This document shows positions 1 through 64,000 of a stretch of 64,000 bases of DNA, one piece after another. The notes beneath the pieces were generated by a model. That model saw only the letters and a program-made list of their open reading frames with translations, made no database searches and was not told the DNA's origin. Numbering within the stretch: the first letter of the stretch is position 1; the number at the start of each line of letters is the position of its first letter. This DNA is from Siphonodentalium dalli (taxonomy: Eukaryota; Mollusca; Scaphopoda; Gadilida; Siphonodentaliidae), in contig CP136067.1 of NCBI GenBank assembly GCA_032622095.1, forward strand, positions 136,589,990 to 136,653,989, written 5' to 3'. A program made the translations under genes and the position numbers.

Positions 1-1026
1 AGGAAGACTGTGAAGTCGGATGTCAAAAACAACTATGACCAAGATAAGGACTTTTTCATCTCCTTCTTCAATGCATACCTGATTGAAGCACTTTCAGAAT
101 ATTTTGGTTTGGTTACTTTACTTGACAATCCAACAAAGCATGTTCCACCAACAGAGGCTACTGATGACCAATTAAAGGATTGGCTTGATATTACCATGGG
201 AGAATTTATCGAAGAGTTTGTTTGGGGAAGAAAATCTGGAGCCACCTTCATTTCACCAGAGGGAACATATGAAACTGTTCTAAAAAATGTTGTGTTGCCA
301 TTACCTGATGGGAAAACATACAAATTCACCATGCAGCAAAAGATATGGAAGAAACTTCCAAAGTCTAAAGAAAGCCATGATAATGTCCAAATTTATGCTC
401 AAACTGTTCTAGAATTAGGTCTCCTATTCTTGCAATTTTTAGATATTATTCACTCTCCAGACAGAGACAGACTGATAGTGACATCTAAGTTCATGATGAA
501 GACATTCAAAGCCTCAAATAACCTCAGCAAATATGCATTGGAAATTGCACGATTTTTATCCCACCAACAAGCTTCATATAGTTTAAAGGTAGCCCACCAA
601 TCATTATATGGATTGTTTGTGAACACGCAGGGCAAACTCAACACAAGTATTCCTGTGGATTTAAGGATGGAGCACTTAGTGAAGCAACTGAAAAAATTAT
701 ACAGGGCAGCAGGGTCGAATATATCAGAAGAAAACATCAGCCGAAAAGTTAAGGCTATTGTTGGTGTCACAGAAATTTCAGAGAACTTTGACGAAATGGG
801 ATATGTTGTTGTTCGAGCACATTCGCACAAATTCAAATCGGCACATGATGATGAATTATTACTTATAGAAGGCTTACGGACAGTCAGACCATTTATGACG
901 AATTTAGGCCGTAAATTCAAAGGTTTTGAGAACATGATGCCAATATTATCATTGATAAATAATGAACATTATGCTGCTTGGATAAAGCGTCACAAATATG
1001 TACTGTCATTCGAAGCTGGGAAGTAA
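1..1026 (+). CDS. DUF6589-like protein, C-terminal part (partial at left edge)
   Basis: The reading frame is open from the first base (AGG AAG ACT GTG...) to a TAA at 1024-1026, so the start lies outside the window and about 341 residues are seen. No signal peptide or membrane segment is visible. The last third (about residues 218-330) has a pattern I associate with DUF6589: 'PVDLRMEHLVKQLKKLYRAA', then 'GSNISEENISRKVKAI', then a C-terminal 'FENMMPILSL'. DUF6589 occurs in metazoan and fungal multicopy proteins, often transposon-linked, and its biochemical role is not known to me. The gene converges on the RecQ-like helicase on the other strand with 600 bp between the stops, and an AATAAA lies 267 bp downstream. 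The family call is from memory of the pattern, not from a search. The long open frame itself is certain. Confidence 0.6.
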   Translation, partial: RKTVKSDVKNNYDQDKDFFISFFNAYLIEALSEYFGLVTLLDNPTKHVPPTEATDDQLKDWLDITMGEFIEEFVWGRKSGATFISPEGTYETVLKNVVLPLPDGKTYKFTMQQKIWKKLPKSKESHDNVQIYAQTVLELGLLFLQFLDIIHSPDRDRLIVTSKFMMKTFKASNNLSKYALEIARFLSHQQASYSLKVAHQSLYGLFVNTQGKLNTSIPVDLRMEHLVKQLKKLYRAAGSNISEENISRKVKAIVGVTEISENFDEMGYVVVRAHSHKFKSAHDDELLLIEGLRTVRPFMTNLGRKFKGFENMMPILSLINNEHYAAWIKRHKYVLSFEAGK

Positions 1027-1292
1027 TCAGGATATGACTTATGACAGTTTAAAGCAACATACTTTATTCATTTTCAAAAACAATCATGATTCAGGATTTG
1101 GTAATTGGAATCACAATATTGAATCCATTCTTGGACATTTACTATGTTCGGTTATACACATGTAAAAAAAAAAAAATTTGGACAAGCTATTTCCTTTTCA
1201 CCCTTTGAAGAGTAAAATGACATACATGTATATCATAAACATAATGTGACATGTCGTATCAAGAAGTGTCAATTTTAAGTAGACATAACTTC

Positions 1293-1298
1293 AATAAA
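1293..1298 (+). terminator. candidate poly(A) signal of the DUF6589-like gene
   Basis: AATAAA, 267 bp after the stop at 1026. The 1027-1626 spacer is otherwise AT-rich with no coding sign. The motif is common by chance in DNA this AT-rich. Confidence 0.3.
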
Positions 1299-1626
1299 TC
1301 ATCTGATTTATAAGTATTTTGTATATGTGACTTGCAGATTAATATATAATGTCTCAATGATAAGTACCATAGCTTGTGATAGCACACACAAACTGAAAAT
1401 ACTCATCAATTTAAAAACATTATTGGACATTACGACTCAAATTTGTAAGTAATTGTTGCTATGATATGTTTAACTTACTCATGACATTACAGTATATGGC
1501 ATTTTAAATACTCTCCAAAGGGTTAACTCACATTTTACTACTGAGTGTATAAATCTTAATTGTGTGTGTTGCGCATAACCAGTCCACCCACCAAACAGAA
1601 GTCACAAATACAAATAAGAATTGGAA

Positions 1627-4600
1627 TCATGAATCAGTAATACACTTGATGAGTGTAAACAGAGAATCTGCTACAATCTGAGGCAGATGGAATGTAGTCA
1701 TGCAGTGGTCTGCTGACTTCACAAATTCCATGCACTCTGATAGAGCATGTACAGTATGTTCATCTAAACACAAGAAACAAATTCCAGTACTATCAGCCTC
1801 TATGTATAACTCTACAGCAGAGACAAAATCTGCCCTTTGTTCGACATTCACTCTAGTGTGTGTCACATCTGATGGGTGTTGTATACAAATGTCACAGCAA
1901 GAAGGTACATCATTAGACTGAGTTTCGAAATAGTGTGAAATAAACACTCGCCGGCAGTCCGTAGAGTTGCAAAACTCTTTCATCTCCTTGTCAACATGCC
2001 TCTGTCCTAAATCTGTGGCATTGTAGAACAGCTGAGCTTCTGCTGACGCCCCATCTCTGCCAGCACGTCCGACTTCCTGCACATATGCTAAAATCAGAAT
2101 GAAAGCCACTGATTAAAGAAATCGTCATGTCCGTGTTAAAGGTACTCAATCCGATTTGATGGTCCCCATATAACCAGATTACAACAACTACATTTTTAGA
2201 AATGCACTTCAGTTATCAGAATCGATTAATTGCCCAAAAATAATGCTAACCACTGTCAACTATAGTATAAAATTGCTAGAAACATATTATTTATCAACAT
2301 GCTGTTTGACGAAATATGGCCTTATTATCAACACAAAACCTCTTGATTTTAGAGTTATCCATCTTCATCTGGAATTTGATCCCAAACCATCGGCTCATCG
2401 ACTTTTTACTGGGCCACTAATAAGTCTTGATGGTGAAAAATAATAGATTTCAAAAATCGATATCTGATAACTCAGACCTTTGATAGGTGGGTTCCTCGAC
2501 TCGAATAAAATATTGTTTACCCCGAAAGCAAATAAATAGTAATTGAGGGGCACTTAATTGGATTATGCATCTTTAAACTGTTCTATCTCTTGTTTTTTAT
2601 TTTTTTGTTCAAGTCAAGTTCAAAGCCTTGCGACACCAGTTCACATATGTCCATTCGGGTTTGTAAGTTAATATATAACTTATATGATATATATAAGTTA
2701 TACATTAACTCACAAATCTGGATTGGATGGGGATATTAGTCCAGTGCATTTATGGTTTTACCCAGAACTAATTGCAACAGATTTTTTTTTTGCTGGAATT
2801 GGTACATATACCCTCCATAAACAACATACTAAAAATCGGCAAAAATCGGAAAAAGGGAAATTAGTGAATTTCGTGAAAAAAAATTGAGAAAATTTGGTCA
2901 AATCATCAATTTATGGGTTTTCATGAATGTATATAAAAAATTCAAATTCACAAGTCCTACAAATATCATGCATATTTTGTCGAACACATTTTCCTGAATC
3001 CAGAACTGGAAACCATTCCCAGATTCCTTAAGTATTTTTCGAGTTGTGTGCCTTCAAAAACGCGAGTTTACCTGATTTCGGAGCCTTAATTTCGCAGAAT
3101 GAGCCAAATGCTGTATTATATGGTTAATTATTTTTAAAACTAGAGCAAAATTAATTACTTTTACACTGTTTTAGTAATTTCCTCACCAGATAAAACACAA
3201 AATATGATTAATATGTGCATCTATGAATAAGGAGAATAAAATATTCTCAAACAAAATGTGTGTTCCATTGTATGGACTTAACCAAATTTGCCTTGACACA
3301 GAACTCGTGTGATGAAATGCCATATTTGAGGTCATGTAACTCAATAAATTAATATCCATATGCTCTGCTTTTCTCATAACATTTTGAGAATACTAGACTG
3401 AACAAATTGTGAAGGAATTTCCAAATACATTGGTGAAGAAAATAAAATTATGGTCCTATGAACTCTTAGTCTAGCCTCTTTTCCGAAAATGCAATTGTGG
3501 GACGTTTTTGTCAATTTTAAAAGGATGTTAGGCATATACAGAAAAATTAACGAAAGTTTATTGTTTAAAATTATGTGATCTGTCCTCTTAAATCATTTTT
3601 TTGTTGAGAAAATAGCATTTCAATGGCTATACCAATGAATTTCACTGGATTTCACTCATCATTGTGGAAACATACTCCAAATTTTAACGGCAGAAAAATG
3701 GGGTAGGGGAAAGCATATCAACAAAATAATGTATTAAGCAGTTTTATAATGCAACAGGAATGTACACAAACTGGAAGAAAACAACATTGTGTCTGAAATG
3801 GCTGTAATTTGGTGATAAGATTGCATTTTGTGATTTTCCCTACCCCTATACCAACGTTAAAATTTGGAGTCAGTTTCCTGAAAAATGAAAGAAATCAAGT
3901 GAAATACTATGGCATAACCAATGTAAGGCTAATTTTTTATCACTAAATTGTTGTGGGAGGAAAGTTCAAATAATTTTACACATTAAAACACCCATTGTTT
4001 TTTGTTTTTATGGCCCAAAACCTTTTAGATTGGACAAAAATGCCTCAAACTGGCATCTTTGGAAACAAGCTAAAACTAAGTATTCAAAGGGCCATAAGTT
4101 GATTTTCTTAAATAATGTCCTGTTAATACCTTTACATTTTGTTCAATCCAACATACTTAAAAGGTTATAACAAAAGCATGGCATATGGGTATTAAATTAT
4201 TGAGTTACATGACCTCAAATATTGCATTTCATCACACACGTTCAGTGTCGGAGGCAAAATTGGCCAGGTCCATACAATGGAACACACATTTTGTTTGAGA
4301 ATATAATCTTCTTCTTAATTATAGATACACATATTAATCATATTTCGTGTTTAATCTAGTGAGGAAATTACTATAACACTGAAAAATCCCTTCAGTTTGC
4401 TCTAGTGTTTTTAATAATTAATCACAAATAAGGCATTTTGGCTCATTCTTCGATATTGAGGCCCCGAAAATGGGCCGAAATCAGGTAAACTCGCGTTTTT
4501 GAAGGCACACAACTCGAAAAATACGTAATGAATCTGGGACTGGTTTTCAGTACTGGGTCAGGAAATTGAGGTCGACACAATACGCATACCATTTGTAGGA

Positions 4601-6294
4601 TTTGTGAATTTGATTGTTCTTATATGCATCCATGAAAATCCATAAATTGATGATTTGACCAAATTTCCACAAATTTATTTCACGAAATTCACCAATTTTC
4701 CTTTTTCCGATTTTTGCCGATTTTTAATATGTTGTTTATGGAGGGTTTGCGTACTTATTCCAGCAAAAAAAAATTCTGTTGCAATTAGTTCCGGGTGTGG
4801 CATTTTTTTCTCATAAATGCACTGGACTATATGTCAATGGCTGTGTCAAGGCTTTGAATTTGACTTACCAAACAATTTTTTTTAAATAGAACATTTTAGC
4901 ACTGACGCGATAAAATGCTGTAATGGTACAAATGATTCAGACAATAAAATGTGCACAAGTAAAATATTCAGCTGTATTTGTTATGAGATTACCTTCAAGA
5001 GTTGATGGAGGCCCTGCATGTACAACCTTCTTAACGTTTCTCAAATCACATCCCATTCCCAGAGCAATTGTGGAGAAGATCAATCTGATTGGAGAATTCT
5101 CCCTATCCAACACCTTCAGGATGTCATCATTAACCTGTAAAATCATTCAATGTGGTCAGAGATAATAATCAAAGTACATGTCAAGTTTTATTTTATATCA
5201 ATGTAGTTTGTAGGCTGAAAATACATGCATTTAAAAATTAAATGTGGGCTAAATATTTTCTATTTTAAACAAACCTTAAAAAGAATTATTACACTTCATA
5301 ATAAAATACAATGAACTACTACATGTATTGTCCATCTCATAATGATAACTAATAGATGTATAATATCATTTATTTATTTCTGCACCATGTACATTAGTTA
5401 ACAACTTACCTCTTTAGGTTTCTGTGAGTGAAACTGAACAACCCGTGGTACCATCTTATTGTCCTGGTTGCTCCAAAATCTTTGGCCGAGAATGTGCCTC
5501 GCTAAAAGAATCCCATGCTTGCACCACTGTAGTTTACTGTAGACCACAGTTAGGAGCATATTTTCTGGGTCTGCATACAGATCCATAAGCAGTGGCTTAA
5601 ACACATAGTCATATGAATCCTCTACAGGAGCTGGTGTTCTCTTTCTTACCATCAGCATTATATTATCGTTAATGGTAAATGATGACCGTATGTATATTAT
5701 GTTGTCCATCCCAAGCTGTCTGACAATTTGTAACTGAGAACTTTGACTTGCTGTTGCGGTAATGGCAAAGAAATGAATATCAGAACTGAGGTGAGCCCGA
5801 AGCTCGTTTATTGCTTTATAATCCTTTCGGAACTCGAGCCCCCACTCCAAAACACAGTGAGCCTCATCAACAATCACATATGTCCTGTCAACATTCTTTG
5901 TAATATTTCCAAGAATTGACGAGTGTTCGAGGACGTGTTCTGGATGACCAATATAGAATGTTGATGATGGGACTTGCTGGTTTGGTTGGAGACTAACTAT
6001 TTCTGTTCCAAGTTTCTGGCACTCTTGATTTATTAGACTGTTCAGTGGCACGATTATAATAACTTTGCAGGTTTTCGATTCCATTAGTCTTGTATATATT
6101 GGCAATATTTCATAGATCAATGATTTCCCATAACCAGTAGGAAGTGTCGCCATCACATCACCTTTGAGTAGAGATGACAAACATTGTAACTGTTTTGGTT
6201 TCAGGAAGTTGAAAGCTGTCTTGAATGAACAATTGTATTCTGACAGAGCCAGCTTTGACAGCAAGGATTTCTCGATAGTTTGTGATACTGCCAT
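1627..6294 (-). CDS. RecQ-like SF2 DNA helicase, three exons, 495 residues
   Basis: Exons (minus strand) are 6294-5410, 5134-4993 and 2087-1627; together 1488 nt, an exact multiple of three. Donors are GAG|GTAAGT (5410) and GAAG|GTAATC (4993); acceptors are TTTTACAG| (5134) and GATTTTAG| (2087). The joined protein has the RecQ motifs in order: Q-like KPKQ (32-35), Walker A PTGYGKS (52-58), DEAH (143-146) followed by the RecQ aromatic loop CVLEWGLEFRKDY, motif III ITATAS, motif V STIALGMG and motif VI QEVGRAGRDG, whose codons span the last splice. A RecQ zinc cluster follows (Cys382, Cys387 with CRR, Cys406/407, Cys410). It ends shortly after, with no winged-helix RQC or HRDC domain, so it is shorter than cellular RecQ1, BLM or WRN. 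It would unwind DNA 3'-5' using ATP. TTTTCAG lies just before the ATG, so an upstream exon or 5' UTR intron is possible. Multicopy short RecQ-like genes are common in marine invertebrates and may be transposon-borne. Confidence 0.88.
2136..2576 (+). mobile_element. Repeat family R1 copy a: ~440 bp TIR element in RecQ intron 2
   Basis: The ends are inverted: TTAAAGGTACTCAATCCGAT on the left, and the complement of ...ATAATCC...GCATCTTTAA on the right. It lies 48 bp upstream of RecQ exon 3. A second copy (37951-41345) is split by a LINE, and a partial inverted copy lies at 28785-28927. There is no coding capacity, so it is a non-autonomous DNA element. Confidence 0.72.
2577..4905. mobile_element. 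2.3 kb foldback element (long inverted repeat) in RecQ intron 2
   Basis: The left arm (about 2577-3715) and right arm (about 3830-4905) are reverse complements over more than 1 kb, with roughly 115 bp between them. Landmarks shared in inverted order: CTCCATAAACAACATA (2814/4735 region), the ATCGGCAAAAATCGGAAAAA block, GTTTACCTGATTTCGG, and CTCCAAATTTTAACG near the centre. The left arm carries an extra ~70 bp with its own small hairpin (2665-2712). With R1a it accounts for all but about 135 bp of the 2905 bp intron. No protein is encoded. Confidence 0.85.
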
Positions 6295-6955
6295 TCTGAA
6301 AATTTATTAAAAGAGAAATTACATAAAATTCTCCATGAGTTACATATCAATCATGAACCAGGGTTCATCAGTGGGTTGTATATAGCATGTGTTCTTAATG
6401 CATTTAAAACAACATTTTGTTTTGAACTAATATTGACTAGGCAAGTGCATATACCAAGTCTGATAATAAGCAACCTGATATTTGAAAATTGAGTTTCCCA
6501 GTGGGTGAATTTCGTCGCACGTTATCTCAAACAAAAATTAAACTGAAAAAGAGAAAATTGTATATAATTATTAAATTTTGCCTCTGAACCTAATATGATA
6601 TCTGATCTGGGTAGGGCCAGATATTCTTACCACAATAAATATGTGGGAATAATGAAAGCCGTCAGGACTCATTATGGTGTATTTTAGACTAGCTTGCCGC
6701 GAATGAAGTTTTATGTTACTAGAACTATCTATGTTCTTAAAATTATTGGCCCTATCCAAGGCATCATATACAAGGACAGACAATATTAGTATTTATTATA
6801 AATTTAATGTAAATTAATTTATATCGCAATGTATCTGCAGTGGCTCTTTTTTATACTATACAGATTATATCCTGCGGCCATTACAACTAAATTAATATTA
6901 TAATAATTTCTCATAATAACCATGCGCTCTAAAGTTTATAGTTTAGAACACCAGC
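6295..6955. other. RecQ upstream region, no gene seen
   Basis: AT-rich sequence on the 5' side of the RecQ-like gene. No convincing TATA box, exon or repeat is visible. A short upstream exon cannot be excluded because TTTTCAG precedes the ATG at 6294. Confidence 0.4.
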
Positions 6956-7029
6956 GGTTTCCAGTCAGATTCGAACTGACAATCCCCTCAGCATAAACTG
7001 AGGTGCACTCACCAATGTGCTGTAGAAAC
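6956..7029 (-). tRNA. tRNA-like sequence, probably pseudogene or SINE head
   Basis: The minus strand folds as a near-complete cloverleaf of 74 nt. The acceptor GTTTCTA pairs with TGGAAAC (one T-G pair). The D arm is GCAC-ATTGGTGA-GTGC and the T arm GTCAG-TTCGAAT-CTGAC, with a B-box-like GTTCGAATC. The anticodon arm is non-canonical (CCTCAG-TTTATG-CTGAGG: a six-base loop, or eight with a five-base stem), so no anticodon can be assigned. A functional tRNA is therefore unlikely; a decayed tRNA or the head of a tRNA-derived SINE fits better. Confidence 0.45.
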
Positions 7030-8840
7030 TGATATAAAGCTGGCATTGAAAAACTAAAAACACTAGAGCTCCGGGTGGAGACACATTCATGGGCAGGGAC
7101 GCTGATATGCATTGGGAAATATGTTTTTTCTTCAATTTTCGTGTCTATATAGGCCCACTATATGGGAAACAGGCCACCAGTAACCCTTAATTCTTATGTA
7201 AATGTATTTTAAATTATATACATGTATGTAAGGTTAATAGTGAACAAATATGAGTTAATTTCAGTGTAGGAAAAAGATTGCATCACTCATTTTATCCAGC
7301 CCCAACACAGCCACCCCCCTGTATTGTGCCTGGGGAAAATATGCTTTTCAAACTAACCATATAATTGTGGCGTTTTGAGTCCTGTAGAGGTGTTTGTCGG
7401 GTTGGTGTAGAAAATTCCTAGTTTAGCCCAAACAGACCCATTATCAGTGTTTGAGTCTGTGCCACACATGAATATAAACAAAAAATTCCTAGTAATCAGG
7501 TGAAAATTATGACAAATCAAACAACCAGCATGTAAAGTATAGTTTACAAATGGTTTGTGACATCTTATTGTGTGATAGGGTTTGAAATATACGATATGGG
7601 CCAATAAATTTGAACACGGCAGCGTAAATACTTAAAATAGACATACACGGTATTGCGCGAAATCAGGCAATGGCTGCACTTGATCGCACGATTTTGTATA
7701 ATTTTATTGTCGCTACAAAGCGGAGAATGGCGCAAATCATATAAATGTATATTTTTGCACAATGCGATGACAATTTCGGCAACAATTAGTCATAAAAGTA
7801 GTAATTAAATCAGTATTTACAGTTGGCACGTTTTTGTGATCGCCGCCGACCACGTGTATGGTTTGTTATTGTTTACAATTTCAGCCTGTACCTGACTCTA
7901 TCGGTAGATTGAGTCAGGGTACGAGACTAGGCTGGCCGTCCATCTTACGTTTTCATAGGATACAAATTGATCGGATTTTAGGTAAGTGAAACTAATTAGT
8001 CATCAATTGAAGTGATTTATCATTATGAACAGACTGTTACTAGTAAAATACTTAATCGAGCTACAATTAAAAATGCACGACTTATCCTGTTTTATTCAAA
8101 TGAAATTTGATAGTAAATCGGCCTAATTTTGTTTCCGTTAAATATTTCAGAAAATGGAATCCGTCATTGATAAATGAACATTTTTTTGGTCAAAATAGTA
8201 ACTTCTGACGGACTATGATTATATGGCATTTATGAATCATATATAAAGGTAGCCCTACACAATATTCCCAACTGTGTTCCAAACTGCAATAACGATTTTT
8301 AATGAATTATAAATTGGCCTAAATTTGATGCTTCATAAAAGGAAAAACTGTCCGGGAATGGCTATTTTCGTCTGCAAAATCAAATTCTGCCATAAATGCA
8401 GTGTATTGTCGGTCGACATTAATATGACAATAGTTGGAATATTAAAAGGTCCCAGTTATTAAAAATATACATGTAGCTTATGGGCAATTCCACGACGGAG
8501 AATGAAAGTTGTGAAAAAATTAAATCTTGAATATTGACTAAACAATTTGAAAATCTGATAGTTATGGTATTCAAGTTATTGAAAACAGTTTTTCTCTCTC
8601 TCATATTCATCATTTTAGTGCTGAAAACTTATGCCATTGTTAACCCACATGTGCTACTGAAAGTTTTGCCAAAAGTGGCTTGTAAGTAATTGAGCAAATA
8701 GTAACAATTATTTAAGATTGGCTTATAGTATTTCAGTATTTAAATAGGTCGATGCACGCTATAACACATTTTGGGGTTTATATTTCTGTGACTGATGTCC
8801 ATTTGGGGAAAAATATTTTTCAGAAATCTACATACTATAT
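7030..8840. other. non-coding stretch, nothing strong
   Basis: No exon with splice support is seen. A short imperfect hairpin sits at about 7886-7933 (GTACC-TGACTC ... GAGTCA-GGGTAC with outer AGCCT/AGGCT), and a CACGTG word at about 7851. The rest is AT-rich and featureless. Confidence 0.4.
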
Positions 8841-11621
8841 GTAATGTCAGTCACGAAAATACTACCTTTTTTGGTATAAAACAATATTGCATGACAATAT
8901 AACAACCATATCTTAGAGACGCTCAATATACCTGAGCCTCAATGTCTGTGTTCAAAATAAGCACCATTGGATATCTAAGTTGACCGCTAGCAAGAGTTGA
9001 AATATGTAATGTCAGTCACACGTAATGTCAGTCACGGCATGTAATGTCAGTCACGTTTTGCAATTTGTTCCTATTCTGGTAGATGACATAAAAATATTGT
9101 AAGAAAACATACTACATGTTTTAATTGGATTTGTAAACATATGCAGTTCCATATAAGTGCATCTACTCTCTGTTCTCATGATGTACATGTACCGGTATGT
9201 GAGCATTGAATGCACGGTATGTGTAGCGGTATTTCATATAAGAAATGTTTCAGAACATGGATGGCGAGTGAATAAGTCGTACACGTCGCACTTATCTCCT
9301 GAGATGTGTTTTTGAGATTTTAACATATGAAGTTTCTGTTATGGTCAGTGCTGGGAAGTTCTGGAAATGGCCTTCACGTGAAGACAAGCTTATATATCAA
9401 CGGGAAGACATATGCAAGAAACTGAATGGCCCAGTTGTTGTTAATTCACGTGGGAATTTTGATTTCCCAGCAAATAGTTAAATGCATGGTATATATATGA
9501 TGACACAGTGCAGTTCTTTGTTCAATATTATTTAGTGCGAATGGATGTACTGTGATATTACAGAGCTCTGATTCTTAATTGGCAGTACTATTTATTCAGT
9601 GATTGGTTTAATGTTCTTATCTCCGAATAAACAAACTATCAATAAAATTCAATATCATGATCATTGGTACACAATTGTGAATATAATTCACCATTGGTCT
9701 ATTCTAAAAAGAAGTATGCAAAGTCTGAGCTGCTAACCGGTATATATTTGGTGTCAATAGGCAACCGTGTGTCTTTTAACGCCCCAATATCTATCACAGT
9801 AATTACATATACTAAAGTTCTTCTTATCACAATAGGGATGTTTATTGAGAAACTTCTAACTTCTCCCTTCAAGCATTCATAAACTTAAATTAGCTATGGA
9901 TGTGGTGGAAAATATGCGACAAATTGTTTGACGTGTAAAGTTAGAAGTTTTTCAATCTAAACTTCCCTAATATTTCCAGTAAAATCCTGCTGTTTGCATG
10001 AAAAAAAAACTACTACAAATGGGGCTGCAACGATTCATCATGATTTCAATGCATCGCAATTTAGTCAGTGCATCGCATCGTAAATGTCTGAAGTGATAAA
10101 TCACGATTTATGAAAGGCACACTTTTGAATAAAAACTCATCAAATGCTTTCTAACAACACTCAAGAATTCAGTTTCTCAACATTTATTTCCAAGAGTGAC
10201 ATCAATTTCATCAATGAGAAAGAGAAAGTTAGTAGGCAATTTACCCTTCCTAATTGCATGAATCAGATTGGTTACCATTTGGGCAATGAGCAACTTGATC
10301 CCTACAATGAGCCTGAACAAGGCTGAATTAATTCATAGATATACATGTAGTGACAACTAGCAATTGTGCATCGTGGTTCACACCCCATCGAAGCATAAAC
10401 ATTGGGATGTGCATTGCAACGTGAACTTCCGCATTGTTACAGCCCAAACTACAAGTGGGCTGAAAATTATCAGCTAGGTTATATATTCAGAAATTCATGT
10501 TCCCAGGTATAATAAACAGTGTGCTCAGACTTTTGTTGTGGTAATGAGTTGTTCAACTTCTACGAGAAAGTCCCAGTATTATGTTATCATATTTCTCGGG
10601 AGGCTGCCATTCAATGACGATCCTTATCCACTTATTTATTTATTCAACTTGTATAAAATCAAAATATATCTCACTAAATACTGGTAAACAAACTGTACCA
10701 GGGAAATTTCAACACAGATTTGATGTGAAATATCCAACTGAAATGTCATATGCATGAAATATTTGTTGAAAATGTTTGCCAAAGTATAAGACAACTACGC
10801 AAATCACCTCCCATTTTCCTGGTCTCCGAACGCTATTGTCTGAAAAACTTGTGCAAAAGGTAATTGAGAATTTGTTCATAGGCTAATGTTTTGCACAAAT
10901 TTAATCAAATAATATCAGTCACAGACATTAGTCTATTCATAATATTTTTTTGAAATTCCAACTATAATAATTGAAAAAGGTGTTCATATTAAATTATTTG
11001 AATGTAAAACAACTTAAATTTGAAATCTAGTTACGATGTATCTTGGATAATTTTGTGTAATGTCAGTCACGCTTACATTAGCCAATGTCATGTTCATGTG
11101 CTGTATATGGTAATAAAATATATTAAATGCATTTAAACCCCATAAAATATGACTTTAGGGCACTAATTACTCATTTGGATCAGAAACTGTTGGAAATAGT
11201 TGATATATTTCATAGCGTAATGTCAGTCACGAAATTAGTGTAATGTCAGTCACGCATAATTTGGACAACAACAAATATTTAATTATAGTTCTAAGCTTAA
11301 ATTTTGCTTTTACATTATCTTGAAATATCTACCATGAAAAATTAACAAAGAAAAACATATGAGTTTCTGTAAATTTAAGACAAATTTAATTTGAAAACAA
11401 GTTGGCAATGTGCCTTGATATTTTCATGTAATGTCAGTCACGCTAACATTGAACGATGCCATTTTATCATCGCTTGACTAAATTCAGAATAATGCACATT
11501 TTTGGGTGCACCCTGGCACAAGCCAACATCACACATAGAAATAAGATTATATATTTATACATGTTGCTGGTATCACCACAATGAATCTGGAAAAAGTTCT
11601 TTGAATGTAATGTCAGTCACA
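8841..11621 (+). repeat. dispersed array of the 15-mer GTAATGTCAGTCACG
   Basis: Exact copies start at 8841, 9022, 9041, 11057, 11217, 11240 and 11428. Copies ending in A start at 9006 and 11607, and a copy with more mismatches at 10909 (ATAATATCAGTCACA). All are on the plus strand. Single-step intervals are 165, 148, 160, 188 and 179 bp, with close neighbours 16-23 bp apart. Flanks after 11057 and 11428 are related but strongly diverged, while the 15-mer is intact. No gene is seen here, and 9056-10908 is otherwise unremarkable. Function is unknown; a conserved protein-binding box in a decayed satellite is one reading. Confidence 0.85.
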
Positions 11622-11759
11622 TGGAATTGCCCTTATAAGGAAATTGTCAGTTATGATCAGTTATACCGGTACTTCATACCATTATTCTAACAAATGTCAA
11701 CCTGATAGAATTCCCACAATCTCTTTAATATTGTCATGCCATGGCCAATTTAACACTAA

Positions 11760-12440
11760 GTGAACGTTCAGATTACCACCATACAATCGTCGTAGGAAGT
11801 AACCGCTCAACTGTGCATGCTCACCTCAAAATCGTAGGTAAAAAATAATATCATGCACTGTTTTATTTAAAAGCGAAATTGTGGCGTATCCTTGGTTATC
11901 CCCATTTGCGACGTAATCACTAATCAGTCATGTGTATGTAAAAATTGTGGCCTGAAGGATCGCATGATAGTCAATCACATGCTTTACAAAAAAACTGTGA
12001 TTTCATCATGTACGACATCGTAATCATGTGAACAAACTATCCACGATCTCGTCGATCCCGGTTCCTCCGCTTAAGATTGTATCTTTCATCTGTACGTTCA
12101 CTGAGTGAACATTCATGATTCATATGACTACGATTCAATTGTAAGTGGACAGATTCCCATCTTGGGTAATAACCGATAGTTGGACTGCGCATGCTCACGA
12201 CATGATCACGAGTTATATCAATGCAGAATTGCTAAATTGTGACGTATCCTTGGTTACCTCCACTTGGTGAAATTTGCGTGTACGTAAAAATTGTACAAAG
12301 TAAATGGAAATATCATAGGATAGTTAATCACGTGGTTAACCACCGATATTAAATATACTCATCTGCGATGACATCGTAACAAACTATCCATGATTTTGTC
12401 AGGCCCGATTCCTCCACTTACGATTGAATTATGGTCTTCT
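11760..12440 (+). repeat. diverged tandem pair of a ~345 bp unit
   Basis: Units start at about 11760 and 12105. Shared landmarks in order: GTGAAC, ...GCATGCTCAC, GTATCCTTGGTTA, TAAAAATTGT, GACATCGTAA, AACAAACTATCCA and GATTCCTCC/GGTTCCTCC...ACTTA. The units are only moderately alike, so the duplication is old. No reading frame is preserved. Confidence 0.65.
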
Positions 12441-12579
12441 GACATCTGAATCGCCGAAAATGCTAATATTGTTGGAAGAATGAACTTTACACTTGTTTTT
12501 TGAATATGTTTGCAAATTATGAAAATACATGCATCCATATCACATATATATGTACATGTATTTTTTCTTCAATTACAGA

Positions 12580-13300
12580 AATACCAGATTCATTAGCCAT
12601 GGTGGATGCGGCATCATGCCCTCTCATCTTCAACATATGAAGATTGATTTCGCCCATGATTAGTCTTAAAGTCGCCGTCGCGAAGTTCATATTTTACCAA
12701 TTTCCCCGCTTATTAGACCAACAGAGTCGTTCTGAGAACGAAATTAATCGTCCCAAGATTAGCCGCTATCGATTCGCATTCCAGGAAACCCCACTGGCAT
12801 GCGCACAGCAGTAAACGCGAACTGCAGATTGGGTGTAATTTATTTTTGACCCGTGACGTCATTAATCACCTTGCGGCATTCTGTTGACATTGTGTTATCG
12901 AAATCGGTTTCTGCGTGGTTTTGTTTTAGTTCACAAACATGTTTCGTTTTCGTTGGAAATCGTGAATTCGGAATGTATTTATGTGTGTAATAAAATATTG
13001 AATAATACGACATGAATTATTCGCGTGGCCAAAAAAATCCGGAGTAAATTCGTACATATTTGGACGAAGTTCGTGTGTCACTGTGACTGTCAGAATAGGA
13101 CCACAGCAGATCATGCCATGAATCTCTACTCCCGTGCCGCTGGAGTAGGTATTCGTGGCATGATCTACATGTAGGTCCACGGGAACTTCGAAATTTATTA
13201 ACTTTCAACCTATTGTTGATATGAAATGCATGGGATACGTGACCGCTTTCGCAGATTTCTGCTTTCAAGTCCCACAAGAAGAGTACTAATTACGTTTCTG
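12580..13300. other. CpG-richer low-copy segment with a CRE-like site
   Basis: This stretch has more CpG than its surroundings and holds an exact TGACGTCA at 12854-12861. It could be a promoter, but no first exon can be assigned. Overlapping minus-strand frames at 12926-13277 are short, lack splice context and run through a hairpin, so they are not called as genes. Confidence 0.3.
13098..13178. repeat. 81 nt imperfect hairpin
   Basis: The inner arms are ATCATGCCATGAAT..TACTCC and GGAGTA..ATTCGTGGCATGAT around a 9-nt loop. The stem is extended outward by GGACC/GGTCC after a bulge. It has precursor-microRNA-like size, but the loop is short and one arm shares a 21-mer with the foldback at 59217-59238, so a MITE remnant is at least as likely. 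Confidence 0.55.
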
Positions 13301-13669
13301 GCTGAACTATCAGAAGGGGTTCTTGGGTGGCTATGCTGTCTACGTATCTGCATGTATCATCTTTGTGAAAATGATTTTAATATGATCAAACAGTGAAATA
13401 CAGATCTATACAGTATACCATGGCTTCTTCCATTCGTTGAGTTGAAAAAGTTAATACTGGAGTGTTATTACGCTGAATAATATAATATCTATGTTCAGGG
13501 TAAACACACCAGCCCCTCCCAAAATGGGCCGCATCCTCTGGATTGTATGGGGTTCAAGTTTTTTTTTCCAATTTTCCTCTGACTCATTCTTTTTTATTAT
13601 AATATACAAAAATGTGACAACAATAACGACCATAAAAAACGTTTGCTTTAAAAATAGTGAACCAAAATC

Positions 13670-14360
13670 ATTATTTTATCATTTTATGCAGATTAGTTCC
13701 ATACATCACCTTCTCAGGAGAAGTCTATTTCTTGCCATTTCATGACTATAAAGCAAAATAATCAATAAAACCCCCAAGATGATTTTTTGTCATGTAGGTC
13801 CTGGACTTCTTCCCTTCCTAGCCTGGATATCTTACCCCCACCCAAACCCTGACTCAAACAACATTTTCTCGGAAGAAGTTAATTTCTCATTGTTTCGTGA
13901 CTATATAAAGCAAAATAAGCAATAAAACCATGATTTTTCTCAAGTAGGCGCTGGTGTTGGGGGGGGGGGGGGGGGGGGGGGGCTGCATCATGTTCTGGAA
14001 TCTTCGTTTCATGACTTTATAAAGCAAAATAAGCAATGAAACCATGAGACAATTTTTTGTCATGTAGGTACTGGGTTGTGGGTAGCTATCCAGACCTGGA
14101 CATTTGAAAGAATGAAATTAAATAAAAACAAATTTAAATCTCAAGTCATTTTTCTCGCCATTTCAGGATCAAATAATCAATTGTGTGATTAAAAAAATAT
14201 GTCGCTTGGAAAAAAATATATTTTAATAAAAAAAAAAAAAGGGAATTATAAAAAAAAAACATTGTTCTGGCAATTTCAGGATCAAACTATGAAAAGTGGG
14301 GGGAAATTTGTCACTTGAAAATAATTTTTTTTTAAATAAAAACAAAGTTAAATATCAAAC
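13670..14360 (+). repeat. ~150 bp minisatellite array, forward arm
   Basis: Degenerate units contain ATGACTATAAAGCAAAATAA, then TTTTTGTCATGTAGG, then a C/G-rich segment and CCCTGACTCAAACAAC. Landmarks recur near 13740, 13897 and 14009, decaying afterwards. A 25-base G run interrupts one unit at about 13957. The same units lie in reverse at 15430-16060. Confidence 0.65.
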
Positions 14361-15014
14361 AATTTGGCCATTCCAGAGTCAAACGTTATCAAATGAATGA
14401 AATTATTTTCAGTCATATATGGGAGATGAAGATTAGGGAGATACATTGTAACAAACTATTAAGATTTCATTCATTTATTCATGCATTTCTCCAGCTCGGG
14501 CAAACGAAAGCCCCTGTAATTTCCACCATCATTTGGGAAAGCATACTGAAATTACTGATGCCATTCACAACACACGATGGAAGAGGTCTGCAGTTATGCA
14601 AAACATGGTAGCCATAGCACCACCGAATAAACTGTCTATGCGATATGCCTGTATTTGTTGTGCAGAGGTCCATTAAACGGATGACTATACTGTTGTTGGT
14701 ATCCTAACCATGCAACTTCAAGTAGCCATGGGTCCAGGCACACACTCCTGAAGGGGACAGTCTCTGTGATACACTTGAAGTGTCCTTCTTCCTATGAAAT
14801 CGCTTTTGTCACTTCCTTTAGCTTGGTCTCAACTTTTTCAATCTCATGGCAACATCTGCACTCACAGGTACATTGTAGTCTCCATCACATACATAGGTGC
14901 ATGAACACCTGAAATGACAAGGGAAATACATTTATTATGGAACAACTCAGAGTTAACATTCAATTCCTCAATTTTGTTGATGCAAACTTTGACAAATTTG
15001 TAACAAACTCGACA

Positions 15015-15215
15015 TACAGTAATGCCCTAAATAATCGACCCCTTAACCACATCAGAATTATAGGTATAGTTTCAGGATTCAGTTTGAAATATGGCTTGTG
15101 GAAATTCATCGGAAAGCTCTCATGAAGGCAACAAGTCATATTTCGGACTAAATCCTGAAAAGTTACCCACAGTTCTGCTGTGGTTAAGGGGTTGAATGTT
15201 TAGGTCATTGCTGTA
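15015..15215. mobile_element. palindromic MITE family M, copy 1
   Basis: It begins TACAGTAATGCCC and ends ...CTGTA, with TTAACCACA and TGTGGTTAA inside the inverted ends and a central TTCATCGGAAAGCTCTC. TA ends plus a CAGT start suggest a Tc1/mariner-type non-autonomous element. It lies in the intron of the ballast-like pseudogene. Other copies are at 19425-19565, 21195-21382, 21654-21797 and 60193-60309. Confidence 0.7.
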
Positions 15216-15429
15216 TGTTCTGATGAATGACAGTGGGCATGCGTCTGTCCGTCCACTTGTTCTCATGGATACATGCATCTTGGATAAGTTCCGCACAAAT
15301 TTGTTATCAGAAGTTATACCTGCTGAATTGTTTACCAGGTATCTATTTCATTATCCAGTTTTGTTAATATCCTGTTTTAAAGATTCACAGCTTATACTAT
15401 AGTAGTTTGTTTACCTGGTGTACATGATA

Positions 15430-16190
15430 TCTCCCCCAGTGCATCCCCCCTTTTTACTATTTTCAGTCTGTCAAATGCTCACACCCACCGAGAATTCAAC
15501 ATATGACAAAATATAAATGTACACGTATTAATTTATTGCTTATTTATTTTTATGTTATAGTCATTAAATGGCGATAAATTAACATGTTACAAGTTGTTTG
15601 AGTCAGGGTTTGGGTGGAGAGGGGGGAATTAGATACCCAGGTCTGAATATCCCCCACACCCAGCATCTACATAAGAGTATATGACAAAAATAAACTAATT
15701 ATTTTATTGCTTATATTGCCCTATAATGCTATATATCCATTAAAATTTTGATTGAGTCAGGATTTGGGTTGAGAGAAATTACACAGGCCTGAATATCCAT
15801 ACCCCCCCCCCCCCCAAAAGAAACCAGCAGCTGCATATGAGACAAAAATATCTTATTATTTATCACTTACATTTACCGGTATATCGCTTTATATAGTCAT
15901 GAAATATATATGGCGAGAAATTAAAATTAATCGAGAAAAATTTCATTGAGTCAGGGTTTGGGGTGGGAGGGGGGAATACCGAGGCTTGAGTATCTCTCGC
16001 CTTTTCATGAGTGTATGAAGCAAAATAAGCAACTTATAAAATAATAAATTCATTTTTGTCATAAGTAGCTGCTCGGTTGGGGAGTGGGGGCGATAATAAA
16101 CCCGGGTATCTTTCTCCTGCCCCAAATACTGACTCAAACAACTTTGGAAAGTTAATTTCTTTCCGTTTCATGACTATATATTCAGAAATA
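15430..16190 (-). repeat. ~170 bp minisatellite array, reverse arm
   Basis: About three reverse-oriented units (TTATTGCTTAT..., GAGTCAGGGTTTGGG..., poly-C/G segment), then one unit turning back to forward at about 16012-16190. They match the forward array at 13670-14360 in inverse, so the two arrays form a loose palindrome around the ballast-like exon 2 and MITE M1. Confidence 0.6.
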
Positions 16191-16477
16191 GCATACATTG
16201 GCATGTATAGACCAAGTTTTCTCAGTCCACAACAGCTTGGGAAATTGGTTGGGTTGATGCTGTTTTGGACCGAGAATCCAAGATGCCTCCTGTTGCTCTT
16301 CTATACCAGTACCGGTACCGTAACAGATTTTCATTCAAAAGACATACTACATGTACATGTATAGTACCCCGACAGTCATGTGAACCCATGAATATAATCA
16401 TCTCACTTGGACCACAATGAATCTGTCTTCAAAATGATATACAATGTACCATATACTGTTATAGAAAATATCCACAC

Positions 16478-16670
16478 CAAGATATTATCTCGACTCTCTC
16501 GAGATTTCGAGAAAAGAATCTTGAGATATTAACATATTTTCTCGAGATCATACGGCAAGATCTCAAGAAAATATGCAGAGATCTCAAGATAATATCGCGA
16601 GATACTAGTAATATGTTCAGAGCTTGAGATGCGCATGTCAGGATCTCAAGATGTGTCGAGATAACAATTA
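16478..16670. repeat. short degenerate repeat rich in ATCTCGAGA/GATCTCAAGA
   Basis: About eight related words of the type (C/G)AGATCTCAAGA, TCTCGAGAT and ATATTATCTCG alternate in both orientations over 190 bp. The stretch is self-complementary in many registers. The following bases to 17132 hold no further feature. Confidence 0.5.
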
Positions 16671-17729
16671 ACAATAACATGTTGAATATTCAACTTTCAA
16701 GACACTTTTTTTTTCTTGCACAATGTCACAAATCAAGAGTTAGCTAATTTTTGGCAAATTATTATTTTAGCCAGTGCAAACACTGTCTCTGATTGTCATA
16801 GTACTGATACTAATAGCTGAATCCAATGTCAATCCGTGAGCAGCCATGGACTGGCAGTGGTCGAGTCCAGAATTTCAATACATCAAAAAATTGACATTTT
16901 TAGTAAAAAAAAAATACTACTGGTACTAGTATATTTTTAGACTAACATTTCGGCAGACACACAACTTTTCCTTGAATTATATTTCATATTTCGATGTATT
17001 GAGTATGCGTAATGATTATTACACATGTCCGCTCGTATAAACGGGGTTTTAGCTAGTATTTACATCAATTTTATTTTCACATGTTTTGCCAGTGACCGCG
17101 ATATTTTTAATAAGAGACGCTCAGTGACTCACCATTTTCGTACGCGATTTTCATCTCTTCGCCATCCAAGGTCTGGATCGTTTGGTGGTCTCACACCATG
17201 GTAATTTTGTGGTAATTCCGGCTCGTGCATGTACGCTCCCGTTGTCAAATTTAAAGTGTCTTCTGACGAATCAGACGAGGAACAATCAGATCGCAAAAAA
17301 TGTTTCTGTCAGTGTCAGCCATTGTGGGAAATACCCAAGGTCCTTACGTACGTCACACGCTTTCTCGCAAATAACTGTTTCCGTCAAAATAGATAATGAG
17401 GTGAGGCATCATGCTATCACCCAGACACACACAGTCGTAAACACTCGTATCTTTCAGACAGCGGGGGATTGTTTTCTTAAATAAGTGTGCATAACTTGAT
17501 ACAAATATGAATAAATGAACATATATTGAGAATTTTCGCGACGTCGACTTTAAGCGTCGGTCCTGTCTAGCTAGACACGTGGCAATGAACAAATGACAGG
17601 TGAAATATCACTGGAAGTCTGTTCGCCAAAATACCAGTGGTGAGTTTATATCTATAGCTACCATGCAGATGAATATTTGTACATTGTCACCAATACATGT
17701 ATATACCGCTATCCTCAAAATTATGGACC

Positions 17730-18600
17730 TTAAACTGTTTTCTTCGGTTTGGGTACCTCCCCCCCCCCCCCAAAACAGCAAAAACTGCAGTTTTTTTCCA
17801 CTGACCATTTGCCCCCCCCCCCCCCACCCCCCAGAAAAATCAAATCTACCCCAGCCGGACAACAACTCGGTTTGACCGGAAACCGAAAAAAAACACCTGA
17901 GCATACAATTCACGAGAATGTGCTTGGTAACTTAGTTTAGATTATTATGACTAAAATGGTCATTGTCTACCAGTAGAACGCAGATTTGTACCTCGTGATG
18001 TCATGACATGTACAAACATGTATATTGGTGATCGCAACGCTACCGGTATGTATGCACTTTAAAAAATGACAACTAGTCATTACCTCGACTTTGAAAAATC
18101 TGATGCAAATGAGATGAGTGAGATACCAGCATATAACTGTTTTCTGATACCATTGGAGGAGAAATTGTTTAATACATGGGATAGTTCTGCAGTAAAAATT
18201 TGCCATATAAGCGATCGCAGGGTAGAATTCTGCAATCGACTGGTAGACACTGACATAGTTGGCATTATTAAGAGGGTTACTGGGGTCAATATCACATGTA
18301 AACCAAGACAGTGGTTATCCAAAATTGTTTTATGTGGATTGTACTACTCATGTATATATGATTTGGATATTAAGGTTAATCCATATTCTATAAAATGAGA
18401 GAAAATTGAAGTTGTGAGTCTGAAAATACATATTTGGAATTTTTTTTACATGCTACCCCCCCCCCCCCCCTAAATGAATAAGGACAAAATTTACGTGTAA
18501 ATTTTTTACGCCCAGGTACCCCCCCCCCCCCCCCCACCCCCGGTACGTTGTGTCCCGCAGTTTTTTTCTGCGGGGGGGGGGATACCTGGTAATGATCGCA
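17730..18600 (+). repeat. poly-C-rich dispersed repeat, copy 1
   Basis: Closely similar to 27965-28790 over about 850 bp, from CTGTTTTCTTCGGTTTGGGT through two C runs to GGTACGTTGTGTCCCGCAG. Small substitutions, one codon-sized indel and poly-C length differences separate the copies. The right end runs into a G run at 18573. It carries the 110-codon frame listed separately. Confidence 0.8.
18066..18398 (+). CDS. repeat-borne open frame, 110 codons, unknown
   Basis: ATG to TGA, beginning MTTSHYLDFEK and ending DIKVNPYSIK. I recognise no domain. It has one faint hydrophobic segment near the C-terminus and one Cys-rich patch. The paralogous frame at 28291-28620 is preserved apart from one in-frame codon loss, but counting by eye the substitutions are five replacement to one silent, which does not suggest selection on a protein. 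It may simply be a chance frame inside a young repeat. Confidence 0.2.
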   Translation: MTTSHYLDFEKSDANEMSEIPAYNCFLIPLEEKLFNTWDSSAVKICHISDRRVEFCNRLVDTDIVGIIKRVTGVNITCKPRQWLSKIVLCGLYYSCIYDLDIKVNPYSIK

Positions 18601-19027
18601 GTATATGATATCCACCACGGTATCAAGTCGATTACTGTTGTGGAGCACCATGCAGTTATGATACACCAACAAATATCACACCAAAAGTTGAAAATTAAAA
18701 CAGCCACATGGATCTTGTTCAATGAACTTATATATGCATGAATAAGATGAATCACTAAATTATATTTTCATGCTTGTTTGTGTAATGCCAATCAATGCAG
18801 CCTGACAACATGGATGGGTGGAGTTTATAAATTGACAGCCGAAACAATGTTGGCAACTTCAAAGTTCATTATGTGCTACATTTAACCCCCGTATATACAA
18901 TACAATTTTTCTATCAGCGTTCCCATGTCCTATATTTGGAGTACTATATACATATGTACATGTAACGAAGGCCATCCGTTCCACAGATATGAGGAAAAAC
19001 ACTGCATTTTATTTTCATGCATGCGAA

Positions 19028-19157
19028 ACATGACAACATGCATATGGGGTGTAACATGACAACATGCATATGGGGTGTAACATGACAACATGCATATGGG
19101 GTGTAACATGACAACATGCATATAGGGTGTAACATGACAACATGCATATGGGGTGTA
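19028..19157 (+). repeat. 26 bp minisatellite, five copies
   Basis: The unit is ACATGACAACATGCATATGG followed by GGTGTA, repeated five times with a single G-to-A change in the fourth copy. Near-identity of units suggests recent expansion. It creates overlapping minus-strand frames that are not genes. Confidence 0.95.
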
Positions 19158-19424
19158 ACTGCGGTATATGCAGCTTTGAAACTGTACTAGTAACCATAAT
19201 GAGGTGTTGGAGGTTACTGTGCTTTATATCTTTAATACTGCAGTATTAACGGGGGGGGGGGGTACTATACTAAGAGGTGGCCAATTACTTTGAGTATACA
19301 TGTAGCCATACCTCACACATGAAACAGGGCTTGACTTATTCATGGAAAAATAGGTACGCGGAGCAATACATAACACCTAGTCTGCTTAGTATATTTTACA
19401 TAAATATCAACCGATTTTGTGCAG

Positions 19425-19565
19425 TGTTGAAGCGGTAACCTTCTAGTACTGCTGTGTTAGAAGTTTCTGGTGTGAGACCACACAAGCCATATTTCTGAAT
19501 AAATCCTGAAAAATTACCCACAATCCTGAGGTTAAGTGGTCACTTACTTTGGGCATTACTGTAAT
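19425..19565. mobile_element. MITE family M, decayed copy
   Basis: The right half is recognisable: CAAGCCATATTTCTGA, AAATCCTGAAAAATTACCCA, GGTTAAGTGGTC and GGGCATTACTGTA. The left half is degraded. Confidence 0.55.
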
Positions 19566-19818
19566 TCCCTGACATTCCCCCAATATATGACTAAAAGAAA
19601 ATTCACCCTTTTGAAGTTTTGATATCGTTTAACCATGAAATGGCTCGAAAAAGATGTTTTATGAGATTTACGTTTGTTTTTTATTTAATTTTGTTTGTTC
19701 AAGTAGCATATCAAATGAGTGAAATTTTATTTTAGTCATTCATGTGGGTATCGTGAGTGGGGAGATATTTAAGGGGAGGTATCCTGTTACAACGGTATAT
19801 GCTACTAGTACATGTACA

Positions 19819-19970
19819 TAAGTATTAACTGTCATGTGGACTGTTTTTATGGAGATGTAACCGTGAGGTAAGTGGACATAACTTGTGTAAAACCCTTTAC
19901 ATACAAGTTATGACCACTTACCTCACGGTTACATCTCCATTAAAATAGTCTACATGACAGTTAATCCTTA
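19819..19970. mobile_element. 152 bp palindromic MITE
   Basis: Arms of about 67 bp are reverse complements (left: TTAACTGTCATGTGGACTGT ... GAGGTAAGTGG; right: CCACTTACCTCACGGTTACA ... CATGACAGTTAA), separated by about 18 bp. No coding capacity. Confidence 0.85.
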
Positions 19971-20600
19971 TATTTATATATATTTAGCGAAAAAGCCACT
20001 TTTGTAAATGTATTTAAATTGAATAGTGTATCGTGACAAAAACAGCCCAAAGTACCCAATAGCACCCTTGGCAAAAGTTAATAGGAACAATTTCTCTTCA
20101 TATTGCAACCAGGTGATGTATTAAGTCAATCCTGCGCGAGTCCAAATGCGCCCAAAACATTACGCGTTCGTCTTTCCAAACCCAATGACGTATGGATGGT
20201 GTTGTGAGCTTGGTGTTATGAGCCGTTGCGCATTCACCGAGAAATAACTGCAACTAGCCACGTGGGCGCGGACCAATCAGTATGCTGGATTTAGTGATGA
20301 CAACACTTAGTATGTAAATATATGTATTTGTAGCTGATTCTGACCAACATGCAGCGTTTGAATGGATAACAATACTGTTATAACTGCCCCCCCCCCCGGG
20401 TGATTAATTTGGACCGTACATCTTAATAATATGTACATGATTAGTCATTCCGCTTTTCTGATGTCATTACAAGCATTCAAATCTTATTTTTCAGACAGGA
20501 GGAGCTGCCTGATTGGATTGAGACATACAAATTTCATTCAAGGCCTGATATCTGATAACCAATCATAGAATCATGTTTCCTGAGTGTTTCTTGCAGATAA
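19971..20600. other. non-coding stretch
   Basis: No exon is seen. A CCAATCAG box lies at about 20273 in a somewhat CpG-rich 150 bp, and a C run at about 20390. A promoter is conceivable, but no adjoining first exon was found. Confidence 0.3.
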
Positions 20601-20815
20601 TGATTACACTTGATACCACTTATCTATCGGCGATAATATAACGAAAACGAGTTCGCCTTTGATAGTTACTGCATTTAATTATGTATACGAATGATGGTGT
20701 GTGTTGTTAATTTGGATATAATATTTGTAAAAAGTACTACTTTGAACAAGATTATTCTCCATTTATATTTTATCACCCTATTGGAGTGTTTCACATCACT
20801 TTAAGTGACAAATTA
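20600..20815 (+). repeat. dispersed repeat R2, forward copy
   Basis: Matches 29262-29430 in inverse: GAGTGTTTCACATCACTTTA, ATTCTCCATTT, CTACTTTGA...AAGAT, AATATTTGTAAAAA and GCATTTAATTA occur in the mirrored order in the second copy. Confidence 0.7.
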
Positions 20816-21194
20816 TTGCAGCATGTCAATATAATCAGATTCATGTACATGTACACACATACAGGCCTTAAAATCCATCACAGAATAAAAATATTCTGAT
20901 GTTCCTTTATCTTTGTCAACCTGCTGTATCACCAAGTAATATGTACAAGGAGCTTAATGTGGCTTAGACATGTATCATACATGTACATTTAAAGACAGAT
21001 AATCCGAGTTCACGCTCCTCAATTGTTAAAAAATATAATTTTTTGAAATCTGTTATTTTTCACCACCATGAATATTTCCCGGCCTAGCAAATATTCAATG
21101 AGTCGATTGACATAATCTTGATACCAAGTTGCAATGAACAAAATGTTGATTTATAACACGTTTTGGAAAATGTTACACTAGAGTTGACAGTAGT

Positions 21195-21382
21195 TACAGT
21201 AATGCCCAAAGTAATTGACCACTTAACCACAGCAGAATTAAATGGCTTGTTGACATTCATCGGAAAGCTCTTGGGGAGAGCTTTCCGATGAATGGCAACA
21301 AGTCATATTTCCGACTAAATCCTGAAAAATTACCCATAATTCAGCTGTGGTTAAGTGGTCCATTACTTTGGCCATTACTGTA
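21195..21382. mobile_element. MITE family M, intact palindromic copy
   Basis: The best copy of the family: 188 bp with TA ends. TIRs pair TACAGTAATGCCCAAAGTAA with its near complement ending ...GGCCATTACTGTA. The centre is a tight hairpin, CATTCATCGGAAAGCTCT / AGAGCTTTCCGATGAATG, with a 4-nt loop. Confidence 0.85.
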
Positions 21383-21653
21383 GCATTATGTTTTGGTAAT
21401 TAATTGATTAAGAAATGTTGTTCTTAGAATCTGATGATATGGAGACCATGGAGAGATTGTTTACCTTTAATTGTCAATGTTGACTTTAAAGCATACTAGT
21501 AACATATGTTATGTTTATTTTATGTATCCCTGCATAAAATGGGGTGATAAATTTATATTATACTCACATCTGGTCTTTTGATATTTTGTGAGTAATTTAT
21601 ATGAAAGAATGGCATTGCATGCTAGCAATTCTGATAAACATCACTGTTAAAAT

Positions 21654-21797
21654 GAGGCTTGTTGCCATTCATCGGAAAGCTCTCAGAGAGCTTTCCGATG
21701 AATGGCAACAAGCCATATTTCCGACTAAATCCTGAAAAGTTACCCATAATTCTACTGTGTTTAAGGAGTCGATTATACTCGGGGGCATTACTGTATT
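21654..21797. mobile_element. MITE family M, partial copy
   Basis: Keeps the central hairpin (CATTCATCGGAAAGCTCT then AGAGCTTTCCGATGAATG, here nearly without a loop) and the right end ...GGGCATTACTGTA. The left terminal repeat is missing. Confidence 0.75.
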
Positions 21798-22462
21798 CGA
21801 TATCTCAAGCTGTTGCATACCGAAAAGACTTGGGCTAGTACCTGAACAGTAAACCTGCAATCTGCATGATTCATGAAACAGCTATTGAAACCATGCTGTA
21901 TATACACAGAATTACACAATTTTGTTTATGGGTTTGTTGATATGACACGAGTGCTAGCGCACAATGACGGAATGAACAGCACACCCTAGAGTTCTATCTT
22001 TCCTCAATGGCACAAGTGCCGTATCAACAAATCCATTAATACAAGTGTCTTTCTGTGTTTATTACACATCACCCGTCCTAGAATATGTGCATTTAAAAAT
22101 ACAGGGTTACGATGTTTATTAAGGCACATACAGTGCTTGTTTTGTCATGTGTGATGATTTTTTTTCCTATCGTTTGAACTGGATACTCAAATAACAGAAA
22201 TTGTTATATATTTTTTTTGCAACCGACAGATTTGAGGTAACTCTTTCTATAAATATATTGAAAATCATGTGTCGGGATGTAATTATTAGCAATCAATATA
22301 TTTTTTGTTGCATATATAGGTTTATACAATTTTAAGAGGCAGAACAAGATACAGGTACTTTGTATAGTTTCATTTCGCGAATGTACACAGTATCTTGTTT
22401 GGCCTCTTGCAATTTTAGAAACCCATAACTGTAGCGAGAAATTGTTGATTGTATATTTAAAG

Positions 22463-22964
22463 TTTAAAGGTACGGGAGGCCTTGGCGGTGGGTATGCTGT
22501 GAAAATATTTCCACCGGTCAAAAACCGCCACAAACAGAAAGAATATTAAAATGTAGACAGACTTTGTCCGTATACAAATAAGAAATATCGCATAAACAGT
22601 ATGTTATTGTCATATGTTTGACCATTCTTATGTAAACAAAAGCATAAAAAGGTACTTTCCTGGTGTTTGTTTATATTATGATGGTAAACATAAAGAGCGT
22701 TCATTGTTGCTGAATTTTGATATGGAACGAATAAAGAGCATTTATATGATTTGTGTGTGATTAGCCAGTAACACTGTGCTGCCTTCTGTAACACAATCAG
22801 GCTCCTGCTTAGGTAAAATATAGTAGGTCTTTATGATAGCATGCTGTTTACGCGATGGTCATGGTATATATGAACAAAACTGTATGCGTTTTAATGTTTT
22901 TCTGTTTACGGTGATTGAAACAAATATGAATATTTTCGACAACTAAGGCCTCCCGTGCCTTTAA
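22463..22964. mobile_element. TIR element family T, copy 1 (~500 bp)
   Basis: The ends are inverted: TTTAAAGGTACGGGAGGCCT on the left, AAGGCCTCCCGTGCCTTTAA on the right. The internal block AAAGAATATTAAAAT...TAGACA...AATATCGCATAAA recurs in the copy at 30895-31719 in the MGAT4-like intron. Non-autonomous. Confidence 0.75.
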
Positions 22965-23167
22965 GCCCCCTTATTGTCTCTATTATACATTTAACAATGA
23001 TATTTACAAAGAAGTTTTTATATTCAGAATAAATGTCAATTGTATTTTTTAAAACACAATTGAAATTATATATTAATTTAAAATTAAATGTTTTTCTTAA
23101 TTAAGAATTGTTTTCTAATGTATCTTTCCTAATTGGGGCAAATATTCCTAGTTAAGAAAACTTGTTT

Positions 23168-23267
23168 NNNNNNNNNNNNNNNNNNNNNNNNNNNNNNNNN
23201 NNNNNNNNNNNNNNNNNNNNNNNNNNNNNNNNNNNNNNNNNNNNNNNNNNNNNNNNNNNNNNNNNNN
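23168..23267. other. assembly gap, 100 N
   Basis: Exactly 100 N, the usual placeholder for a gap of unknown size. Statements about structures crossing it are unsafe. Confidence 0.99.
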
Positions 23268-23369
23268 CTTGACCTAGAAAATATGTTTTTCTTATTTTTC
23301 TAGCTATTCTCCCAAGATAATATCTCATTTCAAGATTTTTTTTTTCCTGAATTGAGAAAATATTTTTGG

Positions 23370-23522
23370 CAGTGCACATCCGATTTCTCGCTTCTGCGTA
23401 CAGAGGACAACTGAAGAAAAAATGGTTTGCGTCTTCGCATGAATTTCCACAAGTATACAGTTTGGATGAGCTGATATGTAGTTTTTCAAAGTTTAGGTCA
23501 CTACAGTTATTTCTAAGTCTAC
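23370..23522 (-). pseudogene. LINE fragment, C-terminal zinc-knuckle region
   Basis: The minus strand encodes YTCGNSCEDANHFFFSCPLY followed by AEARNRM. This is the Cys-x2-Cys...His...Cys pattern (here with a changed spacing, TCGNSCED...HFFFSCP) found at the end of many LINE ORF2 proteins after the reverse transcriptase. It is a ~50-residue fragment joined on its upstream side to a G-rich repeat. Confidence 0.55.
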
Positions 23523-23615
23523 CGGGGGGGGGTCGGAAAACAATTCCAGGCACGTATAATGGGGTGGGTGGGTGTCTCTCGTGTCCGAAAAGCATTTTTT
23601 TCCATGTGCCAAATA
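23520..23615 (+). repeat. poly-G/TCGGAAAA repeat fragment
   Basis: GGGGGGTCGGAAAACAATTCC, then GGCACGTAT and a GGTGGGTGGGTG run. The same modules recur at about 24640-24800, 44195-44385 and 44695-44800 in both orientations. An unknown dispersed family. Confidence 0.5.
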
Positions 23616-23649
23616 TTTTTTCCATTTCTGCTACTGAGTCTTATTTTGA

Positions 23650-24640
23650 TGTGTTTTGAACAGAAACAGGTCATATATAGTTAATAGCAATGCTATACTA
23701 TATATAGATGTTATCAGAAGTTGGATCAGTTGCATAATGGCCAACAATAACCCAAATTGAACTTGATAGAACAAGAAACTGCAATATTGGAAAAATAAAA
23801 TTTAATCAGGATTCCATCTACTGATACAACCAAATAAGAATAACTATGCAGAACTCAGCTGAAAATAAGCAATAAAATGAAAGCACACTTGACCATATGT
23901 GACATGGAAATAAAGATATAATAAATAATGGAATGAAATAGACTTTTGACAACGTACAACATAAAATCTTAACATATAAATTGAAGGCCAGCCGGGCCAG
24001 CTTGAACAATTTCAAATTGTTTTCCAAGTCAATGTGGATCAGCTTGTAATGTTAATCACAGTAACAAAGATTTTATCGTCACTGATATCGTGAGCAAAAA
24101 AGAAGTGATATTGGGCTATCCATCCATATGTTATTCCCAATTATTAGGAAGCCTATTACTTCAGGCAGTGGCTACCAGTCTGCCATTACGCGCTATAACA
24201 TGTTTCCTCAGTTCTGGTTTCTGAGATGCCCCAAGAAGAGTCATGCGGTTATATCATGGTTATGTTTGGTATTAGCATTATTCTTCAAACTGGGGTGAAC
24301 TGTGATGAACAGTTGTATTTCCACATGTTTTGATAAACAATTTGGTTCAAGCAATATATCACATAGCAAAATTAATATCAAAATATCAAATAATCTGAAA
24401 TGTGTTGTACCATGTAGTCTGTAGAATACTCAAATGTGATTATGTGACTAGATCATGTGACTATATATTATGAAAATGAATGTTAATAAAAACTTTGGCA
24501 CTCTGCCTATCCCTAGAAATGTGATTATGTTGACACATTTCTTGATTAATGACACTTATATGATAAATTCAAATAGTATCGTTATCTTCATTACGCACTG
24601 TTTTATTAAAATCTCGCGCAATAAACTATTTATGGGGTGG
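23650..24640. other. non-coding stretch
   Basis: AT-rich, with no exon, no tandem repeat and no clear inverted structure visible. The family with C runs begins again at about 24640. Confidence 0.35.
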
Positions 24641-24830
24641 GTGTCCAAAACTGACCGGAAAACAATTCCTGAAATGGAAAAAAAAAGGTGGAATTGCCTG
24701 GAAAAAAAGGCCGGAAACGGAAGAAATTGGGTGGGTGGGTGGTCCGAGGCCGGAAAAAATTAAAATGATCATACGTACCTGGAAAATTTTCCGACCCCCC
24801 CCCCCCCCCCCCCCGCCCCGAGTCTACAGT
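24640..24830. repeat. poly-C/TCCGGAAAA dispersed repeat
   Basis: Contains GGGGTGGGTGTCC, CCGGAAAACAATTCCTGAAA, GGGTGGGTGGGTGG and a run of more than 20 C at about 24796. The modules are shared with 23520 and 44195-44385. Confidence 0.5.
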
Positions 24831-24944
24831 GCAAAATATTTAATCTCCTTTGACCTGTATCATACTATGGTGGGGGTTCAAAGTCAGTTCTTTATTACAG
24901 AATGTTCTATACATGTTACTTATGATTTCGTTTTTAGTTGGTTC

Positions 24945-25553
24945 TGATGAGGGGTCATCAACATTTTTGTTATCAGCAGTGGTTTTGCATGATATATTCC
25001 ATTCAGCTATCATGGATGGGACGAAACTCGATTTGAAGTGGGTCGTGTTCGTAAAGTAGTTTATGTATCACAAAGGGTTTCTAATGGGGTATCGAGATGC
25101 TTCAGCGACGGTAGCTGGTAATATATTGGTGAGGTAGGAAGGGACATGATGAGTAATTATTTTGTTCCAGGTGTGCATTTTATCGAGGTTTCGTCTTTCG
25201 CCAAGTGGAGGCCACCCGAGTTCAAATAGGACTTTTTCATCTGATACCGAACGCGTGAGACCACTTACTATTCTACCAGCGTCGGTATATAGGCGGTCGA
25301 GTTTCCGGAGGAGGCAATCCCAAACAACATCTCCGTACTCCGTTATAGGAAGTACGTAAGTTTTGAACATTATCTCGAGGGTTTGTCTATTTATAAGAAA
25401 TTTTATTCTCCTCAGTTGTGACAGTCTGGTTGACACTCGGCTACACATTTCATTCATATGGGTGTCCCAATGAAGGTTCGATTGTATAGATACTCCAAGA
25501 TGTTTATGACAGTCAACTTGCTCTATTTCGTTATAATCAAGTTCGAGATCCAA
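24945..25553 (-). pseudogene. LINE reverse-transcriptase C-terminal fragment (CR1/jockey-like)
   Basis: The minus strand encodes HKHLGVSIQSNLHWDTHM, then a block with RVSTRLSQLRRIKFL and FKTYVLPITEYGDVVWD, the typical 'thumb' side of CR1/jockey-type LINE polymerases, followed by a Trp-rich tail. A TGA at 25068-25070 interrupts the frame, and LINE-like sequence (HFKSSFVPSMIAEWN) continues beyond it to about 24945. It lacks the catalytic palm and is 5' truncated next to a GATAA microsatellite. The first ~35 bp of the fragment are duplicated at 26804. Confidence 0.75.
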
Positions 25554-26803
25554 AGAATCTGTCAGATAAGATAAGATAAGATAAGTTTATTGGCACTAGA
25601 ATCATGAAACATTGTAACAGAGTAAGAATATGTATAATATGTATGTGTTATATGAGGTTGCAAATGGAATCTAGATGTGACTGTAGAGTATAAATGGTCG
25701 AACAGATCGAGTGATCTTCTCCTTCACCCCACGGTTTCACTATGAGTGACAAATTACGGATCTAAAAATTTACGGATCTAGTATACGTAAATATTGTATA
25801 TATGGTCGAACAGATCGAGTGATCTTCTCCTTCACCCCACGGTTTCACTATGAGTAAAAAATTACAGATCTAAAAATTTACGGATCTAGTATACGTAAAT
25901 ATTGTATATATGCCGACAAAAACGCAATGATGATTGGGGAAATAAAGGTCCCAATGCCATTAGACTCATAACACTGAAGTATGGTCCGTTAAAGTCCCAC
26001 TTAATTTCCGAAACCCCAGATACTTTTGTACAAAATATATGCCATATTATATACCATTTGAAAGAGGAAGCTCCATCACATTGTATTATCAACTTATCCG
26101 GTGTAATAAACTGTGAACATGTTGTTTTTGTTGACTTCCCAACATGTTTTTGTCATCTAGATTGTAGAAAAGGTGTATTATTTTCAATGGATGGAGAATA
26201 ACTTGATATCTTAAAGATAGAGTTATTCCACTTCCATTGAAAATTCATCTTTAGTTTAAATTTGTTGGGGGGGAATCTTTATATGATTTCAGCTGTTTTC
26301 TATTTCTTTATGGGCATCTTCCGAGACACAGATATTTAAAATGGTAATGAATTATAGTAATTTAATAATATTATATGGCATAGATTGTTATTAAAACCGT
26401 TTATCAAGTCACTATAAAAAAATATCGGTGACTCGAAAATTAAGAGGGCCTTTAAATAATTCCCTCCACTGTCGTAGATTTACAGTAATTTTTAACTCTT
26501 TCAGTGCCAGGGGCCGATCTCATCGACCCTAAGTGGCCCAGTACAAGTCGATGAGAAGACCAAATAGCAGATGAAGATGGATAACTCTAAAATCAAGTGG
26601 CATTTTGTGTCAGATATTGACAAACCGTCAAAATTTCATTGTACAAAAGGTTGACAAATAACAGGTTTTGCAGGGGGCCGGAAAAAACTGCAGACACAGG
26701 GTGGAAAAAACAGTTTTCTTCGGTTTGGGTACACCCCCCCCCCCCCCCCCCCCCCCCAAAGCAAAATCTGCAGTTTTTTTTCACTGACCATTTGCCCCCC
26801 CCC
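25521..26803 (+). repeat. 1283 bp tandem duplication, unit A
   Basis: Starts CTCTATTTCGTTATAATCAA and is followed at 26804 by the same sequence. The units are almost identical (isolated substitutions, a 2-bp indel, poly-C length, about 19 extra bases near 26693). The internal junction falls in a C run. Each unit holds (GATAA)n, two copies of a ~107 bp module with GATCGAGTGATCTTCTCC, and a palindromic element. Confidence 0.92.
25990..26455. mobile_element. palindromic element family Q (in unit A)
   Basis: Inverted ends CCCACTTAATTTCCGA and the near complement ...TCGAAAATTAAGAGGG. An internal palindrome lies near 26180-26250 (AGATAGAGTTATTCCA with its mirror). The second copy is 27275-27738, a distant relative is 42603-43052 and a fragment is 45065-45180. 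The 99-codon frame here is not supported as a gene. Confidence 0.55.
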
Positions 26804-28050
26804 CTCTATTTCGTTATAATCAAGTTCGAGATCCAAAGAATCTGTCAGATAAGATAAGATAAGATAAGTTTATTGGCACTAGAATCATGAAACATTGTAA
26901 CAGAGTAAGAATATGTATAATATGTATATGTGTTATATGAGGTTGCAAATGGAATCTAGATGTGACTGTAGAGTATAAATGGTCGAACAGATCGAGTGAT
27001 CTTCTCCTTCACCCCACGGTTTCACTATGAGTGAAAAATTACGGATCTAAAAATTTACGGATCTAGTATACGTAAATATTGTATATATGGTCGAACAGAT
27101 CGAGTGATCTTCTCCTTCACCCCACGGTTTCACTATGAGTAAAAAATTACGGATCTAAAAATTTACGGATCTAGTATACGTAAATATTGCATATATGCCG
27201 ACAAAAACGCAATGATGATTGGGGAAATAAAGGTCCCAATGCCATTAGACTCATAACACTGAAGTATGGTCCGTTAAAGTCCCACTTAATTTCCGAAACC
27301 CCAGATACTTTTGTACAAAATATATGCCATATTATATACCATTTGAAAGAGGAAGCTCCATCACATTGTATTATCAACTTATCCGGTGTAATAAACTGTG
27401 AACATGTTGTTTTTGTTGACTTCCCAACATGTTTTTGTCATCTAGATTGTAGAAAAGGTGTATTATTTTCAATGGATGGAGAATAACTTGATATCTTAAA
27501 GATAGAGTTATTCCACTTCCATTGAAAATTCATCTTTAGTTTAAATTTGTTGGGGGGGAATCTTTATATGATTTCAGCTGTTTTCTATTTCTTTATGGGC
27601 ATCTTCCGAGACACAGATATTTAAAATGGTAATGAATTATAGTAATTTAATAATATTATATGGCATAGATTGTTATTAAAACCGTTTATCAAGTCACTAT
27701 AAAAAAATATCGGTGACTCGAAAATTAAGAGGGCCTTTAAATAATTCCCTCCACTGTCGTAGATTTACAGTAATTTTTAACTCTTTCAGTGCCAGGGGCC
27801 GATCTCATCGACCCTAAGTGGCCCAGTACAAGTCGATGAGAAGACCAAATAGCAGATGAAGATGGATAACTCTAAAATCAAGTGGCATTTTGTGTCAGAT
27901 ATTGACAAACCGTCAAAATTTCATTGTACAAAAGGTTGACAAATAACAGGTTTTGCAGGGGGCCGGAAAAAACTGTTTTCTTCGGTTTGGGTACACCCCC
28001 CCCCCCCCAAAGCAAAATCTGCAGTTTTTTTTCACTGACCATTTGCCCCC
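26804..28050 (+). repeat. 1283 bp tandem duplication, unit B
   Basis: Second unit, continuing through its C run into the poly-C-rich repeat copy 2. Because it runs smoothly into sequence found elsewhere (17730-18600), this is the original right side of the locus. Confidence 0.92.
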
Positions 28051-28790
28051 CCCCCCCCCCCCCCCCCCCAGAAAAATCAAATCTACCCCAACAACAACTC
28101 GGTTTGACCGGAAACCGAAAAAAACACCGGAGCATACAATTCACGAGAAGGTGCTTGGTAACTTAGTTTAGATTATTATGACTAAAATGGTCATTGTCTA
28201 CCAGTAGAAAGCAGATTTGTACCTCGTGATGTCATGACATGTACAAACATGTATATTGGTGATCGCACCGCTTTGTATGCACTTTAAAAAATGACAACTA
28301 GTCATTACCTCGACTTTGAAAAAGATGCAAATGAGATGAGTGAGATACCAGCATATAACTGTTTTCTGATACCATTGGAGGAGAAATTGTTTAATACATG
28401 GGATAGTTCTGCAGTAAAAATTTGCCAGATAAGCGATCGCAGGGTAGAATTCTGCATTCGACTGGTAGACACTGACATAGTCGGCATTATTAATAGGGTT
28501 AATGGGGTCAATATCACATGTAAACCAAGACAGTGGTTATCCAAAATTGTTTTAGGTGGATTGTACTACTCATGTATATATGATTTGGATATTAAGGTTA
28601 ATCCATATTCTATAAAATGAGAGAAAATTGAAGTTGTGAGTCTGAAAATACATATTTGGAAAACAATTACATGCAAATTTTTCCGACAACCCCCCCCCCC
28701 CCCTAAATGAATAAGGAAAAAAAAACCCCACCCCCGGTACGTTGTGTCCCGCAGTTTTTTTCCACCCCCCCCCCCTGTGTTTTGGGCAAT
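27965..28790 (+). repeat. poly-C-rich dispersed repeat, copy 2
   Basis: Paralogue of 17730-18600 in the same orientation. It differs by point changes, shorter or longer C runs and small deletions (for example GCCGGA absent near 28090). Its right end joins an inverted R1 fragment at about 28785. Confidence 0.8.
28291..28620 (+). CDS. repeat-borne open frame, 109 codons, unknown
   Basis: Paralogue of the frame at 18066-18398, with one serine codon missing (GAAAAATCTGAT versus GAAAAAGAT) and about five replacement changes. No recognisable domain. It is kept only because both copies stay open; it is probably not a functional gene. Confidence 0.2.
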   Translation: MTTSHYLDFEKDANEMSEIPAYNCFLIPLEEKLFNTWDSSAVKICQISDRRVEFCIRLVDTDIVGIINRVNGVNITCKPRQWLSKIVLGGLYYSCIYDLDIKVNPYSIK

Positions 28791-28927
28791 TTTATACTAT
28801 AGTGGACTGTGGTTAGCATTATTTTTGGGCAATTTGTCGATTCTGATAACTGAAGCGGCATTTCAAAAAAATTGTTGTTTGAATCTGATGATATGGGGAC
28901 CATCGAATCGGATTGAGTACCTTTAAC
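28785..28927 (-). mobile_element. R1 family, partial inverted copy
   Basis: The reverse complement of the R1 left third: ends ATCGGATTGAGTACCTTTAA at the right, with GTTATCAGAATCGA... and ACTATAGTATAAAATTGCCC in mirrored order inside. Cut on its left by the poly-C repeat. Confidence 0.7.
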
Positions 28928-29261
28928 GCATCCGTTTGAATGCTAATGAAATGTTCTAATATGAATAAATCGGTTAGCTAACTTCAATTAGGTTTAAATC
29001 TTTGTTCAAGCAAGTGCTAAACTGGTTCCCTTCGCCCAGTGCAATCGGTGCTTACGGTCACAAAATAAGCTAAAATTGCCCATTTCGAGTATGCTAATAC
29101 CAGGCTACATTCTACTCGCAATGTTAATTGTATTGATACAAGACCGGCTCTCTTGTTCGCCAACGATCACCCAGAAACAGTCACTCTCGTGGAATCATAA
29201 CAATGGAAAGTTAGAAACGTTCAAGACTGTGGTATGTCAAAATATTGCAGCGATATAATCG

Positions 29262-29430
29262 CGTTGTTTAAAGTGATGTGAAACACTCCGGTATGGTGAT
29301 CAAATAGAAATGGAGAATATCTTGCTCAAAGTAGTTATTTTTACAAATATTATATCTAAATTGACAACAAACACCGTCATTCTTATATAGTAATTAAATG
29401 CGGTGATTCTTGGTGGCGAAATCGTTCTCA
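29262..29430 (-). repeat. dispersed repeat R2, inverted copy
   Basis: TTAAAGTGATGTGAAACACT, AAATGGAGAATATCTTG and TTTTTACAAATATTATA run in mirrored order relative to 20600-20815. Confidence 0.7.
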
Positions 29431-29668
29431 TTAATTTATCACCAATAGTTGCGTCCCGAATCGAGAAGTAAATATTTACAATTGAGCGTAGCTCGGACGA
29501 TGTTTTCTATGTAGTGGTACGGTCGATTTGCTTGAAATTTTCGGCGATGTTAGTAAAATGCTACATTCCTCCAGTTGGCATAGCTCCTGAATACTAACTG
29601 ATCAGTTTCACGCACTCGAACAAGTCCATAATATGTCTCTAATCAGAGTTTAATATTTCTTTAATGTT

Positions 29669-32600
29669 TCATGCAATAACAGCAATCTCTCTAATAATTA
29701 GCCAATCATTCTGCGCATCTGTAACTAAAACAGTCAAACATTTGTATGGATCAACACCCAATGGCTTCGTGTCATGTCCTTTCGAATCGAACACGCCATT
29801 ATCGAAAGGCCCAAGGTCATCAAACACATCACAAGAACCACCAGGCGTCGCAGGATGGCTACCATAAACATGTCCATATTTTAACATGTCTCGGTGTTCA
29901 TCTGTTGTTTCCTTTTTACCCGTTGCTATGAATAACCGTTTTATAGTAACTGGTTTTTCGAAAATCATGGTGAAATTATCTCCCTTTTTAGGAGACGGTG
30001 TCCAGAAGTAGTACGCACTTTTCGTATTGTAACAATATTCCGGGAAATACTTGTCGTGTTGTTTCATTGTCGTCACTATTTTTGCATGCGGATTTGTAAC
30101 ATTAGAAAATAATTTAATGACAGAGGTCACCTTATTCTCTGTCTTCTTTTTCAACTTGGTACCAGTGTGCTCAACGAAACTCTTGTCCGTAAGATTCTGT
30201 GTTTTGTTATCCAGTGACGAAATAACACCGCGGTGTTGAAAAAGGGAAGGTTTAAACTGAAATACCTCTTTTGGTCCGAGAATTGCACCCAGCTTATCCA
30301 CGAGCAGATCGACGGGCATCTCGGAATATAACATGATGATATAATTTGCTAAAAGATCTAGTTTTGATGAATCAAACAGTCTTCCGATAAAACCGAGTTT
30401 TGAAAAATGGAGAACGAACCAAGGCCCGCTTTTAGTCTGCTTTTGTATGAACGCGTTCACATTTTTATACATTGCATCAGCAGTAATGACGTCATCTTCC
30501 AAGTGCATATAATACTGAGAAAGTTCACTGCAATAAAGGAACATATAGGCATAGTCTATGTTTTGTTTAGACCGCCAGAAAACCCGTTTATCGCTGTCGC
30601 CGTACTTTCTTCTGAGTCCGGTCAGCACGGGATAAATGTCACGTGGTGCCTGGATTATCTGAATCGTGCCATGTTGAATTTCATTCCAGAATGTTTTGTT
30701 GAGGTCGGAAGCGATATCTTCTTTGAACCCCACATCGAAGTCCGCAAGAAATATGACTATAACGATTTCGTCTTTGTCTGCCGCTGTTAGTTTTGAGAGA
30801 AGGGATTGGAGAGTGAGTGTGAGGTAGCTTTTTCCTTTCCGCTTAACGCTGCTGATCCCGATCGTAAGGCGAGCTGAAAAAACAAAGTGTTAGCTTAAAG
30901 ATACGGATGGCCTTCTCGATGTGCAAGCCTTGAAATAGTGTGTCTGTCATTTGCAGAATGAGGTCCCCAGAGGGTGAATTTAGTGATGCTACCCCGCATA
31001 GCGGGCTAGCATCACCAAATTCACCCTCTGTGGACCTCATTCTGCTTACACCTCAGCAGATTGAGGTTCCCAGAGGGTGAATTTGGTGATGCTACCCGCA
31101 CTAAATTCACCCTCTGGGGACCTCATTCTGCAAATGACAGACACACTATTTCAAGGCTTGGCATGTGTATTGCTATTAAAAATAGTCACATCCGTTAAAA
31201 CCACCATAAAGAAAAAGAATATTAAAATATAGACATATTTTGTTCTTATACCAACCATAAATATCGCATAAATAGCATGTTATTGTCAAGATCGTGCGCA
31301 GTGTTAGTAAACAAACGCCATGTTATGTTACATTACAGTACATGTACGTACAAAGTGTGCCATCAAAACACTCAACACCGGGGATATCCCAATGAGTTAA
31401 TTTTTTGTTAAAACTGAACAATGTTGTTTACAACATACCGTTATAGCGTTCGGTAATCTCCGCCACAGCAATATTTCGTGTTTAATTGGTCACCGTGAAG
31501 CAATCCCCCAAAATAACCACGGTATTGAGTGTTTTGCGTATCGCACACTATGTATGTGCTGTATATAATGCTCGTCTCACACAAGTGTGTTTTCTGGATA
31601 ATATCCTACTCATGCTATCACTAAACTATACTATTAGTATATTATTGAGGAAATTTCATAATTTGGTAAATTTTATTTCTGAATGATAACCAAGAATCAA
31701 GGCCATCCGTGCCTTTAAATATATGTGACCCGCCATATCAAATCCAGCCGTAAGTCGGGATTTTTTTTACCCTGCGCCAATGCATTCTCTTATATATGCG
31801 AGTCGACCATAGGTCGCCTCGCATATATAAGAGAATGCATTGGCCTAACAATTTTTTATCATTTTTTTTAAATAAATGTTTCTTACATTTTTTAGGACAT
31901 AAAATAAAAAAACATCAATTACCCTGCAGGGGAAGCATATATATATATAAGAGTGTCGTCTGCTCATGTTTGTCTGGGCCTATGTATGGGTTAAATAATA
32001 AAATTGTTAAAGAATACAATAAAAATTTATTAAAATTGTAAAAAAATTGTTAGGCCAATGCATTCTTTGGCACAGGGTAAAAAATAATACCGACTTACGA
32101 CTGGATTTTATATGGCGGGTCACATATCGTCGCATCAGTGCTTTAATGTCGTAACCCACATGTTCAACTTTCCGAGAAAATGAAGCTTGAAGTTTTCAGA
32201 CAACATTTCTCCTAATGTTGACAAAGCATGACGTATTGTTGTATTTATCCCAATGAAAACTGACATTAGCTGTCTATTGAAGCACATTTGTTTTATGTTT
32301 ACTCCCTCGTTTTCTTTTTAAAAGCAATAACTTGTTTAGAGATACGACAGTTTGCGTACGCCAACGACGATTGGTTTCCGTGCTACAAGGAAGTTGTGCT
32401 AATAAATACAGATTAAGCTAAATGTGCATGGTGGCAATCGCATGTGTCTATGAACTAAAAAGTGCCTATACTATTCTACATTATGAATATTCACTTATGT
32501 GCATCATCATACAGAAATTTGTCGAACAATTCACAAAATTTAAATCACCAAATGATCACGTGACTAACATGGGGATACGACCATATAGCACACATTTGAG

Positions 32601-35600
32601 AATTTACAAACACAAAACAGAAGTCACGTGGACATGGACAACCTGAAGCAGCCGATTGGCTGCTGTTGGACATAAGACCTTATAGCACGAATAATTGTGA
32701 AGATCGCTGGAGATACGACATTTGTGTCACTGGTTTGTGAGAATATTTGCCGTCCAATGTAAAAACAGTTTGGCCCATCGGATTGAATATTTTCTCACGA
32801 TTCGAATGCTATCAAATACTCATTTCACGCCAAAATGGAGTTACGACCTTATAGCACTGATGCGACGATATTTTATTTAACCAAAGCACTGTACAAAATT
32901 CACGATATGATTATGGAATGTTGGTTATAAAATGAGTTGGCAGTAAGCATAGTGCTTATATTAAGCTATCTCCTATACATATATAATATTGGATTATAAC
33001 CGTTTCATACAGACAAAATAGAACGTACACAATTCGAGTTATATGAATGTAAAAAGCTCAATCAAATAACTATTGTAATTATTAATGAAAATGTGCCCGA
33101 TAGCCCCACCCCTCAAATCAAATCAGGTGTTGGCAGGGTACACATAATTTGATTGTTGATTTTAATTGTTGATTTCAATTTTAGTTGTTTACCCGTATAA
33201 CTATATCATATATATACCCTCAGGTATGTGCATAATATGGCTTGAATCTGCCACTTAATTCTATATATTTTTGGATGTATCCGACCCACTTTTAAAAATA
33301 GATTTAATTGACTAGTCTGTGCAATGTTTACATTATCTTACGGCTATATATGTGACATGTGACAAACAATAATCCATTGACCAGGTTGCAGACATTCATG
33401 GCTGAATAAAACATGGGGTATGCAATAGAGCGCGTGGCTACTTGTACATATCATTTGTGTATATCCCAAGATGAATGTGGAACGTGTGTATATGTACAAG
33501 ACATCAAGCTTGAGTTTCCGGTTACGAATCTGGGTTTTTCTTGAGTAATAATCGGCGACTGGGACGATTAGATCATGCCATTATATTTGACTCTGGCTAT
33601 ACATGCCGGTACAAATAATACTAAAATTGCCTATGTGCTTTGAGAACTATTCCCGCACTAAAAGCCGATTGACAGAATAGAGAATTTGAGTGGTAGTTTT
33701 TTTTTGACGATTTTCGCAAGATACTCGTCAAAAATGCAGCAAATTAGAACTCTTTGGTTTGACTTGTCATGCGTGTTTCATGACAATGTCGCCCATTTCG
33801 CAATATATGTCTGGTGGGACTTTCCAATCTTCAGGTACGAAATGACACAGATGTTGTTCGATATGGTGTGTACTTAATAGGGGTAACGTGTGGGTAAAAT
33901 GTCGCAGATAACAGCGGTCTTATCGAGTCATCAAGGGGATAAACCCTGCATGGAGCTTGACCCAACTCAAGTGAGGCGGTGCACTTTTTCGGACTTGGGT
34001 ATTTCGGTCTATAAGTAGCTACGCCCGTGTAGTCATGGTATTAATGATATATTTGATATAGTTAACTTCTACGCAGGATTCGGAGGGTAGGAGTGACACC
34101 CGCATATGTCATGTTCGTGTGTTATCGATTCGTTTTGTGGTCCGTAATTTTGGTATGAATGCATGTGTGTTTTTGTGTGTGATATACATGTACGGCCGGC
34201 CATTCGGTCATAAATTACATGAAATTAAAGTTAATGGTGGTTTGTTTAATCAATGCACCGCACATTCAATTAAAATAAGTCCATTCCGTTTTAATAGCAA
34301 TCTTTTAGAAACCAATGGTGTCCATTTTCAAACCAATTGTCGTTCTTATATTCAATAGGAGACAATTCAATTTTAACATATCTATCGTTTTCTAATAAAT
34401 TTGAACGACGCACAATTAATGTTCTATTTCAATTCAATAGTACTCATATTCCAACCAATAAGTAAAAGCAAATTATAATACAGCAATTATACATTCTAAT
34501 ACAGCTATCATACATTTAATGTACGTTAATTCCCTTTTAATAGCATTGCTATCGATATAAAATACGAAACTAACAGCAGTCCATATATATGAGTCGATTT
34601 ATAACCAATAGACAAAATCAAACAGACACAAGAGGGCGCGGTGGAACCCCAGATCTATTTAGTCTATTTATATATTGCCGACGTCACATTAACCGAAGTC
34701 CTGCACATAATCTATATATAATACTAGCCGATGAGCCCGACGTTGTCCTGGCTATTCAAAAACCAAATTTCAAGTCGATAGCTCCACCCGTTTCCGAGAT
34801 CTGATCTGCGCATGCGCAAAGCTCTACCCGGTTCCGAGATCTGGTCTGCGCATGCGCGAAGCTGGCGTCGCACGGGCTCGGCGACCCGATAAAATTCGTA
34901 TCCGGGGCAAGATACATTCACATATCAAATTTCAAGTCGATAGCTCCACCCGTTTCCGAGATCTCGTCTGCGCATGCGCGAAGCGGGCGCCGCACGGGCT
35001 CGCCAATACGTCAACGACGACCGCCTGGTCCAACTACACACACGTACCAAGTTTCGTTCCGATCGGTCGAGAATCGTAGATTTGTATAAATGACATACAG
35101 ACAAACATACAGACAGACACACAGAGGTCTTCAAAATATATATGAGATGTAGTTCCTCCTGTTATATTTGGCATTCCCATGCGCTGCTTAAGGCATACTC
35201 GCGGAGGGAACCCTAGATCTATTTAGTCCTTTGATATATTGCTGACGTCACATGAACCGAAGTCTTCCACATAATCTATATATAATATGTGGTTCCTTCT
35301 GTTATGTTTGGCATTCTCATGTTTATTTATATATCGCTGACGTCACATGAACCAAGTATCTCCAACGTCCCTGGTGGCGCCCCTAGTGTTAATTCGAGAA
35401 TTAATTATTGGTTTGTAAACAGTAGTTATTAAAATGTTAACTGGGATCATTGAATATTACCGGAAATAGATCACTGATTTTGCTGTTAGATATTGATTGG
35501 AATACGAAAGATATTGAATTGAAATAGAATATTAATTCTGCGTTGATGATAATTTATTGAATATGCGATAGCTGTAATAGTTGTTTGTTATTAGATATTG

Positions 35601-36093
35601 GTTGAAAAATGAATAATACTAAATTGAAATAGAACAATAATTCTGGATCGGTCAACATTAATTATGAAACGATAGATATTAAGATTGAATTGTCTCCGAT
35701 TGAATAATAGAACGACTATTGGTCTGAAATTGAACACCATTGGTTTGAAAAAGATTGCTATTAGAATAGAATGGACTTATATTGAACTTATATCTCATGT
35801 AATTTCCGACCCAATGGCAGCCCATATATATGGCTTGTACGATAAAAATAGTGTTTACAACAATATGTATACGTACATCGTTTATTCCTCAAGTGCCCTG
35901 CTATGAGTGCTTTCGTCTTGTTGACTACAAACTTTGGCGCGACTAACATATCTGGAGCAATGGCTAGCCCTTTTTTCTTGGGAGGCGCCGGAGTTGGTGA
36001 AGATGTCTTATGTGACTGAGACGGCCGTTTTGGCTGACTGTATTCCAGACTGTATTCCACATTTGTTGAATATACTTGCTTTAGCCCATCACC
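29669..36093 (-). CDS. MGAT4: MGAT4-type (GT54) beta-1,4-N-acetylglucosaminyltransferase, last two exons
   Basis: The final exon 30873-29669 encodes 400 residues plus a split codon. Its acceptor is TTTTTTCAG|CTCGCC and it ends TGA at 29671-29669. It opens with LTIGISSVKRKGKSYL, the conserved start of the MGAT4 catalytic domain. It then has RRKYGDSDKRVFWRSKQNID, the metal-binding EDD in YYMHLEDDV, FSKLGFIGRLF, PVDLLVDKL, PSLFQHRG..SSL and a C-terminal beta-rich module. The upstream exon 36093-35877 (acceptor CTTCCAG|GGTGAT, donor CGAT|GTACGT) supplies about 72 Pro/Lys/Ser-rich stem residues; its phase (1) matches exactly and creates a Ser codon. The enzyme would add a beta-1,4 GlcNAc branch to the alpha-1,3 mannose arm of N-glycans in the Golgi. 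The family is about 530 residues long, so the first exon(s) with cytoplasmic tail and membrane anchor are missing and were not found. Two ATTAAA-type poly(A) words follow the stop (about 29665 and 29654). Confidence 0.85.
30895..31719. mobile_element. TIR element family T, copy 2, in the MGAT4-like intron
   Basis: The ends TTAAAGATACGGATGGCCTT and AAGGCCATCCGTGCCTTTAA are inverted. It starts only 22 bp upstream of the final MGAT4-like exon and shares its internal block with 22463-22964. It is longer than copy 1, largely because another inverted repeat (30924-31160) is inserted near its left end. Confidence 0.75.
30924..31160. mobile_element. 237 bp nested cruciform-type repeat
   Basis: The outer arms CAAGCCTTGAAATAGTGTGT... 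and ...ACACACTATTTCAAGGCTTG are perfect over about 60 bp. Inside, CCAGAGGGTGAATTT and its complement occur four times in alternating orientation around GTGATGCTACC / GGTAGCATCAC-like words, so the strand can fold as two hairpins or one long one. Confidence 0.85.
31721..32127. mobile_element. palindrome-bearing MITE family P, copy 1 (right palindrome collapsed)
   Basis: The TIR begins ATATGTGACCCGCCATATCA and ends with the complement. A 67 bp near-perfect palindrome starts CCAATGCATTCTCTTATATA at 31777-31843. The mirror palindrome is reduced to about 16 bp at 32055-32070. The interior matches copy 2 (47013-47475). It abuts family T copy 2 on the left. Confidence 0.85.
32126..32871. mobile_element. 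~745 bp TIR element
   Basis: The ends ATCGTCGCATCAGTGCT and AGCACTGATGCGACGATAT are inverted. Words of the type TACGACC(T/A)TATAGCAC also occur internally near 32577 and 32677. No coding capacity. Confidence 0.6.
32872..34189. other. MGAT4-like intron, nothing specific
   Basis: AT-rich intronic sequence. A 63-codon plus-strand frame at 33686-33877 has no supporting features. No repeat pair was noticed. Confidence 0.35.
34190..35840. mobile_element. foldback element in the MGAT4-like intron
   Basis: Left arm about 34190-34580 and right arm about 35450-35840 are diverged reverse complements (GGAGACAATTCAAT, TTCTATTTCAATT, AACCAATGGTGT and TAATAGCAATCTTT mirror one another). The spacer holds direct repeats of CAGATCTATTTAGT...GACGTCACAT...CATAATCTATATATAAT and one Helitron. 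The right arm ends about 36 bp from the splice donor at 35877. Confidence 0.7.
34724..35147 (-). mobile_element. non-autonomous Helitron, 424 bp
   Basis: On the minus strand it starts TCTCATATATATTTTGAAGA after A and ends ...CATCGGCTAG before T, the Helitron A|TC...CTAG|T signature with no target-site duplication. GTCTGTCTGT words lie near the start and a GCCAGG..GTCGGGC hairpin precedes CTAG. A duplicate of the host sequence at about 35270-35300 shows the empty site. Confidence 0.85.
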
Positions 36094-37950
36094 CTGGAAG
36101 ACAAGAACAGATCTAGGAATTAGTCACAGTCACATGTATAACCAGGACGTGCTGACATGCAAGTCTGAGGTGCTGTTAACACATAGCCGGCTACCGACAT
36201 ATGCGGCGAACGCGTTATCCGGCGAATATTACTGTAGACTATTAACACATCGCCGGCGATGATACTCATATATTAATTTGTCTCCTTTGCTTGTTATATG
36301 ATATTGTTGTACACATGTAAACATCTAGCCGCTTCATTTTAGTGGTATGATTGGGTAGTATAGTGAAGTGCAAAATTTTAGAAATGGAAATGCCAAAATT
36401 ATGAATATCCAACTCGAACTTTCAGGTATTGCTCTTGGTAATGTTATAGATATTTAAACAACAATGTTAAATGTCTGTTTGAGTTCATATACAATCTGTG
36501 AAGTGAGCATGGCCATTCAGTTTTGATATCATTTCGTCGCATAAACTACAAATTGGTCTCTAATCATTCGGATTGGATTTGATATACATAAGTTTCAACA
36601 TCGCGACTCAGATGTAACACATTTTCCGTTTCCACATTATACAATAATATATCTTTTTCATATATTTGGGCCGTGGTGACGGGCGGGGTGGTGGGTATCC
36701 CATCCCAACTTTGGTAAAAATGGTCATTAGCTGGAAATTTCATACCTGACACGACATTAGTTGGAAATTTGACATCAACAATAGGTTGAAATTGTTCCCA
36801 TAGTTTGATTTTCCAACAATTTATTAGCGGTGATTTTGTTTAGATTAACATTCCTTGTTTTCCTACTTTTTGCCAAATTGTTGGACTGAAATGGCCAACC
36901 TTAGAACGGTGTTAAGATTGGAAAATATCCAACAATTTGAAATTCTGAAGGTAAGTCTCTAGATGCTAGGATTTAGCAATTTTCATGGTTCAGATTTCAA
37001 ATTTTTCTAATACCGGGCCATAACCATGGTTGGTAAAGTATGTCCCCCCCCCCCCCCCCCCCCCGTGGGCAGTTAAAATAGCTATCTAATTTAACAGAAA
37101 CAAATTCAATTTGTTTGACGTCAGACCACTATATATACATGTTAGGATTGGGCAATTTCCAGGTTTAGACACTGGCTCAGATCTGAAGGGGGCCGCCTAC
37201 AGGATTAGAGTATACAAGGCTACCATACATACATTTTGAATGAAAAGTTAGATTTAAGCCCAAGTGTGTGAAAATGGAATTACGCGAACTTGTGAGTTTG
37301 GTGAGAGTCAAGATGGGGTGCAGTTGGAAATTCCAACGATGGACAGTCACACCCCCTCCAAAGCAGACAATCTAGACCCATCCCTGTATGTATATGTCCA
37401 CGACGCACTCAGCGTAGACTATATATGTACAAAATCAGATTACTAAACTAATTGTCAATTACGATCGAATCTATTGAAACGTGCATGCCATACACTCATT
37501 TAAAACACATACATGTGACACGAGAAGTCAAATATTAATATTTGTGAAGTTGTACAGCATCTTTTGTAGTAATGATTTGCCCTAGATTGTAAAAATTTGG
37601 TGACTGAATAAGGGATAAAGGTAAGAAACGTCGCCTCAGTGATTCAGTTTTCCCGCAATTAAACATATAATGATATTTGGACACACCAATGTGCGAGTGA
37701 ATGTGGACACCCAAACGTATTCATGTCCCTGTGGACGATTCAGCAGGTGTCTGGATCAACCGAATTCAACTATTGAAGATGAATGCATGATTCTATACTT
37801 CCAGTTCCACTAAAAATATACGAAACCGTATATTAATTTTTGTTTTGCACTTTTCCTCTGAAAAACAAAATGTTGAAAACCAACACATAAGCTAAACATA
37901 TATAGCAAAGAATATTATTCTTTTATTGATATAGCATATACCCTTACATT
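36094..37950. other. region upstream of the MGAT4-like exon; repeat R3 at 36690-36940
   Basis: No further MGAT4-like exon could be recognised. About 36690-36940 is repeated in inverse at 53455-53640 (ACATTAGTTGGA and AATAGGTTGAAATTG in the same order). A C run of about 20 lies at 37041. A 62-codon minus-strand frame at 36564-36752 lies partly in the repeat and is not called. Confidence 0.4.
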
Positions 37951-38227
37951 TTAAAGGTACTTAATCCGATAGTCCCCATATAATCAGACTCCAACAACAT
38001 TTTAGAAATGCCGCTTCAGTTATCAGAATCGATTAATTGCCCAAAAATGATGCTGACCACTGTCAACTATAGTATAAAATTGCCCGAAACGTGTTATTTA
38101 TCAACATATTGTTCGACGAAATTGGCGTTATTAACAACAGAAGGCCTCTTGATGTTTAGAGTTATCCATCTTCATCCGCAATTTGAACAGTCGGCTCGTC
38201 GACTGCATGTTCACTAATAATTCTCGA

Positions 38228-41186
38228 GACGAAATTGGCCGGTAAACCTGGGTTACTGCTCCTCCTAGACTTCTAAAAGGCTTTTGATTCAGTATCATGG
38301 AAATTTATACATAAATGCCCTAACTTTTTTTATTTTGGAGATGCCATGAAGAGGTGGATTTCCATATTTTATACGAATATCAACTCATCTATTTTAATAA
38401 ATGGGCATATATCTCAGAGTTTCAAACTATATCGTGGCTGTCGACAGGGTGACCCAGTCTCGCCGTATATATATTTTGTTATATGCGCGGAAATCTTAGC
38501 TATTATGATTAAGTCCAATGACCACATTAAAGGTATCAACCTCGGTAATTTAGAATACAAAATTACACAGTATGTAGACGACACGACTCTCATTTTGGAC
38601 GGTAGCGAAGAAAGCCTCAGGGAAGTATATACTGTTTTAAACTCATTTGCAGATTATTCAGGCCTGAAAATTAACAATAGCAAATGTCAGGCGTCGTGGA
38701 TTGGCTCTTATACGGAGCGTACGGATATTATATGACCAGATCTTGGACTAAAATTTGATAGTACTTTCAATCTCCTTGGAATATACTTTGACACCAACCT
38801 TGACAAAATGGATACCAATTATGATAGAAAACTTACTGAAGTCAAACGTTTGATAGCAACATGGAAACACCGGTTACTTACACCCATTGGTCGAATAACG
38901 GTGATAAAATCACTAATACTCCCAAAATTAACGCACCTTTTTGTAGCTCTACAAAATCCCAGTAATATTTTTATGAACAATCTTGACAGAACGCTCTTTA
39001 ATTTTCTCTGGAATTCGAAGCGTGATCGAGTTAAACGCAGAGTTATTTGTCAAGATTATAAGAACGGTGGATTAAAAATGGTTGATGTAAACAAATTTAT
39101 GCTGTCCATGAAAATAACTTGGGTGAGGCGCCTCGTAACCAAAAGTGCCAAATGGATCCCCTTAACAGATATACCTTTACGCGATGACCCTATGTTCCTT
39201 ACTTATGACTATTCCTACATAGAAAAACAGGCAAAAAATTCAACCAATCCTTTTTGGCATGATGTCCTGATGGCATTCACAAAATTTCTAGAGAAAGACA
39301 GAAACAATCGCAAAATATCAGCGTGTACGTTATGGAATAACCCAAACATAAAGCAGTACGGAAAAGTAATAAATTTCACCTCCAGGCGAGAAAAAGGGAT
39401 TATATTTTTAAATGATATGCTGGACGATAATGATCGCTTTCTTACACGAGACGATTTACTAAAGATTTATAACATACGCACAAACTTCATCACTCTTAAT
39501 AACATTCAACATCAAATAAAACTACTCACAAAAAAACTTGACCAGCCTATAACTCGAACTTGCAGCCCCTTTTTACCAAATAATTTCATTAAACTGCTTA
39601 AAAACAGTTGAGGAGGACAGGACTTTTATAACATCTTAATCGATATTCCAACTTCTACAGTAGCACACAGAAAATGGCAAGCGTTTTTTCCTGACAACAC
39701 AATTCAATGGTTTAAACTAGATAAACTACCCTTTCTCACGACGCCTGACACAAAGCTACGATGGCTACAATTCCGAATAAACTCACGAATATTATCAACT
39801 AACAAATTTCTTAAAATGTCCAATCTATGACAAGATGATAAATGCGATAGATGTAAAAGCGAGACAGAAGACATCTCCCACATATTTTGGAACTGTGTTC
39901 AAGTTCAGAAATTCATTAAGGAACTCAGCGATTGGGGTAAAATTAACAGCATTGATCTCTGTCCCCAGCAGATGACAATGATTCTCGGTTCATCACCAAC
40001 GAATCCGAACTTTATAACGAACATGCTGTGGCTTCTAATTAAACAATACATGTATAGGACCAAATTCAAGCCAATTAACTTATCGCTAAATGTTTTCCTC
40101 AAAACAGATCATTTTCCGAACATTCCCAGTGTAAATCAAACTTCAGCAGTCCACAGTTCAGGTCAGTGATACTGATAGTAATATCTATTTTCCGTTACAA
40201 ACATCGACAATCTTCATTATTAGATTACCTGTTTACTTTCCACACAATCAGCGACATTCCGCTTACACGTGCTTCTGTTTTCATTAGGTTAGATAAAAAA
40301 AGAAAAAACGTACCTGACATCTTCGTACACCAAGATAAAACGATTAACCCATGACGGGTGAAATATTTCCCCATTGCACCGGAGACATGTATATAATATG
40401 TATATACCCTATCATAATATTTATATTATCTTCTGTAAATAACTCTTTGTAATTCTCTATATATTCATATGAATTCGAGAATAAATCATCATCATCAAAG
40501 AATTGAATTATAGATACCAATGTGAGAAGTATACCGCACGATGCCAATCGAAACAACAAGAATTTTCGAAAAACTGGTTCCTTTTAGAAAAGGCTATACA
40601 TATACGCACCGAGTCAACACAAATAAACTTGTCCTGAATATTTTCTCTTCACCAGTTCAAAAACTCACTTAATTACTATACCCAAGAAATACTATTATCG
40701 CCCCAATACCACAACACCGTCTATAGTTAGATATCGTACCAATGCGCCCAGTCTGGGTGAACGTCGACTCTATATTTGAAATATTCAATGTTGTAATGAA
40801 TATTTAGGTATGAGTTTACTCAGACTGCAATGCGCCGTACACAGGAACAAAGTTCAAAAGATTTAAAATCTGGATTACTATATAAAATGAACACATTATT
40901 CGATTTATCCCAATGTCTGTTTTTATTGGAATAAACAGACAAGGGGGTGAAGGAGAAGATCACTCGATCTTTTCGACCATCCCGGGCGCTTCGCGCCCAT
41001 CTACTCACTCTCAAAATTTATCCCAATCCACATGTAAGTCACTGGGGGTGCATATGACGTACGAAAGACGTGTAAATGAAGTGAGCAAGATGTGAGAGAA
41101 TTGGAAGAATGTAACTTTATTTATAATAATATGTACCCTGTCTGTATTTACATTCTTCATTGATGTCTGTTTATTCCAATAAAAAC
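38228..41186 (+). mobile_element. 5'-truncated LINE insertion with 12 bp target-site duplication
   Basis: Flanked by AATAATTCTCGA at 38216-38227 and 41187-41198. It begins inside the reverse transcriptase and ends after ...CCAATAAAAAC, with an AATAAA just before the junction. About 1 kb of 3' sequence follows the coding remnant. It contains GAAGATCACTCGATCT, whose complement is also in the 25.7 and 27.0 kb modules, and an inverted pair TCTGTTT(TTA)TTGGAATAAACAGA / TCTGTTTATTCCAATAAAAAC. Confidence 0.9.
38229..40169 (+). pseudogene. LINE ORF2 remnant (L1/Tx1-type reverse transcriptase), with in-frame stops
   Basis: One frame runs throughout, interrupted by TAA 38274-38276 and TGA at 38733-38735, 39609-39611 and 39828-39830, closing with TGA 40167-40169. 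Recognisable blocks are LLLLLDF[stop]KAFDSVSW, the GCRQGDPVSPYIYFVICAEI motif, the catalytic YVDD (38571-38582), SGLKINNSKCQ, FNLLGI, LTPIGRITVIKSLILPKLTH, FNFLWNSKRD and the C-terminal DKCDRC...ISHIFWNC zinc pattern. The palm lacks its N-terminal fingers because of the truncation, and no endonuclease is present, so it cannot be active. All stops after the first are TGA, as expected from CGA decay or single changes of Trp/Arg codons. Confidence 0.88.
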
Positions 41187-41345
41187 AATAATTCTCGATG
41201 GTGAAAAATAATAGATTTCAAAAATCAATATTTAATAACTCTGAGCTTTGATAGGTGGGTTCCATGACTCGAATCAAATATTGTTTACACCCGAATCCAA
41301 ATAAATAGTAATTGAGGGGCGCTTAATCTGATTGTGCATCTTTAA

Positions 41346-42600
41346 GGTGTCACAGGTGAGTGTTATGTACTCCTGTGTGTGTATGAGGTGTAACACATAA
41401 TATGTAATTCCGAGGTGTCACACCTGAAACACACTTCCAGGCAAACACAGCCGCATGCCGGGGTCAATAGTCCTGCCTGCTGTTCAAAAAGCTTCTGAAG
41501 ACTTAGTTTCGATTCAATTATCGGAAACAACCATCTAAACACATAGCCCATTCTTAAAGATAACAAGCCATATTTACTAATTATGGGTATCTGCATCAAC
41601 ATGCACAAAAGAAAATAAATCTTCACCAAATCACGGGACCCGATAGTACGTACAATGGATGAAATTTAGCGTATGCATGGGACGAAAAGCGGTGGTATGC
41701 ATGGGACGAAAAGCGGTGGTCTGTTGTTTAAACACTCCATCACCAGGTACATAACTGACGACGATTCCAGTGAAATTTAGCATTTTACTTCAGACTTACA
41801 CCTACACTTACATTCCACAACTGCTTACTCATGTACATAACTATAAATTTCAAAATTAACCCTTTCGAAAACTCGCGGCCTATGCTTACGTTCCTAATTT
41901 CTAAATTTGTAACACCTAACTATGTACCACGCTCCCATGTTTTACTGAAACTACCGGTATGGGACAATCATGAAACTTAAGAATATTTTAATACTCTACG
42001 TATAACTAGTTCATTTATGATAGTGCGTGATTCTACGATACTGGTACGCATACTCTGTCATATGTATACCTATATTTTCCAAATTTCAAAACACCAGGCA
42101 TACCTCTATTATGCTCCTGTTTTTAATTTTACTGACTATGGAATTGTCCAAGTGGCGCTTCGGAATGTGTACCTAGATAATGATCACCTTTGTCCATGTT
42201 ACCGAAGACAGGTTTACCCTTGTATTCTGTGGTGTTCCCAGCCCCCCCCCCCCCGGATCTCTATACTTTGCAACAAATTTAGCGTATGCATGGGACGAAT
42301 GTTGATGTCGTTATGAGATTCCTAACAATGCTGAACTGATTGTCGATGTTTACTCAGCGATTTACGTCGTAATATTCTGCCTAAACTAATAATGCCACAC
42401 GGTTGGTAAATATCATCGTATATATGAATATATTAACGAATAGACCTTATCTATGATTTATAGTGATAAGTAGGTGCACTGTGTAAACTTTGCTAAACAG
42501 GATGTCAAGCCGGAACATTTAAAGTGACACGTGAGGGCATAATATGGTATTAACCCTGCTGTGACCCAATGTTTATGTTTAAAAAAAATAGAGATAATTA
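41346..42600. other. non-coding stretch with short direct repeats
   Basis: TATGCATGGGACGAAAAGCG is tandemly doubled at about 41673-41722, and AAATTTAGCGTATGCATGGG recurs near 42278. A C run lies at 42242. No exon is recognised. Confidence 0.45.
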
Positions 42601-42602
42601 AC

Positions 42603-43052
42603 GTTAAGCCCACTTAATTTCAAATGCCCATATCACATTATATACAACATATTCCAATATATTGTATACCATTTGGAAGAGGAAACAAAAATATATAGTC
42701 TGCCGGAATACGGAACATACAGTTGTGCCCTGGGTGTGTCCGCCAATTAAGTGACAGGGATTCTCAGATTCACACCAACGCCCCGTTATCGACCCAGAAT
42801 TCATCATATTTCACAACTAGGATATAGAGTTATTCCCCGTCCATTGAGAATAATAGACAGGCAGTACAGACAAGAATCAAAGTAAGCACAGAATACACGT
42901 CGGAACCCTGACAAAAACAACATGTTAAGTTTATTCGACCGGATAAATTGATAATGCAATGTTTTGGAGCTTCCTCTTTCAAATGTTATATAATATGGAA
43001 TACGTTGTATATATAACGTGATCTGGGGATTCGAAAATTATGTGAGCCTTTA
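42603..43052. mobile_element. palindromic element related to family Q
   Basis: Left AAGCCCACTTAATTTCAAAT... and right ...GATTCGAAAATTATGTGAGC mirror each other over about 100 bp, including ATTTGGAAGAGGAA and TTCCTCTTTCAAAT. Its sequence is akin to 25990-26455. Confidence 0.65.
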
Positions 43053-43266
43053 AATGCCTGCTATTTTCTTAAAGATCACTTGTACGAAATTTATTTTAAC
43101 ACCACAAAACTACCATCCGTACGTGTTCTACACTAGAAATTAATATATATCGGACAATAAACCCATTATTGTGAGGTTTCAATGGCACGATATCAATTTT
43201 CAAAGGAGAAATTTTAACACGTTTTGAATTTCTTTCAGCCAAACAAAAAATTGAAACGATCGCTTC

Positions 43267-43503
43267 TTAACCCTTTCAGTGCCAAGTCCGATTTTTGTAT
43301 CAACCCATATTTCCTTGATCATTTTTCAAATTTATTGATTATAATAATGTGCTACATTGATCCGATTTTTGTATCAACCCATATTTCCTTGATCATTTTT
43401 CAAATTTATTGATTATAATAATGTGATACATTGATGGAAAGAGCTCTAAAATCATAGAAATATGGGTTGATACAAAAATCGGACTTGGTACTGAAAGGGT
43501 TAA
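43267..43503. mobile_element. piggyBac-like MITE, TTAA-flanked, 229 bp
   Basis: TTAA (43267-43270), then CCCTTTCAGTGCCAAGTCCG..., closing ...CGGACTTGGTACTGAAAGGG and TTAA (43500-43503). The TIRs are about 45 bp. It contains a direct 81 bp duplication (CCGATTTTTGTATCAACCCA... twice), so one end has the terminal block doubled. TTAA plus a CCC-T start is the piggyBac-superfamily hallmark. Confidence 0.85.
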
Positions 43504-44194
43504 TTATAAAGATCGTCCATTCGTCCGTTGCACAAAAGCGGTAGATAATAAAGAGCGTTCTCAATTATGAGCTTACATGTATGTGATCGTTTTCGTATTA
43601 CGTATGCGTGACAAAGATGATGATGATTATGGTGACTATGTTGATGACGGTGGTGATTGAGAAAATGAGAGTGGTAGTAGTGGTTGTGGTAGAAAATGAA
43701 AATGCTGCTGATATGAGCACGGATTTGCTCTACAAAAGTCACTAAGTATTTATACCCAGTCATACTGATCAGGCTGCATGTCAACCGGAGAGTCTATGTA
43801 TATTATGTACATACATGCATATTCCATGTTTCACCCTATTTATCTTTTGTATACTATCTCCATTTATATTTCTCAATATCCATTTATGTATTCTGGATCA
43901 GAGAATAAAGCATATATATGATTATTATTCACCTAATGCGCATAAGTTTGACCATTAATAAATGGACAACCGGTACCTAAATTTTCATTAATTAATGGTC
44001 AATCTTGCAACAGGTGGCATGTGAGCTTGGGATTGACCACAAAATCACGACATATATAGATAATCCTGCATGTCTGAAGGGCAATAATTCTATAAAGAAT
44101 GTACCTTTACTAAATAACGGCGATTTGCATGAGACATTGCAACACCACAATAGATCAACTCTGGTGAAATATAAGTCAAATTCTTCTATTGGGT
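43504..44194. other. low-complexity and unassigned stretch
   Basis: A GAT/TGG-rich segment at 43610-43700 gives His-rich minus-strand frames by composition only. Nothing else is recognised. Confidence 0.4.
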
Positions 44195-44385
44195 GGGTGG
44201 GCTCTTTAAAAACACTTCTTCAAATATTTCCGTTATTTCCAGGGGGGGGTCGGAAAAAAAATTCAGGCACGTATGGCATTTTTTCCCTTTTGATCATTTT
44301 TTGTACCCACCCACCCCCACCGCCAATTTTTTTTCCGTTTTCGGCAGTTTTTTCCGACCATTTTTTGACACCCACCCCCCCTTTT
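44195..44385. repeat. poly-C/TCGGAAAA dispersed repeat
   Basis: GGGGGGGTCGGAAAAAAAAT, GGCACGTATGGCATTTTTTC, CCCACCCACCCCCACCG and TTTTTTCCGACCATTTTTTG. The modules are inverted relative to one another and match 23520 and 44695-44800. Frames through it are compositional. Confidence 0.55.
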
Positions 44386-44694
44386 AACACTAAAACAGAG
44401 ATTTGCGGAGGGAAATTCACTGTAAACAGCTGTATATGAATTTCTGTGCATACTATTTATCATGGATGTTAACATGGACATGTAAATAGGAATGAGTAAT
44501 TTTGAGGTCATTCGGCCAAAAAAACATGGCTGCCAGCGGCCATCTTGGATTTCAAAATTTGCAACAAAATACAACACGATAACTGCCTGCAGTAGTTTAC
44601 CAGTTAGAATTACATTATTTCTCTCATTCAAACTGATTCAAAGTGGTTTTGAAGCCCAACTCATTGCCAAAACACTAAAAACAAGCAGGAATTT

Positions 44695-44800
44695 TTTTTT
44701 TTAGTTGCGGAAAAAAATGCTTGTTGGTGGCTTTGACCACCCACCCACCCCGGCATACGTGCCGGAAGAAATTTTTTCACCCCCCCCTGTTATTTCGTCA
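44695..44800. repeat. second piece of the same poly-C family
   Basis: GCGGAAAAAAATGC, CCACCCACCCACCCCGGCAT, ACGTGCCGGAAGAAATTTTT and a C run. It is followed by three repeats of CGTCAAAAACACTTCTTCAA (44795-44865). Confidence 0.5.
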
Positions 44801-45064
44801 AAAACACTTCTTCAAATATCTCCGTTATTTCGTCAAAAACACTTCTTCAAATTTCTCCGTTATTTAGTTAATAAAAATTAAATTAAAATGATCCATTAAA
44901 CATTGATTAACGTTAAAGGTTCTTTCTAAATGGACAATCGACCACGCGTGCCACGCGTGGTTGCGATTGACCATATATTACTGGCCTTTTTGGGTTCCGA
45001 TTGTTCATTTATAAATGGCCAATCCTTAAATAATTGCCTGTTATTATTTGTGGATTTTAGCGAA

Positions 45065-45180
45065 GCGGGGGAAATGAGATTATTATTTCAGCTATTTTCT
45101 ACTACTCTATGGACACCTTCTGAGACACAGACGTTCCAAGTGGTGATGAATTGTAGTATTTTATTTAATTTATGGCATTT
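45065..45180 (+). repeat. fragment related to family Q interior
   Basis: ATTTCAGCTATTTTCTA, GAGACACAGAC, GGTGATGAATTGTAGTA and TATGGCAT are colinear with 26290-26390. No terminal repeats are present. Confidence 0.5.
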
Positions 45181-45436
45181 ACCATCCTCACTGTAGGTTA
45201 ATCCAATATTCAAACTGTGAAATATCGATCGATTATTCCATGAGCACACAAAAACGCGCACACACATGTTTATATCTACCGCTTTTGGTCATCTATGTGA
45301 ACAATGTGTGACATTGATTCGTGCGTGCTAATGTGTGTTTTACTGAGATATGACACACATGACCCAATTGACAGCCGACCAATCACGGAACGGGAATCAG
45401 TGAATTTCATCTCGATATATATTTATGTATTGGTGT

Positions 45437-45836
45437 TTAACCCTTTACCCAACAAACCGGCCAAAACCGGCCAAATAAAGCTTCAACAGCCTAAAATATC
45501 TTCGGTCTGTCTCAATAGAACCATACAAATATGGATATCATTGGAACCGGCTCCTTGACCACATTGTGATAGTTACAGTTATGCCCTGTGCCAATGCATT
45601 CTCTTATATATGCGAGTCGACCATAGGTCGCCTCGCATATATAAGAGAATGCATTGGCCTAAAAAAAATCTTTTTTTAACACTTTTTACCATTTTTTCTT
45701 ACATTCTTTAACAATTTTATAATTTGTAATGTGTTAAGCCAATGCATTCTCTTATATATGCGAGGCGACCTATGGTCGACTCGCATATATAAGAGAATGC
45801 ATTGGCACAGGGCCCTTCTGTTGGGTAAAGGGTTAA
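45437..45836. mobile_element. piggyBac-like MITE, TTAA-flanked, 392 bp, carrying two 67 bp palindromes
   Basis: TTAA then CCCTTTACCCAACA at the left (45437-45454), and TGTTGGGTAAAGGG then TTAA at the right (ending 45836). The interior has the family P palindromes at 45591-45657 and 45739-45805 in opposite senses with a short T-rich spacer. This looks like a family P core captured by a TTAA element. Confidence 0.85.
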
Positions 45837-45924
45837 CGTCGCTTTCAGCAGCCATGGCTATATCACGACGTTGTCAGTTTTATTGATGTAGAGAAAGTCC
45901 ATGCACTAATGTAACGCTAACAGT

Positions 45925-46155
45925 GTTTTCATTGGCTGGAAGAATAACCCATTGTGCCCAGCGAAACCACCGACCATCGGCAAGTAACTGTCAACTCACA
46001 CACATAGCGATATGGGCTACAAAGTCAGCGATGACTCCATCGGGAATTGAACCCATATCGCCAGCGTCGGAGGGCGAGTCGGTCTGCAGCAGAGCCCCTT
46101 ATCGACTGAGCCACAGATGAGCAGACCGCCTTACCGACTGAGCCACATAGGCTCT
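45925..46155 (-). mobile_element. tRNA-derived SINE
   Basis: The minus strand holds a Pol III A-box-like GTGGCTCAGTCGGTAAGGCG (46147-46128), duplicated about 31 bp on (TGGCTCAGTCGATAAGGGGC), and a B box / T arm GGGTTCAATTCCC (about 46050-46037). The spacing after the second A box is tRNA-like. The remaining 3' part (GGTGGTTTCGCTGGGCACAA...) is non-tRNA tail. The 3' end is uncertain. Confidence 0.65.
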
Positions 46156-46209
46156 CATTTCATCTCGATAATCTTAATCACAGAGGTTTGTTTGGCGATG
46201 GCTTTACCG

Positions 46210-46627
46210 TACAGTAAGGCTGAAATAGTCACTGTCACCCTCTTTCGTTCAGTTGGGTACCCAGTTTTTTTTAATTTTCAGTTGGGTACCCAGCTTTTGT
46301 AAAATTTACATTTAGGTACCCAGCTTTATGAAATCTCACACAGAGCGTGATTTAATTAGTGTTCGACGTCAGTTGATTGCGAAATGAACCTTTTAAATTT
46401 GTGATTACCGGTACTTGTTTATATGATATATATTGTGTCACGATGCTTGAAAATAATAGCAGAGAAGAATTGTAGATATTGGACATATAGGTACTGCAGT
46501 CTGCTTTAACACAGCTGGGTACCCAAATGTAAATGTTTCAAAAGCTAGGTACCCAACTGAAAGTTTTAAAAAGCTGGTACCCAACTGAACGAAAGGGGGT
46601 GATAATAACCATTTCAGCTACAGTATA
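46210..46627. mobile_element. TIR element with tandem GGGTACCCA blocks
   Basis: The ends TACAGTAAGGCTGAAATAGT and ...CATTTCAGCTACAGTATA are inverted. Each arm carries about three spaced copies of CAGTTGGGTACCCAGCTTTT or its complement, so the KpnI palindrome recurs symmetrically. TA ends suggest Tc1/mariner-type mobilisation. Confidence 0.75.
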
Positions 46628-46840
46628 AGTGTCTATAAGACAACGGAATTCTAAGCAACAGCAATTGCCAAGACTTAGTGTAATAATAGCTAAATACCCC
46701 AACCCCTGTCGCTGCGTCCCTGCTGCTGGGTCTGATTTAGCCGAAGATATATCATCATCACGCATATATAGGAAGCTGAACAAGGATATAATGCATGTGC
46801 ATGCACTACAAAGAATGTGGTGCATAAAAATAATATAATG

Positions 46841-47012
46841 GCTGTGCATTGTGTATCCGGACCAGGAAGTTGTTGATACATTATCAAGTTTGGTGCCATG
46901 TTCATCTTTCTGTAATAGGATATAATGACATCAAACATATTTGCTCATTCATGTGTGGTTGTTATTGTCACACAGTCTTGTTATAATTTCAAAAGATACA
47001 CAACCGATACAT
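46841..47012 (+). repeat. ~175 bp direct repeat, left copy
   Basis: GCTGTGCATTGTGTATCCGG, ATAATGACATCAAACATAT and GGTTGTTATTGTCAC. The right copy is 47684-47860. The two flank MITE P copy 2 plus about 200 bp. Confidence 0.7.
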
Positions 47013-47475
47013 ATATGTGACCCGCCATATCAAATCCAGTCGTAAGTCGGGATTGTTTTTACCCTGTGCCAATGCATTCTCTTATATATGCGAGTCGACC
47101 ATAGGTCGCCTCGCATATATAAGAGAATGCATTGGCCTAACAATTTTTTATCATTTTTTTTTAAATAAATGTTTCTGACAATTTTTAGGACATAAAATAA
47201 AAAACATTACCCTGCAGGGAGCCCCACACATATATAGAAGCACATAGAAGGGTGTCGTCTGCTCGTGTTTGTCTGGGGCTATGTATGGGTGAAATTATAA
47301 AATTGTTAAAGAATACAAGAAAAAATTATTAAAATTGTAAGAAATTGTTAGGCCAATGCATTCTCTTATATATGCGAGGTGACCTATGGTCGACTCGCAT
47401 ATATAAGAGAATGCATTGGCACAGGGTAAAAAAAAATCCCGACTTACGACTGGATTTGATATGGCGGGTCACATA
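47013..47475. mobile_element. MITE family P, copy 2 (both palindromes intact)
   Basis: TIRs ATATGTGACCCGCCATATCA and complement. 67 bp palindromes lie at 47069-47135 and 47353-47419. The interior (ACATAAAATAAAAAACAT, CCCTGCAGGG, GTGTCGTCTGCTC, TTAAAGAATACAA) is as in copy 1 at 31721-32127. Non-coding. Confidence 0.88.
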
Positions 47476-47683
47476 TAAAGATTGACAAAATAGTCTAGAC
47501 CCTTTTCTCAAAAAGGGCCTGGATAATTGTGTTAAAAGGCACCCGGGTGATTGTACATAATTCGAATTTACACTGTAATTTACACTGTTATATTAAACGA
47601 ACGTTTAATATCACAATTTATAGAATGGGTTTATTGAATGGAATAAGGGTAGGATCATGTAATAAATATATATGTAGGAAATA

Positions 47684-47860
47684 GCTGTGCATTGTTTATC
47701 CGGACCAGGAAGTTATATATACATAATCACATTCGATGCTATTTTAACCTCCATGTAACGGGAGATAATGACATCAAACATATTAGCTCATTCGTGAGCG
47801 GTTGTTATTGTCACTATATGTTAGATAACGAATTTCAAAATATACACAACAGATACACGC
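47684..47860 (+). repeat. ~175 bp direct repeat, right copy
   Basis: Colinear with 46841-47012. The adjoining 47597-47670 (TTTATTGAATGGAATAAGGG TAGGATCAT) recurs near 61515-61585. Confidence 0.7.
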
Positions 47861-47939
47861 GATCGCATTTCATTTCCACCACCACGACGCATGCCCATAA
47901 ACTAGAACCGCGTGTTTCTTATCTGTTCTTACTTTTACT

Positions 47940-49516
47940 TTAACCCTTTGAACCCGTAACACCGATATTTAGGTGCAAACGAACCGTGACTATATCCCGT
48001 AACACCGATATTTCGGTGCAGCGACGACATGATTCGGTAGCAAATTTATATATAGTATAACGAGCGTCAGACCCACTGATTTATATTTAAATTGCTCCCA
48101 CATATGTCAGCGGCGCCCATGGTGCGTATGGAATGGTTGACCGCTAGTATCGGGTAGAAATATATGCGCATGCGCATAGCATATAATCTACAAAAACATA
48201 CGATATTTTAAGCGAACTGTGCCGCTATGTTTACGGCATATAATTTCGTGTTCCCCGTGTGTGTACAGAACAGACATAATTTAGACACACAGTTTCAGTT
48301 TAAATTACCCTCGCATATATTAACCAGTGTTCTGCTACATATGGGGAAGGGTCTATCGCATATGAAGTTGATTTATTCGCGCATGCGCAGACTAGCGCAA
48401 TAACAAATAAATGGTTTATAACGTACTTATACACGACATACCCACTAATATATATATTTAAATTGGCCTATTGAAGTCAACGCTGGCAAAGGTGTCTATA
48501 TGGATTGGCTGCCCGCTAGAAACGGCTAGGTAAATATGCGCATGGGCGCAGGCTATAATTCATTTTTTTAAATGCGTTTAAGTGAAATGTGGCGCTATAT
48601 ATGACATTTTGTTGCATGTTTCACATGTTAGTACAGTAGACACAACCTAGACAGCTTACTTGAACAATGGGGCCACGATATATATGTTACGGGAAATTAC
48701 GTTGTTTCTGGTCTCTGTAATATCAGTCTCTGTTGTGCCACATGCAGCAAAAAGTCTATCGCATATCAAGTTGACTTACTCGCGCATGGTCAGGTATATC
48801 TTAATTTCACATTAGGATATTGGTTGCATCGAAACGCAATTCGCTGATGTATAATTACAACGTTATAAGCTAGAATTCGTTTGTCCTGCAAATTTCGGGT
48901 AGTTGCCCAGTAACCGTTTCTAAGGCGAGATCGGGTGGCAAAGTCTCCCGATCTTACAATGATCAGTGGTCCGTGCATGCATATATCATGCCTGCACAGT
49001 TTCAGGTAGGTGTCCCCTTTCAACATAACCAACACCATGCGACTAGACACTGTCTAAATTAAGGCAAAACATACCACTGAATGGTTAGTGCAATTATGTC
49101 ATTCGATCAGTTGTGGTATTTGCTTAGCAACCGTTGCTACCCTTAAATGGGATATTTGGTTCACTATTCTGCATGGTCGGGTATATATCAAATTTCACGT
49201 TAGGGTAGTATCTGCATCAAAAAACGCAATCACTGAGGTTGAATTACGACGCTATAAGCTATATTTACATTTTTCAGTCAATTCCGGGTAGTTGCCTAGC
49301 AACCGTTACCAAGGAGTTGCCGCGAGGCAAAGTCTCGCGATCTTATAATGATCGCTGATCCATGGGGGACAAACCTGTAAAGTTTCAGACCGGTGTCGCA
49401 ATTTGAACATAATCAACACCATGCTACTAGACACTGTCAAATTTAAGCGGACATACCACTGGGAGCCCCGGGTCAGGGTGTCGATCACTGTGGGGCGCCA
49501 GGGTTCAAAGGGTTAA
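47940..49516. mobile_element. piggyBac-like non-autonomous element, TTAA-flanked, 1569 bp
   Basis: TTAA then CCCTTTGAACCC at the left (47940), and GGGTTCAAAGGG then TTAA at the right (ending 49516). It contains two ~330 bp direct repeats: one pair near 48060/48430 with ATATGCGCATG and GTACAG words, another near 48780/49165 with TAGTTGCC(C/T)AG(T/C)AACCGTT and ACACTGTC. No transposase is encoded. Confidence 0.8.
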
Positions 49517-50149
49517 ACATATTTTATTCGTATATAAATATACAAAAGGGATCTGTTCTTATCTACTGTGATATTTTCGACGAGACGACTGACGGCGTCA
49601 CATTGATTGCTTGTGATAATGACCAATGCAGGAAGCATGTGAATACATTATGATCTTCTACGACCTTAGCAGAGAGGCATCCGACAAAGGGAAAGAGAGA
49701 TCGAGATGTTTATTGACTCCTTGAAGGAGAGATATGTGTGCAAGTAGATACATGTTTATAAATACAATAGTGACATTCCATTTATATCAATTTCACTTAC
49801 ATAAGGCCGGTTAACGAATGTCCGTATACATGTGAGCGAAAATTACCAATGCAAGAACGGTGTGCATGCATGTGTACATTATGATCTTCTACGACCTTAG
49901 CAGAGAGGCATCCATCAAAAACTAAAGCTAGTAATCATCAGAACCAAACAGAAGTCGTCAATGCGTTCGATGTAGTTTGTAAATTGACGAACCATATTGA
50001 GAATTGGCTAGCTGAGCCTGACTGGGAAGATCACCACTGAGAAAGACGTAGATAGAAATGACATACTGAAAGCTAATACACTCATCGACCATATGCTTTT
50101 CTAGTTATTCTCGCAAGATGACACTCAAGTCCCATATATGGTAGATTAA
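49517..50149 (+). repeat. unassigned stretch with an 80 bp direct repeat
   Basis: ACATTATGATCTTCTACGAC continuing through CTTAGCAGAGAGGCATCC occurs at about 49645-49684 and again at 49875-49914, with weaker similarity on the left (ACCAATGCA(G/A)GAA). No gene seen. Confidence 0.6.
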
Positions 50150-51181
50150 TCTAATATATATTTTGGGACTTCTGTTTGTCTGTCTGTCTGTTAGCTATGG
50201 CCGGGAAAACGGCTGGACCGATTGAACTCAAACTTCCAATCTAAGGTTAAAAACTCACAGGCAGTGTTTACCACCGTTTTGGAGAAGCTCAGAGCACCCA
50301 TTCTCCACTCTCAGTCACAAAAATGACCGCCATTGGCACGGTGGTTTTAATCGCGTTGATAGTTAAAGAGTGTTCGTATCCACAGTGTCGTTGATAAAGA
50401 GCGTATGCGTGTAATGTGATTCTTACGTCTGGGTCCACACGTGAGCGTGACTGTATCCAGACATGAGCGTGTTGTGTGATTCTTACGCACTTAGGGCTTC
50501 CTAGGAACGGGGGAGATTTTCATCGGGTCAGTTTTTTTCGCCCGAGGTGATCTTCACATTCAAACGGGTACCCACAAATGATATATATGTGTGTGTCCTT
50601 TATAGACTCGAACCGATTGAGCTGAAACTTGCTACCCGCGGGAAGTGTCATGGACGGATTCAATTGTGACCCCGACCTGACATTGACCTTGAAAATGATC
50701 AATTCGAGGTCAAATCGGGTAAAACTGGCGGATTTCGACGAAATTTTACACCTAGGTGCAGCATACGTGTCTCGGAAGCTGTTGCAATTGCTTTTTCGAA
50801 CAAAGCCATGAGACGAACCACGCCAGTTGTGATTCTTATGTCTGTCTTCGTACTTAGGGGTTCCAAGGAACGGGGGAGATTTTCATCGGGTAAGTTTTTC
50901 CGCCTGAGGTGATCTTCACCTTGAAACGGGTACCCACAAACGTACCTCTTTTAGGGACGGGTACCATCACGGGACGGGTACCATCATTTCTCTTGATTAA
51001 AAAGGCAGAATTAACTCAAATTAAATTAAAAAATTAACGGATTTCGACGAAATTTGATACCTGGGGATACTTTTGTCGGGGGAGTGTTTTGGACGGGTCA
51101 AACCGTTACCCCGACCTGATCTTGACCTTCAAAATTGTCAATTCAAGGTCAAAGCCCGGACGAAGTCGGGTCACCTGCTAG
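50150..51181 (+). mobile_element. Helitron-type element 1 of a head-to-tail trio
   Basis: Starts A|TCTAATATATATTTTGGGA and ends with a CCCGGACGAAGTCGGG hairpin, then TCACCTGCTAG. Internal modules of about 100 bp share ATTTCGACGAAATTT and GACCCCGACCTG. Non-coding. Confidence 0.85.
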
Positions 51182-52862
51182 TCTAATATATATTTTGGGA
51201 CTTCTGTCTGTTTGTCTGTTAGCTATGGCCGGGAAACGGCTGGACCGATTGAGCTCAAACTTCCAATCTAAGGTTAAAAATTCACGAGCAGTGTTTACCG
51301 CCGTTTTGGAGAAGTTCCGATCACCCCTTCTCCACTCCCAGTCACCAAAATGACCGTCCTTGGCACTGTGGGGTTAATCGCGTTGATAGTTAAAGAGCGT
51401 TCGTATCCGCAGTGTCGTTGATAAAGAGCATATGCGTGTAGTGTGATTCTTATGTCTGGGCCAGACGTGAGTGTGTCTGTACCCAGACATGAGCGTGTTG
51501 TGTGATTCTTATGTCTGTCTTCGTACTTAGGGGTTCCAAGGAACGGGGGAGATCTTCATCGGGTAAGTTTTTCCGCCCGAGGTTATCTTCACATTGAAAC
51601 GGGTACACACAAACATACCTCTTTTAGGGACGGGTATCATCACGGGACGGGTACCATCATTTCTCTTGATTAAAAAGGCAGAATTAACTCAAAATAAATT
51701 AAAAAATTAACGCATTTCGACGAAATTTGATACCTAGGGATACTTTTGTCGCGGGGGGGGGGGGGGTGGTGTTTTCGACGGGTCAAATCGTGACCCCGAC
51801 CTGGCCTTGACCTTCAAAATGGTAAACTTTTCGAACAAAGCCATGAGACGAACCACGCCAGTTGTGATTCTTATGTCTGTCTTCGTACTTAGGGGTTCCA
51901 AGGAACGGGGGAGATTTTCATCGGGTAAGTTTTTCCGCCTGAGGTGATCTTCACCTTGAAACGGGTACCCACAAACGTACCTCTTTTGGGGACGGGTACC
52001 ATCACGGGACGGGTACCATCATTTCTCTTGATTAAAAAGGCAGAATTAACTCAAATTAAATAAAAAAATTAACGGATTTCGACGAAATTTGATACCTGGG
52101 GATACTTTTGTCGGGGGAGTGTTTTGGACGGGTCAAACCGTTACCCCGACCTGATCTTGACCTTCAAAATTGTCAATTCAAGGTCAAAGCCCGGACGACG
52201 TCGGGTCACCTGCTAGTCTAATATATATTTTGGGACTTCTGTCTGTTTGTCTGTTAGCTATGGCCGGGAAACGGCTGGACCGATTGAGCTCAAACTTCCA
52301 ATCTAAGGTTAAAAATTCACGAGCAGTGTTTACCGCCGTTTTGGAGAAGTTCCGATCACCCCTTCTCCACTCCCAGTCACCAAAATGACCGTCCTTGGCA
52401 CTGTGGGGTTAATCGCGTTGATAGTTAAAGAGCGTTCGTATCCGCAGTGTCGTTGATAAAGAGCATATGCGTGTAGTGTGATTCTTATGTCTGGGCCAGA
52501 CGTGAGTGTGTCTGTATCCAGACATGAGCGTGTTGTGTGATTCTTATGTCTGTCTTCGTACTTAGGGGTTCCAAGGAACGGGGGAGATCTTCATCGGGTA
52601 AGTTTTTCCGCCCGAGGTTATCTTCACATTGAAACGGGTACACACAAACATACCTCTTTTAGGGACGGGTATCATCACGGGACGGGTACCATCATTTCTC
52701 TTGATTAAAAAGGCAGAATTAACTCAAAATAAATTAAAAAATTAACGCATTTCGACGAAATTTGATACCTAGGGATACTTTTGTCGCGGGGGGGGGGGGT
52801 GGTGTTTTCGACGGGTCAAATCGTGACCCCGACCTGGCCTTGACCTTCAAAATGGTAAATTC
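50796..52862 (+). repeat. 1035 bp tandem duplication spanning Helitron boundaries
   Basis: Sequence from TTTTCGAACAAAGCCATGAG at about 50795 recurs at about 51830 with a constant offset of 1035 bp up to about 52862 and only isolated differences (for example TGTACCCAG versus TGTATCCAG). The breakpoints lie inside elements, so this is duplication rather than transposition. Confidence 0.88.
51182..52216 (+). mobile_element. Helitron-type element 2
   Basis: Begins TCTAATATATATTTTGGGA directly after the CTAG of element 1 and ends in the same hairpin plus CTAG. Its left two thirds are nearly identical to element 3, its right third to element 1. Confidence 0.85.
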
Positions 52863-53029
52863 AGGGTCAAATCGGGTAAAACGGACGGATTTCGACGAAA
52901 TTTTATACCTAGAGGTACTTTTGTCCGAGGAGTGTTTTGGACGGGTCAAATCGTTACCCCGACCTGACCTTGACCTTCAAAATGGTCAATTCAAGGTCAA
53001 AGTCTGGACGAAGTCGGGTCACCTGCTAG
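52217..53029 (+). mobile_element. Helitron-type element 3
   Basis: Begins directly after the CTAG of element 2 and ends GAAGTCGGGTCACCTGCTAG before T (53030). It contains a G run (52788-52798) shorter than its counterpart at about 51754. Confidence 0.85.
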
Positions 53030-54577
53030 TCTATTTATCAAATCCACATACTTAGTAGGTCCACAGTATACACCGGTGGCGTTAATCAGTTATGGTATGG
53101 CATAACGAGTTATGGGCTCTCTATGGACTAGACACGGCTGGTGGCGGACTGACTTGTCGTGCAGAGAAGTTATCACGAAAGACAGAGAATGGCAGTACAG
53201 TCCCCGGTATACTGAATCACTTATAATGTAGACGCGAGTGAGGTGTCTCTATGGACTAGATACGACTACACCTTACCATCTGATGGTTCCCGAACTAATC
53301 ACGTTCTTCGCTTTGAATTAGATTTCATAAAACCATGTCACGACTGGTGTCCCGATATCCGGGATGTGGCTAGACGGTCTCCGTTGGGGGTTGTCCATTT
53401 TGAAATTTCCATCTGCTGGTACCTCAAGCTGATGGAATATTCAACCTGACACCCTAAGGTTGGACTATTTCCGACTTATTGCCATTTAAAACTTATGGCC
53501 ATTTAAAAATATTCCGCTGTGGGTCTTAAAACAAAATATACCCCACTAATTACTGTTTGGAAATTCAATTTCAACCTATTTGTGTTGTAAAAAAATCCAA
53601 CTAATGTTTTGTCAGGCATTACGTTTCCAAATGTTAAATTTTTGACCCAAACTATCCCCCCTATGTCGCCACGTCACTGTCCCATAGACATGCATCAAAA
53701 ACATAACATTGGTAATATATTTCTTTGCCAATACTAGTACATGTTATTTAATAATGTGTTTCACACCGACTTAATTACAGGTCTTAGTTAGAGATTACAT
53801 AATTTAGGCGACTTTTGTGAGTCAATTTCGCGATTTACATGAATGTATTATCCCGGGGGAAATTGCATGATCGTAAGCGACGCAAAGCAAGATTGACCCA
53901 TAAATGTTTCCTAACACATGCAATAGCGGGCTTGAAATTCACCTACAGTTATCCGTGTTATATATTATTTAATGATTTAAAGTTCCCCGCCATGCAGAAC
54001 TTCAGATCAAAAGTTGTGAATTTGTGGTATATGATATCTACGGGCGTAGTCAGTCCATAGAGATGCATGGCATCATATATAGCCTGGTACCATACCGCTT
54101 TGTTACTGGTATCACCCGATGCAACCAGTAGGTAGTATACCCTTGCATCTCTGTATCGAATTCCCCACTGACGGTAGATGCTTTGCCTTAATAAAATAGG
54201 TGTGATAATAAAGGAAACTATTACAAGAACATGATTGTTCTTTCACTATAATACTCACCTGAGTTGAACCCACATGGCGGTTGCGCTCCAAAATACACCC
54301 TATATTTAATAATAATAACCCAAACTAATAATATTCGCTTTTGAATTTTTTCCGGTATCGAAATAGGTCGGTACATACTTGAACTATCTTTTACGAGCAT
54401 TGTATGTCCCAGAGTGACGCATTGAAGTCATAAAAATTCAACTTTGTTTGGGTCCCAAAAAATTTAAACAGCCATATGCAAGGCGTGGAACAGAAAAGAG
54501 TGTTCCATGTTAGTCTATTCCTGATATGGTAGAAATAAAGAGCGTTTGTTTTTAATCTGAAATTGAAAACAGATGGA
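53030..54577. other. unassigned stretch, contains inverted R3 at 53455-53640
   Basis: No exon recognised. The R3 relative of 36690-36940 lies here in inverse. A block with GGTATCACCCGATGCAACCA...TGTATCGAATTCC (54100-54175) recurs at about 59995-60062 in direct orientation, outside the large foldback. Confidence 0.45.
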
Positions 54578-54855
54578 AAAAAATAATGCGGGAAATATAT
54601 TTCTTAGTGATTATCTGTTCCTTAATAGAGTACTTCACTATATGTGAAGGTCCCAACTCGAAATTGCATGTTTTTCTGAGACTTTTGTGAGCCGGTATCG
54701 CAATAAACATTGAATTAATTACCCAGGAAAAGTTCCATAATTGTCACTTAAATTGTGAAATTTCGAGTTGGGACCTTCACCTACAGTGACGTACATTATT
54801 AAGAAAGAGATAATAACTAACTTGAAGAAATATATTCCCCGCATTATTTGTTCGA
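54578..54855. mobile_element. ~280 bp MITE with ~95 bp terminal inverted repeats
   Basis: AATAATGCGGGAAATATATT at the left and AATATATTCCCCGCATTATT at the right. The inner arms GTGAAGGTCCCAACTCGAAA and its complement around 54645-54781 are almost perfect. Confidence 0.8.
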
Positions 54856-54899
54856 CTGTATAAGGTTCCCTGTCAAAAATAATTCCCAGGTTTTGTACA

Positions 54900-57800
54900 G
54901 GTGGAATATGATCTCTACGGGTGTTATAGTCTGGTCGATAAACTCAAATTTTAGGGTCAACCTAGAAAAAATTTGGACTAAGTTGGTTTTTATATCATTT
55001 TGAAGAGGAAGCTCTCCTCTATAACATATCCAAAATCCGCTAAAATCCGCTTTGAACAATTTTTGTAATTCAAGATGGCGTCCAAGATGGCTGCCATTTT
55101 CCTATAAGTCAGCTCGATGCAATTATAGTGAGAACATCTTGTCATATGTATACACTTGTATACATTTTTGTGAAGCTATGACATAACGCCATCTTTATGT
55201 GCCAAAATTGAAACTTCCCGTCTAAGATGGCCGCCAAAATGGCGACCGGAAGTGGAATTCATACGTTTTTACTAATACTTTTAAGATAAGTTTCTGAGGT
55301 CTTGAACTGGTTGAGAATTGTGACTTTATTTTGTATATAGCATGTTAACTGACCATTGGAGCAATGAAATATGCTGTTCGTGGGGGTCCACACCCTTCCG
55401 ATCACTCAAAAATTCGATTTTACAAAACGCGGTATAACATTTTACAAAAGATCCCCTTTGTTATTCTGGTCACATTTCACCAAGAAGTGGGAAGAACTGT
55501 GCAATGTAAGTGATCCAGTCTATATCTTATTGATATTCGAACTCAATGGTACCAAAATTGTCACTTTGGCTCAAAATGGCTGTCAAAATGGCCGCCAAAA
55601 TATGGAAAAATGTTAATTATTATCCCAACATGCCATGCAACCGCTTACAAGTTATGGTGATGTACACAAATGACTATTCCGTATTATATACATTATATAC
55701 ATTTCTTATGCACCTTGATTAATTTTTACTATTTACCATTCTGAAATCACCAGAATTATGGGATTTTTCTATCACAAACAGCATCAAACTCGGCAGAAAA
55801 TCACTATATTTAGTATCAAAGGTTCTTTTTATTTTTATATGCCTTAAATATGACATAGTGTGGTGTTTTAGACAATATTACTCAATATTACATGCAAAAT
55901 GGCAACCAAATTTAGTAAAAAGTTTATATTCCGAACATTATTCTCGGCTGTTCCGAAATGGTAGCAAATTGTGACTCACTTGGTTATTAAACATGCTACT
56001 TAATCAATGGACAACTTAATCTTATATTATGGTTGTCCCAAAACCTTATGGGGCACGACAAATTAATTTTAAGGGATGCAATATGAATTTTGCCGAACAC
56101 CTCTTTTGGGATTATGTCCATGTTTTTTACGGAAACGGACGGAACGTTGAACCTGAACTGACAGGTATCATATTATGTGGCTACTCTGGCCCATTAGCAT
56201 CAAAATTGATTAACTTATAAACTATTGCCAGGAAAACCGTTTTCTTCACATTGCATATATATATTAATGTGGAGAACACTCTGATATTACCTCTATCGAT
56301 TAACATATCCTTGAGTTATTGTGGAAAGTGATAGTCACACAAAGGTGCACCAGTACAAATCACACATGAGCATGTAGTCACTCCATATATACATACATGA
56401 ATACCACGTAAATGGCCATGTGCCACTCGCTGTATAGACATACACCTCACCCATTACAATACAGCCACAATTGGGTTTACCCATACACCAACGCATGGTC
56501 ATATATATAGCCGTGAATAACATTGCAGACACACCAGGTATACTCCCACACATCACATGACCTGTATACATATTCACTACATACATGAACACAAAGTAAC
56601 TTCTTGTATACCTATTCGCCTAACCATAGGCCATACAGTCACTCCATGTATATGTCTTTGCCACATGCATAGCTATACAGCCACTAAATATATACATATA
56701 CACCTCACCGATGACCATACAGTCACTCCATACCTGTTCGCTACATCCATTGTTATATATTACTTCTTGTATATCTATTTGCCTCACCAGTGGTCATACA
56801 GTCTCACTCCCTGTATATATACATATTTGCGACACCCATGGCCATATAGCCACTCAAGATATACATATACACCCAACCCAAAACCATAGAGTCACTCTAG
56901 GTATATACATATATCCTCACAAAAGTGGCCTTACAGCCCTTCTAGATATATCAATGTCTCGTACCGCGCATACGGCCATCCATACACTCCAGACTTGCAT
57001 ATACACCTGACCCATGACATTTCAGCTTCTCGCTGTATACGCATAAACCACATTCGTGATCATAGTCACTCCTTGTATATCAATTCACCCCACCATTAAT
57101 TTTGTCATACTGTCAATCCCCATATACATATGTACATATTGGCCGTGCCATGGCCATGTAGTCACTCATGATATACATATACACCTCACCCATGACACAG
57201 CGTCACTCCAGGTGTGTATATATACCTCACCAATGGCCATACAACCCTTCTAGATATACCAATACCCCGCACACACGGTCATTCGTACACTTCAGACTTG
57301 CATATACAGCTCAATCGTGACAATTCAGCCACTCGCTGTATACATATACACCCTCTCCACGAGCATTCAGCTAGTTACGGTATGCTTGTACACACCACCA
57401 AAGACAATACAATAGTACATATTAACATATACATCCCATCCATCACCATGATGTTGCTCTCTATATACACTAGCCGCCAATGGCCATCAAAGTGTACTCC
57501 AGGTATGCATATACACTTCAACAATGACCGTGCAGTCATTCCATGTATACATATACACATTGCCCATAACCACACAACCACACCCTATTTATACATACAC
57601 CCATCCATTACCATACATCCAACATGTGTATACATATACACCCGCCCATGACAATACATCCACCCAATGTACATATGTACAGCCCACCACTGACCACACA
57701 ATCACTCCATGTATACATACAGGACAGTGTAGCTGCTCTCGTTATGACCATAAACCACTTGAATGACCAGACAGCCACTCACTGTAAACATGTTCACCTC

Positions 57801-59250
57801 ACACATCGGCATACAGCTACTCCTTATATACATATAACATATACATCTCACTATGGACATCCCATCAATGACCATATAGTCACACATTGTATAACTATTC
57901 ACACCATTCATGAATACAATAGTTCCATGTATACCTACTCACATCGCCTATGACCAGACAATCAACAGACATACACACTGTATTAAGTTGATCAATGTTG
58001 ATGCTAATGGACCAGAATAGCCACTTAATATGATCCATCTCAGTTCGGTTTCAACGTTCTGCCCATTTCCGTTCAAAAACAAGGAAGCTTTAGGCAAAAT
58101 CCATATTGCATTCATCAAAATGAATTTGTCATGACTCGTAGGGTACCGGGACAATCAGAATAGAACATTTAGTTGATTAAGTAGCACGTGAGTCACAATT
58201 GATTATGTATACATATACACCACGTATATACACGTATATATATGTTTATGTATATAATAATGTTTACCAAACTTGGTTGCCATTTTGGAAGCCATCTTGA
58301 GTAATTTTGTCTAAAACAACTCAGTCTGACACATGTAACACATATCAAAACAATAAACATCTTTGATACCAAACATAGTTCCATTTTACTTTCAAAATAT
58401 GGCTCAAACCTGAACAGCGATTTTTTGCCGATTTTGATAACAGGATTGTGACAGAAAATTTCGAATAATTCTGGTAATTTCAGTGGTTAAAATAGTAACA
58501 AAATACCAAAGGTGCATCAGAAATGTTAGAACTCAAGCTATATAAGACATACTAGTCAACTGTGTGCATCACCCTAACTTGTAAGCGGTTGCGGGGCACG
58601 CTGGGATAATAATTACAATTTTCCATATTTTGGTGGCCATATTGGCAGCCATTTTGAGCCAAAGTGACAATTTTGGTATCTTTGAATTCGAATATCAATA
58701 AGATATAGAATGGATCAGTTACATTGCACAGTTCTTCCCACTTCTTGATGAAATGTGATTAGAATCTTGGGGATCTTTTGTGAAATGTTATACCGCGTTT
58801 TGTAAAATCGATTTTTTGAGTGATCAGAAGGGGTGTGGAGCTCACGAACAGCATATTTCATTGCTCAAATTGTCAGTTAACATGCTATATACAAAATAAA
58901 GCCAAAATTCTCAACCAATTCCAAACCACGGACACTTATCTTAAAGATATTATTAAAAAAACGTAAAAAATCCACTTCCGGTCGCCATTTTAGCGGCCAT
59001 CTTGGACGGGGAGTTCCAATTTTGGCACATAAAGGTGGCGTTATGTCTTAGCTTCACAAAAATGTATGCATGTGTATATATATGACAAGATGTTCTCACT
59101 ATAATTGCATCAAGCTTACTTATATGAAAATGGCAGCCATCTTGGACGCCATCTTACGGGCAAACTTAGTCCAAATTTGTTCTAGGTCAAACCTTTTATC
59201 GACCAGACTATTAGCCATAGTAGAGATTCATGGCATGATTGAGGAATCAG
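54900..59250. mobile_element. ~4.35 kb giant foldback with satellite loop
   Basis: Left arm about 54900-56335 and right arm about 57965-59250 are reverse complements at moderate identity. Mirrored landmarks are TAGTCTGGTCGATAAA, CCAAGATGGC..CCATTTT, AGTGAGAACATCTTGTCATA, TATAGCATGTTAACTGAC, AAAACGCGGTATAACATTTT and GCGGTTGC. The left arm has an extra ~100 bp near 55000. No transposase is encoded; frames inside are short. The arms carry many (A/C)AAGATGGC(G/C)GCC words. Confidence 0.85.
56336..57964. repeat. ~44 bp degenerate satellite in the foldback loop
   Basis: The unit is approximately CCATACAGTCACTCC, ATGTATATACATATACACC, TCACCCATGA, repeated some 35 times with heavy divergence. It produces overlapping open frames rich in His/Thr/Ile/Tyr on both strands, which are repeat artefacts. 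Confidence 0.85.
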
Positions 59251-59479
59251 TATAAGTGTCCATGATTTAAATTGGTCGTACATTAGAATTAGGCTGAAAC
59301 AACCTGTTTGAACCAGGAATACATCTTTAAATTCAAGGAAAATCTTTTACATCTGCCTCCAAGTATCCAGTATCAATATTTGTCAAACCATCCTTCCAAA
59401 CTCTAATTCCTGTTGGAGGTGTGTCTCAGCTGGTGTGCTCCGTGGAGCCGTGCTCCACCCACTTCCTTTTTAATCTACA

Positions 59480-59965
59480 TTAACCCTTTCAGTGTCAGGT
59501 CCGTTATTTGTATCAACCCATATACCCTGTGCCAATGCATTCTCTTATATATGCGAGTCGACCATAGGTCGCCTCGCATATATAAGAGAATACATTGGCC
59601 TAACAATTTTTCATCATTTGTTATTATTTTTTACTATTTTTTACAATTTTAATAATTTTTTCTTATATTCTTTAACAGACTTATTTTGTAGGTTTAGTGC
59701 CAGGGAATCTTACGTTTTTCATGGGCATCAAAATTAGTACTATGAATACTTGGTGATAGTTTTGAGTTATAACATGCCCGTAAGGATTTATCCAGTTTGT
59801 TTTTAAATTCGCTGTAGCATGCTTAAGCATACCCAAAAAAAATTTAACCCAAAAACATCTAAAAATATATATATATTTATTATTATTTTTTATTTTTTTT
59901 AGGGCCGATTTTACAGACCGTAAATTAGGGCCGATGAGATCGGCCCCTGGCACTGAAATGGTTAA
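59480..59965. mobile_element. piggyBac-like MITE, TTAA-flanked, carrying a family P palindrome
   Basis: TTAA CCCTTTCAGTGTCAGG at the left and CCTGGCACTGAAATGG TTAA at the right. A 67 bp palindrome with one change lies at 59532-59598, followed by the T-rich family P tail. GGCCGATGAGATCGGCCCC near the right end resembles 26510 and 27800. Confidence 0.8.
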
Positions 59966-60192
59966 TGATATGGTAGACAATGTTACGCCTGGTTACTGGT
60001 ATCGATCACCCCATGCAACCCGTAGGTAGCATATGCACCCTTGCACCTTTGTATCGAATTCCGATCATTGCTCTCTTCATCCCAGCTTATATAGTGTACT
60101 TATACCGACACGAGGAAAGAATCAATACTTCAATAATTATTCTAGATGACCTCATTGTTAAATTCCGCTTACATTTAAAAGCTTTTATGTAT

Positions 60193-60309
60193 AACTCCCC
60201 GAGAGCTTTCCGATGAATGACAACAAGCCATATTTCCGACTAAATCCTATAAAGTTACCCATAATTCTGCTGTGGTTAAAAAGTCGATTAATTAGGGCAT
60301 TACTGTACC
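60193..60309. mobile_element. MITE family M, right half
   Basis: GAGAGCTTTCCGATGAATGA, AAGCCATATTTCCGACTAAA, TCTGCTGTGGTTAA and GGGCATTACTGTA. The left half is absent. Confidence 0.7.
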
Positions 60310-60397
60310 TTATAATATAAGGCTTATATCATATAGACGGGACACCGGACCACCAGTTTCTACCGTGTTTTTCATGGTCAACGTTCTACCATTTAAT

Positions 60398-60545
60398 AAG
60401 AAATGGATGTTAATTTACTTGCGCTTCATGAAGTATATGGATGCAAATTGTTATGACATTGTGTTTGGAATGTCCAAACACATAAAAAGTCAGACCAACT
60501 TGCATCTATGCTCCATGTATGGAACGCGACAAAATCAACATCCCT
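60398..60545. mobile_element. older copy of the 62213 hairpin element
   Basis: AGAAATGGATGTTAATTT ... GTCAGACCAACTTGCATCTA ... CGACAAAATCAACATCC. Colinear with 62213-62362 but with a diverged left arm. Confidence 0.6.
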
Positions 60546-60606
60546 TTTCTTATATTTAACTCAAATTACATATATAGAGGATTTACAACGAGTCCCGGTT
60601 TATAGC

Positions 60607-60695
60607 GGAATTTACAAAACGAGTCCAGTAAATTAGGACTGGGCCGAGCCTTATCGATGTTCGACCTAATTTACTGGACGAGTTTTGTAAATTCC
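60607..60695. repeat. inverted repeat, 31 bp arms
   Basis: GGAATTTACAAAACGAGTCC... (60607-60637) and ...GGACGAGTTTTGTAAATTCC (60665-60695) pair with two or three central mismatches around a 27 nt spacer. Confidence 0.8.
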
Positions 60696-60699
60696 TCAA

Positions 60700-62212
60700 C
60701 AAACCCGTGAAGAGTTATAGATTATATTTATTACATGATCAAAAACCTAGATAAAACATACTTAAATCAACAAATGGGACGTAAAACTAGCATCGGCTTC
60801 TGTAAGACCTCCGATGACGCTTCACGTAACTGTGAGTGTATCACCCCCCCCCCCCCCCTTCGGTACGCGGGATTCAGGGTGTTTTGAAGCCGTACGCGGG
60901 ATTCATATATACCCCGGAATTAAATGGTATTCGGGTTCAAGCAAAACATCTTGGACGCAGGTTTTGATGGCGCAAAATAATATTTTGTGCTAGTTATCTG
61001 TATGAATGAGTGGGTAGAATAGCTTCTTGTGCATATTCGACCACCATGCCATCGTAAAGTATCATTAATCGTATCATAACGGCCCCATAATGCCCATAAT
61101 ACTCTACTCCAATATCATATCAGGTATAATGGATCATAATGTGTCTATGTAACTTCTGCTTGTATCTGTCTGATATTAAAACAGTCAATTTGTATGTCAT
61201 TTATCGCATATTATTTCTTAACATGTATTCAGGATTCACCCCCCCCCCCAAATTAACTGGTATTCAGGATTCAGGGGGAGGGAGTGACACCCTCAACTAT
61301 GCGTTGTTTGCCCGAAATTGTCCCAGATACACAAAGACTCGTTGACGTATTTTAATAGCGTAAATTTAATGAAATAACTTTTCAATCTCTTCATTCATGA
61401 GAGATTGTTGGAAAAATATTGGAAGCCATAGTATTTTTGAAGCGCTGTGTGCGGAATGTAAACAGACGACAAACTGGAAGTCAAAGGTCAATTGGCACTA
61501 TTTCCTGTTATGCAACGAAGGTTTAATATCATAATTTATTGAATGGGTTTATTGAATGGAATAAGGGTAGGATCATTTAATAAATGAGTATTCTAAAGAT
61601 AATAACATGATCGATTAAAACAGAGATCACAAGTTGGCAAGGATGCTATTTTCTCTGTTAGGGCCATCACTCTGCAAAAACACGAATGGACGATAACTGA
61701 AAAATAATCGGTATTTAATTTGAGACTTTTAAGGCCACATGTCATCTGAGAGTATTTGATATGGCATAAATTATCTTTGTGAGCTTCTACAACTTAATTA
61801 AATGTCGATAATAAGCAAGGCCATACATTATGAATGAGCCATGAGGTCTTCGGATTAAGTTTTGATATGAATATCGATAATAGCTATATACATGTCACGG
61901 TTTGACTCTCATTGAGAACTGGCGTATATAATTGTTTAACAATGTGTAAACAGACCCGAAATACCGAACAATATGATTGTTTACCTCTCATTCGACGAAC
62001 ACATATTTGTCATATTATTAAATGGAAAATATATACCTATCAATCATTTCATGATGTGATGGTAAAACGCCTGAGGTCGGAATATAAATAAAAGGTGATA
62101 TGATGTCAATGGCGCGTGCACACACATACGCTTTGTTTATCGTCGTATCACACCCATTCCCCAGTGACCCTAAGTTTCAAAAGTTGAAATGTGCATACGC
62201 CAGATGTTTAAG
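60700..62212. other. unassigned stretch
   Basis: C runs at about 60844 and 61239, each next to ATTCAGG(A/G)TTCA or GGGATTCAGG words. The 61515-61585 block is shared with 47597-47670. No exon is recognised. Confidence 0.4.
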
Positions 62213-62362
62213 AAATGGATGTTGATTTGCTGGCGTTCCATAGAGTATGTATGCAAGTTGGTCTGACATTTTGTGTGGAACGCGAAAGCGTTCCACACAT
62301 GAACATGTCAGACCAACTTGCATCCATACTCTATGGAACGCAACAAAATCAACATTAATTAC
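62213..62362. mobile_element. 150 bp near-perfect hairpin element
   Basis: Arms of about 70 bp meet at GTGGAACGCGAAAGCGTTCC, that is a CGC-GAAA-GCG tip. TGCAAGTTGGTCTGACAT and its complement, and GCGTTCCATAGAGTATG and its complement, confirm the arms. Confidence 0.85.
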
Positions 62363-62879
62363 TTATATTTACACTCAACCGAGTCAACTGGCAGATTCAA
62401 AGAGTTTTAAGCGTCCATTTCCAACGTTATTATCGTGACTCGGTGCAAGTTGCGTCTACACAAAAATGGATGCAAGTTGGTGTCAGCGCGCGACATCATG
62501 TGACGTAATTTCGACCAACCAACGTCCTGCATTCATGTTCCACAATAGGAATGCACGTGTGGGTAATAATATCGTAATTTACAGGCGGTGTCGATGATTT
62601 ATTATTACAATAGACACATTTTCATTCTCGGCCCTGAATGCACGGTGACCTTAAATTAAAAACAGTTGAAGAAGTGACGGTTTAAGCCAAGAGTATTTGG
62701 AATTTGAAGCACAAATATACCAGATTAATGTACATGTAGTTGACATTGGTTGTATAATTAACAAATATGATATCCATGCATGGTGATCATATAAATCAAA
62801 ACAGTTATCAAACTAAAGTTATCACCCAGAAACCAAAATACAGGAAGCCCCCGTCATGAAAGGGTTAAAAACCACTTGT

Positions 62880-63105
62880 CCGGTTAAAACGCCCTTTAAA
62901 ACACTGGTTAAAACGCTCTTTAAAACATTGTTTAAAAACGCTCTTTAAAACACTGGGTTAAAACGCTCTTTAAAACATTGTTTAAAAACGCTCTTTAAAA
63001 CACTGGTTAAAACGCTCTTTAAAACATTGTTTAAAGACGCCCTTTAAAACACTGGTTAAAACGCTCTTTAAAACACTGTTTAAAACGTTCTTTAAAAACA
63101 CTTTT
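62880..63105 (+). repeat. ~24 bp minisatellite, about nine copies
   Basis: The unit is GGTTAAAACGCTCTTTAAAA followed by CACT, alternating with a TTGTTTAAA variant of the same unit. It is preceded by GTCATGAAAGGGTTAA, which looks like a solitary TTAA-type element end. Confidence 0.9.
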
Positions 63106-63394
63106 CCTGGACTTGCGATGAATTTAACAAAAAAAAGTGTTATATATTTTTTTTATTTCTGAATATAGTCCTTCCAAAAATGAAGTGCTCTACTGGAAAA
63201 CCACACAGTTATCTGGTCAGCTTGCAAGTTATTACAATTATAAATAGCCCCCCCCCCCCCACCCCCTCTTTTCGATTAAATCAGGATACTCATTTTGAAA
63301 GAATAAAACAATCCTAACATCACGTGACACGTGTTACTCGGATTGAATACCAATCGCCATCTAATCTTGAACCCCGATTGGATATTGTTTTATA

Positions 63395-63768
63395 TCTCCT
63401 ATATATTTTGGAACTTCTGTCTGTGTGTTATAGACTCGAAAACTGCTCGACCGATCCGACTAGAATTTGGTATGTAGGCCTACTTTGATCCCTGGAACAA
63501 TATGGGCGGGTCCAATTGCACGTGTGACCGTGTCATTGGCCTTGACCTCGCCCATATAGGCATGTTTCTGGACCTCGACCGATCCGACTCAAATTTGGTG
63601 TGTAGGCCTACTTAGATCTCGGGAACAACATGGGCGGGTCCAATTTCACGTGCGACCGAGTCCTTGACCTTGACCTCGCTCATATACGTTTCTGGACAGA
63701 TCGATGTATGATCTGCCCAGGGGGGACGATCACAAATAAATCCCTAAATAGTCGGGCACATCAGCTAG
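63395..63768 (+). mobile_element. non-autonomous Helitron, 374 bp
   Basis: A|TCTCCTATATATTTTGGAAC at the start and GTCGGGCACATCAGCTAG|T at the end. The interior is two ~120 bp direct repeats (GACCGATCCGACT...TGTAGGCCTACTT...ATGGGCGGGTCCAATT...CCTTGACCTCG). Confidence 0.8.
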
Positions 63769-64000
63769 TTATATTACAATCCTTGGCGTATATTAGCTGG
63801 CACGAACACCGGTGAGTTATATAGTTCTCCCACATATGGGGATAAATATCAGAACCACTTAAAGGGGTACTGTACACTAAATCCGGCCTATTATGTGACC
63901 ATCTCCTTTTATACCCGGCAGAATACATGCAACAAATGAATGAATTTGAGCGGTGGGTGAGTGCAAAATACACCCATGTGCTCTATGGACGACGCAAACA

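Follow-up and report, generated by a model that had tools for sequence, protein, structure and literature searches.

The window, by which we mean the whole stretch of 64,000 nucleotides analysed here, contains one copy of a DNA transposon that is dispersed through the genome; this copy is non-autonomous and is bounded by inverted terminal repeats and a short target-site duplication (Table 1). Inside this copy, between positions 8841 and 11621, the word GTAATGTCAGTCAC(G/A) occurs nine times on a single strand. Four of the words lie near the left end of the element and five near the right. Seven are exact copies of GTAATGTCAGTCACG, and in the other two an A replaces the final G, which is a change within a CpG. 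The initial annotation of this DNA had described nine words on one strand, in exactly these forms, and every one of them was recovered. Successive intervals between the nine words are 165, 16, 19, 2016, 160, 23, 188 and 179 bp. When up to three mismatches were permitted, 13 matches were counted in the window, compared with a mean of 1.57 and a largest value of 6 in 100 shuffles. A search of the window with Rfam returned no match at gathering scores.

Several other repeats and gene fragments are found in the window. At 1-6303, a DUF6589 frame on the + strand (10-1026) adjoins RecQ-like helicase pieces on the - strand (1627-2109 and 5398-6294), and these frames are possibly parts of another mobile element. 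They were considered as a partner gene for the transposon and were dropped once its real gene was found. Just past the right end of the transposon, diverged repeat pairs about 350 bp apart, with inverted arms, occupy 11754-12451. A near-same 108-bp unit forms a two-copy tandem at 25688-25912 and again at 26973-27197, 1285 bp apart; the two tandems are probably part of a larger duplication. The near-palindromic unit GCCAATGCATTCTCTTATATATGCGAG ... CTCGCATATATAAGAGAAT occurs six times (31776, 45590, 45738, 47068, 47352 and 59531) and resembles a short element of the foldback or MITE type. A reverse-transcriptase fragment lies at 38277-38732 (RVT_1, E 6.9e-20).

Table 1. Features of the transposon copy and its repeated words in the window
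Feature	Coordinates	Strand	Basis
Left target-site duplication, TTAT	8478..8481	.	Window sequence; exact 4 bp in 12/15 copies
Transposon copy, 3151 bp, subfamily A, non-autonomous, read as a deletion derivative	8482..11632	+	Copy-comparison boundaries; gene-carrying relative
5' terminal inverted repeat, GGGCAATTCCACG, 13 bp	8482..8494	+	Copy comparison; 146 genome 5' termini
Word 1	8841..8855	+	Copy position 360; 356-375 in other copies having the exact word
Word 2	9006..9020	+	Ends in A here; G in 8/10 compared copies having the site
Word 3	9022..9036	+	Exact-word search and copy comparison
Word 4	9041..9055	+	Exact-word search and copy comparison
3'-end remnant of transposase-like gene (..VMVSAGKFWKWPS..NSRGNFDFPANS)	9322..9478	+	Alignment to gene-carrying copy
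Stretch absent from gene-carrying C2 copy, contains the weak match at 10909	9538..10979	+	Alignment to C2 copy
Word 5	11057..11071	+	Exact-word search and copy comparison
Word 6	11217..11231	+	Exact-word search and copy comparison
Word 7	11240..11254	+	Exact-word search and copy comparison
Word 8	11428..11442	+	Exact-word search and copy comparison
Word 9	11607..11621	+	Ends in A here; overlaps the start of the next feature
3' terminal inverted repeat, CATGGAATTGCCC here	11620..11632	-	CGTGGAATTGCCC in 8/11 right ends; 210 genome 3' termini
Right target-site duplication, TTAT	11633..11636	.	Window sequence; duplication survey

The DNA flanking the words was compared with the word itself set aside, in 42 comparisons comprising the right and left sides of 21 pairs, and three of the 42 reached a z of at least 3. 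On their left sides, 11057 and 11428 are related at a shift of 371 bp (z=4.2), and 9041 and 11240 are also related there (z=3.7), although this comparison is unclean in that the 9041 flank includes other words. On their right sides, 10909 and 11240 are related (z=3.0). The stretch 10909-11057 also aligns to the stretch 11240-11428 (z=5.2). An old internal duplication of about 371 bp thus makes up part of the element. The initial annotation had described the flanks after 11057 and 11428 as related but badly decayed. The relationship stands (z=4.2 and 5.2), but the decay is that between old duplicates within the element, and, taken in full, this copy is not heavily decayed, departing by 2.26% from the majority of 12 compared copies. 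Anchored flank alignments between the 5' word cluster and the 3' blocks scored no better than shuffles, and the idea that the two are copies of one module was dropped on that result. A weak tenth word had also been placed at 10909. A match with three mismatches does exist there, but we left it out of the word count because it falls within DNA that the C2 copy with the gene lacks (9538-10979) and because it varies more, with 8 of 165 letters non-majority, than any of the nine words.

The genome comprises 2.227 Gb in nine contigs. The exact 15-mer occurs in it 1004 times (548 + 456), and the reversed-pattern control does not occur at all. Earlier readings of the host microRNA, RNA-binding or homeobox type were dropped after this count. 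The 100 places listed of the 1004, all on contig C1, fall into 24 groups, none of mixed strand, and 93 of these 100 words lie in groups of at least two. Spacings of 16, 19, 23, 160, 165, 179 and 187-188 bp recur among them, as do distances of about 1.0-2.1 kb. In this genome-wide count, which had been proposed as a check on the word, the listed places are clustered in same-strand groups at the spacings of the window. Element DNA was matched at all eight of the word places returned with the count (L002-L009), four of which (L006-L009) are words of one copy. L002 and L005 match as diverged 3' ends only. Word 8 is kept in both, by construction, because the exact word that found them is their word 8. 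Word 9 of L002 is one change from the window form in flanks that are 67.7% alike over the last 263 bp, and words 5-7 are not recognisable in that locus; word 9 of L005 has one change and a 2-bp insertion.

When 11 loci were compared with L011, the match was confined to one bounded block with the ends GGGCAATTCCACG and CGTGGAATTGCCC; in L013, as in L017, one of the two ends could not be recognised. At up to two mismatches there are 146 5' termini and 210 3' termini genome-wide, with no occurrence of either control. Left termini among the 100 listed of the 146 lie on both strands and on all nine contigs. For 49 of these 100 listed 5' ends, a listed 3' end was found on the same strand within less than 20 kb. 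The spans measure 2.2-3.3 kb in 39 of the 49, and the longest are 5211, 6118, 6369 and 16495 bp. An exact 4-bp target duplication, of varied sequence, flanks 12 of the 15 copies having both termini and is missing from the other three; nine of 24 copies, in which a terminus was not identified, were omitted from this count. Because the outer flanks of L019 and L025 are identical, these two copies are probably a single insertion within host DNA that was later duplicated, and the count becomes 11 of 14 independent insertions with the duplication. The family therefore has the terminal inverted repeats and the target-site duplication of fixed length that characterize cut-and-paste elements.

These ends bear directly on one of two suggestions in the initial annotation, that the word resembles a CENP-B-like box preserved in an eroded satellite of about 170 bp. 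The CENP-B box is about 17 bp long and is spaced at about 170 bp in alpha satellite. The 160-190 bp spacing would suit such an origin, as would the old internal duplication of about 371 bp. However, the elements are discrete and dispersed, they form no tandem arrays of monomers, and their words lie between transposon termini that are flanked by target duplications. A centromeric box is likewise contradicted by left termini that, among the 100 listed, occupy both strands of every contig. As a main account the satellite is refuted by the termini and duplications, and we give it practically no credence.

Longer members of the family carry a gene. A copy on contig C2 (6369 bp, target duplication TGTA) has open reading frames of 418 and 305 amino acids and the same nine words, at positions 359, 524, 540, 559, 5794, 5954, 5977, 6165 and 6344. 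Its transposase-like gene, of about 700 codons, is broken by a stop. The same protein, of about 700 amino acids, is encoded by this copy and by one on contig C6 (16.5-kb span); the two gene copies are nearly identical, and both are interrupted. The window copy has in common with the C2 copy about 850 bp at its start, the final codons of the gene and 651 bp at its end; element positions 841-1056 match positions 5520-5719 of the gene-carrying copy at 85.6%. Between the shared parts, 1.44 kb of the window copy was not found in the C2 copy. Judged by this alignment, the window copy is a deletion derivative of a gene-carrying element. Upstream of the gene, the C2 copy also holds internal repeats at an offset of about 510 bp (L023:1-1700; element ~1700-3500).

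The family protein has 97 matches in the genome. Searches of it against Pfam, NCBIfam and solved structures gave nothing above threshold, and the best Pfam match, Pet127 (E 0.009), was under its cut-off. Relatives of the protein on viral contigs were rejected as low-complexity matches. The large conserved reading frame lies between the termini of full-length relatives and matches no known transposase profile. It contains the conserved blocks IQxDFxENY, SDGPSSQFKxKY and FFATxHGKGxVDGIGG, which look like a predicted catalytic core. Because the profiles gave no match, the label 'transposase' rests on position, termini and motifs recognised by eye.

In order to read the conservation of the words correctly, the way in which copies were chosen has to be considered. 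Eleven loci (L010-L020) were picked from the first 100 of the 1004 word places for holding many words. Together with the window copy (L021) they make up the 12 copies from which both subfamily consensuses were built. Non-majority letters account for 20 of 1589 in the words and 1161 of 24435 in the other columns of this set, in which 11 of the 12 copies are word-selected. Between the two subfamily consensuses none of 135 word columns differs, compared with 113 of 2035 in the rest (Fisher p=0.001), a figure biased toward unchanged words because the consensus copies were word-selected. Another 12 copies (L022-L033) were chosen by their 5' terminus, from the 100 listed of the 146, and all are exact there. 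Only three of them belong to subfamily B, and one of these is without any word position. The usable part of each was trimmed by hand ahead of the divergence test and insertions were not counted, which applies likewise to the count of core sites. In these copies the exact 14-mer core is kept at 57 of 60 complete sites. Against their subfamily consensus, 12 of 900 word letters differ, compared with 404 of 19125 in the rest (Fisher p=0.12).

These comparisons suggest that the words were retained during the period of the element's mobility, and after insertion they are favoured no more than weakly. The view of the initial annotation that the word is a conserved, probably protein-binding box at steps of 160-190 bp, better kept than its flanks, is supported. 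The rates inside and outside the word, which it had proposed to compare in related species, contrast between the subfamilies, in word-selected copies, but not significantly after insertion. Its other suggestion, an operator for a host transcription factor, gains nothing here, since such weak retention after insertion lends no support to a host function. Two of the copies chosen by their terminus have features of their own. In L027 (2225-2741), a very young left end of 388 bp, with 1/369 differences, stops at MULE-like-looking frames, and Pfam gave nothing significant for the one L027 frame tested. In L029 (1899-2678), a left end of 127 bp lies upstream of a frame possibly akin to the animal gene ECSIT.

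A related lineage, L039, was found by its protein and not by the word. It has one open frame of 690 amino acids, 48% identical over query residues 22-374, and termini (GGGCCATTCCAT / ATGGAATGACCC) that resemble those of the window family. Its duplication, ATAT, is not independent evidence because the rule by which its ends were found required a 4-bp duplication. When its termini are set in register with those of the family, L039 carries a changed word, of the TGTTGYRTCAGTCAC type, at 360, 526, 542 and 561, where the window family has its words at 359, 524, 540 and 559. On the right its words lie 392, 378, 180 and 14 bp from the end, with a poor one at 360 (ACTAGTGTCATTCAC); those of the family lie at 562, 402, 379, 191 and 12 bp, and the 562-bp site has no clear counterpart in L039. 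In four stretches of DNA between the words of L039, no alignment rose above shuffles (z 1.6, 0.7, 1.1 and -1.1). The gene of L039 is reversed relative to the array, and the array therefore follows the ends of the element and not a promoter. The protein of L041 is 51% identical over residues 194-374 and 40% over 47-198. All six TCAGTCAC words of this locus share a strand, the opposite strand having none. Measured from a GGGCCATTCCAT end, three of the six lie at about 360, 542 and 561; the second end of the element was not found. L040, L041 and L042 all fail the terminal-repeat rule, and the more distant L040 (33%) and L042 (32%) contain no TCAGTCAC core. The protein relatives in L040 and L042 adjoin extended tandem arrays with unit lengths of 16 bp and 29 bp (L040:7752-9900; L042 from ~650 on). 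These arrays are unrelated to the word and could be terminal arrays of those elements or chance satellites.

One reading of the words is that they are passive remnants of duplication within the transposon and have no role. Some word pairs do fall within recognisable internal duplicates, but remnants of this kind would not readily account for the matching distances, coherently changed word and unalignable flanks of L039, nor for a difference of 0/135 compared with 113/2035 between the subfamilies, even in word-selected copies; we consider this reading improbable. A host factor might be bound instead, such as a transcription factor, insulator or silencer, either for expression of the element or for use by the host. 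The conservation of the word among copies would agree with this, and enhancers with clustered sites in the same direction are known. Against it, the sites lie at fixed distances from both ends, the array stays in place when the gene is reversed in L039, and once an element has inserted its words do not decay at a significantly lower rate than the rest (p=0.12). Moreover, a shared host factor is not expected where the word of L039 has changed coherently within the same genome. We regard a host factor as unlikely, though less so than passive remnants. Since such a factor would hardly need matching end distances or ignore the direction of the gene, we infer that the protein concerned is encoded by the element.

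The words are thus probably subterminal binding sites for the transposase of the element or for a second protein that it encodes. Several bound sites per end would help to pair the ends and to bring the enzyme onto the terminal repeats, so that the element could move by cut and paste. Under selection for mobility, the words would have been preserved together with their direction and spacing as the intervening DNA drifted, and a change of the binding protein in a related lineage would have changed its sites together. More speculatively, steps of 160-190 bp may allow sites on neighbouring nucleosomes to be read at once. Same-strand sites at both ends are, to our knowledge, unusual for a cut-and-paste element, and the proposal does not explain why the repeats at the two ends are direct or why the steps are on the scale of nucleosomes. 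As a tentative extension, which we think has a lesser though appreciable chance of being right, the same-strand, nucleosome-spaced arrays at the two ends may act as a ruler for synapsis that outlives both word and flanks, the protein tracking the letters and the spacing remaining fixed. The geometry in question (359/524/540/559 on the left and about 400/380/185/13 on the right) would be conserved across lineages despite the changed word and the reversed gene.

Among well-described systems, the nearest is that of CACTA elements (En/Spm, Tgm), with subterminal repeats bound by TNPA. In soybean Tgm, as here, the inverted termini are short, the subterminal arrays of one short motif are asymmetric, and the motif diverges between subfamilies of a single genome; the soybean repeats, unlike the words here, form stem-loops (PMC2613891). 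In contrast to CACTA elements, this family has termini beginning GGG (GGGCAATTCCACG), a target duplication of 4 bp and not 3, and words on one strand at both ends. No separate binding protein was found in an unsystematic search. Membership of CACTA was rejected on the termini and on the 3-bp duplication.

Ac/Ds elements (hAT) carry numerous short sites for their transposase, in both directions, within terminal repeats that are themselves short, and make 8-bp duplications. The family described here differs in having its words on one strand and a duplication of 4 bp. Sola elements have a 4-bp target duplication and GRG-type termini, and both the 4-bp duplication and GGG termini are found here. 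We know of no arrays of direct words in Sola. On these features the superfamily may be called Sola-like, an unproven assignment. The autonomous length is of similar order to the mean of 5445 bp given for Sola1 in bivalves (PMC10294476). A duplication of 4 bp also falls within the 3-4 bp given for AcademX (PMC10045372).

Literature searches with the word or its complement matched a 12-letter piece at most, and four terminus strings of 11-12 letters returned titles on other topics among the matches listed. By word and terminus strings alone, no report of this element family was found. A bacterial word pair, from Salipiger, was set aside as unrelated; on reading by eye it is a repeat of palindromic form that adjoins a TetR-like frame.

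Anyone searching this genome for motifs would meet roughly a thousand of these sites and could mistake them for host regulation. The occurrence of the window family, L039 and L041 in one genome offers a natural test of co-change between a transposase and its sites. The same lineages would allow a test of whether nucleosome-scale spacing and direct orientation matter for pairing the ends, and the changed word may make it possible to predict which part of the protein reads given bases.
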